Shown piece after piece: positions 1 through 64,000 of a stretch of DNA of 64,000 nucleotides (position 1 is its first letter; every line of letters starts with the position of its first letter). The translations under genes and the position numbers were made by a program. The notes beneath the pieces were generated by a model. That model did no database searches. It was not told the origin of the DNA and worked only from the letters and a program-made list of their open reading frames with translations. This DNA comes from Bacillus sp. FJAT-18017 (GTDB taxonomy: Bacteria; Bacillota; Bacilli; Bacillales; Cytobacillaceae): positions 1,513,501-1,577,500 of the forward strand of contig NZ_CP012602.1 of assembly GCF_001278805.1 (NCBI RefSeq). The letters are read 5' to 3'.

Positions 1-39
1 AAAATCCACTATACGACACAACACGATCTGAATCCCATG

Positions 40-70
40 CCATCCAGCCTTATTGCTGGATGGTTTTGGG
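40..70 (+). terminator. Terminator of a gene upstream of the window
   Basis: A stem with arms CCATCCAGC and GCTGGATGG closes a 6-nt loop and is followed by a short T-rich tract. It probably ends transcription of a gene lying before base 1, because no coding sequence is visible in bases 1-39. Confidence 0.55.
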
Positions 71-176
71 TATTTACTGATAATATAGTAAAATAAAATT
101 CTAATTATTAAGAATAATCTCGTTTCATTTTGCTCATTTCGTGATAGAGTAAAAAGAAAACAGTTGGTGAGGTTTT

Positions 177-1397
177 ATGGAAGTTGGACCATTAATTAAG
201 TACTACAGGACTCAAAGGGGGATGACGCAAAAGGAGCTTGCTGATGGAATATGCTCCATTCCTCATCTTAGTAAGATTGAGCACAACTCCAAGGAAGGGA
301 ATAGGGAAACCATTGCACTCCTGCTTGAAAGGCTGGGAATAGAGGTCGAGGATATTGAAGGAAAAGATGGGGAGATCAAGCAGCTGCTAGAAGATTTTGA
401 TGCAGCGATGAATTTCCAAATTCGGACCGAAGCCGACTTTCTATTTGAAAGACTATCAGGTTTAGGCAGTCTCATTCATTTCTCATCGTATATGTATACA
501 TATGAACTCTATAAATATAGATATCTTTTGTTTAAGGGGTATGCAAGCGATGCAGAAAGCCAGAATGATTTGCTTAGGAAGCAGTCGAACAATTTTTCCC
601 GGGAGGAGAGAAACCTATTTGATTATTTTATCAGCATTCATTTAATGTCCAAGGCAAAATACCATCAAGCCGATCTTATCCTAGAAAGACTGGACGGCCA
701 ATTTATGGGAAATTTGAATATCGGTGAGTTCCTTTATCACCGGGCATTTGCCAAGAGCCACATGCTGGAGCCAGGCCATGCCATTCATTTTGGTAAAAAA
801 GCCCTTCAGCATTTTATGGAGCAGCATAATTTTAGGCGAATCCTTCATGTGCTAATGCTGCTTGGCATCAACTACACCCATTCCAAAATTTATGAAGAAG
901 CGTCGTCATGCTTCGTGCATTTAATCCGCAATGCTGAGCTTCTGAACGAGCAGGCGCTGCTGCCAATGATTTATCACAATATGGGTTTCCTGCAAAAAAA
1001 AATGCAAAAACCAAATCAAGCCATCCACTTTTTTGAAAAAAGCCTGTCCATGAAAAAGGAAAAAGGGATAGATTATCTTGTCACTCTGTATACCATTGCT
1101 GAGACGAAGCATTCTACAGGAGAAACCGAAGTAGCAAAGGCCTATTTCGAGGATGTCCTCGCCCAGGCTAACGAGCTGGGCAGTAAGAAATACAAGAATC
1201 TTGCGTCTTTCTACCTGATGCTGGATTCCTCCGAACCAAAAGCATACGAGTATTTACAGGCAAAAGTTATTCCTTTGTTGGAAGATGGGAAAGAGCATAA
1301 AGATGATCTTGCCCATTTCTATAAATTGCTTGCCGAACATTACACCCAGGAGGGAAAGTTCGAACAGGCAGTCATTTATTTAAATAAAATTAATTGA
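177..1397 (+). CDS. RNPP-family (NprR/PlcR-like) peptide-sensing transcriptional regulator
   Basis: A 406-residue cytoplasmic protein. Residues about 6-60 form an XRE-type helix-turn-helix (RTQRGMTQKELADG, then IPHLSKIE). The rest is helical with the spacing of TPR repeats (for example YHNMGFLQKKMQKPNQAIHF and KFEQAVIYLNK near the C terminus). This HTH-plus-TPR layout is that of RNPP regulators, and the length is closer to NprR (about 420 aa) than to PlcR (about 285 aa). Such proteins bind a short re-imported peptide in the TPR groove, which changes DNA binding or partner interactions. The next gene starts 11 bp after the stop and encodes a small secreted peptide, as expected for a receptor-pheromone pair. 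The start has a TGGTGAGG ribosome site. The targets are unknown. Confidence 0.88.
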   Translation: MEVGPLIKYYRTQRGMTQKELADGICSIPHLSKIEHNSKEGNRETIALLLERLGIEVEDIEGKDGEIKQLLEDFDAAMNFQIRTEADFLFERLSGLGSLIHFSSYMYTYELYKYRYLLFKGYASDAESQNDLLRKQSNNFSREERNLFDYFISIHLMSKAKYHQADLILERLDGQFMGNLNIGEFLYHRAFAKSHMLEPGHAIHFGKKALQHFMEQHNFRRILHVLMLLGINYTHSKIYEEASSCFVHLIRNAELLNEQALLPMIYHNMGFLQKKMQKPNQAIHFFEKSLSMKKEKGIDYLVTLYTIAETKHSTGETEVAKAYFEDVLAQANELGSKKYKNLASFYLMLDSSEPKAYEYLQAKVIPLLEDGKEHKDDLAHFYKLLAEHYTQEGKFEQAVIYLNKIN

Positions 1398-1408
1398 GGA
1401 GGAGTACA

Positions 1409-1603
1409 ATGAAAAAAGCAATTATCATCCTTAGTTCGGCATTTGCCCTTGGTTTGTTCGCAATAGGTGCTGCACCTGCATCAGCACACCCTATCCATCC
1501 GCCGTTAACGGTCGAGGATACCGCCGCAGCGCATCCGATCCACCCACCGCTTTCTGTAGAGGATTATAAGTCTGCGCATCCAATTCACCCACCACTCATC
1601 TAG
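1409..1603 (+). CDS. Putative pheromone precursor with three HPIHPPL repeats
   Basis: A 64-residue peptide. Residues 1-26 form a Sec signal peptide (KK, a hydrophobic core, then ASA). The remainder is a 15-residue unit beginning HPIHPPL at residues 27, 42 and 57, joined by acidic TVED and SVED spacers; the last copy ends one residue later with Ile. Every copy is preceded by a small-x-Ala triplet (ASA, AAA, KSA) resembling a signal-peptidase site. The three copies are identical in protein, but six of seven codon positions vary synonymously between them, so the peptide sequence itself appears to be selected. The ATG is preceded by GGAGGAG overlapping the stop of the regulator gene, so the two genes are probably co-transcribed and translationally coupled. 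A cell-cell signal is an inference; a metal-binding His-rich exported peptide is the main alternative. Confidence 0.8.
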   Translation: MKKAIIILSSAFALGLFAIGAAPASAHPIHPPLTVEDTAAAHPIHPPLSVEDYKSAHPIHPPLI

Positions 1604-1618
1604 AAAACCGAATAAAGC

Positions 1619-1652
1619 GAAAGGCGCACCCACTAAGGAGTGCGCCTTTTGT
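1619..1652 (+). terminator. Rho-independent terminator after the peptide gene
   Basis: AAAGGCGCAC and GTGCGCCTTT form a 10-bp stem around an ACTAAGGA-type loop, running into Ts 16 nt after the peptide stop codon. It closes the regulator-peptide operon. Confidence 0.85.
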
Positions 1653-1699
1653 CATCACTAGGAAATGCTAAATTTCGGACTATGGAAACCTTTTTAATT

Positions 1700-2122
1700 G
1701 AGTGTGTCTACGTCTAGCTCCAGAAGTAAAGCTTCTACGAAATTACGCTATAGCTCACTGGAGGAGCGCCTACACGCGCGCAAACTTCAGGCCTCCTTAC
1801 AACGGTGAGTCATGCACGAATGAGCAATCGCTCTTCGTGATTCCTTCCCACCACCTAAAGGGATAGTGGGCCTCCTTCGTAGGCTAACCGTCCTTAAAAG
1901 TCCAATTCAAGAGCTATAGTGAAACTTGCCGCTATGCTGTCAGCGGTATAGTTGAACCAATCGGGTTCGTAGTGCCGCTTAATCGCCAAGCTCTTCGGCG
2001 AATTAGCGGCAGTAGAACGGGACTAACCATCAGCAAAAAGCGCTGATCGAAGGTTCATTTTATCTTAGTCGAAGCCCTCCAGTTTTGTACGGTGATAACC
2101 AAGGCGCTTCCGCTTTTGTTCA
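1700..2122 (-). repeat. Dispersed intergenic repeat, copy 1
   Basis: This gene-free stretch has one end reading CTAGCTCCAG and the other GGCGCTTCCGCTTTT. These are the same ends as the elements at 17822-18040, 25290-25616 and 58643-58797. Internal blocks (GACTAACCATCAGCA, CCCTCCAGT, a hairpin of CGCCAAGCTC/CTTCGGCG type) recur in those copies. No coding capacity is evident. Its length (about 420 bp) exceeds the other copies, so it may be composite. Confidence 0.6.
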
Positions 2123-2126
2123 GCAA

Positions 2127-3290
2127 TCAATCACTATTTTCCCCAAACATGTATTTCCTCGTTTTAGCGGAAATGTTTAGGACAAGCGCCAGTGAAAGCA
2201 TGGTTCCGAGCAGTGAACTTCCGCCGTAGCTCAATAGCGGCAGAGGGATACCTGTAATTGGTACAAGCCCGATAACCATTCCGATATTTTCAAAAATATG
2301 AAAAGTGAGCACTGAAATGACGCCAGTTGCAATAAGACTTTCATAATAACCCTTGTTCTGGAGGGCGATTACGATAATTCGATAAATCAGCATAAAATAC
2401 AAGGATATGACAATGCTTGCACCGAAGAAACCAAATTCTTCTCCGATAATCGTAAAGATAAAATCGGAATGAGCTTCTGGAACATTTACCTGGGCCAGGT
2501 TAAAGCCTTTGCCGTACATTGTCCCGGAGCCGATAGCCAGAATCGAATTTGCCAGCTGGTATGACGTGTTTCCGCGGTCCTCAAATGGTTCCAGCCAGGA
2601 ATGAATCCTGTTGAGCTGATACTGGTCCATGAAATTAAGGAACCAATCCGGGTTTGTTATATACATATACACCAGCCCGCCGAGTACAGCGGCAGCAATC
2701 AACCCAAGTGTCGCGATAATTCTCCAGTTAATCCCCGAGATAAAGGTCATCCCTATAACAATTGCAGTCATTGCCATGGCAGTTCCCGCATCGGGCTGCA
2801 AAAGGATAAAACCGAGCGGAAAGGCGGCAGTCAGGCCAATTTTACAAAGCAGAAGAAAGTCGGTTTGCAATGTCCTATTTAAGTGGACTTCATTATGGTT
2901 CACAATAACCCTGGCCAGGAAAATGATCAGAAATACCTTCATAAATTCGGAAGGTTGCAGTGATCCAAAGCCAGGAATCTCAAACCATGCTTTTGCGCCC
3001 TTCGTCTCTGGAGCAATCGATTCCGGAGCAAGAAACAGCACGAGCAAGAGCAAAACGCCAAACCCGTAAATATAAGGTGAAATCCTCTTAATCTGTTCAA
3101 AATCAAACAGGTAGACAAAGGATGAAAAGCCTATTGCTACAAAAAACCAGACAACCTGCCTTAGTGCAAAGTTGACATCATAAGGTGAATACTTTTGTGC
3201 GCTGTATATAGAAATACAGCTTATAATCATAAATAGGAATATGATGAACACTAAAGTGACATCAAAGTAACTTCGTTGTGATTTATCCAT
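2127..3290 (-). CDS. rodA: FtsW/RodA/SpoVE-family SEDS protein, RodA type
   Basis: A 387-residue polytopic membrane protein with about ten hydrophobic segments. SEDS-family signatures are visible: the FLFMIISCISIYSA first helix, LQPDAGTAM, the NRIHSWLEPF loop followed by YQLANSILAIGSGT, HSDFIFTIIGEEFGF, and the C-terminal PLPLLSYGGSS. SEDS proteins are peptidoglycan glycosyltransferases working with a class B PBP; the RodA type acts in cell elongation. The start ATG follows GGAGAATG. The gene stands alone between a dispersed repeat and a gene-poor stretch, so neighbours do not separate RodA from an FtsW or SpoVE paralogue. The overall length and sequence favour RodA. Confidence 0.82.
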   Translation of the reverse strand: MDKSQRSYFDVTLVFIIFLFMIISCISIYSAQKYSPYDVNFALRQVVWFFVAIGFSSFVYLFDFEQIKRISPYIYGFGVLLLLVLFLAPESIAPETKGAKAWFEIPGFGSLQPSEFMKVFLIIFLARVIVNHNEVHLNRTLQTDFLLLCKIGLTAAFPLGFILLQPDAGTAMAMTAIVIGMTFISGINWRIIATLGLIAAAVLGGLVYMYITNPDWFLNFMDQYQLNRIHSWLEPFEDRGNTSYQLANSILAIGSGTMYGKGFNLAQVNVPEAHSDFIFTIIGEEFGFFGASIVISLYFMLIYRIIVIALQNKGYYESLIATGVISVLTFHIFENIGMVIGLVPITGIPLPLLSYGGSSLLGTMLSLALVLNISAKTRKYMFGENSD

Positions 3291-4130
3291 TTACATTCTC
3301 CGATTACTCTAATATTTCGCAGGGCAGCTAACTAATTCTCATTTACTAAGGATCAATAAAAATATCTTTAGCATTTTGTTTTCAAGTTTTTTAAAAAAGC
3401 ATTATTAAACATCTCTGTTGAATTGCATATGACTAAGAGAAACCCAGGAGTAAACCATTGCAGGGACAAGCGGATTTCAACTGCTCTAGGCCTCGTAATA
3501 TATTTAGGTGAACTCAAAAAATGAATTCTTTTAGACTCTCGCAATCTAGTTTTAATCCAACCCTAAGACAGTAAAACACATTTGGGTGCACTATTTCTAG
3601 AGTTCCTGAATGCCCGAGGATGAATATATTTTCTTGGAGCTTCAGCTTTAAAAAATTAGTGTAAGGATGCCACTGATAATTAGTGTACCTTATTTTGTGT
3701 GCAGAGGTACTTTTTGGGGCAGGAAATTTGATAAAAATTTCAATGTATCCCGATGTGGTTGAACAGATCTGGAAGTCCCTATATATTATACAGGAGGTTA
3801 TCGTGCAATTGGTAAGAAAGATATCATAATCTAAGAGCATAAATATGATGTTAATTACACGGATTATTAAAATCCCGAGCTCTGTTAAGACTTTATTAGG
3901 GCAGGCTCCTATACCGGGAAGAATCAGACTGCTACGGCTGCAAGTCATTGGCACCGTTTTTCCTCAACTGTTATCATGGAGAAGATATTTTTGGACTAAA
4001 CTGGAAACGCATTTGATGTTAGAATGTCAAACACTTGATGAAGGAAGAATTTTTAACATCTTAAACCTTTACGGGACAAGCTTTTTTTCAATTATGGAAA
4101 AATTAGGATGAATTCTTTTACCCCCAAGAC
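3291..4130. other. Gene-poor stretch, no supported gene
   Basis: About 840 bp without a convincing gene. Two opposing reading frames (3514-3954 minus, 3845-4111 plus) lack recognisable domains and a good ribosome site. Bases about 3425-3495 (CCAGGAGT...CATTGCAGGGACAAGC) resemble a decayed copy of the dispersed repeat seen at 7660-7812. The rodA promoter should lie just above 3290. Confidence 0.4.
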
Positions 4131-4159
4131 TTGCCTTTTTTATTTATCCATGTTATTCT
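4131..4159 (+). promoter_or_regulatory. Probable sigma-A promoter of the cold shock gene
   Basis: TTGCCT and TATTCT are separated by 17 bp. Transcription would begin near 4166 and leave a 5' leader of about 100 nt before the ATG, the long untranslated leader typical of csp genes, whose folding is temperature-sensitive. Confidence 0.5.
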
Positions 4160-4262
4160 TATCAAGAATTATTTTTGTTCGGTAACATGCGACATCGCCT
4201 GGATACGTTTGAGCAAGAATAGTAATACAATTGTGTGCGAACCACACGAGGAGGCAACAAAC

Positions 4263-4463
4263 ATGGAAAACGGTAAAGTTAAATGGTTTAATGCAGAAAA
4301 GGGCTTCGGTTTCATCGAACGCGAAGGCGGAGACGATGTATTCGTTCACTTCTCAGCTATCCAAGGCGAAGGCTTCAAAACTCTTGAAGAAGGCCAAGAA
4401 GTAACTTTTGACGTTGAGCAAGGCGCTCGCGGACCTCAAGCAGCAAACGTTCGCAAAAACTAA
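4263..4463 (+). CDS. Cold shock protein, CspA/CspB family
   Basis: A 66-residue single cold-shock domain that binds single-stranded RNA and DNA and acts as an RNA chaperone. RNP1 (KGFGFIE) and RNP2 (VFVHFS) are intact, and the length matches Bacillus CspB/C/D. The frame is open upstream to 4131, but the ATG at 4263 is the real start: it follows a GAGGAGGC ribosome site and gives the canonical N terminus [10 protein letters not shown]. The long leader supports post-transcriptional control by cold. It is monocistronic, with its own promoter and terminator. Confidence 0.96.
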
Positions 4464-4483
4464 TTAGTTTTTGCTCCATACAA

Positions 4484-4515
4484 ACAGGCTCCCCCAGGGG
4501 AGCCTGTTTTTTTAT
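4484..4515 (+). terminator. Terminator of the cold shock gene
   Basis: ACAGGCTCCCC and GGGGAGCCTGT form an 11-bp stem followed by seven Ts. Confidence 0.92.
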
Positions 4516-4519
4516 GCCC

Positions 4520-4630
4520 GTTTTTCTATTTTTCTTTGGGCTTTAGCCTTAGAAAAATCAATCGGGCTTAGCGCGACTAACAATCAGTGGAAAAACCATC
4601 CACTGATTGAAGTTTCACTTTATGCAAAAG
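4520..4630. repeat. Partial copy of the dispersed intergenic repeat
   Basis: The blocks TTAGAAAAATCAATCGGGCT, GCGCGACTAAC and GAAGTTTCACTTTAT are shared almost base for base with 25480-25557 inside the full copy at 25290-25616. Only the middle of the element is present here, so this is a fragment or a shorter variant. Confidence 0.55.
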
Positions 4631-4662
4631 CTAATGGAAATTAGATAAGGATGGATTGAATT

Positions 4663-5835
4663 ATGGATGAGCAGTGGACCCGCGATCTGGAAATCTGTCT
4701 AGAGCTAGGGGATAGACGCAAGGAATTTGGCGGGGCTGTTGTGCCCCCCACTTTTGGAGGCACATTATTTGTTTATGATACTACGGATAAACTATCAGAA
4801 GCCGTTCTGAATGAGCAGGGGAACTATGTGTATACAAGAGGTACGAACCCTACTGTTGAAACTGCCGAACTTAAGATGGCAGCTCTCGAAAGGGGAGAAA
4901 AGTGTCGCTGTTTTTCTTCCGGGATGGCCGCCATTAGTGCCGCACTGCTGAATTCTGTTAAAAGCGGTGACCATATCCTTTGTGTAAGTAATTTGTATTT
5001 CTCGACAATGGATCTAATAAAATATTTGGCTAAATTCGGGATAAGTTACTCGGTCTGTTATGAAACCGACGCAGATTCAATAGAAGCCAATATCCAGCCC
5101 AATACATCGGTTATATTTATGGAGAGTCCGTCCTATATGACGTTCCGGATTGCGGACCTGATTGGCATTACCTCACTGGCAAGGGCTCGTGGTATTCGGA
5201 CCATCATTGATAATACGTGGGCCACTCCGCTTTTTCAGAAACCTCTTTTATACGGTGTTGATATCGTTGTCCACTCGCTCTCTAAATATCTCGGTGGTCA
5301 CAGCGACCTGATAGGCGGTGCTGTTATTGCAAGCAAAAGCATTATCGATACTCTATTTCAAAAAGAATTTCTCCTGCTTGGAAGTACATTTTCGCCGTAT
5401 GAAGCAACTCTGCTGCTAAGGGGATTACGGTCTTTTCCATACAGGATGCTTGAACATCAAAAAAATGCTATGAAAGTAGCAGCCTATCTAGAACAGCATC
5501 CAAAAGTTCAGACTGTCCATTATCCGGGGCTATCTACCCATCCAGAACATAAACGCGGAAAAAATTATTTTACCGGGTATAGCGGACTGATGGGCTTTGA
5601 GGTGGAGGGAGGCTATCAAGGGGTAAAACGGATCCTGGACAATTTTAAGTATGTTAAAATCGGTGTATCCTGGGGATCATCTGAAAGCCTGGCTCTCTCT
5701 CCCAATACCGGGCAAAATGAGCAGCAGCTAGTGAATGAACGAATTAGCCCAGGTACAATTCGTTTGGCGGTTGGCCTTGGTAGCTGTGAGCGAATTATTG
5801 AAGATCTTGAACAGGCGTTGGTTAATAATTTTTAA
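4663..5835 (+). CDS. PLP-dependent trans-sulfuration enzyme (cystathionine lyase/synthase family)
   Basis: A 390-residue fold-type I PLP enzyme of the Cys/Met metabolism family. Visible motifs are YTRGTNPT (residues 57-64, phosphate and substrate contacts), SSGMAA (85-90), DNTWATP (183-189) and HSLSKYLGGHSD (204-215), with the PLP Schiff-base lysine at K208. The family covers cystathionine gamma-synthase, beta- and gamma-lyase and methionine gamma-lyase, and the sequence alone does not say which reaction is catalysed. No met or cys gene is adjacent, so context does not help. The start follows an AAGGATGG ribosome site. The length is typical of the family. Confidence 0.88.
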   Translation: MDEQWTRDLEICLELGDRRKEFGGAVVPPTFGGTLFVYDTTDKLSEAVLNEQGNYVYTRGTNPTVETAELKMAALERGEKCRCFSSGMAAISAALLNSVKSGDHILCVSNLYFSTMDLIKYLAKFGISYSVCYETDADSIEANIQPNTSVIFMESPSYMTFRIADLIGITSLARARGIRTIIDNTWATPLFQKPLLYGVDIVVHSLSKYLGGHSDLIGGAVIASKSIIDTLFQKEFLLLGSTFSPYEATLLLRGLRSFPYRMLEHQKNAMKVAAYLEQHPKVQTVHYPGLSTHPEHKRGKNYFTGYSGLMGFEVEGGYQGVKRILDNFKYVKIGVSWGSSESLALSPNTGQNEQQLVNERISPGTIRLAVGLGSCERIIEDLEQALVNNF

Positions 5836-5914
5836 AAAACTGTTGGGACATTTAACCATTCTCCTGCCTCCTGAATATCGTAAAGTGATGTTTTAGAAAA
5901 CGGAGGTATGAGAG

Positions 5915-6409
5915 ATGAATGATGAAGAACGCAGGACACTTGCCTGGCATGAAACACTTGAGATGCACGAACTTGTAGCCTTCCAGTCCATTGGAGTTAT
6001 GAAAATGAAAATAGGCATAAAAAAGATCACAGATGCAGAGCTGCGCGAGATTTATCGCCGAACTATCCGTGACCTTGAAGAAAACCTGACTGAGCTGCTC
6101 CAGTATTATCCATCCGCTCCGGGCTATGGCGGCCGGGATGAGGATGATTTGAGAGAGGATACAACTTTTTATGCAGGCGACCTCCTCGCAATGTCCAAAA
6201 CACTAGTCAGGAATTATGGAATTGCCATTACCGAAGTTGCAACTCCCCAGCTGAGGCGCACATTCCAAAACCATATGATAAAAGCGGTCAAAGGCCATGA
6301 GCGGATTTATACCTATATGTACTCAAGAGGGTTGTACCCTTCCTATGATCTCGGGCGGCTGCTGCAAAACGATGTGACTCTGGCAAGGAAAGCAATCAGC
6401 ATGCAATAG
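5915..6409 (+). CDS. CotF-like spore coat protein
   Basis: A 164-residue helical protein of the CotF/ferritin-like coat family. It has an N-terminal HETLEMHELVAFQS block, a run of charged helices, and a YTYMYSRGLYPSYD motif near the C terminus typical of these coat proteins. It is presumably synthesised in the mother cell and deposited on the spore coat. A strong GGAGG site precedes the ATG by 8 nt. It has its own terminator. A second coat-type gene (CotD) lies 600 bp away on the other strand. Confidence 0.8.
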   Translation: MNDEERRTLAWHETLEMHELVAFQSIGVMKMKIGIKKITDAELREIYRRTIRDLEENLTELLQYYPSAPGYGGRDEDDLREDTTFYAGDLLAMSKTLVRNYGIAITEVATPQLRRTFQNHMIKAVKGHERIYTYMYSRGLYPSYDLGRLLQNDVTLARKAISMQ

Positions 6410-6421
6410 ACATTTTCAATA

Positions 6422-6456
6422 AGCAAAAGCAGCCTATTTGAAAGGCTGCTTTTGTT
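6422..6456 (+). terminator. Terminator of the CotF-like gene
   Basis: AAAAGCAGCCT and AGGCTGCTTTT form an 11-bp stem just after the stop codon. Confidence 0.88.
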
Positions 6457-6554
6457 ATGAAAAGGCGAGGTTGGCTAGCTGGTAAAGAGGCATCTCTATA
6501 AATTTGTTCAAGTTCTGCTAACCCACAGAAAAATGGGTTATGGGAAAGCAATAT

Positions 6555-6585
6555 AAAATCCCATCCAATACCCTTCTGGATGGGA
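6555..6585 (-). terminator. Terminator of the small minus-strand gene 6588-6830
   Basis: CCCATCCA and TGGATGGG flank a 9-nt loop right after the stop of the 80-residue ORF, with a T-rich tract on the minus strand. Confidence 0.7.
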
Positions 6586-6587
6586 CT

Positions 6588-6830
6588 TTAGTCAATTTCG
6601 CGGTAATGGAGGAGCCTGAAACGCGTACCGTCTTTTACGATATTTTCTGAAAGTGGTTTCCCGGTATCCTGGACAATCAGGAAGATATCCCCGTCTTTTG
6701 GGCGAGAGTGGCTCCGCAGTTTTTTAAAAAGAAGGTCTGAAGCAACTTCTATAGATGAGGCCTCGATTGTTCCAAATTTACTGATAGAAAAAGCATGTTT
6801 TTGCTTGGCTTTATATATGGAAAATTTCAT
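6588..6830 (-). CDS. Small protein of unknown function (80 aa)
   Basis: A soluble, basic 80-residue protein with no signal peptide or membrane segment. I do not recognise a family. The sequence has a compact alpha/beta look (FSISKFGTIEASSIEVASDLLFKKL, read in short pieces, then GDIFLIVQDTGKPLSENI). An AAGGAGAC ribosome site precedes the ATG and a terminator follows the stop, which together support a real gene. It lies between two spore coat genes, so a sporulation role is possible but unproven. Confidence 0.62.
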   Translation of the reverse strand: MKFSIYKAKQKHAFSISKFGTIEASSIEVASDLLFKKLRSHSRPKDGDIFLIVQDTGKPLSENIVKDGTRFRLLHYREID

Positions 6831-6980
6831 ATAACGTCTCCTTCTTTTTCCCCGTATTCCCGCTTGAAAGTAAGATTAAACCGGCAAGCCTTAGGTGAAA
6901 AGATAAGGAGAGTTTGTATGTAGTACAAACAATAAAAAAGCAAAAGGGACAGGATTTCCCTGCCCCGTGCCAAGCAAGCC

Positions 6981-7415
6981 TTAACGGCAGCCGCAGCCTT
7001 TGCCCATATGCTTGCCGGAATACGCGCCGGCTACACCTGTTCCTGGTCCCATTGCTGGTCCAGGCTGATAAGCACCGGCGACGCCAGTACCAGGTCCCAT
7101 CATGCCAGGCATCATACCAGGCATCATACCAGGAGTCATTCCGGGGGCCATTCCAGGGCCGGGCGCATAAGCACCAGCAACGGATGGACCAGGCGGAAGG
7201 CCAGGCTGAGGGCCGATGTCTGACATTGATGTCACGTTCTGGAAGGACTGTGACTGCGGGAAGAAATGTGCATTCTGGATATTTGTATGGTTTACATGTG
7301 TCGTATGAGTTGGATGCACATGCGGCTGCAGAACGTTATTGTAAGAATGAGTATAGCAGCACTTTGTAGGATGGACGATTGCAGGCAATACCTGCGTTGG
7401 TCTTGGACAATGCAT
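6981..7415 (-). CDS. CotD-family spore coat protein
   Basis: A 144-residue low-complexity protein. The N-terminal half is His/Cys-rich (HCPRPTQVLP, HPTKCCYTHSYNN, HPTHTTHVNHTNIQN), as in CotD, the coat protein with HPTH-type blocks. The C-terminal half is built of Gly/Pro/Met repeats (PGMMPGMM, GPGTGVAGAY twice) ending KGCGCR. The ATG at 7415 is chosen over a TTG six codons upstream because the GAGAGGGG ribosome site lies between them. Transcription is expected late in the mother cell. The repeat tail is probably variable in copy number between strains. Confidence 0.82.
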   Translation of the reverse strand: MHCPRPTQVLPAIVHPTKCCYTHSYNNVLQPHVHPTHTTHVNHTNIQNAHFFPQSQSFQNVTSMSDIGPQPGLPPGPSVAGAYAPGPGMAPGMTPGMMPGMMPGMMGPGTGVAGAYQPGPAMGPGTGVAGAYSGKHMGKGCGCR

Positions 7416-7429
7416 TCTATTTTCCCCTC

Positions 7430-7693
7430 TCAATAGGTTTTTGTTACAGTATTAGCGTATGAGAGAAGGTGTGCTATTGTACTAAGGCAAGTACCTATTT
7501 TTGCATGAATCCTATATACAAGGAAATGTAAGGATTCACATGGCTCCACTATTTCTACTTTATCTACAAAATCATTAGTCAGTCTGACACAAACTCCGTT
7601 TTCAAACCAGTACATCGATGCGTTACAGGCATTATCCGCTACCTTTCCCCTTATACAAATACCAGCAGCAAAAATCGCTGATGGAGGTTTCAC
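7430..7693 (-). CDS. Hypothetical 87-aa protein upstream of cotD
   Basis: An unrecognised small ORF with four cysteines. Its GTG start lies inside a dispersed repeat and has an AAGGAG ribosome site 5 nt away. Its stop codon abuts the ribosome site of cotD, which would fit an operon. No domain, signal peptide or strong composition bias is visible, and the first codons come from repeat DNA. It may be a repeat-generated new ORF, the remains of an older gene, or simply non-coding. Confidence 0.3.
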   Translation of the reverse strand: MKPPSAIFAAGICIRGKVADNACNASMYWFENGVCVRLTNDFVDKVEIVEPCESLHFLVYRIHAKIGTCLSTIAHLLSYANTVTKTY

Positions 7694-7812
7694 CTTATCT
7701 CCTTCGAGGCACCAGTCCATACGGCGCTGACCACTAAGGAAAGCTCCTGAGAATAATCATCGCAGGGACAGGCGGGTTTTGCCTGTCACGAGGCGCTTGC
7801 GCTTTTCTTTTA
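7660..7812 (-). repeat. Dispersed intergenic repeat, copy 2
   Basis: Read on the minus strand, it begins AAAAGCGCAAGCGCCT and continues through CTGTCCCTGCGATGATTATT and TTAGTGGTCAGCGCCGTA. This matches the left part of the copy at 17822-18040 almost throughout. It lies directly between two divergent-function minus-strand genes. Confidence 0.7.
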
Positions 7813-8040
7813 ATCTTCATCTTTGATGTCTGGATCTTCTGGGATTGGCTCACTCCGCCATTCCTCTATTAGCTGTTTCACTTGTTCAAGGTGGTCCCAA
7901 TGATTTTTAAATTGGTCGCGATTAATAAGATATTGGTCACCATCAAAGACTGCGCGGATTTTCTTTAGACTGACAAGCGATTTTACCTGTTCTTCTGGCA
8001 TGGACAAATACTCGGCAGTTTCTTTTATCGTTAAGTACAT
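7810..8040 (-). CDS. Excisionase-type (MerR-like) HTH DNA-binding protein
   Basis: A 76-residue protein. The N-terminal 45 residues match the small winged-helix 'excisionase family' domain (LTIKETAEYLSMPEEQVKSL, then KKIRAVFDGDQYLINRDQF). The tail is acidic. Such stand-alone domains are usually small transcriptional regulators; no phage or integrase gene lies nearby, so a real excisionase is unlikely. An AAGGGGGAG ribosome site precedes the ATG. Confidence 0.72.
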   Translation of the reverse strand: MYLTIKETAEYLSMPEEQVKSLVSLKKIRAVFDGDQYLINRDQFKNHWDHLEQVKQLIEEWRSEPIPEDPDIKDED

Positions 8041-8179
8041 AGTACTCCCCCTTGTAAAAATATTTCGATATCTGAAGGATTATATTCTTTCTTTTATAAC
8101 TATTGAGGTAAAATAAGAACCATAAAAACTATCAAAAACCTTTCATCATACAATTATACATAATGGGGGGGCACCTGGC

Positions 8180-9379
8180 ATGCAAATCGGGCAGGAAAAC
8201 CAACAAACCGATCATACGAGTTCAGCTAAAATCTGGACAAGGGATTTTATTTTAATCTGTTTTGCAAACTTCTTTGTTTTTCTCGGCTTTCAAATGACGC
8301 TTCCAACGATTCCGCTATTTGTCGAGCATCTCGGCGGGAACGACCAGATGATTGGCTTTGTTGTTGGTGCGTTCACCTTTTCCGCACTTATCCTTCGCCC
8401 TTTCGCAGGCCAATTTCTTGAAACAAAGGGAAGGCGGTTCGTCTTTTTAACCGGGCTTGTGATCTTTGTTTTTTCTGTTGGTTCATTTGGCTTTGCGACA
8501 GGATTTGTATTCCTGTTTCTGATCCGTTTCATTCAGGGAGCGGGATGGGGCTTTTCAACAACCGCATCCGGGACGATTGCGACCGACCTGATACCGCCCG
8601 CCCGCAGAGGTGAAGGAATGGGCTATTACGGGTTATCGGGGAATTTAGCATTGGCGGCAGGTCCATCCCTTGGGCTTATCCTGGCTGGGTTTATTCCGTT
8701 TAAAACTTTATTCCTAATTTGTTCGGGTTTGGGACTGGCCGCGTTGCTGCTCGCTTCAACGATCCGCTACAAACGTGTCGAGAAAAATGCCAGAACGACC
8801 GCCCTTAAGTGGGACTTTTATGAAAAAAGCGCCATGCAGCCAGCAATCCTGATGTTTTTCATTACCGTGACGTTTGGAGGAATCGCAGCTTTCTTACCGT
8901 TGTATACAGCACAGAAGAATATCGGCGGGATTGAATTGTATTTTTTGATTTATGCGCTCGCACTAATGCTGACTCGGGCGTTCGCAGGCCAAATCTATGA
9001 TAAGAAAGGGCATAGGGCTGTAATTATTCCCGGAACCTTCTTAATCCTTTTAGCCATGGTTCTGCTCGCCTGGCTTCCGAACCAAATTTCTCTTTTTGCG
9101 GCTGCCATCCTCTATGGCCTGGGCTTCGGCACCATTCAGCCAGGCTTACAGGCATGGGCAATGGAAAAAGCTCCGAAAAACCGACGGGGAATGGCGAATG
9201 CGACGTTCTTCTCGTTCTTTGACCTTGGAATTGGCGTTGGTTCGCTTCTATTCGGACAAATCGCCCATAACTTTGGCTACTCAAGCATTTATTGGACTTC
9301 TGCAGGCTCGGTACTTTGTTGCATGCTTTTTTATTTTTTCTTATTGTCTAAAGAGGCTGGGAAGGGTCATGCAGTTTAA
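8180..9379 (+). CDS. Major facilitator superfamily transporter
   Basis: A 399-residue protein with about twelve transmembrane segments. The MFS loop 2-3 signature is present in modified form (GQFLETKGRRFVF), and a second copy occurs in the C-terminal half (GQIYDKKGHRAVI). The size and layout fit a drug/proton antiporter or a small-molecule exporter, but the substrate cannot be read from the sequence. A GGGGGGG run precedes the ATG. Its stop codon overlaps the next gene by one base (TAATG), suggesting a two-gene operon. Confidence 0.85.
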   Translation: MQIGQENQQTDHTSSAKIWTRDFILICFANFFVFLGFQMTLPTIPLFVEHLGGNDQMIGFVVGAFTFSALILRPFAGQFLETKGRRFVFLTGLVIFVFSVGSFGFATGFVFLFLIRFIQGAGWGFSTTASGTIATDLIPPARRGEGMGYYGLSGNLALAAGPSLGLILAGFIPFKTLFLICSGLGLAALLLASTIRYKRVEKNARTTALKWDFYEKSAMQPAILMFFITVTFGGIAAFLPLYTAQKNIGGIELYFLIYALALMLTRAFAGQIYDKKGHRAVIIPGTFLILLAMVLLAWLPNQISLFAAAILYGLGFGTIQPGLQAWAMEKAPKNRRGMANATFFSFFDLGIGVGSLLFGQIAHNFGYSSIYWTSAGSVLCCMLFYFFLLSKEAGKGHAV

Positions 9380-10488
9380 TGAATTTTATTAATAGCAAAT
9401 TCAGCTTGGAGAATTGGAAAGGTATGAAACGACACTTCCGAACTTTAAAAACTATCTTATTTACATTGATTCTCGCTTTGCTTGGTGGGATTCTTTTTAG
9501 TAGCGCTGGCCTGCCTGTACCGTGGCTTCTTGGCCCTATGGCTGCCACGCTTACAGGCTCCATGCTTGGACTCCACCTCTACTGGCCATCCAGGCTTAGG
9601 GACACAGCGCTGATTATCGTTGGCTACTCGCTAGGCCTTTCGTTTACAGGTGAAGCTGTGGGACAGATTTCAAGCCATCTACTCTCGATCATGTTGATGA
9701 CCATATTGTTGGTAGGCTATTGTTCTTTGATGGCTGTCATTGTATCGAAACTCTCCGGCGTTGATTATCAGACGGTACTGCTAGGAAGCATCCCAGGGGG
9801 GCTCTCCCAGATGATTACACTGTCGGAGGAAATCAAGGAAACCGACAGCTCGGTCGTTACGATTTTCCAAGTGACCCGGCTTCTGTTAATTATTTTCATT
9901 GTTCCGTTCATTGCCGTAAAATCAGCTCCAAGTTTCAATGGAGGGCCAAACATATCCGAAAGTTTTGCAGCCGAAATGTTTCCATGGATTTTCGTATTCG
10001 CGCCACTTGCTATTTTATTTGCTATTCTTGGTAAAAAAGTAAAGCTGCCTACTGCATTCTTGACTGGTCCTCTTTTGATTACAGCTGCACTTACAGCAAC
10101 AGGGATTGAAGGCCCAGTTTTACCTGGTTTTATGCTTGATTTGTCTCAATTTTTAATTGGTGCCCATCTTGGGCTCATGTTTAAAAAAGAAAGTTTTGCG
10201 GCTCAGGGGGCACGATTAGCATGGGCTTTGGTCTCGGGGGTATTGCTGCTTGCTGGGGCAACAGCACTGGCGTTTCTGTTAAAGGCAGCCTATCGTATGG
10301 ACTTCATCACTAGCTACCTTAGTATGGCTCCAGGCGGAATGGATCAAATGAGCATCATCGGCCATGAAGCTGGCGCCGATTTATCAATCATTGCGGGCTA
10401 CCAGTTATTCCGGCTTTTCTTTATCTTCTTTGCATTGCCATATTTGATAAAAGGATTATTCTCCCTTTTAGGCAAAAAAAAAACCTAA
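9379..10488 (+). CDS. AbrB-family integral membrane protein (AbrB duplication family)
   Basis: About 354-369 residues with two homologous halves of several membrane helices. PWLLGPMAATLTGSMLG and GSIPGGLSQMITLSEE in the first half are echoed by LPTAFLTGPLLITAALTATG and MAPGGMDQMSIIGHEAGAD in the second. This is the membrane 'AbrB' family, unrelated to the DNA-binding AbrB; its transport role is not established. Two starts are possible: the ATG overlapping the MFS stop at 9379, or the ATG at 9424 with GGAG ten bases upstream. It is probably co-transcribed with the MFS gene. Confidence 0.8.
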   Translation: MNFINSKFSLENWKGMKRHFRTLKTILFTLILALLGGILFSSAGLPVPWLLGPMAATLTGSMLGLHLYWPSRLRDTALIIVGYSLGLSFTGEAVGQISSHLLSIMLMTILLVGYCSLMAVIVSKLSGVDYQTVLLGSIPGGLSQMITLSEEIKETDSSVVTIFQVTRLLLIIFIVPFIAVKSAPSFNGGPNISESFAAEMFPWIFVFAPLAILFAILGKKVKLPTAFLTGPLLITAALTATGIEGPVLPGFMLDLSQFLIGAHLGLMFKKESFAAQGARLAWALVSGVLLLAGATALAFLLKAAYRMDFITSYLSMAPGGMDQMSIIGHEAGADLSIIAGYQLFRLFFIFFALPYLIKGLFSLLGKKKT

Positions 10489-10587
10489 GTTAGCTCTACA
10501 AAATCAATAATTTCACTAAATGTCGAATTTTCGCTATACAAAATATTGTGAATATCGTTATACTTAAGAGGACAATAAAAATATCTT

Positions 10588-10785
10588 TTATAACAGGTGC
10601 TGAAATTGTTGAAATATCAGCTTAAAAGGGAAGTTGGTTAAATTCCGACGCGGTCCCGCCACTGTAAATGCGAGCAACCTATACTTTGCCACTGCCAGCA
10701 ATTGGCGGGAAGGCATAGGAAGCGATGACCATGAGCCAGGAGACCTGCCTGTTTATTGCACTGAAGCCTACGTGGATAGGAGGGT
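10588..10785 (+). promoter_or_regulatory. Cobalamin (B12) riboswitch
   Basis: The conserved core is present in order: AACAGGTGC at the P1/P2 side, AAAAGGGAAGTTGGT, CGCGGTCCCGCCACTGTAA, and the B12 box GAGCCAGGAGACCTGCC at 10733-10749. It lies 100 bp upstream of a DUF4430 surface-protein gene and an ECF transporter operon. Adenosylcobalamin binding would be expected to favour the downstream terminator and shut the operon down when B12 is plentiful. Confidence 0.95.
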
Positions 10786-10855
10786 GTTAAGACAGGCTTT
10801 TTCCAATACCTGCTTAACGTTAGACCACCTCCTTAAACAGGGGGATTTTTTTTAT
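10777..10855 (+). terminator. Riboswitch expression platform (terminator and competing helices)
   Basis: CCTCC (10828-10832) pairs with GGGGG (10840-10844) and is followed by eight Ts, a short intrinsic terminator. Upstream, GTTAAGACAGG (10786-10796) pairs with CCTGCTTAAC (10809-10818). GGAGGGTG (10778-10785) could instead pair with CCACCTCC (10825-10832), an antiterminator. Which helix wins in the bound state was not computed. Confidence 0.65.
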
Positions 10856-10885
10856 GGTTAAAATTTAGGAATGGGGAGAAGAAAG

Positions 10886-12772
10886 ATGGCAGTAAAGCAG
10901 TATCCAAAGTTTTTAGTTGTACTAATGATGGTATTTTCACTTTTTGCTGGGGGGTTGCCTCAACATGCAAACGCAGCAGCTTCACCTGTTACCGTCAAGG
11001 TTCTTGGTGAAAATGGTGCGGTTTTAGCTTCTGGCGAGGCAGTATTGGAGGAAGGTGAAACGGCCTATGATGCCCTTATAGAAACAGTTGGCGCGGACCA
11101 GGTGGAAGTCATAGAGTATTCTTTTGGCAAAATGATCAATTCCATAAAAGGACTCGAGGCAAAAGATAAATTTTACTGGGGCTTTTACATAAATGGAATT
11201 TCATCCTGGACAGGAGCGGATTCGTACAAGCCTCTTTCTGGTGACGTGCTGACTTTCCTTTATGATAACGGCGCTTCGGCTGAAACAGTCAACCTTGAAA
11301 TTATCGGGAACGACAAATCGACAACAAAATCATATGAGTATATTTCATTTATAGATCAGCCTAATGCCTTCCAACTGCTCATGGTTATGGCAGGAGCTGA
11401 GAATGTCACGTATGATCAATACAGTTTTGGGAAAATGATCTCTTCTATCTTTGGTCTGAAATCAGACGATACTAGCTTTTGGGGTTTATATGTAAATGAC
11501 GAAATGCAGATGGTCGGCGCGGAGGACTATCAACTCCAGGACGGGAAAACCATCCAGTTTAAATATGAAACATTTACACCTCCTGTCGAGGAACCGGGTG
11601 GCAGCGAGCCTGTAGAGGAAAATCCAGCTCCCGGTGCGGAAAATCCAGCGCCCGCTATAGAGTCATATCCTGCAGCAAATCTTTCAAAAGATGTAAACAA
11701 TACTTTTTCCTATATCGAATCAAACAACCAGATCGGTGAGTGGGAAGCAATTGCTTTGAAGCAGGCCGGTAAGCCGATTCCTTCCGGATACCTCGATGGT
11801 GTTGCAAAGCGTGTCAGTGAAAGAGAAGGCAAGTTCCGCACGATTACCGAATATGAACGGTATACACTTGGCATTCTGGCAGCGGGCGGAGATCCAACCA
11901 ACTTTGCCGGCTACAACCTAGTAGAAGGAATCTACAATGGAGATTTTTCCAAACAGGGACTGAACGGGGCAGCCTATGCCTTGATTGCACTCGATAGCGC
12001 AAACTTTGATATTCCAGATAATGCGAAATGGAATCAGGAGAAACTTGTAACCTATCTTCTTGAGAATCAGGGCAAGGAAGGCGGCTGGGGCTTTGATAAG
12101 GAAGCTGGCAGCGATCCTGATACAACATCAATGGTACTAACAGCACTTGCTCCATATAAAAATGACGACCAAGTCAAGACAGCGATTGACAATGGATTAC
12201 ATTTTCTCAAAGGTCTATTCGGGGCATCCAAGGTGGACAACAGCCCGGCTGCTGCACAGGCTGTAATCGCCCTTTCAGCGCTGGGAATTGACGCAAATAG
12301 CGAGACCATAACTGCCGAAGGAAAAACTCTTTTAGGTTATCTTGCATCCTTCCAAACAAATGACGGCGGTTTTGCCTGGAAATCAGGCGATAAGTCTGAT
12401 GTGGTATCTACAACACAGGGACTTCAAGGCTTGGTTGCTTACCAGCTTTACAAGGACGGAAAAGGATCATTATATACTCTGCAATTATCCGAGACGCCAG
12501 TAGAGCCGAACCTGCCTGAAGACGAAGAACAGGAATCTGTTGCGCCAGCAACTCCAGAAACGCCATCAACACCATCAACACCATCAACCTCAGTAACGCC
12601 GGATTCTGAAGCTTCGATGACAGATTCTCCGGAAAACGGAAAAGTTACTGAAAGCCAAGGTCACAGGCTGCCGGACACTGCCACCGATAGTTATTCTCTG
12701 TTAGCACTTGGTGCAATCCTGCTTTTTGCTGGGAGCACCCTGTATTTAGTCAGAAGGCGCAAACAAGCTTAA
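10886..12772 (+). CDS. Cell-wall-anchored DUF4430 / alpha-alpha toroid protein, probable B12-capture protein
   Basis: About 628 residues. In order: a signal peptide (KFLVVLMMVFSLFAGG, cleaved near ANA), two DUF4430 domains (roughly residues 30-130 and 135-230, each with YSFGKMI and a WGxYxN motif), a Pro/Glu linker, a helical repeat domain of the prenyltransferase/terpenoid-cyclase toroid type (about 255-535, with GGWGFD and DGGFAWKSGD), a Ser/Thr/Pro linker, then LPDTA, a hydrophobic helix and RRRKQA. The end is a sortase signal of the class C/D kind. Intrinsic factor and transcobalamin combine the same two folds, toroid plus DUF4430, in the opposite order. With the B12 riboswitch upstream and an ECF transporter downstream, corrinoid binding at the wall is the likely role. 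The ATG at 10886 is preferred (GGGGAG site) over 10871. Confidence 0.82.
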   Translation: MAVKQYPKFLVVLMMVFSLFAGGLPQHANAAASPVTVKVLGENGAVLASGEAVLEEGETAYDALIETVGADQVEVIEYSFGKMINSIKGLEAKDKFYWGFYINGISSWTGADSYKPLSGDVLTFLYDNGASAETVNLEIIGNDKSTTKSYEYISFIDQPNAFQLLMVMAGAENVTYDQYSFGKMISSIFGLKSDDTSFWGLYVNDEMQMVGAEDYQLQDGKTIQFKYETFTPPVEEPGGSEPVEENPAPGAENPAPAIESYPAANLSKDVNNTFSYIESNNQIGEWEAIALKQAGKPIPSGYLDGVAKRVSEREGKFRTITEYERYTLGILAAGGDPTNFAGYNLVEGIYNGDFSKQGLNGAAYALIALDSANFDIPDNAKWNQEKLVTYLLENQGKEGGWGFDKEAGSDPDTTSMVLTALAPYKNDDQVKTAIDNGLHFLKGLFGASKVDNSPAAAQAVIALSALGIDANSETITAEGKTLLGYLASFQTNDGGFAWKSGDKSDVVSTTQGLQGLVAYQLYKDGKGSLYTLQLSETPVEPNLPEDEEQESVAPATPETPSTPSTPSTSVTPDSEASMTDSPENGKVTESQGHRLPDTATDSYSLLALGAILLFAGSTLYLVRRRKQA

Positions 12773-12790
12773 AATAAGGAGGTTCTAGCA

Positions 12791-13621
12791 ATGGGAAACA
12801 AAATAAACAAGAGATGGCTGCTAATTTTTTCATTGCTTGCAGCCCTTACACTAGCCGGGTGTGGAACGGCCGCTGAATCATCAGAGCAGCAATCTGGCAA
12901 TGAAAAAGCAGATATTGCCCTTAAGGAAGATACCGCGAGCAAGAAGTCAAGTACACAAGATGATGAGCCTGCGAAAAAATCTGCAGATACCGAACAGGCT
13001 TCCGACACGCCTGTTTCAAACAGCAATGCTGAAGAAAAATCAATTTCTAAGGAAACAACAACGTCACCAGAAAAATCGGCCAAGCCTTCTAATGGAACGA
13101 GTGATTCCTCCTCTGATTCCGGAAATAAGGCCAGCACCGAATCTCAACCAAAAACGAAAGCCACTACAGAGACAGCATCCGCTTCGAAAGGAACCGGTAC
13201 TGCAAGCTCTAAGGAGAGCTCTCAACCAGCCTCCAAACCTGCACCAAAGCAAACCGCTCCAACCAAGACAAAACCCGTGACGGTTCCTGTTGAAACCGCG
13301 ACAATTTCAATCAAAGGCCCTGATGATGTCGGCATGATTATGGGTGCTAAAAAGGTTGAGATTAAAGAGGGTGACAGGATTATTGATATCCTGCTCCGTA
13401 CAGCTAAGGAAGAAGATATCTTTGTTGATTATTCTGGCAGTGGGGCAACCGCATACGTTGCTGGAATCGACAATGTTTACGAGTTTGATTACGGCCAAAG
13501 AAGCGGATGGATTTGCAAAAAGAACGGAGTAACCCTTGAAAAAGGAGCCGGCTCAACTAAGGTTTCTAATGGTGACAGGATTGAGTGGATTTATACTGAA
13601 GACTTCCTGAAAAAAGAATGA
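12791..13621 (+). CDS. DUF4430 lipoprotein, probable B12-binding relay protein
   Basis: A 276-residue lipoprotein. The N-terminal lipobox LTLAGCG places the lipidated Cys near residue 24. Residues about 25-165 are a Ser/Thr/Lys/Glu-rich disordered stalk. Residues about 170-275 form one DUF4430 domain (ISIKGPDDVG, EGDRIIDILLRTAKEED, RSGWICKKNG). The membrane anchor plus long stalk would let it hand ligand from the wall-anchored protein to the transporter. It sits 18 bp after the surface-protein gene with an AAGGAGG site, and its stop overlaps the EcfT start (ATGA). The ligand is inferred from the riboswitch and the neighbours. Confidence 0.82.
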   Translation: MGNKINKRWLLIFSLLAALTLAGCGTAAESSEQQSGNEKADIALKEDTASKKSSTQDDEPAKKSADTEQASDTPVSNSNAEEKSISKETTTSPEKSAKPSNGTSDSSSDSGNKASTESQPKTKATTETASASKGTGTASSKESSQPASKPAPKQTAPTKTKPVTVPVETATISIKGPDDVGMIMGAKKVEIKEGDRIIDILLRTAKEEDIFVDYSGSGATAYVAGIDNVYEFDYGQRSGWICKKNGVTLEKGAGSTKVSNGDRIEWIYTEDFLKKE

Positions 13622-14484
13622 ATAGGCTCCATCCATTAACGGCATTTGTTTACTATGCCGGAGCACTTGCCTTGCTCATACTATTCCAGCATCCGGCCTT
13701 TCTCCTGGCCGGATTTGTTGGTGTTTTGACTTTGAATTATATCCAGGATCGCTTCAGGGGGCTGCGGCGCTGGCTTGTATTTCTGTTAACGTCCGGACTG
13801 CTCATCCTTTTCATTAATCCTTTATTCAATGAACGCGGCCGCCATGTCCTGTTTGAAATTGGCACTCATCGAATCACTCTGGAAGCCGCCACGCTCGGAG
13901 CTATGTCGGCCCTGTCGATTATGGGGATTATCGCCATATTCGTCTCGTATAACGAAATCATGACACCAAATAAACTGCTATTTTTGTTCGCCCGGGTGGC
14001 ACCGCAGTTTGCGGTATTACTCATGTTGACACTCCGGTTCATCCCGCTGATGCGGCGGCGCCTTGAAGAAATCTCTTCCGTCCAGGCAAGTAAGGGGATT
14101 TCATTAAAGTCAGGAACCATAAGGGAACGGGCAAAAAACGGGATGAGCTTCATCCAGACCTTGCTTGTTTTTTCACTAGAGGAAGCGATTCAAACTGCCG
14201 ACTCAATGAAGGCACGAGCCTATGGGACAGGCAGGCGTACTGCTTATCACCATTTCCGTTTTAAACCTCTCGACAGAGTGACGCTGGTGCTCTTTGTTGT
14301 GCTTCTGGCGATCGCATTTTATGGGAGGATGAACGGCTGGGGACTTCTGGCGGTTTATCCGGTTATGGAACCATTTAGCCTTTCCATTCAAGACAGAATT
14401 ACGTTTACAGCCTTCCTGCTGTTTATCGGATATCCAATCATCATCGAACTGAAGGGGGCATTTGGATGGCGCACATCGAATTGA
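13618..14484 (+). CDS. ECF transporter transmembrane (T) component
   Basis: A 288-residue integral membrane protein of the CbiQ/EcfT family with five to six helices. The cytoplasmic coupling region carries the two short Ala-Arg-Gly-like motifs of the family, here SVQASKGIS and SMKARAYGTG (the latter fits the A-R-x-Y/G-T-G pattern). It links the ATPase dimer to the substrate-binding S protein. The start overlaps the lipoprotein stop by 4 bp and the end overlaps the ATPase start by 19 bp, showing tight operon coupling. Confidence 0.9.
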   Translation: MNRLHPLTAFVYYAGALALLILFQHPAFLLAGFVGVLTLNYIQDRFRGLRRWLVFLLTSGLLILFINPLFNERGRHVLFEIGTHRITLEAATLGAMSALSIMGIIAIFVSYNEIMTPNKLLFLFARVAPQFAVLLMLTLRFIPLMRRRLEEISSVQASKGISLKSGTIRERAKNGMSFIQTLLVFSLEEAIQTADSMKARAYGTGRRTAYHHFRFKPLDRVTLVLFVVLLAIAFYGRMNGWGLLAVYPVMEPFSLSIQDRITFTAFLLFIGYPIIIELKGAFGWRTSN

Positions 14485-16064
14485 ACAACGTAAGCTTTAC
14501 CTATCCTGAAGCCCTAGTCCCTGCACTTGACTCGGTAAACCTGTCAGTTCAGAAGGGAGAATTTGTTGTCCTCTTTGGCCCTTCAGGTTCTGGAAAAAGC
14601 ACCCTTCTTCGCTTATTGAAGGAAGAAATCCGCCCGCATGGCGAGCTTCGAGGCTCTATTTTGCTAAAAGGGGCCGATTCCAGCAGTATCGGCTTCGTCT
14701 TTCAAGATCCCGAAAACCAGGTAGTTGCCGATGATCCTCTTCATGAAATGGTATTCGGGCTTGAAAATCAGGGTCTTCCGTCGAATGAAATGAGGAACCG
14801 TGTTGCGGAAATCGTTTCATTCTTTGGCGCCGAGCCGATTTTGCATAAAAAAATGCACGAGCTATCGGGCGGGAAAAAGCAGCAAATGAATCTGGCCTCC
14901 GTCTTGTTAATGCAGCCGGACATTCTAGTCCTTGACGAACCAACCTCCCAGCTTGATCCTGTCAGTACCCGTGAACTGCTCGACATGCTTAAGAGGCTAA
15001 ATGAAGAATTCGGGATGACAATCATCCTTGCCGAGCACCGTCTTGATGATTGCATCATTCTTGCTGACAGGATGGCCATGATGGACAAGGGAAGGATCGT
15101 CTATGACAGCGATCCAAGGTCAGTGATGGAGCAGCTTTGGAAAGAAGGGGAAAGGGCGTTCGTTCCTGGCATCCCATCCTTTTTCCTTGAGGAACAAAGC
15201 TTAGCAGGCTCTGAAATGCCAAAGCGAAGCGGCCAAACTGCGCTGCCGCTTTCGGTCAAGGAAGGCAGAGCACTGCTGCATCTAATTCCCGGGAGAAAGC
15301 TTGATGGAAAACAGGAAAGCAACATTGGGACAGAGCAAATTATTGAAAAGCCTGTACTCAAGGCGAAGAATCTTGGTTTCAGGTATGAAAAAAACAACAG
15401 CCCAGTCCTTGATGAACTGAACTTCGACTTAAAAATAGGTGAAATATATGCTCTTCTTGGCGGTAATGGCTCTGGCAAATCAACGCTGCTAAAATTGTTG
15501 AGCAATGTCATAAAGCCTGAAACAGGAAAGCTAACACTTGCAGACGTCCCTTTTAAAAAGTTGAAGGAGATTGATTTAGCCCGCAGAATTGGCTATTTAC
15601 CGCAAAATCCCAAATTGTTTTTTCTTCATGATACGGTCGGCGGTGAAATTTCGGCAGTTTGCAACCAATGGGGAACACCTGCCCAGGAGGCAGACATTTT
15701 GATTGAGCAATTCTCACTTAGCAACCTGCTTCAATCGCATCCATATGACCTTAGCGGCGGCGAACTCCAAAAAGCTGCATTTGTTTGTTTGCTCCTAAGG
15801 AAACCAGAAGTGCTATTGCTGGATGAACCTACGAAAGGGCTTGATCCGGTTTCAAAGGCAGCCCTAGCACAGGTATTGCAAAAACAGAAAGAGAACGGGA
15901 AGGCAATTGTAATTTCGACTCACGATATTGAGTTCGCTGCCAAGCATGCAACCCGATGCGGTATGCTGTTCCAGGGTGAAATTACATCCGAGGCTGCTCC
16001 AGAAGAATTCTTTAGCGGAAACTTTTTTTATAGCACTATGATTCAGCGGTTGTTCCGAAATTAA
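14466..16064 (+). CDS. ECF transporter energy-coupling ATPase, two ABC domains fused
   Basis: 532 residues with two complete ABC ATPase domains in one chain. Domain 1: Walker A GPSGSGKST (38-46), Q-loop FQDPENQ (79-85), signature LSGGKKQQ (133-140), Walker B ILVLDEPT (153-160). Domain 2: Walker A GGNGSGKST (332-340), signature LSGGELQK, Walker B VLLLDEPTKGLDP, switch His in STHD. Many Firmicute ECF systems have separate EcfA1 and EcfA2; the fused form is common in dedicated (group I-like) ECF operons. It powers the T/S complex encoded by its neighbours. Confidence 0.93.
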   Translation: MAHIELNNVSFTYPEALVPALDSVNLSVQKGEFVVLFGPSGSGKSTLLRLLKEEIRPHGELRGSILLKGADSSSIGFVFQDPENQVVADDPLHEMVFGLENQGLPSNEMRNRVAEIVSFFGAEPILHKKMHELSGGKKQQMNLASVLLMQPDILVLDEPTSQLDPVSTRELLDMLKRLNEEFGMTIILAEHRLDDCIILADRMAMMDKGRIVYDSDPRSVMEQLWKEGERAFVPGIPSFFLEEQSLAGSEMPKRSGQTALPLSVKEGRALLHLIPGRKLDGKQESNIGTEQIIEKPVLKAKNLGFRYEKNNSPVLDELNFDLKIGEIYALLGGNGSGKSTLLKLLSNVIKPETGKLTLADVPFKKLKEIDLARRIGYLPQNPKLFFLHDTVGGEISAVCNQWGTPAQEADILIEQFSLSNLLQSHPYDLSGGELQKAAFVCLLLRKPEVLLLDEPTKGLDPVSKAALAQVLQKQKENGKAIVISTHDIEFAAKHATRCGMLFQGEITSEAAPEEFFSGNFFYSTMIQRLFRN

Positions 16065-16094
16065 ACTATTTTTTATTAAGAGAGGGGTGGTGTG

Positions 16095-16787
16095 ATGAGG
16101 GGCAAACAATTACTTATTTCTATTCTGCTTATTTCTTTCATTATCATATTGCTTGTCTATTCATCTATCCATCCGGAGAGCTTTATGTGGTCGAGCACAG
16201 CCATCGCAGGACTATCATTCGCTTTTCTCCTGTTCCGTTTTGAAAATAGACAGGTTGAACCAAGGGAGCTTGTCCTTATTGCTGTACTCGCTTCAATCGC
16301 TGCTGTTGGCCGGGTTCCATTTGCCAGTATTCCGGGTGTCCAGCCGACAACTTTTGTTATTATGATGTCTGGACTCGTGTTTGGCGCTGAAAGTGGCTTT
16401 CTGATTGGTGCAGTTGCAGCACTCGCATCCAATATGATTCTTGGGCAGGGACCGTGGACGCCATGGCAAATGGCCGCTTGGGGCCTTGTCGGATTGACGG
16501 CGGGGCTGCTTCGAAGGACGAGCTTTATGAATTCACTGACGGGAAAGCTTGTTTTCGGTTTTGTTTGGGGCTTTCTATTTGGCTGGATTATGAATCTGTG
16601 GGGGTATCTCGGATTTGTTCAAACTGGCGGGGAAGTTTCAGTTTCTTCCTTGCTTGCTTATTTTGCAGCCAGCTCGCTCTTTGACTTTATGCATGCCGCT
16701 TCAAACGTCTTTTTCCTGCTTCTATTTGCGAATGGCTGGGTGAAGAGCCTTGGGCGTTTTAAGCGAAAGTATGGATTATTGGAATGA
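16095..16787 (+). CDS. ECF transporter substrate-binding (S) component, probable corrinoid or precursor transporter
   Basis: A 230-residue membrane protein with about six helices. It shows the S-component style of conserved small-residue loops (ASIAAVGRVPFASIPGVQPT, GAESGFLIGAVAALASNMI, and GQGPWTPWQMAAWGLVG for the loop). This is the ECF S family often found with B12 riboswitches (CblT/CbrT-like). The whole operon (riboswitch, two DUF4430 proteins, T, A-A, S) supports uptake of cobalamin or a lower-ligand precursor such as alpha-ribazole; the sequence does not tell which. A GTG at 16092 is an alternative start. The ribosome site is AGAGGGGTGG. Confidence 0.85.
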   Translation: MRGKQLLISILLISFIIILLVYSSIHPESFMWSSTAIAGLSFAFLLFRFENRQVEPRELVLIAVLASIAAVGRVPFASIPGVQPTTFVIMMSGLVFGAESGFLIGAVAALASNMILGQGPWTPWQMAAWGLVGLTAGLLRRTSFMNSLTGKLVFGFVWGFLFGWIMNLWGYLGFVQTGGEVSVSSLLAYFAASSLFDFMHAASNVFFLLLFANGWVKSLGRFKRKYGLLE

Positions 16788-16809
16788 GTATAACTATACC
16801 AGATTTAGC

Positions 16810-16840
16810 AAGGGAACAGTTTAGCACTGTTCCCTTTTGT
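16810..16840 (+). terminator. Terminator of the B12 uptake operon
   Basis: AGGGAACAGT and ACTGTTCCCT form a 10-bp stem followed by Ts, 24 bp after the S-component stop. Confidence 0.9.
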
Positions 16841-16942
16841 AATACAGAAAATACTGATGTATAACACTGGCGGCGTAGTTAAAATGATAAAAATTGTTCA
16901 CAGTGTATACCGTTATAGAAGGGGAAAGGATGGTATCATCAG

Positions 16943-16960
16943 ATGTGAAATGATTCACAA
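16943..16960 (+). promoter_or_regulatory. Rex-type operator upstream of the formate/nitrite channel
   Basis: TGTGAAATGATTCACA is a perfect TGTGAA-N4-TTCACA dyad extended by A on the right. It matches the Rex box (TTGTGAA-N4-TTCACAA) at all but one outer base. It also satisfies the Fnr-type TGTGA-N6-TCACA pattern, but it ends only 20 bp before the ATG, too close for class II activation and well placed for repression. In B. subtilis the FNT gene ywcJ belongs to the Rex regulon. Confidence 0.7.
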
Positions 16961-16979
16961 ATGAAGGAGTAGGTTTTTT

Positions 16980-17813
16980 ATGTCATCCGCGTATTATAAA
17001 CCTGATGAAATACTTGATATAACAATAGAAAACGGAGTAAAAAAAACAAAATACTCTTGTAAGACCTCAGCAATCCTTGGTTTCCAGGCTGGAGCGTTCA
17101 TTGCATTAGGATATTTGCTTTATATCAGGATTACCGCTCCGCTTACAGGTGACATAGCCGGCCTCGGAACTTTCCTAGGGGCGAGCGTCTTTCCGATTGG
17201 TCTTATTCTGACCTTGATTGCCGGCGGGGAGCTCCTTACAGGCAATATGATGGCAGTGCCATTGGCTGGTTTTGCTAAAAAGATTAGAATTCGGAGCATT
17301 CTGCAAAACTGGGCGATTATTACCTTCTTTAATTTCATAGGCGCCATTTTTGTTGCCTATATGTTTGGCCATCTGGCTGGATTGACTTCCGAAGGAGCTT
17401 TCCTCGAAAAAACTGTAAGCATCGCACAACATAAACTTGAAGCAAACTTCCTGGAGGCATTTGTATCTGGTATCGGATGCAACTGGCTAGTAGCAGCCGC
17501 AGTGTGGCTTTCCTATGGGGCCAAAGATGTTATTGGAAAAATAGCAGGCATCTGGTTCCCGACCATGACGTTCGTTGCAATAGGATTTCAGCACGTGGTT
17601 GCCAACATGTTTGTCATCCCGGCTGCAATATTTGAAGGACATTTCACCTGGACTCAATACATAACTAACTTTGTGCCTGTCTTTTTGGGAAATGCAACAG
17701 GAGGGGTTGTATTTATTGGGCTTGCTTACTGGCTGGCATACAAAAAGCAAAGTACACAGAAAATAGAAAAAGGGAAGGCTGCACTCGTCATGCTTAAAGG
17801 CAGTAAAGGATAA
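16980..17813 (+). CDS. Formate/nitrite transporter family channel (YwcJ-like)
   Basis: A 277-residue FNT-family pentameric channel subunit with six membrane helices. Family motifs are visible: GFQAGAFIALGYLLYI in helix 1, GGELLTGNMM (helix 3 region), FLEAFVSGIGCNWLVAAAVW, and GFQHVVANMFVIPAAIF with the central His that gates anion passage. Formate, nitrite or another small monovalent anion would be moved with protons. A Rex-type operator upstream suggests induction when NADH rises under oxygen limitation, which agrees with a fermentative formate exporter more than with nitrite uptake. An AAGGAGTAGG ribosome site precedes the ATG. Confidence 0.9.
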   Translation: MSSAYYKPDEILDITIENGVKKTKYSCKTSAILGFQAGAFIALGYLLYIRITAPLTGDIAGLGTFLGASVFPIGLILTLIAGGELLTGNMMAVPLAGFAKKIRIRSILQNWAIITFFNFIGAIFVAYMFGHLAGLTSEGAFLEKTVSIAQHKLEANFLEAFVSGIGCNWLVAAAVWLSYGAKDVIGKIAGIWFPTMTFVAIGFQHVVANMFVIPAAIFEGHFTWTQYITNFVPVFLGNATGGVVFIGLAYWLAYKKQSTQKIEKGKAALVMLKGSKG

Positions 17814-17821
17814 TTAGAGAG

Positions 17822-18040
17822 AACAAAAGCGCAAGCGCCTTCGTGACAGACAAAGGGCGTCTGTCCCTGCGATGATTATTCTTAGGAGCTTCCCTTAGTG
17901 GTCATCGCCGTACAAAATGGAGGGACTTCGACTGAGATAAAGGAATCACGAAGAGCGAAGCGATTCGATGATGACTTATCGCAGGGAGGAGGCCTGAAGT
18001 TTGCTAGGCGATAGGCGCTGGAGCTAGACGTAGACAAACT
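17822..18040 (+). repeat. Dispersed intergenic repeat, copy 3
   Basis: It begins AAAAGCGCAAGCGCCTT and ends GGCGCTGGAGCTAGACGTAGA. Internal blocks GACTGAGATAAAGGAATCAC and GATGATGACTTATCG also occur in copy 5 (58643-58797). An extra block (CTGTCCCTGCGATGATTATTC) is shared with copy 2. It lies directly after the channel gene. Confidence 0.75.
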
Positions 18041-18095
18041 TGATAAGAAAGTTAACCACAGTCGCGAAATCTATAATTTCTTTAACAATCAAAGA

Positions 18096-18125
18096 AGCCG
18101 CCAGCGAAATGCTGGCTGTTTTGGT
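18096..18125 (+). terminator. Likely intrinsic terminator
   Basis: CCAGC and GCTGG flank GAAAT, with flanking AGCC/GGCT able to extend the stem, then a T-rich tract. It lies 280 bp after the channel gene, beyond the repeat element. Confidence 0.6.
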
Positions 18126-18265
18126 TTGGTTTACTTCTGAATCTCTCCATCTATTTCTCGCTTTACCTTTAATAGTGTGAAAATTTCAATTTATTTTCCA
18201 ATTTATGAATCATTTTTGATTTTGAATCGTCTAATAAATAGGGATTCTACGGAAGGAGTTAGAAC

Positions 18266-19051
18266 ATGCTAACTGCTGAGCGTAATTTGGTGTTTGAAAA
18301 AATACATAATTTAAGGGATATCGGCGGATTGCCCACGAGGGACGGACGAAGGATGAAGGCAGGGATTTTGTATAGATCTGATGAGTTGTCGGCTATTAGC
18401 AAGAATGACCTGACCGTTCTGGAAGAACTCGATTTGAAAATGGTTTGCGATTTAAGAACAGTGAATGAGCGGAAATCTAGGCCAGACCGAATCCCGCCAC
18501 ATTGGGAAATAAAGGAGATCCATGTTCCTATTCATCACGGGAGCCAGGACATGAGCACGTTCGTTCTTTTTAGAACCCTTAATGGCAACACTGACAGCCT
18601 GGATTTCGCAAAAATCATTCATGACTTCTACCGTTGTCTTGTTGAGGAGCGGAAGGAACAAGTCAGGCAAATATTCGAGCTGGTCGATGAAGAGGATAAC
18701 ATACCTGCACTCATTCATTGCACAGGCGGCAAGGATCGGACCGGTTATATCGCTGCTTTGTTCCAGCTTTTGGCCGGGGTTGATTATGAGACAGTTGTAA
18801 GCCAGTACCTGCTCTCAAATGAACGGATTGCTGGAAAGATGAAGAAGACCGAAAGATATTTGAGGCTGCTGAGCCTTTACCGGATACCTTCCGAAAAATT
18901 CAAGCCAATGTTGGCTGTTGACCGAAAGCATCTTGATTTCGTTATTGGCCAGATTCGGAAAGATTACGGCACGATCGAAACATACTTGAATAAAGGATGT
19001 GGACTGAAACTGTCAAAAATCAAAAAAATAAAAATGATGCTAGTGGAATAA
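18266..19051 (+). CDS. Protein tyrosine/serine phosphatase (IphP/YbaI type)
   Basis: A 261-residue cytoplasmic phosphatase. The N-terminal NLRDIGGLPTRDGR block and the P-loop HCTGGKDRTG (catalytic C152, R158; the Lys after GG is typical of this family, which also shows lipid phosphatase activity) identify it. LYRSDELS and the DLRTVNER segment complete the family pattern. It hydrolyses phosphotyrosine, phosphoserine or phosphoinositide-like esters; the substrate in this organism is unknown. A GGAAGGAG site precedes the ATG, and it has its own terminator. Confidence 0.88.
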   Translation: MLTAERNLVFEKIHNLRDIGGLPTRDGRRMKAGILYRSDELSAISKNDLTVLEELDLKMVCDLRTVNERKSRPDRIPPHWEIKEIHVPIHHGSQDMSTFVLFRTLNGNTDSLDFAKIIHDFYRCLVEERKEQVRQIFELVDEEDNIPALIHCTGGKDRTGYIAALFQLLAGVDYETVVSQYLLSNERIAGKMKKTERYLRLLSLYRIPSEKFKPMLAVDRKHLDFVIGQIRKDYGTIETYLNKGCGLKLSKIKKIKMMLVE

Positions 19052-19071
19052 GTGGGAACTCGAGCATCGAA

Positions 19072-19112
19072 TAAAAGGAATCTGCCGTTTTGGCCGATTC
19101 CTTTTATTGTTT
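19072..19112 (+). terminator. Terminator of the phosphatase gene
   Basis: AAAAGGAATC and GATTCCTTTT form a 10-bp stem closing a short loop, followed by T-rich sequence. Confidence 0.82.
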
Positions 19113-19205
19113 TACGATTTAGATTATTTTTCTAATCGAGATGGGTACTTTTTCTTATTTATGGGTATTAGAAATGGATAGAACAATAAGGAGGCTGAGA
19201 AGAGG

Positions 19206-19661
19206 ATGAGTGATTTATTCAGCAGGGGTATTCTGCTTGGATTAGGAGCTGCGGTAGCTGGAAAGGAAAAGCTTGAAGATACAATCTTGAAAATGGTGAA
19301 TCAGGGAATGGTGTCAAAAAATGAAGCGGACACACTATTTAACGATTTAGTTAAAAAAGGTGCCGAAAAAAGCGAAAGCTGGAACAATGACATCAGAACC
19401 TCCGTTACGGATCAGCTTAAGGAACTAGGCTTTGTCACCAAGGACCAGGTTGATACACTTCAGGCGCAGATTGTTCTTTTGCAACAGGAAATTGCTGTTC
19501 TCCGGAACAAAACAAATACAGATTCTAAATCAGGAACAGAATCAGTGTCAGCGGACGGGACGATAATTACCGATATCAATAAGGAAGCTGGATTTTCCGG
19601 GAATTTGACTGGTTCCAATGGTACAAGCATCCCTCCGAAAACTGATATTGTTACAGATTAA
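19206..19661 (+). CDS. Phasin-like (PHA-granule-associated type) protein
   Basis: 151 residues. The N-terminal 100 residues resemble the PhaF/PhaI-like family: an amphipathic SRGILLGLGAAVAGKEKLED helix, a central EADTLFNDLVKKGAEKSESW segment and a heptad-patterned coiled coil (VDTLQAQIVLLQQEIAVLR). The tail is Ser/Thr/Gly-rich and probably disordered. It lies 14 bp before a UbiB-type kinase gene, a pairing often seen in Bacillaceae. No PHA synthase gene is in the window, so granule binding is not implied; a membrane- or kinase-associated role is equally possible. Confidence 0.7.
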   Translation: MSDLFSRGILLGLGAAVAGKEKLEDTILKMVNQGMVSKNEADTLFNDLVKKGAEKSESWNNDIRTSVTDQLKELGFVTKDQVDTLQAQIVLLQQEIAVLRNKTNTDSKSGTESVSADGTIITDINKEAGFSGNLTGSNGTSIPPKTDIVTD

Positions 19662-19675
19662 TAGTTGGTGATGGA

Positions 19676-21352
19676 ATGTTGACGGGTAAATTGCGGCGTT
19701 TGGGCAGATACAGAGAAATCATTTCCCTATTCGGGAAATACGGCTTCGGCTATTTAATTGAAGAAGTTGGCCTTAGCCAGCTTCTTTCTTTCAAGGACCG
19801 GATTAAAACAGATTTTCAAAAGGAGAATACACAGGAGCTTGGTATCCGGATACGCGGGCTTCTTGAAGAATTAGGTCCAACGTTCATTAAGCTTGGCCAG
19901 CTGCTTAGTATAAGAAGCGATCTTCTTCCGGCGGATATCATCCGGGAGCTTGAGACTTTACAGGATAATGTGCCACCAGTTCCGCTTGAGCAAGTTAAAG
20001 AACGTCTGGAAATTGAGCTTGGCAAGCCCCCGGATGAATTGTTCCAGTATTTCAATGAGGACTATGTAGCAGCCGCATCCATTGGGCAGGTGTATGAAGC
20101 AAGGCTTTGGACCGGCGAGGAAGTCATGATTAAAGTGCAGCGCCCTGATATTAAAAGCAAGATCTATACCGATCTTGATATTCTGATAGATTTATCGAGG
20201 CTTCTTGAACAGCACTATGAGTGGGCAGAGCAGAACAAAGTAACCGAAATATCTGAGGAACTTTCTGAATCGATCCGTAAAGAATTGGACTATCTCCAGG
20301 AAGCACGCAATACAGAGATGATTGCAATGCAGTTTGAGGATACCGATAAAATCAAGGTTCCGAAAATTTACTGGGACTACACAACTTCCCAGGTTTTGAC
20401 GATGGAAAAAATAAACGGAATCAAAATATCTGAAATTAATAAAGTAGAAACCGATGAGGAAAAAAAGCGTGATGTTGCAGACCTCCTCGTTCAATCCTTT
20501 GTGACCCAAATATTACGGGAAGGTTTTTTCCATGGGGATCCGCATCCTGGGAATATGCTGTACATTAAGGAGACTTGCCAGCTTGCATTCATTGACTTCG
20601 GGCAAATTGGCAGGCTCTCGGCCAAAATGAGGTATGATACGACATCAATGATGATTGGACTCATGCAGGAAGACACCGAGATGATCGTTAAATCAATTTA
20701 CCGAATGTCCGATGTACCGTCAGATGTTGATGAAAGCGATTTTTATGCTGATGTTGACCGAATCAGTAAAACCGTGAGCCGGGTTCCCTTCGGAGAACTT
20801 GATCTTGGAATGACTGTCCAGGATTTGCTTTCAACAGCACAGCAGCACCGTATTATCGTGCCTACGGAATTAACGATGCTGGGGAAGACTTTGATTACGG
20901 TCGAAGGAATCATTTCTGGAATCGATCCGAAACTGAACCTGCTTCAGCTTGCGCGGCCATATGCGGAAGAGTTAGTAATCGAACGCTATAATCCTATTAA
21001 AATCGGTAAAAGATTGCTTGAAAACGGGGAAGAATTCGCTGAAAAGGTAGCCAAAATTCCAACCCGGGTGGATGATGTACTTGAACAGGCAGCAGAAGGC
21101 GACTTGAAGCTAAAAATTAGCCTATCGCAAATTGATTCGATTTTTAACAAAATCGACCGGATTTCAAATCAGGTATCGTTTAGCCTTACTCTGCTTGCAT
21201 TCAGTATTGTTGTTCTAGGGTTAATTGTAGGTGCGACGTTTGGGACAGACACATTCCTTACAAGCATCCATGCACTTGAAATAGGATTTGCCGTTGCCTT
21301 CCTCATGTTTTTATGGATACTCTATTCTATTTTAAAATCGGGTAGGTTTTAG
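19676..21352 (+). CDS. UbiB/AarF/ABC1-family atypical kinase
   Basis: A 558-residue protein. ABC1/UbiB hallmarks are in order: LGPTFIKLGQLLSIRSDLLP (the KxGQ motif), AAASIGQVYEARL (the Ala-rich nucleotide loop), MIKVQRP (catalytic Lys), GDPHPGNML and FIDFGQIG (metal-binding Asp). Two hydrophobic helices at about residues 500-555 anchor it in the membrane. In other organisms family members support isoprenoid-quinone synthesis; Gram-positive homologues are less understood. It forms an operon with the phasin-like gene, and a terminator follows. Confidence 0.92.
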   Translation: MLTGKLRRLGRYREIISLFGKYGFGYLIEEVGLSQLLSFKDRIKTDFQKENTQELGIRIRGLLEELGPTFIKLGQLLSIRSDLLPADIIRELETLQDNVPPVPLEQVKERLEIELGKPPDELFQYFNEDYVAAASIGQVYEARLWTGEEVMIKVQRPDIKSKIYTDLDILIDLSRLLEQHYEWAEQNKVTEISEELSESIRKELDYLQEARNTEMIAMQFEDTDKIKVPKIYWDYTTSQVLTMEKINGIKISEINKVETDEEKKRDVADLLVQSFVTQILREGFFHGDPHPGNMLYIKETCQLAFIDFGQIGRLSAKMRYDTTSMMIGLMQEDTEMIVKSIYRMSDVPSDVDESDFYADVDRISKTVSRVPFGELDLGMTVQDLLSTAQQHRIIVPTELTMLGKTLITVEGIISGIDPKLNLLQLARPYAEELVIERYNPIKIGKRLLENGEEFAEKVAKIPTRVDDVLEQAAEGDLKLKISLSQIDSIFNKIDRISNQVSFSLTLLAFSIVVLGLIVGATFGTDTFLTSIHALEIGFAVAFLMFLWILYSILKSGRF

Positions 21353-21363
21353 ATTTTCCTATT

Positions 21364-21396
21364 AGATCCGGCTGGGCGGGCCGGGTCCTTTTTTAT
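21364..21396 (+). terminator. Terminator of the phasin-like/ubiB operon
   Basis: GATCCGGC and GCCGGGTC form a GC-rich stem followed by TCCTTTTTT. Confidence 0.82.
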
Positions 21397-21440
21397 TTCG
21401 CTATAAGATGAGGAGCTAAACCCTTTTAGAGTATCACTTT

Positions 21441-21793
21441 TTTGCTAGTTGAGTTTCATAAATAGCTAAGTTTAACTAGTAATACTCCGAGACCCACTAG
21501 GCAATCAGTTAAAAAAACTAGTAATACTCTGAGTAGTACTAAAAATGACTACCTTCCTGAACTATACTTTAGTGCTAGTTGAGCTTCTGGAATAGTTAAC
21601 TTTCACTAGTAATACTCAGAGACTCACTAGGCAATCACCTAAAAAAACTAGTAATACTCTGAGTAGTACTAAAAATGACTACCTTCCTGGACAATACTTT
21701 TTTGCTAGTTGAGTTTCGCGAATAGTTAACTTTCACTAGTAATACTCAGAGACTCACTAGGCAATCAGCCCAAAATGAATAGTACTATAATGA
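21441..21793. repeat. 130-bp tandem repeat, about 2.7 copies
   Basis: GCTAGTTGAG begins at 21444, 21574 and 21704, an exact 130-bp period. The third copy stops after about 90 bp. Each unit also carries ACTAGTAATACTC twice, 42 bp apart, giving five copies (21475, 21517, about 21605, 21647, 21735), plus the complementary-looking GAGTAGTACT. Copies differ by a few substitutions. No ORF runs through it. The function is unknown. Confidence 0.9.
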
Positions 21794-21881
21794 TTTCATC
21801 GGAGCAGAAACAAAGATTACTCCACAAAAAAGAGCTTGCCCCCCAATTAAGTAAATCCACTAAACTACCCAGATAAAACAA

Positions 21882-21915
21882 AAACCGGCTCCCATTTGGG
21901 AACCGGTCATTTTGT
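21882..21915. terminator. Hairpin with terminator shape
   Basis: ACCGGCTCCC and GGGAACCGGT form a stem with AAAACAAAAA on one side and CATTTTGTT on the other, so it could act in either direction. It may end minus-strand transcription coming from the GDSL gene. Confidence 0.65.
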
Positions 21916-21954
21916 TAAATAGGGAAAGCCGCATTTGCCGTACGAAATAAGAAA

Positions 21955-22085
21955 GTTTTAAACCACCACTCCTCAAAGTGGGTGTCTCCAGAAGCGTTCC
22001 TGCTTGTCCTCCTTGCCGTATAGGCAGAGGCATGTCATTTCAGCTCCGTTCAAAAACTCCCTGTTACAGCTTAAAGGTTAAAACT
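21955..22085 (-). ncRNA. Omega-RNA-like / IS200-IS605 right-end remnant without a transposase
   Basis: Read on the minus strand, it contains GTAACAGGGAGTTTTTGAAC, then CTGCCTATACGGCAAGGAGG and AAGCAGGAACGCTTCTGG, and ends in a hairpin CACCCACT/AGTGGTGG. The terminal hairpin resembles the right end of the TnpB element at 38847-38890 (CCCCCACTT/AAGTGGTGGG). No tnpA or tnpB coding remains are seen on either side. The identification is by eye and tentative. Confidence 0.35.
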
Positions 22086-22173
22086 TTAGTATGAATACGA
22101 ACAACGCAGCTTTGATAGTAGTATCATACAACGTTTAACTAAATTATTCAATGTAAATAAGTCCCAGATAGTG

Positions 22174-22992
22174 TTAAACTGCCGCTTTCTTTGGACTTGT
22201 CCTAAATTGTTCGATAATAAGTGAAGCGATTGCTTTATAACCTAGTTGGCTTGGATGAATGCCATCAGGAGACAGGTTTTCCAGGTTTTCTCCATTAATG
22301 ACCTTTGAGGTTTCAACAACAATTGATCCCGGAACTGCTTTGGCTGTTTTATAAATATTGATGTTCCATTTTGGCAAAAGCTTCTCAGCGAGGGTGTAAT
22401 AAGCCATATCGGGGTTAACTGGATTATAAAGTTCAAGGTAAACGATCGTTGCTTTTGGGTTAACCTCGGTGATCCTGCTTGTTATATTCTTAAGGTTCTC
22501 TGAAAAGTCAGCCTGAAGAGTATCAAAAGCCTTGAAGGCTGACTGGATATCATGCTGCTTCCGAGCGGCCCTTAATACATCATTTCCCCCTACATTTACA
22601 GTAACAATATCGGATTTTTTAATATACACATCATACTTTCCTGAATAAACAAGCTGCCTTAATTCCGTACTATTGATCCCATTTATTCCTTCATTCTGAA
22701 AAGAAACCTTTTTACCCGTCTGCATTTCGAGTTCAGTCGAAAACTCACTGACAAGGTTTTGATTTTGGCCAACCCCATATCCGCTAATGACTGAATCCCC
22801 AATAGCCAGGTGGTAAAGTGAATTCTTGTCTGATCTCGAAAAATAATCTATATAAGTTGGAATGCTTTCATTCTTCGAAGCCTCCAATGACTGTTTCTTC
22901 ATTTGCTGAATTTGATATTGAGGATAATAGAGCCATCCAGCAATACCAAGGACTATGACTACCGCAACAATGATAAATGTTTTTATGACCAT
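22174..22992 (-). CDS. Secreted/membrane-anchored SGNH (GDSL) hydrolase
   Basis: A 272-residue protein with an N-terminal membrane helix (TFIIVAVVIVLGIAGWL), so it acts outside the membrane. SGNH blocks are complete: AIGDSVISGYG (nucleophile Ser in GDS), NEGINGINS, VNVGGNDV (block III Asn) and SPDGIHPSQLGY (block V Asp and His). This family cleaves esters of lipids, acylated sugars or polysaccharides; the substrate is not inferable. The ATG at 22992 follows AAAGGAGC, so the longer frame up to 23058 is not used. Confidence 0.88.
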   Translation of the reverse strand: MVIKTFIIVAVVIVLGIAGWLYYPQYQIQQMKKQSLEASKNESIPTYIDYFSRSDKNSLYHLAIGDSVISGYGVGQNQNLVSEFSTELEMQTGKKVSFQNEGINGINSTELRQLVYSGKYDVYIKKSDIVTVNVGGNDVLRAARKQHDIQSAFKAFDTLQADFSENLKNITSRITEVNPKATIVYLELYNPVNPDMAYYTLAEKLLPKWNINIYKTAKAVPGSIVVETSKVINGENLENLSPDGIHPSQLGYKAIASLIIEQFRTSPKKAAV

Positions 22993-23172
22993 CGATGCTC
23001 CTTTCATAAAGTCGCGAAAAGTTCCGCATGGGGCTTTCCCCACCCGGACTATCTTCATTATACCAAAAAATGTATAGGGATTAATTAGGGAACAACTGGT
23101 AATAAGGTGAGCGAGTTTGTTATAGGATACTTTGCTACTGAATAGAAATAGGTAAGTAAATTAAAAGGAGCA

Positions 23173-23787
23173 GTGAGGAAATTGCCATTTCACTTACCAG
23201 TTTATATTGGAATCAACCGAATTCGGCAGCCCAATCTCGCTATATCCATACCATATGTATATGGGTTAATGAACAGTATAGCAGAGAAAGCAATCCATAA
23301 TGATATTCTCCGTGTAACAAGGCAGCTTATTCAGAAATCTGGCTACTATGAAAATCAGAAAACTGAAATCACAGGCGTTTTCGATCTTAAGACAAACGAG
23401 CGGGGGGTTCTAAGCCTCACACTTGAGCAGTATTCCTATGCCGGCGGTGCTCATGGCATTACGTATATCAGTGGACTTACTTGGGACAGTTCAACAGGCC
23501 GGCTGTACAGGCTGGACCAATTATTCAAACCAGGAAGCAATTATGTAAAAGTGCTTTCCGAAATGGTGGCAGCACAAATTAAGGAGCGCAGCATCATGAC
23601 AATTGAACCTTTTACGAGTATCAAACCAAATCAGGACTATTATATTGCAGACAAAGCTTTAGTTCTCTTTTTTCAGCTGTATGATCTTGCTCCATATGCC
23701 TATGGATTTCCCTATTTTCCAATATCCATATATAGTATTCAGGATCTTATTTCTGAGCAAAGCCCGCTTCAAAAGATGTTTGGTTAG
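23173..23787 (+). CDS. DUF3298/DUF4163-domain protein (RsiV/PdaC-like domain)
   Basis: A 204-residue protein. The middle and C-terminal part match the DUF3298 fold: SLTLEQYSYAGGAHGITYISGLTWD, the GxLYxLDQLF motif and the YYIADKALVLFFQLYDLAPYAYG tail. In RsiV this fold binds lysozyme, and in PdaC it accompanies a deacetylase domain. Here there is no signal peptide or anchor, so either it is cytoplasmic or the N terminus was lost. The start is GTG at 23173 behind AAAGGAGC. It has its own terminator, and no sigma factor lies next to it. Confidence 0.78.
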   Translation: MRKLPFHLPVYIGINRIRQPNLAISIPYVYGLMNSIAEKAIHNDILRVTRQLIQKSGYYENQKTEITGVFDLKTNERGVLSLTLEQYSYAGGAHGITYISGLTWDSSTGRLYRLDQLFKPGSNYVKVLSEMVAAQIKERSIMTIEPFTSIKPNQDYYIADKALVLFFQLYDLAPYAYGFPYFPISIYSIQDLISEQSPLQKMFG

Positions 23788-23789
23788 AA

Positions 23790-23830
23790 AAAGTGTGTGG
23801 CCCAAATTTAAAGAGCCGCACACTTTTTTT
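23790..23830 (+). terminator. Terminator of the DUF3298 gene
   Basis: AAAGTGTGTGGC and GCCGCACACTTT pair with one mismatch around a loop, followed by seven Ts. Confidence 0.88.
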
Positions 23831-24002
23831 ATTTAGTTCGATTTTGGAATGCATCCGTATTAATTAAGTCAATATGAAAAGTATGTGAAAAAAGTAGCAA
23901 TTTTTGTCGAATTTTTGATTGTTTACCATCGAATATAGATATTTTGTATCTAGATTTAAGGCCTTTTGTATGACAAAATATTTTAAGTAAGGAGGGGGAG
24001 TA

Positions 24003-25193
24003 TTGAAAAAGAGAATTTGGATCAGTTTGCTTGCTGTTTTGTTTGTGGCTGTTACAGCAGGCGGATATGCTGCCTATGGAATGAATAAAGATAAAAAAGC
24101 TGAAAAATCAGTGGATGAGGCAAGTGCTTCGGTTGCTGAATTATATAAGGAAATGCAAACTCGGATAAATGAAGGTAAAGAGAGCGGCAAGTTTATAAAA
24201 ATTGATAAAGAGAAGATTCTCCAGGCCGAAGCTTTGACCATTGTTGCCAGGACAGACCTGGAGGGAGCTTCAAAAGATGTAATTCAGAAATATGGGAAGA
24301 AACTTGCTGAATCTATATCCCCGAGAATTGAACAGGTTAAGGAATACAACAAAGGGGCGGAAATTTCCCTATTGCTGTATGAAAGGATAGATGATGCTGA
24401 AAAGATGGCTGCGGAAAATCCACTATCGCCTGAATTGATAGCAAATCTCCCATTACTAAAAGAAACTGTTAAGAGAGAAAATGAACGATTCAAAGAACTA
24501 AAAGATCCTTTTTCAAGCCTGTTCTTGAATAAATATGTTGAAAAAATTGAAAGGCTTGAGAAAATAATGACCGTGTTTGTGACAGCCGAGCAGGCGGTCC
24601 AAATTGTTATAGACATGTCCACCGATATTAGGATAGAAAAAGCTGATTTTGATAATAAGGTTGAGGAAGCAAAGAAGTTAATTGACGAGCTTGCCAATGA
24701 CTCAGTCAAAGAAAAGCTAACTAGTAAGCTTAATAATGCGGTTAAGTCTTTTGGTTCAATGGATACAAGGCGTAAGGAAGAGAAAAAGAAAGAGGAAAAG
24801 ATAAAGGAAGAAGAAAAGAAAAAGGCAGAAGCACTGGAAGCAAAAACCTTTACTGCTTCTGATGGCACGATTTTCATATTGAGCGATGGGCTTGGCACCA
24901 ATTCAGATTGGAAGGTTGCCAAAAAGCATGGTGCAGCACTTTACTACTTACCTGGATCCGATGTTGGCTTGATTGTTAAAAACAAGAAGTCAATCCTTAC
25001 CTTAAGCTCTGGTTCTATCACTACAGATATAAGCCAAGCTAGTCTCTTGGCAGACCTTCTTTCCTCAAAAGGTTTTCCAATTACGTTAAAGGATGTAGAG
25101 AATGTTGTTAAATCTGGCTCTCCCTTTGAAAACGAAGCAGAATACTTCCGGGTATACCGGGAAGGAAATAAACTATATGCTGAAACATGGTGA
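24003..25193 (+). CDS. Exported coiled-coil protein of unknown function
   Basis: A 396-residue protein with an N-terminal signal-anchor (WISLLAVLFVAVTAGGYAAY). Residues about 35-275 are highly charged helix, and a Lys/Glu-rich coiled coil (EEKKKEEKIKEEEKKK) ends this part. The last 115 residues form a small globular domain beginning TFTASDGTIFILSDGLGTNSD, which I do not recognise. There is no sortase or lipobox motif. It starts with TTG at 24003 behind AAGGAGGGGG. It is monocistronic with a terminator. A stalk presenting a C-terminal domain outside the membrane is the simplest reading. Confidence 0.78.
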   Translation: MKKRIWISLLAVLFVAVTAGGYAAYGMNKDKKAEKSVDEASASVAELYKEMQTRINEGKESGKFIKIDKEKILQAEALTIVARTDLEGASKDVIQKYGKKLAESISPRIEQVKEYNKGAEISLLLYERIDDAEKMAAENPLSPELIANLPLLKETVKRENERFKELKDPFSSLFLNKYVEKIERLEKIMTVFVTAEQAVQIVIDMSTDIRIEKADFDNKVEEAKKLIDELANDSVKEKLTSKLNNAVKSFGSMDTRRKEEKKKEEKIKEEEKKKAEALEAKTFTASDGTIFILSDGLGTNSDWKVAKKHGAALYYLPGSDVGLIVKNKKSILTLSSGSITTDISQASLLADLLSSKGFPITLKDVENVVKSGSPFENEAEYFRVYREGNKLYAETW

Positions 25194-25198
25194 TTTTT

Positions 25199-25232
25199 GA
25201 GCATTCCAGCTTACGGCTGGAATGTTTTTTAT
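25199..25232 (+). terminator. Terminator of the coiled-coil gene
   Basis: GCATTCCAGC and GCTGGAATGT form a 9-10 bp stem around TTACG, followed by TTTTTT. Confidence 0.9.
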
Positions 25233-25289
25233 ACGCCAAACTCCAACAAGGAAAGATTCCATTTTTAACATCGCAGCGAAACAAAGGCA

Positions 25290-25616
25290 CTTGCGCTTTT
25301 CTTGTCTAGCTCCAGCGCCTAGCGCCTAGTGTACTTCGGTCCCCTCGTTACGATAAGTCAACATCGATTCGTTAGCGCTCATCGTGTTTCCTTTATCCCA
25401 CTCTTAAGGCTCAGTAAGTCTCCTTGGGAGACAACTGAGCCTAAAGGTCCGATTCGTGAAATAAGATTTTTCTTAGGGCTTCAGCCCTTAGAAAAATCAA
25501 TCGGGCTCTGCGCGACTAACCATCAGCAAAGTACGCTGATGGAAGTTTCACTTTATCTCCTTCGAGGCCCTCCAGTCCATACGGCGCTGATCAAGGCGCT
25601 TACGCTTTTCTTATCA
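25290..25616 (-). repeat. Dispersed intergenic repeat, copy 4
   Basis: It starts GCACTTGCGCTTTTCTTGTC then TAGCTCCAGCGCC, and ends CAAGGCGCTTACGCTTTT. The middle holds an inverted pair of GGGCTTCAGCCCTTAGAAAA type and the ATCAATCGGGCT block also present at 4540-4560. An apparent 96-codon frame here (25329-25619) is repeat DNA, not a gene. Confidence 0.72.
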
Positions 25617-25784
25617 TAAGTAAATCTTATGTCCTTCTATTTATTTCTTCTATTGGAAAAAGTACCCCTTACAATTGTTCTTGGATTTAGTTCCATGATA
25701 TTATTTTCATAAAGTTTAATATTTTTAAAATATTTGCTGCGCTAATGGTTCGGAACAGGCAGCAAAAAGAGGGAGGTAGGAAAG

Positions 25785-27968
25785 TTGGGGAATTATGAGA
25801 AGGCAGGAGTTTTGCAGGTATCAAGTGAACTGTACAAGTTCATTGAAAAGGAAGTTCTGCCTGGTACACAAGTGGATAGCAAGGAGTTTTGGGAAGGCTT
25901 TGGCAAGCTTGTCGAGGATTTGTCTCCAAAGAACCGGGAATTGCTGGCCAAGCGTGATGAATTTCAGGAAAAACTGAACAGATGGCACCGCGAACAAGGC
26001 GAAGCGTTCAATTTTGAGGAATACAAAGCGTATCTTGAAGAGATTGGCTATCTTGAGCCGGAACCGGAAGACTTCAAAATTGGTACCGAAGGGGTAGATG
26101 GCGAGGTTGCCCTTCAGGCGGGTCCACAGCTAGTTGTTCCAGTTGACAATGCCCGTTATGCATTGAATGCGGCGAATGCCCGCTGGGGAAGCCTGTACGA
26201 TGCTCTTTACGGAACAGATGCCATACCAGAAGAAGGTGGGGCTGAAAAGGGAATCGGCTATAATCCTGTCCGTGGAGCCAGTGTTATTGAGTTCGGAAGG
26301 AATTTTCTAGACAATGCAGCACCTTTTGAAGGGGCATCCCATAAAGATGTTGTAAATTATACCATTGAGGATGGAAATCTCGCTGGATTACTTGTGGGCG
26401 GCAAGAAAGCGTATCTAAAGGAGCAAGAAAAATTTGCTGGCTACAACGGCAGAGCTGAAGAACCGACAGCTATTCTTTTAAAAAACAATGGATTGCATTT
26501 TGAAATTCAGATTGACCCTTCCCATTCTATTGGAAAGACCGATAAGGCCGGTGTAAAGGACATCCTGATTGAAGCGGCAATCTCGACAATAATGGACTGC
26601 GAGGATTCGGTAACTGCTGTTGATGCAGAAGATAAGGTTCGTGTGTACAGGAATTGGCTTGGCTTGATGAGGGGAGATTTGACTGCGACGTTCACTAAGG
26701 GCGGCCGAGAAATGACTAGGAGCATGAACGCTGACCGTACCTATCTTTCACCAAATGGCGATGAGTTTTCCTTGAACGGGCGCTCGCTTATGTTCATCCG
26801 AAACGTCGGTCACTTGATGACATCGAATGCAATTCTTGATTCCGAGGGGAATGAAGTCCCGGAAGGAATCATGGATGGTGTCTTTACAAGCCTTATTGCA
26901 AAGCATACGCTGCTCGGCAATGGAAACTACCAAAATACGAAACAGGGTTCAATCTATATCGTCAAGCCCAAAATGCATGGCGCTGAAGAGGTTGCGTTTG
27001 CCAATGAGTTGTTTAATAGAATTGAAGATCTCATCGGGGTGAATCGCCATACGCTGAAAATTGGTGTCATGGATGAAGAAAGAAGAACCACACTCAATCT
27101 TAAAGCGTGCATTCGGGAAGTCAAGGACCGGATTGTGTTTATCAATACTGGTTTCCTAGACAGGACTGGAGATGAAATCCACACATCAATGGAAGCTGGG
27201 CCAATGATTCGAAAAAATGATATGAAGTCTTCCAAGTGGCTTGCTGGCTACGAAAAGTCCAATGTGTTCACTGGCCTTTCAGTAGGATTTCAGGGCCGTG
27301 CCCAGGTTGGCAAAGGAATGTGGGCTATGCCTGACTTGATGGCAGCTATGCTCAAGCAGAAAATAGGCCATCCGAAGTCTGGCGCGAATACAGCATGGGT
27401 ACCGTCCCCGACTGCTGCTGTCCTGCATGCGCTTCATTATCATCAGGTCAATATTAAGGAAATACAGGATATATTAAAGGCTGATGCGAAAGATTTGCGA
27501 GATGAAATCCTTCAGATACCAGTTGCTGAAAATAGAGACTGGAGTCCTGAGGAAATTCAGGAAGAACTCGATAACAACGCACAGGGCATCCTTGGTTATG
27601 TGGTCCGCTGGGTAGAGCAGGGTGTAGGTTGCTCAAAAGTTCCTGATATCAACAACATTGGTCTGATGGAGGACCGTGCAACACTTCGTATTTCCAGCCA
27701 GCATATGGCCAACTGGCTTCACCATGGAATCTGCAGCGAAGCGCAGGTTCTTGAAACCTTCAAGCGGATGGCAAAAGTGGTTGATAAGCAAAATGAACTA
27801 GACCCGTTTTACAGGCCAATGTCCACGGATTATGAAAGGTCTGTTGCCTTCCAGGCAGCCCTCGACCTGGTGTTCCAAGGATACGAGCAGCCTAGCGGCT
27901 ATACGGAGCCTATCCTTCACAGAAGACGCCAAGAGGCAAAGGCAAAATTTCTGGTGGAAAATAGATAG
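25785..27968 (+). CDS. glcB: Malate synthase G
   Basis: A 727-residue enzyme condensing glyoxylate and acetyl-CoA to malate. The length is that of isoform G (about 720 aa) rather than isoform A. Isoform-G features are visible: [18 protein letters not shown], the [16 protein letters not shown] active-site loop, [11 protein letters not shown] and [11 protein letters not shown]. Isoform G works in glycolate/glyoxylate assimilation and can serve without a complete glyoxylate operon; no isocitrate lyase or glycolate oxidase gene is in the window. It starts with TTG behind GGGAGGTAGG. It shares a bidirectional terminator with galU. Confidence 0.95.
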
Positions 27969-27982
27969 AAATTTAACAAGCA

Positions 27983-28015
27983 AAGAGCCGGGCACCCTTT
28001 AGTGTCCGGCTCTCG
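27983..28015. terminator. Bidirectional terminator between glcB and galU
   Basis: AGAGCCGG and CCGGCTCT form a stem between the convergent genes. It overlaps the galU stop region. Confidence 0.82.
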
Positions 28016-28900
28016 TTATGATTTCACAACTTGTTCCGCTTCAAGAAGGTCTCGCATCAGCGGCAGTATTTCAGACTTCAAGTCAGGATCATCCATTGCG
28101 AATTCAATTGAGGTCTTAATAAACCCGGCTTTTTCACCGACGTCGTAGCGTTTACCCTCAAATTCATATGCGAATACACGCTGAATTTGGTTAAGCTTTT
28201 GAATGGCATCTGTCAGCTGTATTTCACCACCAGCACCCATTTCCTGAGAATCCAGAAACATGAATATCTCAGGTGTTAAAATGTACCTTCCCATGATGGC
28301 TATATTGGAAGGGGAGGTCCCAGGCTTTGGCTTTTCGACGAAGTTGGCAACCTGATAACGACGTCCGTTTTGGTCAATCGGTTCAACAATTCCGTAGCGC
28401 TGAGTTTCACTTTCCGCGACTCGCTGTACACCGATGACTGAGCTTCGTGTTTCATCATATACATTTGAAAGCTGCTTTAAACAAGGCACTTCACTTTTAA
28501 CTATGTCATCTCCAAGCAAGACAGCAAATGGTTCATCGCCAATAAAATTTCTGGCACACCAAACCGCATGGCCAAGCCCCTTTGGTTCCTTTTGCCGAAT
28601 ATAATGGATATCGAAATTCGAGGCTGCCTGGACCTTTTCTAGTAATTCGTACTTTTCTTTATGCAAAAGGTTTTGTTCAAGGTCTACATTTCTGTCAAAA
28701 TGATCCTCGATGGCTCGTTTTCCTTTTCCCGTTACGATAATGATGTCTTCAATTCCGGCCTGAACCGCTTCCTCCACAATATATTGAATGGTTGGCTTAT
28801 CGACGATGGGCAGCATCTCTTTAGGCATTGCCTTCGTTACTGGAAGGAATCGTGTTCCCAGCCCCGCGGCAGGTATTATCGCCTTACGCACTTTTTTCAC
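28016..28900 (-). CDS. galU: UTP-glucose-1-phosphate uridylyltransferase
   Basis: A 294-residue nucleotidyltransferase making UDP-glucose from UTP and glucose-1-phosphate. The N-terminal [20 protein letters not shown] is the nucleotide-binding signature, followed by [18 protein letters not shown] and [12 protein letters not shown]. In Bacillus (gtaB) it feeds teichoic acid glucosylation and, through UDP-glucose dehydrogenase, teichuronic acid. Its position downstream of the tua genes fits that supply role. GTG at 28900 gives the usual [12 protein letters not shown] start; TTG at 28909 or GTG at 28906 are less likely. The start overlaps the preceding small ORF by 17 bp. Confidence 0.95.
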
Positions 28901-29063
28901 TAACACCAAATCCCTTCAGAATGATTTTGAAAAGTGTTGTCCTCTCCGAATGGGAGGGCTTTGGATTTCGCCTCTCCTTCGGGACAAAAAAAGAATAATA
29001 GAATATGACTCCAAAACACGCCGAAACAAAGATCAGGAACAGGACATTAAGTATGTGAGCCAT
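28884..29063 (-). CDS. Small single-pass membrane protein overlapping galU
   Basis: A 59-residue protein with one membrane helix ([21 protein letters not shown]) and a basic cytoplasmic tail. The ATG at 29063 has an excellent TAGGAGG ribosome site 6 nt upstream, and its stop lies 17 bp inside galU, so galU translation is probably coupled to it. I recognise no family. The overlap, site and composition support a genuine gene; a leader ORF whose only job is to set galU expression is an alternative. Confidence 0.65.
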
Positions 29064-29261
29064 CTTATACCTCCTACCAGGAATCTGGGAAACTGGTATT
29101 ACTGGTTTTTGAAGACGCATGTAACTTCCTACAACCTAAGTGTACCCTTTGCTTGAAAAGGTATGGTTACTGGGGTGTAAAGGTTTTGTTAGGATCTGGT
29201 TGGAATGTAAATATTGTGTTGATTTGTAAAGGAGACGACTAAGTGCTTACATGATTTCGGA

Positions 29262-30449
29262 TTAACCAGCACTTGCTGGCAATTCATTCTTTTTTTCAGA
29301 AACAAGATCCATCATCTCCTCAAAAATGGAACCCCAGTCTTTTGTTTTGGCTAATTCTTTTCGCCTGTTTATATAAGATTGAATCCCAATTGTTCCTTCA
29401 ACCTTTTCACAAGCTTGGATAAAACTGTTCCCATCCTCGGCATACTCGTAAATCATGTCTTCTGCATACTTCTTTGTGGAGGGAAGATGGACTCCTACGG
29501 CTGGCTTTCCTGCTGCCAGAAATTCATACAGCTTTAAAGGGAATACGGCATTATTATAAGGTGACGGTTTGTAAGGCATCATTCCAATATCCACTAGATT
29601 CATATATTTTGGAACGTTTTCTGGAGGTATACTTCCTGTCCAGATGACATTTGGCTCTTGCAGCATCTCTTTAAATTCAGGATTTCCGCCTGTTCCGTCG
29701 GGGCCGACAAACAGAAATAGCCATTCTCGTTTTTGGCGTGCCGCCTTTGTAATTAGCGAGAAATCGAGCTTCGGTTTGATGCCGCCAATGAACCCTAAGA
29801 TGGTTCCTTCAAATCCTGGTACAACGTCAGCAGCCCTTTTCTCGTTTGCAAATAAAGAATATTCCACACCATTTTCAAAGGTGTAAACGTGGGAAGCCGC
29901 TGAAGCTCCGAGCTTCCTGACGATTTGTTCACGCAAGTAATCCGATGTGCAGAAGATTAGGTCTGCTCGTTTAATAATCCGTTCTTCCGCAGCAGAAATT
30001 ACGTTTTTTCTTAAAGCGGCAGCCATAGAGGGGGATCCGCTTAATGGGGAAGACCAAAAATCACTGCAGTCATAGATAACCTTGTCCCAGGAGTAAAGGT
30101 CAGCCAGAAGGGGGTATCCCGGAAACGTGTACCAAAGAATCAACTTACATTGATCCCCAGATTGTTTAAGGGACTCAAGGAAAGGGTTCATTTTAATTTT
30201 ATAAAAGCGATCTATGTATCTGCCAAAGCGGAACACCTTCTGCGGAAGCAAATCCTGAATTGCCCACTGTCTAATACCATTTGGCAGAGTGACAACGTAA
30301 GTATCGTTTTTAGTAGGGGTTGGGCAAAGCCAGATTACGTCGTGAGTTTCTGGCAGGCCATGAAGATACTCGGCTAATCTGTGCCTTCGATATCTTAAGC
30401 TATCCTGGCCCCATTCACCTGTTGCAACAATAATATGAATGTTTTTCAT
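29262..30449 (-). CDS. tuaH: Glycosyltransferase, TuaH-like
   Basis: A 395-residue GT-B glycosyltransferase. The N-terminal domain starts IHIIVATGEWGQD, and the C-terminal donor-sugar domain carries FLFVGPDG, NVIWTGSIPPENVP and the glutamate-containing PLKLYEFLAAGKP motif. It is last in a gene order equal to the B. subtilis teichuronic acid operon (tuaA-H), which supports TuaH. It would transfer GalNAc or glucuronic acid onto the lipid-linked repeat at the cytoplasmic face. The ATG at 30449, not the upstream GTG, is preceded by AGGGGTGG. Confidence 0.82.
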   Translation of the reverse strand: MKNIHIIVATGEWGQDSLRYRRHRLAEYLHGLPETHDVIWLCPTPTKNDTYVVTLPNGIRQWAIQDLLPQKVFRFGRYIDRFYKIKMNPFLESLKQSGDQCKLILWYTFPGYPLLADLYSWDKVIYDCSDFWSSPLSGSPSMAAALRKNVISAAEERIIKRADLIFCTSDYLREQIVRKLGASAASHVYTFENGVEYSLFANEKRAADVVPGFEGTILGFIGGIKPKLDFSLITKAARQKREWLFLFVGPDGTGGNPEFKEMLQEPNVIWTGSIPPENVPKYMNLVDIGMMPYKPSPYNNAVFPLKLYEFLAAGKPAVGVHLPSTKKYAEDMIYEYAEDGNSFIQACEKVEGTIGIQSYINRRKELAKTKDWGSIFEEMMDLVSEKKNELPASAG

Positions 30450-30461
30450 TTGCTCCACCCC

Positions 30462-31220
30462 TTAAATTCTTTTTACTACCGCATTAAAGGCATAATGCGA
30501 GAAGCACCAGAATGCCTTTACTACATTTAGCTTTTCTACCTTGCGATAGACGAACCAGTTCATCTTCGCGGCTTTCCATTTGTTTTTTGAGATTGACGAA
30601 TTGCCGACTCGGTATTCAGCAAGGATTTCATTTAAGCCATAAGCAGTAAACCCTTTTTTCAGGATAGACAGCCATGTGGCAAGATCCTGTCTTGTCCTTA
30701 TATTCGGCATTTTGAATTCCCCGGTTTGATGCTTGTCAATCATGACAGTTAGCGTTCCGACAATGGTGTTTTTTAATAAATGATCATAAGAAATTTGTTC
30801 TGGAGCCAATACGTGCTTATTCACAGGTTTTCCATCTGAATTAATCATTTCGTATGCTGTGAAAGTAAATGCATGATGATGTTGCTGCATAAATTGCAGC
30901 TGTTTCTCAAGTTTTTCCGGCTTCCATCTATCATCGCTATCCAAAAAAGCTATGTACCTTCCTGCTGCCAGTCCGATCGCAGTATTTCTGGCAACTGCAG
31001 CACCACCGTTTTCACTTAGGGGGATTACCCGTATTCTCTCGTCAGCCTGTGCATACTTTTTTAGCAGCGGAAATGTTTCGTCGGTCGAGCAATCATCAAC
31101 AATAATCATTTCCCAGTCTCTAAAGGTTTGGTTTTGCACAGATGCAATCGTTTCGCCTATAAACTCGCTGGCATTATATGAGGGTGTAATAATTGAAACA
31201 AGTGGCAGCTTCTTATTCAC
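30462..31220 (-). CDS. tuaG: Family 2 glycosyltransferase, TuaG-like
   Basis: A 252-residue GT-A enzyme. LVSIITPSYNASEFIGETIA, IIVDDCSTDET and the DxD-type motif FLDSDDRW are the family 2 core, and the C-terminal IRTRQDLATWLSILKKG holds the catalytic ED-like region. Its place between tuaF and tuaH homologues marks it as TuaG. GTG start at 31220 behind TAGGAGG. Genes on both sides are within 13 bp. Confidence 0.85.
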   Translation of the reverse strand: MNKKLPLVSIITPSYNASEFIGETIASVQNQTFRDWEMIIVDDCSTDETFPLLKKYAQADERIRVIPLSENGGAAVARNTAIGLAAGRYIAFLDSDDRWKPEKLEKQLQFMQQHHHAFTFTAYEMINSDGKPVNKHVLAPEQISYDHLLKNTIVGTLTVMIDKHQTGEFKMPNIRTRQDLATWLSILKKGFTAYGLNEILAEYRVGNSSISKNKWKAAKMNWFVYRKVEKLNVVKAFWCFSHYAFNAVVKRI

Positions 31221-31232
31221 CTGGTCAACCTC

Positions 31233-31913
31233 CTACTGTTTTTGCTCACGAACAAGTTCCGGTATAACTATCCATAATAAGGCGAGGGTCAACCCGATCA
31301 ACACTCCTAGTACAGCACGGGCTTTTGACGAAACTGCGTTTACTCCGATTTCTTGTTGGTCAGCTGCTTTTAGGAGCACAGCTGGCTTCATCGTAAGTTG
31401 TGCTGACTGCAGTTCATATAAAAAGCGCTGTTGATCAACCTTGGCGTCTGGCCCGACAGTTTCATTTCTCAATTGATCAATCGACTTTTTCATAATCTCC
31501 TGTTTTTGTTCATAGTGGGATTGATCAAGTTTTAAAAACGCCTCCGCGATTTTGTTGACTACCTGAATGGAATCCTCTTGTGAGTGATTCTTAAAGGAAA
31601 TCCTGATATTTGTTTCAGACACAGGTGTCACACTCAAATCGTTAAGAATATCTTCCTTATATTCTTCGTAAATATCAGGAAGATGTTCTTTGTAAAAAGG
31701 TAAATTAGATAATAAAACAATCACTTGCTTTGTTTTGTTCAAATTGGGATTTTCATAGCTTCCTAAAGAGATTTCGGCATGAGCAGGTATATCAGATTCA
31801 GATGAACCAAATGGAAGAAACCAGCCGAGGGCACCAAGGAAAACAGGCAAAACAATTAGTAAAATAAAATGCTTCTTCGTTCTTTCAATCAATCTAGCAG
31901 CGACAAGTTCCAT
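31233..31913 (-). CDS. tuaF: Chain-length/Wzz-like protein, TuaF-like
   Basis: A 226-residue protein with a membrane helix at each end (HFILLIVLPVFLGALGWFLP and LGVLIGLTLALLWIVIPELV) and an extracellular helical middle. This is the layout of Wzz/YveK-type co-polymerases, though shorter and without the usual Pro-rich second helix motif being clear. In the tua operon it is TuaF, thought to modulate polymer length. AAGGAGCC precedes the ATG. Confidence 0.78.
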   Translation of the reverse strand: MELVAARLIERTKKHFILLIVLPVFLGALGWFLPFGSSESDIPAHAEISLGSYENPNLNKTKQVIVLLSNLPFYKEHLPDIYEEYKEDILNDLSVTPVSETNIRISFKNHSQEDSIQVVNKIAEAFLKLDQSHYEQKQEIMKKSIDQLRNETVGPDAKVDQQRFLYELQSAQLTMKPAVLLKAADQQEIGVNAVSSKARAVLGVLIGLTLALLWIVIPELVREQKQ

Positions 31914-31925
31914 GCCAAAGGCTCC

Positions 31926-33410
31926 TTAAACTATTATTTTGGATAAGGTAGATTCTTTATTTCCTGGTGAGAAGGATAATTCCCGAGCGGGTAAAGATTT
32001 TATAACAGAAACAACCGAAATAACAAAGCCCAGAAAGACCCAATGGAAATAAAGGTTAATCATCGTACTCGGGCTTATGCTGGAAACGAGGAAAGCCGCC
32101 ATCGCCAGCAGGCAGGCTTCAAGGAGAACTTTAATTTTTCCTCCTCCCAATCCATATAGCTTGTAAAGGCTAAAAAAGAGATAGCCATACATTAGGACAT
32201 AACCGAAAAACACGAGAATTCCAAAGTTCCCCAGTATTTCCGCCAACCAGTTATGGACTTCCACGACATAATTAGTATGAAAGAGAGGGTTGTTTTTCAA
32301 ATAGTATGAGATATTGCCTGCACCTACACCAAAGCCGAGTGACTCTCCCAAGTAATGCAATGTATTTTTCAATAGGTTTATGCGTGATACATTAGAGGCC
32401 AGGGGCTCGTACTTCGGTTGATAGCCTGAAGACAGGAACAGGAGGCCGAAAACTTTTTCAAACTGGATAAATATCAGAATTGCCCCAACAACTACTGCAG
32501 CTGCAGCAAGATATATTGCTAACTTCTTCAGAACTTTAGGCAGGTGTAAAAAGAGATAAAGTAAAAGCCCGGCAAACAGGGCAAGCAGGCTGGCCCTGGA
32601 TTCAGTTAAATAAATAAGATAACCGGAAAGAAGGACAAGCAGTGTCATGATCGTTTTTAATGTACCATTTGCACAGTTCTTAGCAGCAACTAGGTAAAAG
32701 AAAAATGAAATGGTTAAGAAAGTCGCAAAATCATTTTGGTTATAAAATACCGATGTGGGATATCCCAGCTTGTATTCTGGTCCTCCGTATAGGGTGGAGG
32801 AGGGCAGCTGTATGTGAAGAAAATGATTCATCAGGCCGACGATCATCAATGGAATGCTCATCAGCATCCAAAGGATATACACCATCCACAGCTTTGTAAG
32901 ACTTTTAAACGTAAAAACTGCCAAAAACACAAACAAGATCCCAATACCAAGAAGAAATATGTATTTTATTCCATCTATCACCGATTTTGCCCAGACCAAT
33001 GATACGCAGGCGTATGCGAGCCAAAACAAGAGAAATAACATTACGCCTTTAACCTGTACTTCACTCCAATAGCGAGGCAGCATCCGGTCCCGTGCAATAT
33101 GAACCAGGAAAATGCACACGGCAGCAATTAGAAGCAGCCTATAAAGAAATAAAGTAAAGAAACCAACTTCGATGCTTAGAAACGATTGGTTGAGAAAAGT
33201 AGAAGCTACAAGCAGATACATAATGGCAACAGATAGCTGCCTGAAGCTTACATTCGGTTTTATAAATGCCGACAGGATTAATAAAGCCCAAACTCCAGAA
33301 AAGGCTAGAAATTGACCCATCACACCGGCGGAGTAACAGATTGCTAGCAGGCCAATAAATAGGAAAGCGGATGTTCCTGTTGCATATTTAATGTTGATTT
33401 TTCTCTCCAT
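31926..33410 (-). CDS. tuaE: Teichuronic acid polymerase, TuaE-like (O-antigen ligase family)
   Basis: A 494-residue polytopic protein with about eleven helices. The large loop carries YPTSVFYNQNDFATFL and ESRASLLALFAGLL, typical of the Wzy/O-antigen-ligase family, and HNWLAEILGNFG later in the chain. In the tua operon TuaE polymerises the disaccharide repeat outside the membrane. The ATG at 33410 follows AAAGGAGAAGGG and is preferred over the start eight codons upstream. Confidence 0.84.
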   Translation of the reverse strand: MERKINIKYATGTSAFLFIGLLAICYSAGVMGQFLAFSGVWALLILSAFIKPNVSFRQLSVAIMYLLVASTFLNQSFLSIEVGFFTLFLYRLLLIAAVCIFLVHIARDRMLPRYWSEVQVKGVMLFLLFWLAYACVSLVWAKSVIDGIKYIFLLGIGILFVFLAVFTFKSLTKLWMVYILWMLMSIPLMIVGLMNHFLHIQLPSSTLYGGPEYKLGYPTSVFYNQNDFATFLTISFFFYLVAAKNCANGTLKTIMTLLVLLSGYLIYLTESRASLLALFAGLLLYLFLHLPKVLKKLAIYLAAAAVVVGAILIFIQFEKVFGLLFLSSGYQPKYEPLASNVSRINLLKNTLHYLGESLGFGVGAGNISYYLKNNPLFHTNYVVEVHNWLAEILGNFGILVFFGYVLMYGYLFFSLYKLYGLGGGKIKVLLEACLLAMAAFLVSSISPSTMINLYFHWVFLGFVISVVSVIKSLPARELSFSPGNKESTLSKIIV

Positions 33411-33488
33411 ACTTTCCCTTCTCCTTTTTACCAAGGCTCTAATTGGCCACCCTACTATTCCCCATCCGGGGGAGTGTTCACTTTCCTG

Positions 33489-34826
33489 TTAAATTACATG
33501 GGACACAAGCGTGTTTTCACTATAAACCGCTGGGCGGCCTGTTGAGATGTAAGTATACCCAAGCTGATGCATGAGGCCGAGGTCAAATATATTCCGTCCA
33601 TCAATCATAATAGGCCGTTTCAAAAGCTGCTTTGCCTTGGTTAAATCAAGCTGTTTCACTTCCGACCAGTCAGTAAGGATCACACATGCATCTGCATATT
33701 TTAACGTTTCATACATATCTGTTGAATAATCACACTGATTCCCAAGGTGTTTTTTCGCCTCATCGATTGCAATAGGATCGAAGGCTTTTACATTGGCGCC
33801 AAGTTTTTTCAACTGTGGGATAATATCGAGCGCAGGGGAATATCGGACATCATCCGTATTAGGCTTAAAGGCAAGACCAAGAACACTGATGGTTTTTCCT
33901 TTTAAAGAACCTAAGGAATTGATCAGCTTTTCTACAACCTGGTTCCTTTGATGTTCGTTTGTTTCCATGACCGCTTTAATCAGCTGAAAATCATATCCGC
34001 AATCACTTGCTATATGCAAAAGGGCTGCTGTATCCTTTGGAAAACAAGAGCCTCCAAATCCAACCCCAGCCTGTAAAAACTTATTGCCAATCCTTTTGTC
34101 CAGTCCAATTCCTTCGGATACTTTGCTTACATCGGCGCCCACACGCTCACATATGTTGGCAATGTCGTTAATAAAGGATATCTTTGTCGCCAAAAAGGCA
34201 TTTGCTGCATATTTGATTAGCTCTGCACTTTCTACCGTGGACTTTACTATCGTTGATGTAAACGGCTTATGAAGCTCAGCAAGGATTTCATAGGCTTTTT
34301 CGCTTGTAGTGCCAATCACGGCACGATCCATATTCATGCAGTCTTTAATAGCTGTTCCTTCACGCAAGAATTCGGGGTTTGATGCAATATCAAACTGTTG
34401 GTTCTTAGGAGCATGGCTTCGGATAATCGTTTCTACAAGCTTGCCTGTCCCAACTGGTACAGTACTTTTCGTGACAACCACCTTATAGCTATTCAGATTT
34501 TTGCCGATGGTTTCTGCAACCTGTTTGACATACGTTAAATCTGCTTCTCCATTTGCTGACATCGGGGTCCCGACCGCAATAAAAATTACTTCAGCCTGTC
34601 TGACCGCCTGTTCAATATCCGTAGTAAAATCAAGCTTCTTTTTTTCCACGTTTCTCTCCACGAGCTCCTCTAATCCTGGCTCATAAATGGGCATAATCCC
34701 TTGTAAGAGGCCCGATATTTTGCTTTGATTTATGTCAGCGCATGTTACGTTATTGCCTGCTTCTGCAAAACAAGTTCCAGACACAAGCCCCACATATCCA
34801 GTCCCGATTACCGTTATCTTCTTCAC
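33489..34826 (-). CDS. tuaD: UDP-glucose 6-dehydrogenase
   Basis: A 445-residue enzyme oxidising UDP-glucose to UDP-glucuronate with two NAD+. The Rossmann start ITVIGTGYVGLVSGTCFAEA, the VAVGTP-like IFIAVGTPMS, KSTVPVGTG, NPEFLREGTAI and the catalytic cysteine in GFGGSCFPKDT are all present. It supplies the glucuronic acid of teichuronic acid from the UDP-glucose made by GalU. GTG start behind AAAGGGGACG. The gap to the next tua gene is 78 bp. Confidence 0.95.
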   Translation of the reverse strand: MKKITVIGTGYVGLVSGTCFAEAGNNVTCADINQSKISGLLQGIMPIYEPGLEELVERNVEKKKLDFTTDIEQAVRQAEVIFIAVGTPMSANGEADLTYVKQVAETIGKNLNSYKVVVTKSTVPVGTGKLVETIIRSHAPKNQQFDIASNPEFLREGTAIKDCMNMDRAVIGTTSEKAYEILAELHKPFTSTIVKSTVESAELIKYAANAFLATKISFINDIANICERVGADVSKVSEGIGLDKRIGNKFLQAGVGFGGSCFPKDTAALLHIASDCGYDFQLIKAVMETNEHQRNQVVEKLINSLGSLKGKTISVLGLAFKPNTDDVRYSPALDIIPQLKKLGANVKAFDPIAIDEAKKHLGNQCDYSTDMYETLKYADACVILTDWSEVKQLDLTKAKQLLKRPIMIDGRNIFDLGLMHQLGYTYISTGRPAVYSENTLVSHVI

Positions 34827-34849
34827 AATGATCGTCCCCTTTTGTACAT

Positions 34850-36052
34850 TTATTTACTCTTGCTTAAAAGTTGGTTTCCTTTAAGTACTTTTTGATACAA
34901 AGCAACGAGTTCATCAGCATTCTTACTGGCATCATAGTGTTCCTGTACACGGGAACGCAGCTCATACCCAATCTTTTTAAGGTTTACGTTTCCATACAGA
35001 TACTCCTGAATTCCCGCGACAAGGTCTTCAACGGATTGGGGTTCAATTAAAAGCTTGCCATGCTCCCCAAACAACTCCGGGACATCGCCAACTCTGGTGC
35101 AGATAACTGGCACCTTTAGGGCAAGTGCCTCTATCACAACCGTTGGCATGCCTTCCCGGTAGGAGGGAAGTACGAATATATCGCTGGCAGCCAAGTAATC
35201 TTTTACCCTTTCATTTTCTACCTGTCCGATTAGGAATAGCCGTTTATTTAATTCCGGATGAGATTTTAACTTTCCATAAGCTGGCCCATCCCCGACATAG
35301 ACTGCAGCAACCTCTGCTGGCAGTTCTTCAAGCGCCTTGGCGAGTTCGAAAACTCCCTTTGTCTCTATTAATCTCCCGATAAATAAGACAAGTTTTTTAT
35401 CAAGCGGAAGTGCCAGCTGCTTACGAATTTCCAGCTTAAATTGCTTTGGTTCTTTAAAGCGGGATAAATCAATCCCGATTGGAAGAAAGGAGCTATCTCT
35501 TCCGCTCATTGCTTTCGCTGTTACTTGCAAATTTCTGCCCACTGACACGACATGGTTTGCTCCTTTGACAGACTGGAGAAATGCTTTCATCGCACTATTG
35601 CTATAGTGTGGATAGACATTTACATCACTGCCATGCAAGGTTAATAGCCATGGAAGGCTTGTAGCTTGAGCGACAAGCCTAGCAGCTCCTCCAGAGGGCA
35701 TGGCAAAGTGTGCATGAATCAAGTCGGGCTCGATGTTGAATTCGATTATCGTCTTTAATACAACGGCAGCTATTCTTTGGTCAGGCTGAACCCACCTAAG
35801 CTGCCCCGGAAATGCCATATAAGGAGGCCGGTAAACTGTAATACCTTTACGTACATACCTGAGTGGCATGTTATCCAGGGCCCGGTACTTTTTTTTCATA
35901 TAACGGATTACCGCCGGGTTTCTTGGTACCGGGCAGATGACAGTAACTTCAATACCTAGCCTGGCGAGCATCTGAACTTGTGTTTCATGGAAAACACCGC
36001 TCCCGGGCTGTTCAGGGCTTGGATATACACTTGTTATCCATAAAACCTTCAT
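34850..36052 (-). CDS. tuaC: Glycosyltransferase family 4, TuaC-like
   Basis: A 400-residue GT-B enzyme. Motifs include HAHFAMPSGG (acceptor side), LHGSDVNVYPHYS, VLFIGRLIETKG and the E-x7-E motif in PSYREGMPTVVIEALALKVP. It adds a sugar to the undecaprenyl-linked precursor started by TuaA. The ATG at 36052 has ACAGGAGG upstream and gives a normal GT start (KVLWITSVYPSPEQPGSG). In B. subtilis tuaB (flippase) lies between tuaA and tuaC; here only 167 bp separate them. Confidence 0.85.
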   Translation of the reverse strand: MKVLWITSVYPSPEQPGSGVFHETQVQMLARLGIEVTVICPVPRNPAVIRYMKKKYRALDNMPLRYVRKGITVYRPPYMAFPGQLRWVQPDQRIAAVVLKTIIEFNIEPDLIHAHFAMPSGGAARLVAQATSLPWLLTLHGSDVNVYPHYSNSAMKAFLQSVKGANHVVSVGRNLQVTAKAMSGRDSSFLPIGIDLSRFKEPKQFKLEIRKQLALPLDKKLVLFIGRLIETKGVFELAKALEELPAEVAAVYVGDGPAYGKLKSHPELNKRLFLIGQVENERVKDYLAASDIFVLPSYREGMPTVVIEALALKVPVICTRVGDVPELFGEHGKLLIEPQSVEDLVAGIQEYLYGNVNLKKIGYELRSRVQEHYDASKNADELVALYQKVLKGNQLLSKSK

Positions 36053-36219
36053 AGTTGGCCGGCCTCCTGTCCCTTCATGACTAATGAGATAAACTGCGGA
36101 TAACATTTGTAAAGGAGTAGTACTTATCAAGATAGTGGAAATGTTCAATCCATTTCACACCACGATTGCTTTGCTTGCTATTGGTTGATTTTTGCTTTTA
36201 GTTCTACTTGCGTTTGAAA

Positions 36220-36933
36220 TCAACGCGCTCCCTCACCAGTAAAAAGAATCTTGAATGTCTTCATCATAATTTTCATTTCAAACTTGAACGTTAGTTTCTG
36301 AATGTACTCCAAATCATATTGAAGCTTTTCTTCAGGTGTAATATCATAGCCGCCGTTTACCTGGGCAAGCCCTGTCAGTCCTGGTTTAACGAGCAGGCGT
36401 TTTTCAAATCCTGCAATCTCCTGATTGAACTTCTTTACAAAAACGGGCCGTTCAGGTCTTGGCCCAACAATTGACATGTCTCCCTTTAAAACCAAAAGGA
36501 GCTGTGGCAGTTCATCAATCCGTGTTTTTCGAATAAATGCACCCACCCTGGTAACGCGGGGATCGCATTTCGCCGCCCATCTAGCACCTTGCTTTTCTGC
36601 ATCGATTCTCATCGACCTGAGTTTAATAATTTTAAAGGTTCTGCCATTCTGGCCAACTCTCTCCTGAAAATAGAAAGGAGAACCAGGGGTCTCCAAAATG
36701 ATTAGCAGAGCAAAAAGTAAGATGACGGGAAGAGACAGCACAATGCCGATGCCACCAATTACAATATCAATAATTCTCTTTAAATAGAGGTATTGATATG
36801 CATCTCTTGAAAGTGATAGATTGGAGATTTCTTTGACTCTTGCATAATCGTGATAGAAATTGTAGGCCTTTTCTGTACTCACAAACACACCACCCAAGCC
36901 ACATTTTGTAACTGACATATAGAGTTTAGCCAT
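36220..36933 (-). CDS. tuaA: Undecaprenyl-phosphate sugar transferase, TuaA-like
   Basis: About 220-237 residues of the bacterial sugar-transferase (monotopic PGT) family. A re-entrant membrane helix (IIDIVIGGIGIVLSLPVILL) precedes FYFQERVGQNGRTFKIIKLR, the RRTRIDELPQ-like RKTRIDELPQL, SIVGPRPERP and KPGLTGLAQVNG. It starts each repeat by placing a sugar-1-phosphate on undecaprenyl phosphate. The start is uncertain: ATG at 36933 has no good ribosome site, while GTG at 36882 follows GGGTGGTG. It is the first gene of the tua operon. Confidence 0.88.
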   Translation of the reverse strand: MAKLYMSVTKCGLGGVFVSTEKAYNFYHDYARVKEISNLSLSRDAYQYLYLKRIIDIVIGGIGIVLSLPVILLFALLIILETPGSPFYFQERVGQNGRTFKIIKLRSMRIDAEKQGARWAAKCDPRVTRVGAFIRKTRIDELPQLLLVLKGDMSIVGPRPERPVFVKKFNQEIAGFEKRLLVKPGLTGLAQVNGGYDITPEEKLQYDLEYIQKLTFKFEMKIMMKTFKILFTGEGAR

Positions 36934-36969
36934 AATTCGTGAAGAAGATATTGAGCCTTTACTAATACT

Positions 36970-37036
36970 TTGTAAGGATTGTTAAGACTTTTCTAAAAAT
37001 TTGATTTCTTGTAAGCTTTTTTACATCTGTGTAAAT
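36970..37036 (-). promoter_or_regulatory. Candidate PhoP-box repeats upstream of tuaA
   Basis: On the minus strand TTTACA (37035-37030), TTACAA (about 37014), TTAACA (about 36984) and TTACAA (about 36974) lie in one orientation at spacings near multiples of 10-11 bp. PhoP binds such TTAACA-like direct repeats, and the B. subtilis tua operon is PhoP-activated in phosphate starvation. The match is by eye. Confidence 0.42.
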
Positions 37037-37388
37037 TTAAGAAAGGAAAATTGGAGGATATATATATATAGAAGGAAAAGGGGACTGACAATCTTAAAGT
37101 GTTACACTTTTGTCATAAAGGTAATCTTACTGATTGGTACTTTTAAGAAATCAATAAGTAAACCATTTCTTTTTCTTCATTGATTTTTAACGAATTTTAG
37201 CCAGAAGTCCCCTTCCTCAAAAATCCGAAAGATTTTAGGTGGGGGATGAATGGAGTGTGTTTCTGTTTTGGCTTAGAAATGAAACCGGTTAAAAATATAT
37301 ATGCTAACACAAGACAAACATACGTTCCGTTTGGTAAAATATTCTTATATAGTAGTTTCGTTCAAACATGGACAAGGGAGGTGAAAAG

Positions 37389-38732
37389 ATGGCTACCGAC
37401 AAGAATGGAAACTATATAAAAGGTACCAAAAAAGAGCTGCCTGAAGGTTGGGTTACGTATGGCTTTCGTTTTGCAATATTCCCGGCTGAAGAAGATAGAA
37501 AAGTATTAGAACGCTCTTTCGGATGCGAACGAAAAGTATACAATGAGTATGTAGCTGCACTCTACGAACATTTGGAGAAAATCGGGTTTCAAGGCGGATT
37601 CATTCAATACAAAACTCCTAACTACACCACCATCACTCAGAAATATGACTTTCTCGATAAATCCAACGATTCGTTTGTTTACAATGATGCGAAAATCCGT
37701 TTTCAGGCCGCGGTGAAGAAATATAATGATGAATTCGCCAAAAAGCCGATGCAGTACAAAAAAGCGGTCCGGAAAAAGATGCGAACGGCTGGTTATGTTC
37801 CGACTCTGCGAGACATGAAAGGCCTCCCCAAATTCCACAGTAAGAAGCAAGGAAAGTTCAGCTACACCACCAATCAAACGAATGGAAATATTAAAATCGT
37901 CCAACGTAACGCCCAATCCCTGCTATGTATCCCGAAATTTCGAAATGGAATCCCGATTGCCATGCATCGTGAGTTACCTAAAGAAGCGATTATCAAGAAA
38001 GCGACCATTAAAAGGGAAGGAGATCGCTATATGGTATCGTTGTCTGTGGATTTTCCAATGAAGCAAGAGCCGTTACGGAGTAACATCGAGGAAGATGAAG
38101 TGCTGGCTCTGGATTATAGCCAAACTAATTTATACGTGGATAGCGAGGGGTGTAAAGCCGGGTATCCAAGGTACCATAAGATCATTGAAAAGCGCCAGAG
38201 ACGGTTGAACAAATCATTGGCCAGGAAAAGGAATAGAGCTCTGGTCGATTCTGAGGACAGGATTCTTTACTCAACTACTTATCAAAACACGCTTAAGAAC
38301 TATCAAAAAACCATGGCCAAGGCAAAAAACCAGCGGAAAGATTTTCTCCACAAAAGAAGCAATCAGATAACCAATGATTATGCCGCTATTGTGGTGGAAG
38401 ACCTGGATTTGAGCAATTTGGCACAATGCCTGTCCCTGGGCAAGAAATTGCATGACAACGGGTTCGGCATGTTCCGAACCATGTTGGAGTATAAAGCGAA
38501 GAAAAAAGGAAAGCATCTTATCTTCGCAGATACATTCTTTCCTTCCACAAAACTATGCAGTGAATGCAATTCAAAAAAAGAAACAGTAAAACTCTCAGAG
38601 AGAGTGTATGTGTGCGAGCATTGCCGCACAAAAATGGATCGAGACTATAATGCGGCCAAAAATCTAAAACAGTACGGAATCAAGATACTGTCGGATTTAG
38701 GTTTTATGGCTGGGGTACCAGTGCCGGTATAG
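37389..38732 (+). CDS. tnpB: TnpB-type RNA-guided nuclease (OrfB)
   Basis: 447 residues from the ATG at 37389, which has an AAGGGAGGTG site; the ATG seven codons upstream does not. The RuvC-like active site appears complete. Numbering from the upstream ATG: D249 in LALDYSQTNL, E344 in IVVEDLDLSNL, and the DRDYNAAKNL block (D424/D426). The zinc ribbon has Cys397/400 (CSEC) and Cys416/419 (CEHC). The N-terminal part has the FRFAIFPAEE start of the wedge domain. TnpB is cut-guided by the element's right-end RNA and helps element retention. At about 450 aa it is slightly larger than ISDra2 TnpB (408 aa). Without TnpA it cannot transpose on its own. Confidence 0.9.
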   Translation: MATDKNGNYIKGTKKELPEGWVTYGFRFAIFPAEEDRKVLERSFGCERKVYNEYVAALYEHLEKIGFQGGFIQYKTPNYTTITQKYDFLDKSNDSFVYNDAKIRFQAAVKKYNDEFAKKPMQYKKAVRKKMRTAGYVPTLRDMKGLPKFHSKKQGKFSYTTNQTNGNIKIVQRNAQSLLCIPKFRNGIPIAMHRELPKEAIIKKATIKREGDRYMVSLSVDFPMKQEPLRSNIEEDEVLALDYSQTNLYVDSEGCKAGYPRYHKIIEKRQRRLNKSLARKRNRALVDSEDRILYSTTYQNTLKNYQKTMAKAKNQRKDFLHKRSNQITNDYAAIVVEDLDLSNLAQCLSLGKKLHDNGFGMFRTMLEYKAKKKGKHLIFADTFFPSTKLCSECNSKKETVKLSERVYVCEHCRTKMDRDYNAAKNLKQYGIKILSDLGFMAGVPVPV

Positions 38733-38890
38733 GCTGTATCCATTTTCAGTAGTGGCAGGGACGCCACGAATTCAAGGCTAGTGACATGAGGCGTTAGTCT
38801 TGTGGATGCCCTAGCAATAAAAGAAAAAGGTGAAAGCCTTTGGAAGCCCCCACTTCAAATTTCGTAGAAATTAAGTGGTGGGTAGTTCAC
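38700..38890 (+). ncRNA. Predicted omega-RNA of the TnpB element
   Basis: The sequence from the tnpB 3' end to the element's right end holds two structured blocks and a terminal hairpin before TAGTTCAC. By analogy with characterised TnpB systems, this is the guide-RNA scaffold, with the guide being the 16-20 nt just outside the element (AGGTGTGCAACTTGATGACA, from 38891). Confidence 0.5.
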
Positions 38891-38934
38891 AGGTGTGCAA
38901 CTTGATGACAGGACGGTAATTCGGAATCGAAAAA

Positions 38935-38963
38935 AACACCGGAATATAGGCTCCGATGTTCTT
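38935..38963 (-). terminator. Terminator of galE
   Basis: On the minus strand AACATCGGAG and CTCCGATGTT-like arms (ACATCGGAGCC / GGAATATAGG... CCGGTGTT) enclose a loop and run into TTTTTTT, just after the galE stop. Confidence 0.75.
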
Positions 38964-38975
38964 TTCGACATATAA

Positions 38976-40028
38976 TTAAACTTTTTCTGTAACCGGCTGC
39001 TTCTCAACCAGCTTACCTTTTACATAACCGTTAATATTATTCAACTGCCATCTCCACGAATCTGTGCACATTTCGTTAATTTCTTTTGTAGCGTGCCAAC
39101 CAAGCTCATTTTTCGCCTTCTCGGGATTTGCAAAACATTCGGCAATATCACCAGGCCTGCGTTCGGTTACTTTGTAAGGTATCACTTTCCCGGTTGCTTT
39201 CTCAAAAGCCTGAATCACTTCAAAAACACTATATCCCTTTCCTGTGCCTAAGTTGTATGCATCGAATCCTGTTTCTGATTGAATTTTTTCCAATGCTTTT
39301 AAATGTCCAAGGGCCAAATCAACTACATGGATATAATCCCTTACACCTGTACCATCTTTGGTTGGATAATCAGATCCAAAAACCTTCAGCTCTCTTAATC
39401 TCCCGGCTGCTACCTGGGTGATATAGGGCATCAGGTTATTTGGAATTCCATTGGGGTCTTCCCCAATAAGGCCGCTCTGATGTGCCCCGATTGGATTGAA
39501 GTATCTAAGGCAGGATATGCTCCACTCGGGATCTGAGTTATAAAGATCTTTTAAGATTTCCTCAATGAATAGCTTGGATCGGCCGTACGGATTCGTCGAC
39601 CCCAGGGGCAGATCTTCCGGGATAGGAACTGCTTTAGGAACTCCATATACAGTTGCCGAGGAACTGAATACCATTTTCTTTACCTCGAATTTTTTCATAA
39701 CATCACAAAGGATTAAGGTGCCACCCACATTATTATGATAATAGCGAAGTGGATCTGTTACCGATTCTCCTACAGCTTTTAGTCCGGCAAAATGAATGAC
39801 AGCATCTATATTGTTCTCGGCAAATACTGTCTCAAGGGTGCTCTTGTCCAATAAGTCAGCTTCATAAAAAGGAAAATCTTTACCTGTTATTTGTCTTATT
39901 CTTTCTAATGCCTCAGGATTGCTATTTGTAAAGTTATCAATTGAGACAATGTCATAATCTGCATTTAGAAGTTCCACACATGTATGGGACCCAATAAATC
40001 CTGCGCCACCAGTAACTAAAATAGCCAT
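38976..40028 (-). CDS. galE: UDP-glucose 4-epimerase
   Basis: A 350-residue SDR-type enzyme interconverting UDP-glucose and UDP-galactose (or the GlcNAc/GalNAc pair). The NAD-binding [18 protein letters not shown], the active-site Ser-x24-Tyr-x3-Lys region (FSSSATVYG then NPYGRSK), and [12 protein letters not shown] are complete. It supplies galactose or GalNAc precursors for the nearby envelope polymers. A GGAGGTAG site precedes the ATG. It is separated from tuaA by the TnpB element. Confidence 0.95.
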
Positions 40029-40447
40029 ACACTACCTCCAAGAGTTATATTTTTTTCTGCACTATCCCGGCACCAAGGTAACTTTAAATTAAGAAATATC
40101 TGATAAAGGGATATAGTTCAGATTACCATTCCGTTAATAATATTCAGCCAAGATAGTGTTAAGTCTCCGTTATTTTTATGTAAAATAAATGGCAAGACAG
40201 GGATAGTTACAATCTATAAAAGAAATTTTTGATGGAAAAGCTGTATTAAAGGAGAATGTTTTTTTGCAAATTTGATTTGCAACTCCAATAGCGGAAATCA
40301 ACAGATTTGTTTTAACACAGCTATTAAAAAAATATGAACAAACTATTTCTAAACAATTAATTAATCTGTAACAAACAGCAAACAAGTTGATTCACGGCCA
40401 AATTAGTTTTAACTTTGAAGTAAGGGTTTTATTTTGGAGGAGATTTT
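40029..40447. other. Intergenic region between galE and the two-component operon
   Basis: 419 bp of AT-rich DNA holding divergent promoters for galE and the response regulator. AACAAACAGCAAACAA (about 40372-40387) is the one repeated motif I see, and it could bind the response regulator. A 69-codon minus frame (40176-40385) looks like noise. Confidence 0.45.
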
Positions 40448-41155
40448 ATGAGAATTCTCGTCATAGAGGATAATGAAAGTGTATGTGAAATGATCGGGAT
40501 GTTTTTCCTAAACGAAGGAATAGAAGGCCAGTTTGTCCATAATGGGCTAGAGGGATATAACCGCTATAAAGCGGGCGGATGGGATTTGCTTATTGTCGAC
40601 TGGATGCTGCCAGGCATGGATGGTGTGACGCTTTGCCGGAAAATCCGGCAAGAAAACAGTTCAGTGCCAATTATTATGCTTACTGCCAAGGATAGTGAAT
40701 CGGATCAAGTGCTGGGGCTAGAGATGGGCGCGGATGATTATGTAACGAAGCCATTCAGCCCTTTAACACTAATGGCCAGAATCAGAGCTGTTGCCCGACG
40801 CTATCAAAATACGGCTGAAGGCACGCAAGAACCCAGGAATGTCATTTCAACAAAGCATTTTGTTATTGATAAAGATACAAGGGAAGTCAATTTGGATGGA
40901 AAAACGATAACAAACTTGACACCAAAGGAATTTGACCTACTATCCTTCCTGGCAACCAATCCAAGGCAGGTCTTTACTAGAGACCAACTGCTTGAAAGGG
41001 TTTGGGGCTACCAGTTTTATGGGGATGAACGAACGGTCGATGTCCATATTAAACGCCTCAGGAAAAAAGTTGGCACAAGTGCCCAGCCTTTTTTCCATAC
41101 TGTATGGGGGGTTGGCTATAAATTCGATGAAACGGTAGAAACAAATGAAAATTAA
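40448..41155 (+). CDS. OmpR-family response regulator (CssR-like)
   Basis: A 235-residue regulator with receiver domain (phosphoacceptor D51 in LLIVDWMLPGMDG, T/K in LTAKD and VTKPF) and a C-terminal winged helix (LTPKEFDLLSFLATN to DERTVDVHIKRLRKKVG). It overlaps the downstream histidine kinase by 11 bp. An HtrA protease gene and a PrsA-like gene follow, so this is most like CssR, the secretion-stress regulator of htrA in B. subtilis. The link to Css is inferred from context and could be another envelope-stress system. The ribosome site is GGAGGAG. Confidence 0.88.
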   Translation: MRILVIEDNESVCEMIGMFFLNEGIEGQFVHNGLEGYNRYKAGGWDLLIVDWMLPGMDGVTLCRKIRQENSSVPIIMLTAKDSESDQVLGLEMGADDYVTKPFSPLTLMARIRAVARRYQNTAEGTQEPRNVISTKHFVIDKDTREVNLDGKTITNLTPKEFDLLSFLATNPRQVFTRDQLLERVWGYQFYGDERTVDVHIKRLRKKVGTSAQPFFHTVWGVGYKFDETVETNEN

Positions 41156-42581
41156 GTACTTTTATCAGCAGTTGTTCAGCCATATTGGGGTACTGATTGC
41201 AGCATTCCTCGTCCTCAGTCTGCTGTTCACCAGTTATGTTGAAAAGATTGTATTTCAAAATAAAACAGACGAGCTGCTTGAATATGGGCGAAATATACTC
41301 ATTGACCTGGGGCGCAGCGGGCAAAACCCAAGAGCAGTTGAGACGGTCATCAATCAATATGCAAGGGTGCTGTTTGGAAGGGATATTCAATTCAGTGTGT
41401 TTGAGGTAGATGAAAATCGAGTAGATTTGCTGAATCCAATTGACTGGCGTGGCCCAGCAATTGTTTTGACTCAGAATGACTGGGAACAGCTTCGTTCCGG
41501 AAGTCCAGTAGTAATCAAGTCAGACTTGAAACGCTATAACCAGAATGTATCGATTGTAACCGTCCCTTACATTACGGGTAGTGGATTCGTTGGTGGTGTT
41601 CTGTTAATTTCCCCAGTTAAAGGTCCTAGGGAAATGATTAGCGGTATCAATGAATATTTGCTGTACACAGTCTTGATTGCACTCGGGGTTTCATTCCTTC
41701 TCAGCTGGCTCCTATCTAGAATTCACGTAATCCGCATCAAGCGTATACAAAAGGCTGCCTCAGCGGTGGCAGCAGGAGATTATAGTGTACATGTGCCTTC
41801 CTCCCATTTTGATGATGAAATCGGAGAGCTTTCAAATGATTTTAACCATATGGTTAATAAGATTAGTCAGTCCATGGAGGAAATCGACAGCCTTGAAAAC
41901 AGGCGAAGGCAATTCATGGCGGACGTTTCCCATGAAATGCGGACTCCGCTTACTACAATAAGTGGGATTATTGAAGGGCTCAGGAATGATATGATACCGG
42001 AGCAGGAAAAAGAAAAGGGCATAAACTTGGTAAGCAAAGAAACGAAACGGTTGATCCGGCTTGTTAATGAGAACCTGGACTACGAGAAAATCCGCTCCAA
42101 CCAGGTCACTTTGAACAAGGAAGAAATTCAGCTATTGGAGGCTTTTGAAATTATCAAGGAGCAGCTCGACATGCAGGCGGAGGAGCGCGGCAATAAAATC
42201 GAGCTCAAAGTTAGTGAGGATATTATGATTTTTGCGGATTATGACCGGCTCCTGCAAATTTTAATTAACATTACCAAAAATAGTATTCAGTTTACTACAG
42301 ATGGGAAGATCAGCCTTACCGGTTATGAAAAAGATGGCTTTAGCTTTATTGAAATTGAGGACACTGGTATTGGAATTGACGCTTCCGAAATTGAGAATAT
42401 ATGGCGCCGTTTTTACAAAGCTGATACATCAAGAAGGAACAATCCGTATGGTGCTTTCGGCCTCGGGCTTTCGATTGTAAAAAGGCTGGTTCGGCTCCAT
42501 GACGGTGACATCCGTGTAGAGAGTCAAAAAGGAAAAGGAACGAAATTTACAATTATGATCCCAATGCCAAAAGGCTTTTGA
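41145..42581 (+). CDS. Membrane sensor histidine kinase (CssS-like)
   Basis: A 478-residue kinase with membrane helices at about 13-30 and 172-191 enclosing an extracytoplasmic sensor of about 140 residues, then HAMP (RIQKAASAVAAGDYSVHVP), HisKA (phospho-His 263 in DVSHEMRTPLT) and HATPase_c (NITKNSIQFT, EDTGIGID, GLGLSIVKRL). Misfolded exported protein is the stimulus in B. subtilis CssS; here the same role is suggested by the downstream htrA and prsA-like genes. Translation is coupled to the regulator by an 11-bp overlap. Confidence 0.9.
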   Translation: MKIKYFYQQLFSHIGVLIAAFLVLSLLFTSYVEKIVFQNKTDELLEYGRNILIDLGRSGQNPRAVETVINQYARVLFGRDIQFSVFEVDENRVDLLNPIDWRGPAIVLTQNDWEQLRSGSPVVIKSDLKRYNQNVSIVTVPYITGSGFVGGVLLISPVKGPREMISGINEYLLYTVLIALGVSFLLSWLLSRIHVIRIKRIQKAASAVAAGDYSVHVPSSHFDDEIGELSNDFNHMVNKISQSMEEIDSLENRRRQFMADVSHEMRTPLTTISGIIEGLRNDMIPEQEKEKGINLVSKETKRLIRLVNENLDYEKIRSNQVTLNKEEIQLLEAFEIIKEQLDMQAEERGNKIELKVSEDIMIFADYDRLLQILINITKNSIQFTTDGKISLTGYEKDGFSFIEIEDTGIGIDASEIENIWRRFYKADTSRRNNPYGAFGLGLSIVKRLVRLHDGDIRVESQKGKGTKFTIMIPMPKGF

Positions 42582-42586
42582 TTCTG

Positions 42587-42618
42587 CTGCAGGGAATAAC
42601 CCTGCAGTATTTTTTTAG
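42587..42618 (+). terminator. Terminator of the two-component operon
   Basis: CTGCAGGG and CCCTGCAG close AATAA-type loop, followed by TATTTTTTT. Confidence 0.93.
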
Positions 42619-42845
42619 CTTTATAAAATGAACTTATGTAATGAAGTTAGTAATTGACTTCGCTTCGCAAAGGGAAGCTTCCAGAAATCATCATCGAAGT
42701 TAGACATAGGGAAGAAGTTTCTAGAAATATCCTCGCGGGGATATGTCGAAATTACCTGCCATGAGTGCTTCACTTCAAAATTCCCGCAGCAACCATTTTC
42801 CTCCTACGCACATTTATTATTACAAATTTAAAGGCCTTGCCTCAG

Positions 42846-42864
42846 TTTGTTAATAATTTGTTCA
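42846..42864 (+). promoter_or_regulatory. Direct-repeat candidate operator upstream of htrA
   Basis: TTTGTTAA (42846-42853) and TTTGTTCA (42857-42864) are direct repeats with an 11-bp period, the geometry used by OmpR-family regulators, 52 bp before the htrA ATG. They are the obvious candidate site for the adjacent response regulator. Confidence 0.4.
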
Positions 42865-42915
42865 TATCTCAGGTCTATCCTAAAGATAAATAAACAAAAG
42901 AAGCGGGAGGCATAA

Positions 42916-44175
42916 ATGATGGATGATTTTAATAAAACCTATGGGCCATTCCTTCCAGAACCTCAGCATCAGCCTGAGCAACGCCAAGAACAGAAGCCAG
43001 AAAAGAAACCAGGTAAATTCAAACGGTTCCTTTCGACTGTTTTAGCGGGGGTCATTGGATCTGCTGTTACTTTGGGTGCGGTTTACTATACAGATTTCAT
43101 TCCTTCTGGTTCCGATCAAGGGATAAAAGCAGCCGATACGGAGTCTATCTCCAACGCATCAGCTAATCTTGTACCGGCTGCTACTACTAGCAATGGAGAA
43201 ACGGGTTCAATTGCAGATATGGTAGAGAAAGCATCCAAGGCAATTGTTGGGATTGTCAATATTCAGGAAAATAGCAACCCGTTCACTGGAAACAGTGGAA
43301 GTGTAGAAAGTGGTTCAGGTTCGGGTGTAGTTTTTAAGAAAGCGGGAGATTTTGCCTACATCGTGACCAATAACCATGTCATTGAGAATGCAACAAAGGT
43401 AGAGGTCTCCTTCTTTGATGGAGAGAAGGCAACAGCTCAAGTTGTCGGAGCAGATGCTTTGACCGACCTTGCAGTAATAAAAGTTGATGCAAAATATGCT
43501 TCACAAGCTCTCGACTTTGCAGATTCGTCGACCTTAAGGCCTGGGGATGAAGTATTTGCAATTGGTAATCCGCTGGGCTTGGATTTATCAAGGACTGTTA
43601 CCCAGGGGATTGTCAGTGCGATAGACCGCAGCATTGACGTTTCGACTTCGGCAGGTCAATGGGAATTGGATGTTATTCAAACAGATGCAGCGATAAATCC
43701 GGGGAATTCTGGCGGTGCGCTAATCAATACAGCAGGTCAGGTAATTGGAATCAACTCACTAAAGATTTCTAATAGTGGAGTTGAGGGCTTAGGTTTTGCC
43801 ATTCCAAGTAATGATGTCGTTCCAATTGTTAATGAATTGATTGAAAAAGGGAAGGTTGAACGCCCTTATCTTGGAGTAAGCCTTGCAGACCTCGAGGAAA
43901 TCCATGCCTCTTATCTTGAAAACCTTCCTGATGGGGTTAAAGCAGGAACCATGGTCACATATGTACAGCCTGGATTTGGTGCTGATAAAGCTGGCATAAA
44001 GCAGCAAGATGTGATTGTTGAAATTAATGGGGAAAAAGTTGAAAATTCATCTGCTCTACGCAAATATTTGTACTCGAATGTAGAGGCAGGCGAAAAAATA
44101 ACACTCACGTTTTACCGTGATGGAAAAAAAGAAACAGCAGATGTGATACTGACTGGAGATAGTATCGTTCATTAA
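42916..44175 (+). CDS. htrA: HtrA/DegP-like membrane serine protease
   Basis: A 419-residue protein: short cytoplasmic Pro/Gln/Lys-rich N terminus, one membrane helix (FLSTVLAGVIGSAVTLGAVYY), a linker, a trypsin-like domain with catalytic triad H154 (TNNHVIE), D184 (TDLAVIKV) and S265 (NPGNSGGAL), and one PDZ domain (about 310-410: RPYLGVSLADL to ILTGDS). It degrades or refolds misfolded exported proteins at the outer membrane face. The layout equals B. subtilis HtrA/HtrB. GGGAGG precedes ATG-ATG; either Met could start. Confidence 0.93.
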   Translation: MMDDFNKTYGPFLPEPQHQPEQRQEQKPEKKPGKFKRFLSTVLAGVIGSAVTLGAVYYTDFIPSGSDQGIKAADTESISNASANLVPAATTSNGETGSIADMVEKASKAIVGIVNIQENSNPFTGNSGSVESGSGSGVVFKKAGDFAYIVTNNHVIENATKVEVSFFDGEKATAQVVGADALTDLAVIKVDAKYASQALDFADSSTLRPGDEVFAIGNPLGLDLSRTVTQGIVSAIDRSIDVSTSAGQWELDVIQTDAAINPGNSGGALINTAGQVIGINSLKISNSGVEGLGFAIPSNDVVPIVNELIEKGKVERPYLGVSLADLEEIHASYLENLPDGVKAGTMVTYVQPGFGADKAGIKQQDVIVEINGEKVENSSALRKYLYSNVEAGEKITLTFYRDGKKETADVILTGDSIVH

Positions 44176-44230
44176 TCCTGGATGTTGCTGAAGCTGTTAA
44201 AGCAGGATGATTATTACAAATGACCAATTG

Positions 44231-44266
44231 GAAGAGCTGTTTTATAGGCGCAAAAACAGCTCTTCG
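44231..44266 (+). terminator. Terminator of htrA
   Basis: GAAGAGCTGTTTT and AAAACAGCTCTTC form a 13-bp perfect stem followed by GTTTT. Confidence 0.93.
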
Positions 44267-44339
44267 TTTTGATGACATATCATTTAAAATACTATAAAGG
44301 TTAAACTGAAGAATGTCAGAAGCGTAGGTATTTTATTTA

Positions 44340-44462
44340 ATGGAAGCGGAAGGCACGAAGACTCCTACGGGAGAAAAGGTCAGTGGGAGACCCCGCAGGG
44401 AGCAAAGCGACGAGGAGGCTCCCAGGCCGCCCGTGGAAAGCGAAGTGCCTGGAGCGAAAATT
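44340..44462 (+). repeat. Second dispersed repeat family (GACTCCTRCGGGA type)
   Basis: GAAGCGGAAGGCACGAAGAC, CTCCTACGGGAGAAA, GAGACCCCGCAGG, GAGGAGGCTCCC and GGAAAGCGAAGTGCCTGGAG are the blocks of a GC-rich repeat I know to be abundant between genes in many Bacillus relatives. It differs from the AAAAGCGCAAGCGCC family. Nested inverted repeats would fold it into a strong hairpin. It lies in the leader of the PrsA-like gene. Confidence 0.8.
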
Positions 44463-44513
44463 GCAAAAAAACTTAAGTTAAACCTATATAGGTTCAATCC
44501 AGGGGGAAAATAT

Positions 44514-45392
44514 ATGAAAAAGTTTATGAACAAGAAAGTACTAACAATAGTAGGCGGGATTGTTATTATTGCATTATTTGTTCTCGTTTCTGCAATTTCA
44601 GGACCGAAAGCAGCCGCAACAATTGATGGTGAAAAAATCACCACGGATGAACTGAATACGAAGCTAAGTCAAGCATATGGGGACACGATGCTTGAAACGA
44701 TGATCAATAACAAGGTTGTCGAACTTGAGGCGAAAAAGGAAGATGTGGCTGTTACCCAAAAGGAAATTGACGCTGAGTTTGATAAACTTGTTGAGGTTTA
44801 TGGCGGAGACGAGGCAATGGATGCGGCGCTTGAGCAAAATGGTGTCTCCAAAGAAATATTGAAGCAGGATATTGGGGATTATTTATTGGCGGACAAGCTA
44901 ATGAGGGAAAAGATAAAGATTACCGATGAAGAAATGAAAACATTTTTTGAGGAAAATAAAGAAAGCTTCAATACTGAGGAACAGGTGGAGGCAAGCCATA
45001 TTCTTGTGAAGGACGAAAAAACAGCCAAGGAAGTGAAGGGGAAACTTGATAAAGGAGAGGACTTTGCCGCGCTTGCTAAGGAGTATTCCACAGACACAGG
45101 AAATGCGGAAAGCGGCGGGGAACTTGGCTTTTTTGGCAAGGGTGACATGGTAGCGGAATTTGAGGATGTAGCCTTTAAGCTGGATGTTAACCAAATTAGC
45201 GAACCTGTTAAAACGGAGTATGGCTACCATATTATTAAAGTAACTGACAAGCAGGCTGCAAAAGAAGCAGTTTATGAAGAGAGCAAGGAAGATGTAAAGG
45301 AACAGATTTTCCAACAGAAATTCCAAACTGAGTATCCATCATGGCTGGAAGATGCAAAAAAAGAATACAAGATCGAGACATTCCTAAGCTAG
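44514..45392 (+). CDS. PrsA-like peptidyl-prolyl isomerase foldase without lipobox
   Basis: A 292-residue exported parvulin-type foldase. One N-terminal helix (VLTIVGGIVIIALFVLVSAI), an N-terminal SurA-like chaperone region (ATIDGEKITTDELNTKL), and a PPIC domain (about 165-260) with ASHILVKDEKTA, GGELGFFGKGDMV and VKTEYGYHIIKV. PrsA proteins are lipoproteins, but here no Cys follows the helix (LVSAISGPKAA), so it is probably kept as a membrane-anchored protein or secreted. It follows htrA, fitting secretion quality control. AGGGGGAA precedes the ATG at 44514. Confidence 0.88.
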   Translation: MKKFMNKKVLTIVGGIVIIALFVLVSAISGPKAAATIDGEKITTDELNTKLSQAYGDTMLETMINNKVVELEAKKEDVAVTQKEIDAEFDKLVEVYGGDEAMDAALEQNGVSKEILKQDIGDYLLADKLMREKIKITDEEMKTFFEENKESFNTEEQVEASHILVKDEKTAKEVKGKLDKGEDFAALAKEYSTDTGNAESGGELGFFGKGDMVAEFEDVAFKLDVNQISEPVKTEYGYHIIKVTDKQAAKEAVYEESKEDVKEQIFQQKFQTEYPSWLEDAKKEYKIETFLS

Positions 45393-45397
45393 AGAAC

Positions 45398-45426
45398 AGG
45401 GGCCACTTATGTGGTCCTTTTTGTGC
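45398..45426 (+). terminator. Terminator of the PrsA-like gene
   Basis: GGGGCCAC and GTGGTCC flank TTAT, followed by TTTTTG. Confidence 0.85.
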
Positions 45427-45546
45427 GGTGCCTGGCCACCCGATTTTTTTGTTTCACATATTGTGGGAGGCATAACTCTGGAGTGATAGGATACCAGTTA
45501 GCGGACCTTTCTTTTCTACACATATAGGATTTAGCCTCTGTATACA

Positions 45547-45595
45547 AAACAAACAATCCGTGGGGCAGTAACCCAACGGATTGTTTGTTTTTCTT
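45547..45595 (-). terminator. Terminator of the catalase gene
   Basis: AAACAAACAATCCG and CGGATTGTTTGTTT form a long stem after the catalase stop; T-rich DNA on the minus strand side. It may also act on plus-strand transcripts. Confidence 0.85.
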
Positions 45596-45606
45596 TATAA
45601 AGTAAA

Positions 45607-47061
45607 TTATGCCTCAACAGTAAGCTGGATGCCAAGGCCTTCAGCTACGCGAGTTCCATATTCTTTATCAGCCTTCAGAAAGTGCTGGATTTGGCGAAGC
45701 TTGATTTCTTCGTACTCAACCGGCTTCATGGCAGCAACGATGTTAGCAACAAGGCGGGATCTTTCTTCTTCGCTCATCAACCGATAAAGGTCGCCAGCTT
45801 GAGAATAATGGTCGTTATGGTCGTAAGCTGCAGATTGTGCCTCACCGGAAACAGCGAATGGAGCAATTTTGTTCTGTGTTGTTTCAACAGGGCCGCTGAA
45901 GCTGTTTGGTTCGTAGTATACGGAGCCGCCTCCATTATTGTCGAACCTCATTTGGCCGTCGCGCTGATAGTTGTTCACTTCCACACGTGGACGGTTGATA
46001 GGAAGAAGGTTATGATTTGCTCCTACGCGATAGCGATGTGCATCCGAGTATGCAAATAAACGCCCCTGAAGCATTTTATCAGGTGAAGCTTCAATACCAG
46101 GCACAAAGCTGCCAGGTGAGAAGGTAGCCTGCTCGACTTCGGCAAAATAGTTTTCAGGATTCTTGTTAAGAACCATTCGGCCAACTTCCTGAAGAGGATA
46201 ATCCTTTTGGGACCAAACCTTAGTAACATCGAATGGATCGAAACGATATGTGTTAGCATCCTCCAGAGGCATGATTTGAACATATAGGGTCCATGCAGGA
46301 TAGTCGCCTTTTTCGATTGAGTTGTGCAGGTCTTCAATATGATAATCCGGGTTTATGCCAGCAATTTCAGCTGCAGTTTCAGGGGCTAGATTGGCAATGC
46401 CCTGTTCTGTCTTGAAGTGGTATTTAACCCAGAATGCTTCACCTTTTGCATTGACCCATTTGAAGGTATGGCTGCCAAAACCGTGCATATGGCGGAAAGT
46501 CGCAGGAATGCCGCGGTCAGACATTAGGATGGTTACCTGGTGAAGTGATTCAGGCGAGAGAGACCAGAAATCCCAAACTGCAATAGGATTTTTCAAGTGA
46601 GACTTAGGATCCCGCTTTTGTGTATGTATGAAATCAGGGAACTTGATTGCATCGCGGATGAAGAATACCGGAGTATTGTTTCCTACCAGGTCATAGTTGC
46701 CTTCATCGGTATAGAACTTTACTGCGAAACCGCGAGGATCGCGTACTGTGTCAGCAGAGCCAAGCTCACCAGCCACTGTTGAGAAACGGATAAACATCGG
46801 AGTCCGCTTGCCTACTTCGGAAAGGAAGTTAGCCTTTGTAAATTGGGATACGTCCCTCGTTACTTCAAAATAGCCATGCGCTCCTGCGCCCTTGGCATGC
46901 ACGACGCGCTCAGGAACACGTTCCCGGTTAAAGTGGGCCAGTTTTTCAAGCAAATGAACATCCTGAATCAAAGTAGGTCCGCGATGTCCGGCAGTAATTG
47001 AGTTTTGGTTGTCGCCGACTGGTGCACCCCAGCTAGTCGTAAGGTTTTTTCTGTTTTCCAT
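45607..47061 (-). CDS. katA: Vegetative haem catalase (KatA type)
   Basis: A 484-residue clade 3 catalase that splits hydrogen peroxide in the cytoplasm. Motifs include the active-site His in [17 protein letters not shown], the conserved [10 protein letters not shown] and the proximal haem-ligand Tyr in [14 protein letters not shown]. The gene is transcribed from a promoter carrying a perfect PerR box, so it is induced by peroxide. AGGGAGGC precedes the ATG. Neighbours YceI and Dps belong to the same stress theme. Confidence 0.96.
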
Positions 47062-47125
47062 TGTACAGCCTCCCTAACAAATATAATCATAGTAAAAATG
47101 AGGTTAATTGAAAATAACTATCATT

Positions 47126-47140
47126 TTATAATTATTATAA
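47126..47140 (-). promoter_or_regulatory. PerR box upstream of katA
   Basis: TTATAATTATTATAA is an exact match to the PerR consensus TTATAAT-N-ATTATAA, 65 bp upstream of the katA ATG. PerR releases it when oxidised by peroxide. Confidence 0.88.
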
Positions 47141-47383
47141 TTTAGGAATCTTTCTATCGTCAATTTTTTTAACTAAAAATACAAATAATATTTTCGAGGT
47201 TAAGAAAAGAGGGTATAAAAAGGTAATATTAAACATGTATTTGGTTTTCAAGCCACCAGTGTAAAGTTTCGTAAACTGCAGCGGACGTAAGTAGGGAAAA
47301 GAAACATTGAGAATAACGATGATCTATGAAGGAGTCTCCCGGCTTCCATAACAAATCATTTTAGCAGCTAATGAAAAAATAAA

Positions 47384-47412
47384 AACACCGGTCCATCTAG
47401 GTCCGCTGTTTC
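47384..47412 (-). terminator. Terminator of the C39-like peptidase gene
   Basis: On the minus strand AACAGCGGACC and GGACCGGTGTT pair imperfectly around TAGAT, followed by TTTTATTTTT, right after the stop. Confidence 0.75.
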
Positions 47413-48180
47413 TCAATTAATAACAATCGCTTGGCTGCCCAATTGCTCCCAAGCCTTTATGAAGTTAGTTTTATCAACTTTAAGATTTTTTGTCCCATAC
47501 GGGTCGTTTACGTAAATATGGCTTTCATCATAACCAGTTATAGCAACACTGTGCATATTAAAAGTAATTTGTACGGGACCATCGGGTGTTTCCCATGTTT
47601 CGAAATTACCTTCTCCAAGAGGGGCGTAAATTGTATTGATAATTACCCAGACAGGTTTACTTTCGGAAAGCTTTTCAATTACTCTATCAAAAGATTGGCC
47701 AGTGAGATTTTCTGCTCGTTCCCCTGCATACTTTTTTGCCAGGTTAAAAATAGGTTTATGATAAACTCCCAGACCAGGCCCGTTTTCCATATCGCCAACA
47801 AAGCCGGCATTCGGATTTCCCTTTTTACCGTTCCCGTAGTTTAGAGGAACATGCTCAATGGAATCAGCTAATTCATTTTTTGATACATCGATTCCTTGAA
47901 AGGTTAATATCATTGCCAGGCTTGTTACTTCACAACCATTATATAGCCTCGGAGCCGCCATTTGTTTAAATAATGGTACATCGAGAATCATTTTATCTGG
48001 CAGGGAAATTGGAACCTCTTTTAAAGACAATGTACGTTCTGCTTCTGGTGCTTCCGTATATGTTACTAGTTGTTCAGGCGGAGCGGAGGAGGCTTTTTCC
48101 TTATATGGATTATCAAATGCGGCTACTACAACAACAGAAATACCTGCTAATGCAACGCCCAATTTCCAAAATTTTTTCAT
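47413..48180 (-). CDS. Exported C39-like cysteine peptidase (YvpB-type)
   Basis: A 255-residue protein with an N-terminal export/anchor helix (LGVALAGISVVVVAAF) and a papain-like C39 fold. Catalytic Cys in YNGCEVTSLAMIL, His in FNMHSVAITGYD and Asp/Asn in IYVNDPYGTKN. There is no ABC transporter next to it, so it is not a bacteriocin-processing exporter; such stand-alone C39 proteins are secreted or membrane proteases of unknown substrate. ATG at 48180 with GAGGAGG. It lies between the catalase and YceI genes. Confidence 0.82.
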   Translation of the reverse strand: MKKFWKLGVALAGISVVVVAAFDNPYKEKASSAPPEQLVTYTEAPEAERTLSLKEVPISLPDKMILDVPLFKQMAAPRLYNGCEVTSLAMILTFQGIDVSKNELADSIEHVPLNYGNGKKGNPNAGFVGDMENGPGLGVYHKPIFNLAKKYAGERAENLTGQSFDRVIEKLSESKPVWVIINTIYAPLGEGNFETWETPDGPVQITFNMHSVAITGYDESHIYVNDPYGTKNLKVDKTNFIKAWEQLGSQAIVIN

Positions 48181-48317
48181 TCCTGACCTCCTCGACAAAA
48201 TGCTTCAATAATTAACAAAATTTTATTCCCTCTATACCAATCTATCAAACTTTTTTTAAAAAGCTAGTTTTTAGAGAAAATTGAGAATTTCCTCCTATAG
48301 TTAATGTGGAGTAAACA

Positions 48318-48348
48318 AAAAAAGTGCGGGGAATGCCCGCACTTCATG
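48318..48348 (-). terminator. Terminator of the YceI gene
   Basis: AAGTGCGGG and CCCGCACTT enclose GAATG-type loop, with T-run on the minus strand. Confidence 0.9.
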
Positions 48349-48359
48349 TGAGTAAAGTC

Positions 48360-48896
48360 TTATTCAGCAGCTTGAGTAGCTTGGATTTCAAACGAAATTT
48401 TAATTTTATCGCCTACAAGGACTCCGCCAGTTTCTAATGCGGAATTCCATGTTAGTCCATAGTCTGCACGGTTAATTGCACCTGTACCGCTGAAGCCAAC
48501 CTTTTGGTTGCCCCATGGATCTTTTCCAGTTCCTTCATATACGACTGCAAAAGTTTCCGGTCTTGTTACACCACGGATCGTCAAGTCGCCAGTTACATCA
48601 TATTCGCCTTCGTCTGTTTTTGAAATACTTGTTGTAGTGAATGTGATTTTCGGGTTGTTTTCTACATCAAAGAAATCGCCGGAACGAAGATGGTTGTCAC
48701 GATCTGCATTGCGAGTGTCGATACTTGCTGCATCCACAGTAAAAGCGATTTCGGCTGTAGTCAAATCAGCTGGATCAGCAACCACTTCAGCATTAAAGGA
48801 TTGGAATGTACCCTTAACATTTGCAATCATCATGTGTCTTACAGAAAAGTCTACGCTGCTGTGTGCCGGATCAATTGCCCATTTTACTTTTGTCAT
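48360..48896 (-). CDS. YceI-family lipid/isoprenoid-binding protein
   Basis: A 178-residue beta-barrel (lipocalin-like) protein. Family hallmarks are the start KWAIDPAHSSVDFSVRHMM, the LRSGDFFDVENNPKITF loop, TGDLTIRGVTRP and KVGFSGTGAINRADYGL near the C terminus. Family members bind long-chain isoprenoids or amides; no signal peptide is present, as in many Bacillus copies. ATG at 48896 with GGAGGAG is preferred over the start five codons upstream. It is flanked by catalase and Dps genes. Confidence 0.92.
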   Translation of the reverse strand: MTKVKWAIDPAHSSVDFSVRHMMIANVKGTFQSFNAEVVADPADLTTAEIAFTVDAASIDTRNADRDNHLRSGDFFDVENNPKITFTTTSISKTDEGEYDVTGDLTIRGVTRPETFAVVYEGTGKDPWGNQKVGFSGTGAINRADYGLTWNSALETGGVLVGDKIKISFEIQATQAAE

Positions 48897-49187
48897 TTGT
48901 TTCTCCTCCAATTTTTCATTTAATTAAAACATCTTTAATCTGAGATAACTTAACTAAAATTAATTATATTAGGGTTTATGATAACTGTCAATTCTTTTTA
49001 ATAATTTTATTTAGGAAATTTATAAAAGTGAAAAAGGAAATACAGAATGATTGAATTCAGTGCTAAAGGGTATATTATAAGTGGCCAAATATTACATCAT
49101 TGTGAACAATTCACCTTTTAGCTTAGGTTAAAGGAAATTGTTGGACTATAATGATATGGGCAGACTAATTAAAATAGGAGGATTAAA

Positions 49188-49628
49188 ATGGCTAATAATC
49201 TTACAGCAATTGTTAATAAGCAAGTAGCAAACTGGAGTGTTTTATATATTAAACTCCATAATTATCATTGGTATGTGAACGGACCTGAATTTTTTACACT
49301 GCATGCAAAATTCGAAGAGCTATACAATGAGGCAAATCTTCATATTGATGAGTTGGCGGAAAGGCTCCTTGCATTAGGGGACAAGCCAGTTGCTACAATG
49401 AAGGAAATACTCGAATTGTCTTCAGTAAAGGAAGCGGATGGAGGAGAAAGTGCTACTGACATGGTCATGTCGGTTGTAAATGACTTTTCCGTTTTGATTG
49501 GTGAATTGAAAGAGGGAATGGATGTCGCAGCCGAAACTGGTGACGAAACCACTGGGGATATGCTGCTGGCAATTCATGCAAGCCTTGAAAAGCATGTATG
49601 GATGCTGAACTCTTTCCTCGGTAAATAA
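49188..49628 (+). CDS. dps: Dps-family ferritin-like protein
   Basis: A 146-residue four-helix protein of the Dps/MrgA family, forming 12-mers that oxidise ferrous iron with peroxide and bind DNA. The ferroxidase signature is clear: [22 protein letters not shown] then [18 protein letters not shown]. No clear PerR box was found upstream, although Bacillus MrgA is PerR-controlled. An AGGAGG site precedes the ATG. It follows the catalase and YceI genes. Confidence 0.93.
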
Positions 49629-49639
49629 TAAAATTTTAT

Positions 49640-49690
49640 TGGACCCTGCAAAGTGGCCTTAAAAAGGCCCACTGCACAGGGTCTTTTTAT
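49640..49690 (+). terminator. Terminator of dps
   Basis: GACCCTGC and GCAGGGTC with inner GGCCT/AGGCC arms form a long stem before CTTTTTAT. Confidence 0.88.
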
Positions 49691-49816
49691 GTAAACGGGC
49701 AAGTGGGAAAACAAGTAATGCGATAAAATATGTGGAGGAAGAGAGGGAAGAGAGGAAGTGTTATCTATGTTTAAATTTGTGCAAAAAAAAACGGCCAATT
49801 AGGCCGGTTTCGATAA

Positions 49817-49903
49817 GGAGAAGATGAGATTCGAACTCACGCGACGGTTGCCCGCCCTAGCGCATTTCGAGTGCGCCCCCTTGAACCACTTGGGTACTTC
49901 TCC
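49817..49903 (-). tRNA. tRNA-Ser (CGA)
   Basis: 87 nt on the minus strand. Acceptor GGAGAAG pairs with CTTCTCC, the anticodon loop is CTCGAAA (anticodon CGA), a long variable arm (GGGCGGGC) is present, and the T-arm is GTGAGTTCGAATCTCAT. It reads TCG codons. Confidence 0.93.
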
Positions 49904-49909
49904 ATATAT

Positions 49910-49983
49910 TGGAGCGGGTGAGGGGAATCGAACCCCCGCCATCAGCTTGGGAAGCTGGAGTTCTACCATTAAACTACACCCGC
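49910..49983 (-). tRNA. tRNA-Gly (CCC)
   Basis: 74 nt including an encoded CCA. Acceptor GCGGGTG/CACCCGC, anticodon arm CCAGC-TTCCCAA-GCTGA with anticodon CCC, T-arm GGGGGTTCGATTCCCCT. Gly-CCC is a minor isoacceptor; most Bacilli rely on TCC and GCC. Confidence 0.9.
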
Positions 49984-50000
49984 AGGACTATACATATAAA

Positions 50001-50050
50001 CGGACGGGAATGCAGGCTTTGAACCTGCGACTCCTAGCAGTCAGCAACTC
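50001..50050 (-). pseudogene. 3' fragment of a tRNA
   Basis: On the minus strand GTCGCAGGTTCAAAGCCTGC is a complete T-arm with a 7-nt TTCAAAG loop, followed by ATTCCCGTCCG, shaped like an acceptor 3' strand. No partner 5' acceptor, D-arm or clear anticodon arm exists between it and the Leu tRNA. It is probably a broken tRNA gene inside the array. Confidence 0.5.
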
Positions 50051-50066
50051 AATATAAAAATAACGA

Positions 50067-50150
50067 TGCGGATGAGAGGACTTGAACCTCCACGGGGTTA
50101 CCCCCACTAGAACCTGAATCTAGCGCGTCTGCCGATTCCGCCACACCCGC
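50067..50150 (-). tRNA. tRNA-Leu (CAG)
   Basis: 84 nt. Acceptor GCGGGTG/CATCCGC (one G-U), D-arm TGGCGGAATCGGCAGACG, anticodon arm CTAGA-TTCAGGT-TCTAG (anticodon CAG), variable arm and T-arm GGAGGTTCAAGTCCTCT. It reads CTG. Confidence 0.94.
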
Positions 50151-50264
50151 AAAAGAAAAAATCAGCACAATTAATATACCATAATAATAATAAAATGTGA
50201 AGAAAAAATTTAAGCATCCAGTACGAAGGTATTTGTTAAGAATTCGTAAATTCATCAAAATCAA

Positions 50265-50294
50265 TTGACGAAACTGGCGTAATTCTCATATAGT
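50265..50294 (+). promoter_or_regulatory. Sigma-A promoter of the Mn-riboswitch operon
   Basis: TTGACG and TATAGT with 18 bp between, placing the start of transcription just before the riboswitch aptamer. Confidence 0.72.
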
Positions 50295-50314
50295 AATGGT
50301 AACAAGTTGAATAT

Positions 50315-50446
50315 TTCTTTCTCCTAAAGGGGAGTAGCTTTTACAACAAGGTCGTCATTACGGGGCATTTGCCTTCGGCCTTGTTGGCAGCACTAGTGTT
50401 GTTAGCAAGACCTTTACCTGATTGGTAAGGGTCTTTATTTTTTTCC
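50315..50446 (+). promoter_or_regulatory. yybP-ykoY (manganese) riboswitch with terminator
   Basis: The conserved AAAGGGGAGTAGC at 50326-50338 and the second metal-site strand CCTTGTTGGCAGC flank the paired arms. The 3' part forms an intrinsic terminator, GACCTTTACC/GGTAAGGGTC (50409-50433) plus Ts. In this class Mn2+ binding turns transcription on, usually of Mn exporters, P-type pumps and TerC proteins. The downstream operon ends in a TerC gene, matching B. subtilis ykoY. Confidence 0.92.
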
Positions 50447-50450
50447 GCGG

Positions 50451-50490
50451 AAAGCCTTTGCCAATTATATGGTAAAGGCTTTTTTGTTTT
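50451..50490 (+). terminator. Second terminator behind the Mn riboswitch
   Basis: AAAGCCTTTGCC and GGTAAAGGCTTT form a 12-bp stem with one G-T, followed by TTTTG. It stands 18 bp after the riboswitch's own terminator, so both would have to be passed. Confidence 0.82.
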
Positions 50491-50551
50491 CTAAGTAAGG
50501 GAACCCAAGGCTCGGTCAATTGTTTAATTAAAGATGCAGGGAGGATACAAA

Positions 50552-50695
50552 GTGAGAAAGCCAATCAAGGTATCATTTTCGGAGCTTGTAGAAGCAAACA
50601 AAGATGAGTTATTGGAGAATAAGGAACAGCTTGATGAAATAGAAAAACGAGTCGAAGAGAAATTTGCTAATAGTGAGACGTATGTCCCGAAGTGA
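50552..50695 (+). CDS. FbpB-family small basic/acidic protein (47 aa)
   Basis: A 47-residue ORF, GTG start with GGGAGG 8 nt upstream. The sequence KVSFSELVEANKDELLENKE followed by EIEKRVEEK is the pattern of FbpB-like small proteins (SFEELVxxNKxELLxDxxxLExIExRxE). In B. subtilis FbpB is Fur-regulated and helps the FsrA iron-sparing RNA. Here it sits first behind a Mn riboswitch, which suggests a metal-sparing or metal-response role, not necessarily iron. Confidence 0.72.
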   Translation: MRKPIKVSFSELVEANKDELLENKEQLDEIEKRVEEKFANSETYVPK

Positions 50696-50723
50696 AATCA
50701 TCAAACAATAAGGAGAATGAAGT

Positions 50724-51131
50724 TTGTTGCTTAGAAAATATTTAGCGTATGCCGGCATTGGTTCAGCCTCTATTGATTTAGTCCTTGAAAAGACTGAGTT
50801 CAAGCCAGGAGATGTAGTAAATGGTTTTTACTCAATAAAAGGTGGCATTGTTGAACGTAAACTTAAACGGATTGATTGTGATATAAACGTAGATGGAGAT
50901 ACGGAGGGAATGGAGGATGTTCTTGATTCCATAACCATTCTTACAAGTAAGGTAATCCCTCCTGATACTACAAAAAACCTGCCTTTTTCATTCCGTATAC
51001 CTGAGTCACTAGAAAGTAATGCTAAAGGCAAAAAGATTTGTTTTAAAACAATCCTGTCCTTTGATAAAGGGATCAAAACAACGGATTATGATTATATTAC
51101 TATAATTTCATCTAACTTGGAGGTATCTTAA
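50724..51131 (+). CDS. Spo0M-like protein, short form
   Basis: A 135-residue protein matching the N-terminal arrestin-like half of Spo0M (LAYAGIGSASIDLVLEKTEF, GDVVNGFYSIKGGIVERKLK, PFSFRIPESLE). Full Spo0M is about 258 residues, so this is roughly half length, ending with its own stop and overlapping the TerC start by one base. Either it is a genuine single-domain family member or a C-terminal truncation fixed in the operon. TTG start behind AAGGAGAA. Spo0M takes part in sporulation control and cell division in B. subtilis. Confidence 0.75.
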   Translation: MLLRKYLAYAGIGSASIDLVLEKTEFKPGDVVNGFYSIKGGIVERKLKRIDCDINVDGDTEGMEDVLDSITILTSKVIPPDTTKNLPFSFRIPESLESNAKGKKICFKTILSFDKGIKTTDYDYITIISSNLEVS

Positions 51132-51910
51132 TGGACTTTTCAATTTTACTTGAGTATGGCTGGGTATTGCTATTATTAATTGCCATCGAAGGACTTCTCG
51201 CAGCCGACAACGCGCTAGTCCTGGCTATCATGGTTAAACATTTGCCGGAAGAGGAAAGAAGAAAGGCCCTCTTTTATGGTCTTGCAGGAGCATTCGTTTT
51301 CCGTTTTGCCTCCCTGTTTATTATCTCCTTTCTTGTTGATGTGTGGCAGGTTCAGGCAATCGGCGCCTTATACCTTCTATTCATTGCTGCCAATCATATT
51401 CTGCGAAAACTGGTCTTTAAAAAAGAGAAGGAAAAAGAAACAAAGCCGAAGAAAAAATCCGGGTTTTGGGGAACCGTATTTAAGGTTGAACTGGCTGACA
51501 TTGCCTTTGCTGTCGACTCTATATTAGCTGCTGTAGCCCTGGCAGTCAGCCTCCCCAATACCAATATGCCACAAATCGGCGGCCTTGATGGTGCTCAGTT
51601 CCTCGTCATTTTTGCCGGTGGGTTTATAGGTCTCATTATCATGCGTTTCGCAGCAAACTTCTTTGTGAAATTGCTTCAAACAAGACCTGGTTTGGAAATT
51701 GCTGCCTTCGCGATTGTTGGCTGGGTTGGTGTCAAGCTTTCCGTTTACACACTATCTCATCCGGCACTGGCTGTACTGCCGGAAGGCTTTGCAACTTCAA
51801 CTGGTTGGAAACTAACATTTTACTTTGTACTCGTAATCATTGCGCTCGCAGGCTGGTTCTTGTCAAAGGAAAAAAAGGATCCTGAAAAGGAATTGGAAGG
51901 ACATATCTAA
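51131..51910 (+). CDS. TerC-family integral membrane protein (YkoY-like), probable Mn exporter
   Basis: A 259-residue membrane protein with about seven helices. TerC motifs are present: EGLLAADNALVLAIMVKHLP (metal-binding DN in helix 1), a charged cytoplasmic loop KKEKEKETKPKKKS, and FKVELADIAFAVDSILAAVA with the paired acidic residues. TerC proteins under this riboswitch export Mn2+ or metallate exported enzymes. The ATG overlaps the Spo0M-like stop (TAATG). The terminator follows 10 bp later. Confidence 0.92.
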   Translation: MDFSILLEYGWVLLLLIAIEGLLAADNALVLAIMVKHLPEEERRKALFYGLAGAFVFRFASLFIISFLVDVWQVQAIGALYLLFIAANHILRKLVFKKEKEKETKPKKKSGFWGTVFKVELADIAFAVDSILAAVALAVSLPNTNMPQIGGLDGAQFLVIFAGGFIGLIIMRFAANFFVKLLQTRPGLEIAAFAIVGWVGVKLSVYTLSHPALAVLPEGFATSTGWKLTFYFVLVIIALAGWFLSKEKKDPEKELEGHI

Positions 51911-51919
51911 ATCAATGCG

Positions 51920-51949
51920 AACGGGACCCATAAAAGGTCCCGTTTTTCT
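51920..51949 (+). terminator. Terminator of the TerC operon
   Basis: AACGGGACC and GGTCCCGTT flank CATAAAA, followed by TTTCT. Confidence 0.92.
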
Positions 51950-52034
51950 ATGGAAGTGCCTGTCACCCCCGGGTTTTTCTTGTTTACAGGGTGTTGTTCC
52001 ACGATCTGGGCAGGGTGGGGTGCCTTTTTAAGCT

Positions 52035-52295
52035 AAACTTTTTATATGCAAGAAGGAAAAGGATATAACTGGAATTGATGTATCGATTTTTCCAAAGGGG
52101 CAGATTAAGATAAAGATGACTGGAACAAGTTTAGAAGGGGGGATATCGTGGATATTATCCAGGTAAGGAATGTACATAAACAAATTGCCGGGAAACTGAT
52201 AGTGAGGGAAAGTCAGTTTGGGGTGATAGACTTTACCAGTGGTTAGATGAGCATTCACGAATATGATGATAGCGGTAACTAGTGACAAATTTAGT
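52035..52295 (+). pseudogene. Possible frameshifted gene remnant
   Basis: In one frame the DNA reads DITGIDVSIFPKGQIKIKMT then GTSLEGG and stops. One base over, it reads GDIVDIIQVRNVHKQIAGKL then IVRESQFGVIDFTSG and stops, followed by MSIHEYDDSGN. The segments join into a protein-like sequence if a frameshift near 52140 is healed. No start codon with a ribosome site was found and I do not recognise the family. It may be decayed or chance. Confidence 0.3.
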
Positions 52296-52405
52296 TCTGT
52301 TGAAGGTAATGCCAAATTCAGTCAGCGAAATGCATTGTTTGAAAGCCATATCTACTAAATGGTTATAATGGAAGTAGCAAAATCATCTTATATGGAGGAA
52401 TCGTC

Positions 52406-52864
52406 ATGTTTATGGTTAAGCCAGTCGGAAGGGTGCTCAATTCTCGTAAAACACCAGAGGATGATCATTGGGGAGAGGTCACATCTGTTATTGAAATGAA
52501 CGAAATCCTTGATGGTAATTGCCTGGAAGGAATCGATGATTTTTCGCATCTGGAGATTCTATTTTTGTTCCATCTTGTCAGTGAAGACAGTATTGAAACG
52601 TGTGCGAGAAGGCCGAGGGACAACCCTGATTGGCCAATGACAGGAATCTTTGCGCAGAGAGGAAAGAACCGGCCGAACCGGATTGGCTCTACAATTGTGC
52701 GTCTTTTGAAGAGGGAAGGAACTAAGCTTACCGTAGCAGGTCTCGATGCGATAGATGGCACGCCGGTGATTGACATTAAGCCAGTGATGAAAGAATTTTT
52801 ACCAAAAGATGAAATCAGGCAGCCTTCCTGGTCGACAGAATCAATGGAAAACTATTGGAAATGA
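52406..52864 (+). CDS. trmO: TrmO-type tRNA t6A37 methyltransferase (YaeB/TsaA family)
   Basis: A 152-residue protein of the UPF0066/TrmO family. The family core is clear: a beta-barrel with ILFLFHLVSED, RRPRDNPDWP with an 'A/R-P-R/x-P' SAM-contact loop, IFAQRGKNRPNRIGSTIVRL and the GLDAIDGTPVIDIKP signature. It methylates N6-threonylcarbamoyl-A37 in ACY-reading tRNA using SAM. It is shorter than E. coli TrmO (235 aa) but normal for Bacilli, which lack the C-terminal domain. The ribosome site is GGAGG, 7 nt from the ATG. Confidence 0.88.
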   Translation: MFMVKPVGRVLNSRKTPEDDHWGEVTSVIEMNEILDGNCLEGIDDFSHLEILFLFHLVSEDSIETCARRPRDNPDWPMTGIFAQRGKNRPNRIGSTIVRLLKREGTKLTVAGLDAIDGTPVIDIKPVMKEFLPKDEIRQPSWSTESMENYWK

Positions 52865-52865
52865 A

Positions 52866-52903
52866 CAAAGAGCCTTTGCCTGGTACCGGCAGAGGCTCTT
52901 TGC
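52866..52903. terminator. Bidirectional terminator between trmO and the GNAT gene
   Basis: AAAGAGCCTTTGCC and GGCAGAGGCTCTTT form a long stem between convergent genes. Confidence 0.88.
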
Positions 52904-53731
52904 TTAACCCGTGTATTCATAATAATCCTGGGCATGATAGGACTTGAAACCGACAGATTCATACAACCCGAGGGCATGAGCATTCTTCGCCTCGACCTCA
53001 AGGAACACGGGATATCCACTCCTATGTTCTTTTTCTATAATCCAGGCAAGAGCGCTGCGGCCAATTCCCTTACCCTGGTGCTCGGGAAGAATAGCAAATC
53101 CATATATCCATGCCTCTCCATCATGGTGATCTACACGCATTTTTCCTACCGGGCTTCCTTCTGCTTCAATAATATAGGAATCTTCATTACTGGAAGATCT
53201 ATATTCTTTGTAAAATTCGTACGCCTCTTGCTCGGTAAAACCAAAGCATTCGATTTCGAGCCGAATTTTTAGCGCAAGGTCTTCCTCTGTTGAAGGGCGG
53301 AGCAGGATTGCAGGATTGGTTTGCGGGATCTTTCCCTCCCATTTCATTTGGTATTCGGTCATATGATGATGGTTCGGTACTTTAGTTAGAAATTCTTTTG
53401 CAGAAGATGAACCAGCCGGTGCATTCAACAGGATTTGTCTGGTGCCCCTTAGTTTCGATTCACTTATCCCTTCCTTAAGAAGCTTTGTAAAAATCCCTCT
53501 GCGCCTATAATTTGGATGCACCATCCCGCAAATTTCAGTCTTATTTCCGAAGCCGTAAATCCCAAGAAATCCGACAAGATTCCCATCCTCATAATGAAGA
53601 AAATCATCTTTTCTGCCTTCCTTACGTGCGGAGAGCATCTCCCAATTCAGTTTTAGGCCAAAGTTGCCTTCTTGTTCGCATACTTGTTGCAATTGTTTTA
53701 TTTCCTGTAGCTGGTTTACAGTTAGTACCAA
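52904..53731 (-). CDS. Protein with tandem GNAT acetyltransferase domains
   Basis: A 275-residue cytoplasmic protein with two GNAT folds. Each has an acetyl-CoA loop: HPNYRRRGIFTKLLKEG in the first half and LPEHQGKGIGRSALAWII in the second, the latter with the canonical Q-x-x-G-x-G/A core. The C-terminal domain also shows NAHALGLYESVGF. It probably acetylates a small molecule or protein N terminus; which of the two domains is active cannot be told. TTG start at 53731 with AAGGGGGAT. Confidence 0.83.
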   Translation of the reverse strand: MVLTVNQLQEIKQLQQVCEQEGNFGLKLNWEMLSARKEGRKDDFLHYEDGNLVGFLGIYGFGNKTEICGMVHPNYRRRGIFTKLLKEGISESKLRGTRQILLNAPAGSSSAKEFLTKVPNHHHMTEYQMKWEGKIPQTNPAILLRPSTEEDLALKIRLEIECFGFTEQEAYEFYKEYRSSSNEDSYIIEAEGSPVGKMRVDHHDGEAWIYGFAILPEHQGKGIGRSALAWIIEKEHRSGYPVFLEVEAKNAHALGLYESVGFKSYHAQDYYEYTG

Positions 53732-53796
53732 TATGAATCCCCCTTGAAAAAGACCTGGCCGCAGCCAATTCTATCTTTGAAAAATAACCCTTTACA

Positions 53797-54705
53797 TTAT
53801 TCTTTGTCCACCAGGTGGAATCCTTTATTCCCTGTGGCAAAATTGACAAATAACCTGGAGATAAGCGGTAATGTCTTTTGCAGGTTGTAAACCAAGTAAA
53901 AATAGCGGTCCTCCTCAAAGCCTTCTATAGAATAGAGATTTACAAGGTTTTGATCTGCATAATCCCTTGCTGCAATTTCCGACATGACGGAAATTCCGAT
54001 TCCCTGCCTGACAAATTGGATTAAGCTTTGACCCGAATCCGTATAGGCAATGATATTTAATTGGTCCTTTGGCAGACCGTTTTTTTTCAAGAACCGTTCA
54101 AAAATAGAATTGGTTCCAGAATCGGAATGCCTCATAACAAATGGATATGAGATTACATCCTGAATCTGTACCTTTCCTTTCAGTTTTAACTCTAATGGGG
54201 TAACAAGCACTAACCTTTCTTTTAAAAGCGGGAAGTATTCGAGCTTCTCATTTTCATACTTTTCACCAAGTACACCGAAATCGACAGATCCGTTTAAAAC
54301 TTTATCTGCCACCGCTCTTGAAGGGAATTGAGATATATTGAACGTGGCAGCTGGATATTCATTCCGAAATTGCTTCACCATTTTAGGGAGTATGAACTGA
54401 GATGGAACTGAGCTTGCCGCCATTCTGATAACGCCACGGAATTCTGTCATTCCCTGGTTCAGGTCTAGGAGGGCTTCGTCTTTCATTAGCAATAGCTTTT
54501 GGGCCCAATGGTAAAGCCTCTCCCCATGGGGAGTGAGGATATTTTCACGTCCAACTCGGTCAAATAGTTTGACGTTCAGCATTTTCTCTAAAGATTGGAT
54601 ATGGGAAGAAACGGTTGATTGGCTAAGAAAAATTTCCTCAGCAGCTTTGGAAAAACTCTTATGCTCGACTACTTTTGTAAATACAACTAATTGATGGAAG
54701 TCCAC
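53797..54705 (-). CDS. LysR-family transcriptional regulator
   Basis: A 302-residue LTTR: N-terminal winged HTH (FTKVVEHKSFSKAAEEIFLSQ, then STVSSHIQSLE and KLFDRVGR) and a periplasmic-binding-like effector domain (about 90-300). It is most like the CysL / 'selenium-metabolism-associated' branch in Bacillaceae. The effector is unknown. GTG start behind AAGGGGGG. A perfect dyad lies 28 bp upstream. The EcsC gene is divergent. Confidence 0.85.
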   Translation of the reverse strand: MDFHQLVVFTKVVEHKSFSKAAEEIFLSQSTVSSHIQSLEKMLNVKLFDRVGRENILTPHGERLYHWAQKLLLMKDEALLDLNQGMTEFRGVIRMAASSVPSQFILPKMVKQFRNEYPAATFNISQFPSRAVADKVLNGSVDFGVLGEKYENEKLEYFPLLKERLVLVTPLELKLKGKVQIQDVISYPFVMRHSDSGTNSIFERFLKKNGLPKDQLNIIAYTDSGQSLIQFVRQGIGISVMSEIAARDYADQNLVNLYSIEGFEEDRYFYLVYNLQKTLPLISRLFVNFATGNKGFHLVDKE

Positions 54706-54732
54706 GGGTTTCGCCCCCCTTATTTATAAAAA

Positions 54733-54747
54733 CGATAGTAACTATCG
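54733..54747 (-). promoter_or_regulatory. Perfect dyad, candidate LysR operator
   Basis: CGATAG-TAA-CTATCG is a 15-bp perfect palindrome in the 220-bp gap between the LysR gene and the divergent EcsC gene; an ATAG half-site follows at 54752. Autoregulatory LTTR sites commonly have this form and place. Confidence 0.5.
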
Positions 54748-54935
54748 GAAAAATAGATATCTTTAGAATAGCATTCTGGAAGATTTTTGGAAAGGGTTAA
54801 AGTGAAATTATCCATTAGGTCATATCAACAAGGAGCCGTGGTGAAACCTTAAAGGATATTTTTCGTATGGCATATGACCAATAGGTTTTACATAATGCTT
54901 TTAATCAAGGAAAATAAACTGAAGAGGTGAAGCTT

Positions 54936-55736
54936 TTGGAAACGAATGAATGGCTCAATAAAGAACTAGAGGCTATCAAGAGATGGGAAAAGGGTCAAAA
55001 CGGAATGATGATATGGGACCGGGTTGGCAGGCTGCCATATAAGCTTTTGGACAAAATCACACCAAAGTTTATTCATGAAAAAATCGGCGTCCTCCTCGAT
55101 GAACTGGGCAGTTACGTCCAGACTGGGGGAAGGTATCTAATAAATGAAAAAGCTGCGTTTAAGCGCCTTGAGGCAAGTGCCGGCAAACCAGTTGGGTCAT
55201 TGGACGAAGCTGCTCAATTGCCGATTTCCGCTATGGATCAAGCAAGTGCAGAACTAACAACTCAAAGAAAAAAGGTTGCTGCCTTTCAAGGCGCCAGTAC
55301 TGGGATTGGCGGAATTTTCACTCTCGCCGCAGACATTCCGGCGCTGTTAGCCATTTCACTAAAAACATTACAAGAGATTGCGCTTATTTACGGATATGAT
55401 CCCAAGGTGAAAAGTGAGCGGATCTTCATTGTAAAGTGCCTGCAATTTACATCTGCTGATATTGTAGGAAAACAGGCGATCCTAAAGAGCCTGTCTGCAA
55501 ATGAGCGCCAGGGTGAAGTTATGTCCGAGCTTCAAGGCTGGCGCGAAGTTGTGTATGCGTACAGAGACAGCTTTGGCTGGAAAAAGCTTTTTCAAATGGT
55601 TCCTGTAGCGGGAATTATTTTCGGCGCATTTACCAATAGATCGGCAATTGCAGACCTTGCGGAGACAGGGAGCATGCTTTATAAAAAAAGACGGATTCTT
55701 GAACGGCTGGAAGAAATTCAAAATAGTGACATCTAA
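54936..55736 (+). CDS. EcsC-family protein
   Basis: About 266 residues of the EcsC family (PF12787 type): QGASTGIGGIFTLAADIPALLAISLKTLQEIALIYGYD is the family's central segment, followed by FQMVPVAGIIFGAFTNRSAI. It appears membrane-associated but not polytopic. No ecsA/ecsB ABC transporter genes are near, so this is a stand-alone copy; its function is unknown. TTG at 54936 follows GAAGAGGTG; GTG at 54927 is an alternative. Confidence 0.8.
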   Translation: METNEWLNKELEAIKRWEKGQNGMMIWDRVGRLPYKLLDKITPKFIHEKIGVLLDELGSYVQTGGRYLINEKAAFKRLEASAGKPVGSLDEAAQLPISAMDQASAELTTQRKKVAAFQGASTGIGGIFTLAADIPALLAISLKTLQEIALIYGYDPKVKSERIFIVKCLQFTSADIVGKQAILKSLSANERQGEVMSELQGWREVVYAYRDSFGWKKLFQMVPVAGIIFGAFTNRSAIADLAETGSMLYKKRRILERLEEIQNSDI

Positions 55737-55894
55737 AAGCATTGTTTGACCAACACTGAATTCGATCCCCCCTCAAAAGCCGGGTTATTTTCTCCCTGTG
55801 TCCATAGGGTAGCTTTTCAAACTTTGGTCCCGAATGCCAGGTATGTATAATTCCTGCTTTTTTCCTAAACCTATGCGTAAAAGGAGGTTTATGG

Positions 55895-56329
55895 ATGCAA
55901 AATGAAAAGGATATTGTAATAAAAGAATTAAATGCATTCCTCCAAGGGCAGTACATGGGAATTAGGGCATATGAACATCTTATTGCGAAGCTTGAGGATC
56001 CGGAAATCAAAAAGGAGTTCCAATCGATGCAGCAAGACCATCGCCTTCATGCTGCAATGGTCTCCGAGAGAATCCAAACTCTTGGAGGGATGCCAGTAAA
56101 CAACGAGGGACTGACCGGGAAAATCCAGGGATTCATAAGTCAAATGATGATGCCTGAAAGCACGGAAAATATCATCAAAATGGCTATCAAAGGTGAGGAT
56201 TTGTATGGTATCCAATTATCGGAGGAAATTGTAAAAGGTGATCTGGATCCCGAAAGCAAGAACATGGTTGAAAGTATTATCGATACCGATAGGCGCCACC
56301 TGGATTATTTGAAAAACCTTGTTCATTAA
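55895..56329 (+). CDS. DUF2383 ferritin-like protein
   Basis: A 144-residue four-helix protein. Metal-ligand-like Glu and His residues are spaced as in ferritin-like folds: QYMGIRAYEHLIA, QQDHRLHAAMVSERIQTLGG, and TDRRHLDYLKNL at the C terminus. DUF2383 proteins often occur near stress and sporulation genes, but no function is established. The frame has a strong AAGGAGG site and a terminator. Confidence 0.82.
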   Translation: MQNEKDIVIKELNAFLQGQYMGIRAYEHLIAKLEDPEIKKEFQSMQQDHRLHAAMVSERIQTLGGMPVNNEGLTGKIQGFISQMMMPESTENIIKMAIKGEDLYGIQLSEEIVKGDLDPESKNMVESIIDTDRRHLDYLKNLVH

Positions 56330-56333
56330 GCAA

Positions 56334-56366
56334 GGCCCGGCATGATGAATATGCCGGGTCTTTACT
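56334..56366 (+). terminator. Terminator of the DUF2383 gene
   Basis: GCCCGGCAT and ATGCCGGGT form a 9-bp stem around GATGAAT, followed by CTTTAC. Confidence 0.83.
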
Positions 56367-56599
56367 TAGTTGTAGGATAGAGAATTTACTCAAAAAGATG
56401 ATTCTTCTATATAGGTTGGAAGAAGGCCTGGCAGTTTGTACAGTGATACCGAATAGAAAGCTTTCCGGAATCCTCTTGGAAGGAAAGCTGTGTTTTTGCT
56501 GTCATGAAGGAGCTGCTGCTTTAGTTTTTTGTATTTGCTTTTTATAAAGAAAACAAGCACAATCAAGAAAGTGAAATTGTTGAAAACAGGAGAATCTAA
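56367..56599 (+). other. Leader region of the DEAD-box helicase gene
   Basis: Sequence 56367-56599 has no ORF. TTTCCGGAATCCTCTTGGAA with neighbouring GAAAGC/GGAAAGC blocks could fold into a stem. A long 5' leader fits cold-inducible helicase genes. Confidence 0.3.
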
Positions 56600-57937
56600 A
56601 TGTCAGAATTTATAAATCTGGGTATATCTAAAAAAGTTACAAATATAATGGCTTCAAATGGGATAGCCGTTCCGACTCCAATCCAGGAGAAAGTCATCCC
56701 CCTTGCACTTGAAGGAAAGGATATCATTGCCCAGGCGCAAACGGGAACAGGTAAGACCTTCGCTTTTCTATTGCCAATCCTCGAAAGGCTTGAGCTCGAT
56801 GCAGCCCATATTCAAGCCCTCATTGTAACGCCGACTCGTGAGCTTGCCATCCAAATCACCGCTGAGCTTGAGAGAATTGTTAAAGAACTCCATGATGTTA
56901 AGGTGTTAGCAGCTTATGGCGGTCAAGATGTAGACAAGCAACTAAAAAAACTGGATAAGGGTGTCCATATTGTTGTCGGAACACCTGGAAGGCTGCTTGA
57001 CCATATCAGGAGGGGAACGATCAGGTTAGATGAACTTTCCACCCTCGTCCTTGATGAAGCCGATCAGATGCTCCATATCGGATTTTTGAATGAAGTTGAA
57101 GCAATCATTCAGGAAACTCCACCAACTAGGCAAACTATGCTTTTCTCTGCTACTATGCCATCAGAAGTGCGGAGGCTGGCACAAAAGCATTTACGGGATC
57201 CGCAGTTTATTCAGGTTGAAAAAACGCAGGGACCCGCCGACACGGTTAGCCAGCTGGCAGTTCAAACAACGGACCGCGGCAAGCAAGGGGCGCTTATGGA
57301 CCTAGTTAATACGCACCGTCCCTTCATGGCAGTTGTGTTTTGCCGTACTAAACGGCGGGTGGGCAGGCTTTATGAAGTTCTAAAGTCTAATAAATTTTCC
57401 TGCGATGAATTGCACGGGGACCTATCCCAAGCAAAACGTGAGCAGGTAATGAAGAGATTCCGAAATGCTGAATTTCAGCTATTGATTGCAACAGATGTTG
57501 CTGCACGCGGGCTAGATGTTGAAGGTGTAACCCATGTATTCAATTATGATATACCTGAAGATGCAGAAATCTATGTCCACCGGATTGGACGGACAGGCCG
57601 TGCGGGGACTAAGGGGCTTGCAATTACTTTATATACTGCTGCCGATTCGCAGCTTCTTCGTTCCATTGAGAAGGAATTAAATATACGGATCAAAAAACAG
57701 GAACTCGAATTGAGTAAAAAGGATGACTCTTCAAAAGGGGACGACAGACCTAGAGGACAAGCAGATAAAAAGAGATCTGACCGTCCGGAAAAGCCTAAGA
57801 GAGGCGGGAAACCCACCGCAGCTGGGAGATCTTCATCCCATGAGCAGCACCGCTCCAACCGCGGGAGGAATAATGAAAAGCCGCATGGCCGCGGTAGAGC
57901 AGCCAATAAGGCTTCCGCAAAAGGAAAGAGAAGATAA
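56600..57937 (+). CDS. DEAD-box ATP-dependent RNA helicase
   Basis: A 445-residue RNA helicase of the CshA/CshB group. Motifs are complete: Q-motif (PTPIQEKVIPLAL), I (AQTGTGKT), Ia (PTRELAIQ), II (DEAD in VLDEADQML), III (SAT), IV/V (ATDVAARGLDV) and VI (HRIGRTGRAG). The C-terminal 70 residues are Arg/Gly/Ser/Lys-rich and probably RNA-binding. Members unwind structured RNA in ribosome assembly, mRNA decay and cold adaptation. The length is closest to CshB (438 aa). A GGAGAATC site precedes the ATG. Confidence 0.92.
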   Translation: MSEFINLGISKKVTNIMASNGIAVPTPIQEKVIPLALEGKDIIAQAQTGTGKTFAFLLPILERLELDAAHIQALIVTPTRELAIQITAELERIVKELHDVKVLAAYGGQDVDKQLKKLDKGVHIVVGTPGRLLDHIRRGTIRLDELSTLVLDEADQMLHIGFLNEVEAIIQETPPTRQTMLFSATMPSEVRRLAQKHLRDPQFIQVEKTQGPADTVSQLAVQTTDRGKQGALMDLVNTHRPFMAVVFCRTKRRVGRLYEVLKSNKFSCDELHGDLSQAKREQVMKRFRNAEFQLLIATDVAARGLDVEGVTHVFNYDIPEDAEIYVHRIGRTGRAGTKGLAITLYTAADSQLLRSIEKELNIRIKKQELELSKKDDSSKGDDRPRGQADKKRSDRPEKPKRGGKPTAAGRSSSHEQHRSNRGRNNEKPHGRGRAANKASAKGKRR

Positions 57938-58038
57938 CCTGTTTATATCTAGCCGTGTAACCATATTTAATGTTACTATCAATGGTGACTTGTATTTATC
58001 AGAGAACTGGTCTAATGGCCAGCTAATGGGAGAGAAGC

Positions 58039-58641
58039 ATGGAAGAATGGATTAACTCAATAATGAATGAATTTGGATACCTTGGTGTCTTTTTGCTTAT
58101 TGCACTCGAAAATATCTTTCCTCCGATTCCGTCCGAGGTGATATTGACTTTTGCCGGCTACATGACCTTAAGTACGGAAATGACTGTGGCTAACGTTATT
58201 TTTGTGTCGACCGCAGGGTCGGTTACCGGAGCTGTCATTCTCTACGGAATTGGCCTTTTACTCGATGTAGAACGGCTTGAAAAAATCATCGACCGCTGGG
58301 GAAAAGTACTTCGCTTGACCAAGAAAGATATACATAAAGCGGATGCCTGGTTCGATAAATATGGGCCATGGACAGTGTTTTTCTGCAGGCTGATTCCGTT
58401 AATCAGAAGCTTGATTTCAATTCCGGCCGGGATGTCAAATATGAAGTTTTGGCTTTTCCTAATCCTGACAACAGCAGGTACGTTGATTTGGAATACACTT
58501 CTGGTCAACGCCGGAGCAATCCTTGGGGAAAATCGGCATAAGATAGTAGAATATATGGATATCTTCTCAAATGTGGTCTATGTATTAATAGTTCTTGCCT
58601 TCATCTATTTTGTTGTGAAATTCATCAAAAGCCGCAGGTAA
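58039..58641 (+). CDS. DedA-family membrane protein
   Basis: A 200-residue DedA/VTT-domain protein with four to five membrane segments. Family motifs: ENIFPPIPSEVILTFAGYM, the FFCRLIPLIRSLISIPAGMS block with the conserved Arg and Pro-Gly-like turn, and TTAGTLIWNTLLV. DedA proteins flip or recycle lipid carriers such as undecaprenyl phosphate and help keep proton motive force. GGGAGAG site. It may be co-transcribed with the helicase gene 101 bp upstream. Confidence 0.88.
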   Translation: MEEWINSIMNEFGYLGVFLLIALENIFPPIPSEVILTFAGYMTLSTEMTVANVIFVSTAGSVTGAVILYGIGLLLDVERLEKIIDRWGKVLRLTKKDIHKADAWFDKYGPWTVFFCRLIPLIRSLISIPAGMSNMKFWLFLILTTAGTLIWNTLLVNAGAILGENRHKIVEYMDIFSNVVYVLIVLAFIYFVVKFIKSRR

Positions 58642-58642
58642 G

Positions 58643-58797
58643 AACAAAAGCGCAAGCGCCTTGGTTATCGCGGTACAAACTGGAGGGGCTTTGACTGAGA
58701 TAAAGGAATCACAAAGAGCGATGGCGATTTGATGATGACTTATCGTAAGGAGGAGTCCTGAAGTTTGCTAGGCGATAGGCGCTGGAGCTAGACGTAA
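58643..58797 (+). repeat. Dispersed intergenic repeat, copy 5
   Basis: It begins AAAAGCGCAAGCGCCTTG and ends GGCGATAGGCGCTGGAGC TAGACGTA. GACTGAGATAAAGGAATCAC and GATGATGACTTATCG match copy 3 at 17930-17985. At 155 bp this is the most compact form, so it probably represents the core of the element. Confidence 0.75.
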
Positions 58798-58851
58798 ATA
58801 AGTTTGAAAAAAGTTATTCACTATTACGATATCTAAGTTTCTTAAACCATG

Positions 58852-58888
58852 TGAAAGGCTCCCGCTAAATTAGCAGGAGCCTTTCGTT
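58852..58888. terminator. Terminator (isochorismatase gene)
   Basis: GAAAGGCTCC and GGAGCCTTTC form a 10-bp stem between the dispersed repeat and the convergent gene. Confidence 0.88.
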
Positions 58889-59444
58889 ATTTATATTCAA
58901 GATGTTTGTGTACAAAAATATCCTCGCTTGAGTTTCGAACCAGGATAAAATGGTCAATATTATCAAGCCCATGCAGGTTTACATTATGATGGGCGATGAT
59001 TTGGCTTGCGCTAAGCACTTTGTTATCAGTCGTGGAGTGCGCATCATCAACCACTGTTACATCATACCCCAAGGTCGTTGCCCGCCTGCAGGTAGTATCC
59101 ACGCAGAATTCGGTTTTGCAGCCTATGGCAACTAAATGATCAATATTCAACGTATCCAGATAATCGTTCAAGCTCGTTTGGTAAAAAGCGTCGGTTGCTT
59201 TCTTTGTAATGACCGTATCATCTTTTAAAGGTGCGATATGCGGGTGAACTTGGTATTCCATCGTATCGGGCTCAGCCACATCCGTGTCCACAATATAGAT
59301 GACTGGAATACTTTTCTCTCTTGCCTCATCAATGACCGTCTTCATATTTGCAAGCAGCTCTTCCTTTTTAAAAACAGGACCGATTTCAGGTCCCTCAATA
59401 ATGCCGACCTGAGCATCAATAACCAACAATGCAGTATTTCCCAC
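58887..59444 (-). CDS. Isochorismatase-family cysteine hydrolase
   Basis: A 185-residue alpha/beta hydrolase-like enzyme of the isochorismatase/nicotinamidase family. The Asp-Lys-Cys catalytic triad is recognisable: D in LVIDAQVGII, K in VITKKATDAF and C in GCKTEFCVDTTCRRA. Such enzymes hydrolyse amides or vinyl ethers of small molecules; the substrate is unknown. GTG start with GCGGGGGTAA. It is convergent with DedA across the dispersed repeat and terminator. Confidence 0.87.
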   Translation of the reverse strand: MGNTALLVIDAQVGIIEGPEIGPVFKKEELLANMKTVIDEAREKSIPVIYIVDTDVAEPDTMEYQVHPHIAPLKDDTVITKKATDAFYQTSLNDYLDTLNIDHLVAIGCKTEFCVDTTCRRATTLGYDVTVVDDAHSTTDNKVLSASQIIAHHNVNLHGLDNIDHFILVRNSSEDIFVHKHLEYK

Positions 59445-59534
59445 TACATTACCCCCGCTTTTAAAAATTCATTCAATATTACTAGTGTACTAGAAAAATA
59501 GGGTTTTAACTAATTTTTATCACATCTCCAACCG

Positions 59535-60871
59535 AAATCTCAAGCTTGTTGATCATCCCTTTTAATTCTGAGACGGAATACTATCTTTCTAAACTTCTTT
59601 TCCTTTTCCTGTTTACGTTAAGTACCTGGGTATTACTAATTGTAAAAAGAAAATATTGGAAAATAAAACAAAACTTTACACTCGGGGAACTTAATATAGT
59701 TTTTTTCTAGCTATTGTTGGAATCTCTACAATTATGTCTGAATATAGAATAACATCATTATTTGGTTCTCCCGGGCGCTTTGAAGGATATATCACCTAAT
59801 TTTGTTATTGCAGTTTATTTTTATTTTCGGTCCGGCTTATTGATCCTAAGAAATTAACTGAGATTTTGCCGGTTTTAATAGTATCGTCAATACCTATTAC
59901 GTTGTATGGAATAATTCAACATATCAACCTTGATTTCTTACCAAAGAAAGATTTTGACCTTAGTCCAAGGAGCAATGGTTTGTTCGGTAATCCAAATTTT
60001 TATGGTTCATATTTAGTTATGGTATTGCTTATAGCATTTTCTTTATATTTCGTCTCTGATGACAAAAAGCAAAATAGATTCTATTTCCTGGTTTCCTTAT
60101 TAACATTTGCTGTTATGATTTTCACGAGTACGCGAAGTGGTTGGGTTGGAGAGTTATTCGGGGCGCTAACTTTGACAGGATTAATCGTGTGGAAAAGGAA
60201 GTATCTATGGAAAAAGTGGGCTGTTTTGCTTTTTAGCCTTGGAGTAGTGTTTTTAGTTATTGACGCAACTGGAGAAGGCGGGTATATGAATCGCCTGCTT
60301 ACAACAGTTATTGATCCGTATAACATTGTAACTGATCAGGCTACAGGCGAGGAAGGTTCTTATCGGTTCTTTATATGGGGAAAATCACTTCCACTAGTTA
60401 CGGAATATTTTTGGTTGGAATCTGGTCCCGATACATTTAAATATGTTTTCCCAAATGATATCGCAGAAGTGAAGGAAGTTTTTCTGGGCCAAATTGTAGA
60501 CAAAGCCCATAATGAATATCTTGAATGGCAATCACGATGCGATGGGAGTCCCAGCCCTGTTAGTTTACCTGCTGCTGGTTGCCGCGGTGTTATGGCAAGC
60601 ATATAGAGCGGCTCAAGTGGCATCTGAGAAACAAAAAATTATTCTTTTCGGCTTGATTTCCACTATAATTGGGTATCTCATTCAAGCGTTTTTCAATATA
60701 AGTGTTGTTACGGTGGCACCTATTTATTGGTCTTTGCTCGGGATTACATATGGGTTGGCAACTCACTATCTGCTTGCGGAGGAACCAGCAATAGTAGCCA
60801 TCCCACGCAAGAAGGCTATAATCAAGAATTTTGATCTATCGGTAATTAGACGTCTATTACGCAGTAGGTAA
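59535..60871 (+). pseudogene. Decayed O-antigen ligase/Wzy-like membrane protein
   Basis: Fragments of one polytopic protein, joined by three lesions. Frame 1 (59535 to about 59700) encodes SETEYYLSKLLFLFLFTLST and stops after NIVFF. Frame 2 (about 59706-60530) resumes LAIVGISTIMSEYRITSLFG, crosses an in-frame TAA near 59799, then FSVRLIDPKKLTEILPVLIV, NGLFGNPNFYGSYLVMVLLI, STRSGWVGELFGAL and KAHNEYLEW. Frame 3 (to 60871) gives MGVPALLVYLLLVAAVLWQA and a C-terminal tail. GNPNFYG, STRSGW and HNEYLE are hallmarks of the Wzy/O-antigen ligase family. It was once a surface-polymer polymerase or ligase of about 440 aa and is now inactive, unless the sequence has errors. Confidence 0.82.
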
Positions 60872-60878
60872 ATATAGA

Positions 60879-60912
60879 AAAGAACCCTTGGAGTAGCAAG
60901 GGTTCTTACTAT
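60879..60912. terminator. Bidirectional terminator
   Basis: AGAACCCTTG and CAAGGGTTCT form a 10-bp stem with Ts on one side and As on the other, between the pseudogene and the LapA gene. Confidence 0.88.
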
Positions 60913-61241
60913 TATTGAGTGCGTTCCGATGTCCGGTAAGAATTCCTTTCGACATCAGGCTCAGCCCCATCATTTTGGGCAAGATGCGTCTGTACTTTCC
61001 ACTCATCGCGCTCTTTCCTGGCTTTTTTCAAATCTCTCCTTAGTTTATACATCCGGGTTTCACCAATGGCTGCGGTAAAGATGACCCCCGCAAGTACTGA
61101 GCCAAGTATAATCAGAATTAGAGGCCATTGGGCAGTTCCAAAGAAATAATCAACTTTAACTGGTTCAACATTCATAACAGCTAAAATGGCAATCAATAAT
61201 GCAAAAACTAAAGCAAGTAACAGGCTCCATTGTGATTTCAT
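60912..61241 (-). CDS. LapA-domain (DUF1049) small membrane protein
   Basis: A 109-residue protein with two membrane helices (LLLALVFALLIAILAVMN and WPLILIILGSVLAGVIFTAA) and a charged cytoplasmic coiled tail (KLRRDLKKARKERDEWK). This is the LapA/YciS-like family, named from Gram-negative LPS assembly; the role in Gram-positives is not known. The frame has a GGGAGG site upstream of the ATG. Confidence 0.85.
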   Translation of the reverse strand: MKSQWSLLLALVFALLIAILAVMNVEPVKVDYFFGTAQWPLILIILGSVLAGVIFTAAIGETRMYKLRRDLKKARKERDEWKVQTHLAQNDGAEPDVERNSYRTSERTQ

Positions 61242-61346
61242 TCAATATCCCTCCCTGGGCAATATCCTGTTAATCTAAGGATACCCAGGAGCAGGGGAAG
61301 GAAAACAAAAAAAGAACTCCTGCCAATTTGCAGAAGTTCTTAAGTA

Positions 61347-61419
<73 letters not shown>

Positions 61420-61653
61420 ATGATATAAAAGGTTTTATGAAATAAGCTACAAGAAAGATTATAGCTAGCTTCAAGTTAGTTTGCAAGAGGGAAAAATAAT
61501 ATTTTGAATATAAATATTTGGAATCGGCATTTTCCGCAGATTCAAAATCAAGAATATAAGATAGAAAAAACTCTGAAGTAAGTCCTATTATTGAAACATT
61601 GGGCTTTTCACAAGAACTTCGCCAATCGCGGCAGGCAGAGCATAGGGAGAAGA

Positions 61654-61690
61654 TTAAAAAAAAGGAAGCACGGATGCACTTCCTTTTTTC
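61654..61690 (-). terminator. Probable terminator of the MgtC-family gene
   Basis: AAAAAGGAAG and CTTCCTTTTTT form a stem about 70 bp beyond the stop of the minus-strand MgtC gene; T/A runs on both sides allow either direction. Confidence 0.6.
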
Positions 61691-61761
61691 ATCAAATTAC
61701 AGCAACTAGTGACGGAAGTCCTTCAGGCCATACACCCAAAACCGGTATTTGCATCTTTAAT

Positions 61762-62454
61762 TTAATTGATACTTTCGATTTCAACCCTTTTTATGCCATC
61801 AAGTTCGGATATGAGATTATATACTTGTGTGGTTTTAAGCTTCAGGTCAACTGCGATTTGAAGGTTAACTTGATGGTCACCTTCACTCAGGTCCTTGATT
61901 CTAATTTTCCGCAGAATATACTTTTGGCTGTAAATAAAATCTATTAGTGCATCAATTTGGTGTCGTTCTGAAACATGCAGTTGCAGCAGGATTTCTTTTT
62001 CACGCAACTGCTTTGGTCCGATTATTTTCATGATAAAGGGCATGAATTCTACACTGAATATCAAAAGTGCCACACCAGCAAATGCCTCCAAATAAAATCC
62101 TGCACCAACGGCTATACCTATTCCTGCAGCACCCCATATCATCGCTGCGGTTGTAAGTCCGGAAATGCTGTCATTGCCTCGTCGCAGTATTACTCCTGCA
62201 CCAAGGAAACCAATCCCCGAAACAATTTGTGCAGCAAGACGAAGAGGATCCATTGTTATGTTTATTGCTCCGGCATGGGCGCTGTAAGCAGATTCAATCG
62301 AGACGATCGTTAATAAACAACTTACAATAGAAATAACAAGACTTGTTTTTAAACCAACCGGTTTTCTCTTTAATTCTCTTTCCAGCCCAATAACTAATCC
62401 AAGAACAGCTGAAATCCCTAATTTGAACAATATTTCTGTATCAACTGCGCTCAT
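61762..62454 (-). CDS. MgtC/SapB-family membrane protein
   Basis: A 230-residue protein: an N-terminal MgtC domain with about five helices (LGLVIGLERELKRKPVGLKT, VSGIGFLGAGVILRRGNDSIS, GLTTAAMIWGAAGIGIAVGAG) and a C-terminal ACT-like cytoplasmic domain. The family includes S. enterica MgtC, which modulates F-ATPase and helps survival at low magnesium, but Gram-positive copies are less defined. ATG at 62454 with GGAG is preferred to 62472. No Mg-sensing riboswitch was seen upstream. Confidence 0.88.
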   Translation of the reverse strand: MSAVDTEILFKLGISAVLGLVIGLERELKRKPVGLKTSLVISIVSCLLTIVSIESAYSAHAGAINITMDPLRLAAQIVSGIGFLGAGVILRRGNDSISGLTTAAMIWGAAGIGIAVGAGFYLEAFAGVALLIFSVEFMPFIMKIIGPKQLREKEILLQLHVSERHQIDALIDFIYSQKYILRKIRIKDLSEGDHQVNLQIAVDLKLKTTQVYNLISELDGIKRVEIESIN

Positions 62455-62572
62455 GTCTAATCTCCATCCCATCTCTCTAAATTCACTAATTGTTATAATA
62501 TAATAGAATTATGCAGCAAATGCGGGTAAAATACATAGCATGCATTTTACATTAACATCAAAGGAGTCAATC

Positions 62573-63472
62573 ATGAAACCAATTATCAACCCATATGCAG
62601 CGCTGGCAATCGGGGTAATAACCGTTTCCGCATCAGCCATATTTGTAAAACTAAGTCATTCACCATCTGGAGTAATTGCATTCTACCGCCTGCTCTTTTC
62701 CGTTCTATTCATGCTGCCGCTGTTCCTGGCCAAATACACAAAGGAACTCAAGAGAATAACAAAACGGGATTGGCTATTCACCACTATTTCCGGGGTATTG
62801 CTGGCCTTTCACTTTATCCTTTGGTTCGAATCTTTAAACTACACTTCGGTTGCTAGTTCAACAGTCCTGGTAACTTTACAGCCATTATTCGCCTTTATAG
62901 GTGCATACTTTTTCTTTAAAGAAAAAATAACAATTGGCGCAGTAATTAGCGGGGTTATCGCTATTATCGGAAGCTTCATTATTAGTTGGGGTGACTTCCA
63001 GATAAGTGGAACGGCTTTGTTTGGTGATATTCTTGCATTGATCGCTTGTGCGTTCATCACGGGATATTTGTTGTTCGGTCAAACGGTCAGGCAAAGGCTG
63101 TCATTGATTACATATACTTTCCTTGTATATTCGATCAGTACAATAACCTTATTTATGTATATAGTTTTTAAAGGTGAACCGTTAATACCTGAAGTAAAGC
63201 TGGATTGGTTTTATTTTATTTTGCTTGCAATATTTCCAACTCTCCTTGGACACAGCCTGTTCAACTGGGTAGTAAAATGGCTGAGCACAACAACGATTTC
63301 CATGGCGATTCTGCTCGAGCCGGTAGGTGCAACCATTATGGCCTATTATATATTGAACGAAACTGTTACTTGGTCGCAAATAGTCGGAGGCATTGTTGTA
63401 ATCTTTGGGCTTTCACTTTTTATTATTGATGAAAGGAAATTGCGCTTAAAGAATCCTTCATCTCCATTATAA
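62573..63472 (+). CDS. EamA/DMT-superfamily transporter
   Basis: A 299-residue protein of ten membrane helices made of two EamA repeats (about 10-140 and 155-290). Typical patterns: SASAIFVKLSHSPSGVIAFY, the SVASSTVLVTLQPLFAFIGA helix and LEPVGATIMAYYILNETVTW in the second repeat. Substrates in this family include amino acids and nucleotide precursors. ATG at 62573 follows AAAGGAG; the longer frame from 62540 has no ribosome site. No clear terminator directly follows. Confidence 0.88.
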   Translation: MKPIINPYAALAIGVITVSASAIFVKLSHSPSGVIAFYRLLFSVLFMLPLFLAKYTKELKRITKRDWLFTTISGVLLAFHFILWFESLNYTSVASSTVLVTLQPLFAFIGAYFFFKEKITIGAVISGVIAIIGSFIISWGDFQISGTALFGDILALIACAFITGYLLFGQTVRQRLSLITYTFLVYSISTITLFMYIVFKGEPLIPEVKLDWFYFILLAIFPTLLGHSLFNWVVKWLSTTTISMAILLEPVGATIMAYYILNETVTWSQIVGGIVVIFGLSLFIIDERKLRLKNPSSPL

Positions 63473-63629
63473 GAAGTATACAGCGGGCAGCTGCTGATAC
63501 GCCAAAGTAAAGTGATCGGTTCTATTGTGTCTGGCGGGAGAAGGGCGGTATCAAGAATCCCTTCAATATAAATGGTACTCAACGTAAAGTGGAAGAACTG
63601 AGATTGCGTTGAGGCAGTCGCCTGGAAGT

Positions 63630-63671
63630 CCTTCTTCCGAAATGGGATTTAACTCTTGTCTCGGAAGAAGG
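63630..63671 (+). terminator. Long hairpin upstream of the rrn promoters
   Basis: CCTTCTTCCGA and TCGGAAGAAGG form a perfect 11-bp stem with a 20-nt loop. The loop is long for an intrinsic terminator and an A-run, not a T-run, follows, so termination is uncertain. The 158 bp between the transporter stop and this hairpin hold no gene. Confidence 0.4.
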
Positions 63672-63825
63672 AAAAACAGGTTTTCGTTCCTGACCCGAGA
63701 AGAATAAAGTGGCGGAAGAGTCTAAGCGATTAGTTTGCTTGAAGAATCATTAGAGGCTGGCGAGTTTTTATAAATGTGATACAAAAAGAAATTCCGCAGA
63801 AACAAAAAAAGTTTTAAAAATTATA

Positions 63826-63854
63826 TTGCAAACATTTCTTAGGCGTGTTATATT
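63826..63854 (+). promoter_or_regulatory. rRNA operon promoter P1
   Basis: TTGCAA and TATATT with exactly 17 bp between, preceded by an A/T-rich UP-like tract (AAAAAAAGTTTTAAAAATTA). Confidence 0.75.
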
Positions 63855-63915
63855 AGTTCATGTCCTCTTCGAGAGGCGCTGTTTTAAAAAAGTTAATTGC
63901 TTTTAAAAAAGGCGG

Positions 63916-63945
63916 TTGACAGCTTTAAAAAAGATGTGATATAGT
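63916..63945 (+). promoter_or_regulatory. rRNA operon promoter P2
   Basis: TTGACA and TATAGT with 18 bp between. Tandem P1-P2 promoters about 90 bp apart are typical of Bacillus rrn operons, where the starting nucleotide links transcription to GTP and growth rate. Confidence 0.85.
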
Positions 63946-64000
63946 AACTAAGTCGCCAAGGCGACAAGCTTTCCGAACAGATAATATTGCTCTTTGAAAA
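63946..64000 (+). other. Start of a pre-16S rRNA leader
   Basis: GTCGCCAAGGCGAC hairpin followed, at the very end, by GCTCTTTGAAAA, the conserved pre-16S leader motif (boxA region) of Bacillus rrn operons. 16S rRNA should begin shortly beyond the window. Confidence 0.82.

Follow-up and report, generated by a model that had tools for sequence, protein, structure and literature searches.

The window analysed here is a stretch of 64,000 nt from Bacillus sp. FJAT-18017 (NZ_CP012602.1, positions 1,513,501-1,577,500 of the forward strand), which opens with an NprR-like regulator gene followed directly by a small gene encoding three HPIHPPL units (Table 1). A secreted subtilisin gene lies directly upstream of the regulator, its stop codon 11 bases before the first base of the window; the enzyme, 415 aa long when counted from the start common to its relatives, matches PF00082 (E 1.4e-54), and its closest solved relatives are SubTY and sphericase. 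The ribosome-binding site of the small gene overlaps the regulator's stop codon, and translation of the precursor ORF may be coupled to that of the regulator. The hairpin CCATCCAGC...GCTGGATGG, followed by TTTTGGG, was recognised by eye and was not picked up by the terminator scan; its GGATGGTTTTGGG is kept in 7/7 aligned loci, and it is possibly a terminator that separates the subtilisin gene from the regulator. The inverted repeat behind the precursor gene could likewise be the terminator of the receptor-pheromone unit; the scan scored it on the - strand (1 site found versus 2.0 expected in shuffles), while the TTTT that follows it on the + strand was noted by eye. Elsewhere in the window, a histidine-rich ORF of 150 aa with repeated GVAGAY segments (6981-7433, - strand) presumably resembles a CotD-type spore coat protein, as judged by eye.

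Table 1. Features of the receptor-pheromone locus (positions within the window).
Feature	Position	Strand	Remarks
Hairpin between the upstream subtilisin gene and the regulator	40..70	+	by eye
NprR-like regulator, probable pheromone receptor, 406 aa	177..1397	+	HTH_3 and TPR repeats; first gene in the window
Ribosome-binding site AGGAGG	1397..1402	+	overlaps the regulator's TGA (1395-1397); read from the sequence, with Shine-Dalgarno score
Probable pheromone precursor gene, 64 aa, three HPIHPPL units	1409..1603	+	ATG at 1409, 11 bases past the regulator stop; homologues P0001, P0002
Predicted signal peptide, residues 1-26, ending in ASA	1409..1486	+	hydrophobic segment after Lys; putative cut
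Pheromone copy 1, HPIHPPL	1487..1507	+	read from the sequence
Pheromone copy 2, HPIHPPL	1532..1552	+	read from the sequence
Pheromone copy 3, HPIHPPL, then one Ile and the stop	1577..1597	+	read from the sequence
12-bp inverted repeat behind the precursor gene	1620..1649		scored on the - strand only

In a profile search, the receptor showed TPR_12, TPR_2, TPR_8 and TPR_1 above cut-off, and structural comparison returned an N-terminal HTH with an NprR-type fold, NprR itself being the best fold match. None of the four Spo0F contacts of B. thuringiensis NprR (D107, Y118, E188, Y223) is kept in the one pairwise alignment made, the receptor having H101, K113, N181 and H217 instead; for this reason we class it as NprR-like and not as a bifunctional NprR. 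In this alignment, the NprR peptide contacts W167, H201 and R126 align to Y162, H195 and G121 of the receptor, and R126, Y165, N306, D309 and R343 are altered, which counts to some extent against the proposed pair. H201 of NprR stacks on the bound peptide, as described in passages of PMC4970707. An origin of the locus in a mobile element was considered and discarded: no phage record was found, and the two plasmid records were only 27-28% identical.

The product of the small gene reads MKKAIIILSSAFALGLFAIGAAPASA-HPIHPPL-TVEDTAAA-HPIHPPL-SVEDYKSA-HPIHPPL-I, with three identical heptapeptides at an exact period of 15 residues and spacers that differ from each other at 4/8 residues; the isoleucine after the third copy is absent from P0001 and P0002, the two closest homologues. 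Nothing in Pfam or NCBIfam scored above cut-off for this product. Only 2 of 200,000 shuffles of residues 27-64 contained any repeated 7-mer, which shows that the repeats did not arise by chance, and a degenerate DNA pattern for HPI[HY]PP occurs at three sites in the 5.27 Mb genome, all inside this gene (reversed-pattern control, 0). The start codon, the ribosome-binding site and these counts agree that the three-copy ORF reported by the first-pass annotation is real; its statement that six of seven codon positions differ among the copies has to be corrected, as codons vary at all seven while the residues are invariant. Pairs of the RRNPP(A) type combine a receptor of 250-500 aa carrying TPR repeats with an adjacent exported propeptide of 10-100 aa at an intergenic distance of -60 to 400 bp (PMC10075063). 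The receptor here has 406 aa and TPR repeats, and the candidate propeptide, 64 aa long and 11 bp downstream, appears to begin with a hydrophobic, signal-like N-terminus.

The regulator was found at E 1e-40 or better in 100 of 193 genomes of the window's family, and at 1e-30 in 91 of 397 genomes sampled from the order. We gathered 105 distinct loci whose regulator shows 40% identity or more; in 92 of them, PIxPP was recovered by a strict rule (an exported-looking ORF of 24-130 aa near the regulator stop), with the ORF start always -17 to +21 bases from the stop, versus 0/105 both on the reverse strand and upstream. Frame-by-frame reading of the 13 misses found PIxPP in 12; the thirteenth, L147, has no sequence behind the regulator and was omitted from further counts. 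In all 104 readable loci (receptor at least 40% identical, at least 100 bases of downstream sequence), PIxPP occurs in a forward frame within 450 bases downstream of the receptor, whereas three controls, namely the reverse strand, a 450-base stretch on the upstream side and the 450 bases beyond the downstream stretch, gave 0/104 each. Among 24 more distant receptor relatives, two had PIxPP. Comparison of the regulator's neighbours across roughly a hundred orthologous loci therefore shows that it is the repeat unit that is conserved while the spacers drift, and the small gene is very probably, on these comparisons, the pheromone precursor of the adjacent regulator, as had been proposed. A secreted His/Pro-rich peptide with another role, such as metal binding, antimicrobial activity or a wall component, that merely lies beside the regulator would account for a product that is exported, repetitive and unmatched by any Pfam or NCBIfam family above cut-off. 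We regard this as very improbable, since Thr and Tyr replace His in sister species, some relatives encode little or nothing beyond the unit (11-23 aa), and the unit stands behind the receptor in every readable locus.

A signal-like start was present on the PIxPP ORF in 96/104 loci, 92 of them by rule and four (L089, L101, L102, L148) by eye. The shortest signal-bearing product, that of L101 with 23 aa, consists of a signal peptide and HPIWPPV and nothing more, which points to the heptapeptide as the unit. In five loci, PIxPP is encoded immediately after the receptor in leaderless ORFs of 11-16 codons: the products of L131, L132 and L134, whose three genomes share a genus that is not part of the window's family, are MKRKAPILPPIV, MKKAPILPPVT and MNMKAPILPPVT, and those of L098 and L058 are MNKTIQTAMVPIQPPI and MEKRRASNPPIQPPV. 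Four of these ORFs have a clear Shine-Dalgarno stretch, that of L058 being weaker. Export is doubtful for the short PIxPP ORFs of L087 (22 aa) and L092 (24 aa), and in L064 the unit lies in a different frame from the signal peptide; export is thus not universal in the PIxPP family. The receptor frame of L102 is interrupted by a stop, and the PIxPP unit follows further downstream; this stop and the frame split of L064 possibly reflect decay or an assembly error. Genome G021, which has a five-copy array, also encodes a second regulator, 31% identical, with its own precursor ending in TDPIQPPTIPHNQSLL (L108), so that a single cell may contain two related signals. Ten distant NprR-like paralogs (L105-L107, L109-L115; 27-30% identity) lie upstream of a same-strand subtilase gene and have no PIxPP within 450 bases.

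More than one copy was found only in the window's genus, in 8/8 genomes, with 3, 3, 3, 2, 2, 5, 3 and 5 copies, while the remaining 96 of the 104 loci have a single copy. A tree of 107 receptors, made with a quick method, places those of the arrays in a single clade (SH-aLRT 100); L102 and L147 were omitted from this tree, and its 11 strict-rule misses have one copy each. Bacillus sp. EB01, Neobacillus notoginsengisoli and N. piezotolerans, identified from records with matching coordinates, are among the members. Each array is uniform in amino acids: four genomes have HPIHPPL throughout, three have TPIYPPL, and one has HPIYPPL, which the metagenome protein P0002 shares. The spacers are one to eight residues long. 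Between the window and its closest relative, L002, the 21 repeat codons show five synonymous and no amino-acid changes, and the 16 spacer codons show one synonymous and four amino-acid changes (residue changes 0/21 versus 4/16, p 0.03, small numbers). The repeats are not immutable, as all three share one H-to-Y change in L003 relative to the window, with spacers differing by eight residues. With the H-to-T switch at position 1 of the unit, 41 receptor columns differ, among them 195, which aligns to H201 of NprR and holds histidine where the array reads HPI.PPL (five receptors) and tyrosine where it reads TPIYPPL (three receptors); as this is one transition in one clade, the change at 195 hints at co-evolution but does not amount to a test of it.

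How these arrays might be processed bears on the function of the additional copies. The first-pass annotation had placed a small-x-Ala site before each copy, which holds for the first copy, where a cut after ASA would leave copy 1 at the new N-terminus, and fails for KSA, with Lys at -3, and as a general site. Across the eight arrays, [ASGTVIL].[AGS] precedes 7/8 first copies versus 6/18 internal copies, and Ala stands at -1 before 4/18 internal copies. The small residues before first copies would then simply be the signal-peptidase site, and the want of a common site before internal copies makes cutting by extracellular proteases more likely there. Such processing has a parallel in the duplicated Phr105, both copies of which can be matured, with the supernatant proteases WprA, NprE and Bpr implicated, according to passages of PMC11343458. 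The same data on cleavage are compatible with a precursor from which one copy only is matured, either the first at its signal-peptidase-like site or the last, which needs a single cut, the internal copies being by-products of unequal recombination. A single copy does suffice in the other 96 loci, and the five-copy arrays seem to have expanded recently, their units reaching identities of 1.0 in L006 and 0.95 in L008. Nevertheless, we consider one-copy maturation unlikely: the window copies have diverged at all seven codon positions with their residues unchanged, the repeats of the window and L002 have taken synonymous changes only while their spacers changed residues, and synthetic Phr105 pieces with either copy are processed by B. 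subtilis supernatant (also in passages of PMC11343458).

The preferred reading, a multi-copy precursor paired with its receptor, extends to the neighbouring protease gene. A subtilisin gene lies at most 500 bases upstream on the same strand in 68/105 loci and downstream in three, and was absent from the available flank in 34; three of these 34 (L099-L101) have a seemingly adjacent M4-type protease, as judged by eye. A subtilase was also nearby in 18 of 24 distant receptors. In 20 of 26 genomes chosen because their receptor is not beside the subtilisin, no ortholog of the window enzyme was found at 1e-80, and the receptor must therefore often do without it. Of 27 linked loci, three were dropped, L160 and L164 for want of a start and L166 for want of a match; in 24/24 readable promoters that remained, a TTTCCCAA box lies 106 to 118 bases before the subtilisin start. 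It was likewise present in 8/8 rows with the receptor elsewhere in the genome (6 distinct loci, three genera), and in 0/10 loci without a receptor at 1e-40 (9 genomes with enzymes 62-71% identical), a control that spans two genera only and is thus confounded with ancestry. A search of 38 further receptor-less genomes found no subtilisin ortholog and hence added no box control. The box ends 20-22 bases before the -35 element in 20/24 promoters, with hexamers chosen by best score, and this distance corresponds to an activator-like position. G091 (L182/L189) and G096 (L183/L188) each have a back-to-back pair of subtilisin genes separated by roughly 330 bases; L189 yielded the same gene as L182, and L188 the same as L183, so that the box was scored for one gene per pair. 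In the subtilisin leaders (for example L116, about 8690-8741), a simple regex found a hairpin-like GCAG...CTG element after the -10 in 15/26 upstream stretches, which is perhaps an mRNA-stabilising leader.

Beyond this promoter, the 10-mer occurs 79-147 bases upstream of two more subtilases (L192, L236) in the window's genome; within the same range it also precedes the gene of a secreted endonuclease I protein (L221) and two partial cases, a PIG-L deacetylase (L209) and a CBM96 protein (L205). Box sites followed within 60-260 bases by a ribosome-binding site and an ORF of at least 60 aa numbered 23/72 versus 5/22 in the reversed control, a weak difference; at 90-135 bases the counts were 10/72 versus 0/22. 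Over whole genomes, the excess of ATTTTCCCAA does not go with the presence of the receptor: the ratio was 2.33 for the window's genus, 1.57 for g14, which has the receptor, and 2.38 for g7, which lacks it (from 38 of the 193 rows, comprising g1, g3 and g7 in full, 11/36 of g10 and 9/21 of g14), and the box as a mark of a genome-wide regulon is accordingly unproven. These 10-mer counts would also fit a box that belongs to another regulator co-occurring with the receptor, which would itself control something else, as would the origin of the receptor-less loci in two genera and the 20 unlinked-receptor genomes that lack the subtilisin ortholog. We think this rather doubtful, yet deserving of weight; against it stand the box in 30/30 distinct readable receptor loci, including six with the subtilisin elsewhere, versus 0/10 without the receptor, and its near-fixed distance to the -35.

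Taken together, we propose, with a probability of roughly 0.8, that the locus encodes an RRNPP(A)-type receptor-pheromone pair nearest to NprR-NprX, with a triple-copy precursor, in which the peptide-bound receptor activates the subtilisin gene through the TTTCCCAA box. Drawing on NprR and Rap biology for the steps that lie past the sequence evidence, we put forward the following hypothetical course, in which (i) the precursor would be exported by Sec; (ii) signal peptidase would free the N-terminus of copy 1; (iii) extracellular proteases would cut in the spacers and release up to three HPIHPPL per precursor, additional copies thereby increasing the peptide yield; (iv) an oligopeptide permease would import HPIHPPL, the genome encoding three oligopeptide-binding proteins above the PF00496 cut-off; (v) the imported peptide would bind in the TPR groove of the receptor; and (vi) the receptor would then act at the box to switch on the subtilisin gene upstream and probably further secreted enzymes as well. 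An attractive addition would be that the subtilisin itself releases the pheromone. A wider scheme, which we offer only tentatively, would have a single family of receptors read a PIxPP signal that is encoded in some relatives by leaderless ORFs of 11-16 codons, in others by one secreted copy and, at the far end, by secreted arrays of five. For the window's genus, a self-amplifying loop would run from the receptor, a transcription factor without the Spo0F contacts of NprR, through the box to the subtilisin and back to the cutting of spacers, with copy number setting the gain and whole-array changes of pherotype matching the receptor. The leaderless PIxPP peptides would perhaps act inside the producing cell or leave it by another exporter.

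About a hundred loci of Bacillaceae and related bacteria thus gain a probable signal (xPIxPPx), a receptor and a target promoter together, and quorum control of a secreted subtilisin becomes testable with synthetic peptides. As one genus offers a natural series of two, three and five copies with three pherotypes, it also becomes testable why pheromones repeat, and how repeats stay identical while specificity shifts. The leaderless relatives raise the question of whether a PIxPP signal must leave the cell at all. Among the papers listed for PIQPP, PILPP, PIYPP or PIHPP, none dealt by title with quorum sensing, and among those listed for the TTTCCCAA box none was relevant by title; literature searches likewise returned no NprR binding consensus and no report of receptor-subtilisin adjacency. 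The PIxPP signal family and its apparent link to a subtilisin gene look undescribed, with the proviso that the tables of the 2016 and 2022 surveys may already list these genes.

Within the Bacillus cereus group, nprA adjoins nprRX. NprR-NprX shares with the present pair the HTH and TPR fold, a precursor gene directly downstream and a secreted protease that is controlled or linked; in B. thuringiensis, NprR targets NprA (passages of PMC4970707 and PMC3325205). In contrast, the window family has xPIxPPx in place of SKPDIVG, three copies in the window and an S8 subtilisin upstream, and in the one pairwise alignment its receptor keeps none of the four Spo0F-contact residues and few of the named peptide contacts; no SKPDIVG-like pheromone was found in the window, with its HPIHPPL, or in the 104 readable loci, all with PIxPP. 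The multi-copy design, which the first-pass annotation had taken to be new in the NprR family, is already in print for NprX and Phr precursors (passages of PMC5199041, PMC9765709 and PMC11343458), and the window array therefore belongs to a known kind. Some nprX genes contain duplications (Even-Tov 2016, in passages of PMC5199041), and 17/17 oversized NprR propeptides have repeats, with up to six identical copies (mBio 2022 survey, in passages of PMC9765709). These precursors, NprR-associated ones included, resemble ours in their identical internal repeats of the mature pheromone; no PIxPP appears in the passages of PMC5199041 and PMC9765709 that were consulted, and the window clade differs in its series of two, three and five copies, uniform arrays and three pherotypes. 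Phr105, paired with Rap105 of phage phi105, likewise carries its peptide twice in the precursor, a 4-residue spacer separating the identical copies (passages of PMC11343458). Unlike the window locus, which is chromosomal and has no phage match, that system consists of a phage-borne Rap without an HTH and the peptide ERPVGT. The yeast alpha-factor precursor also carries tandem identical peptides in one secretory precursor; the window precursor differs in having no dibasic processing sites, and its receptor and import route are unrelated.
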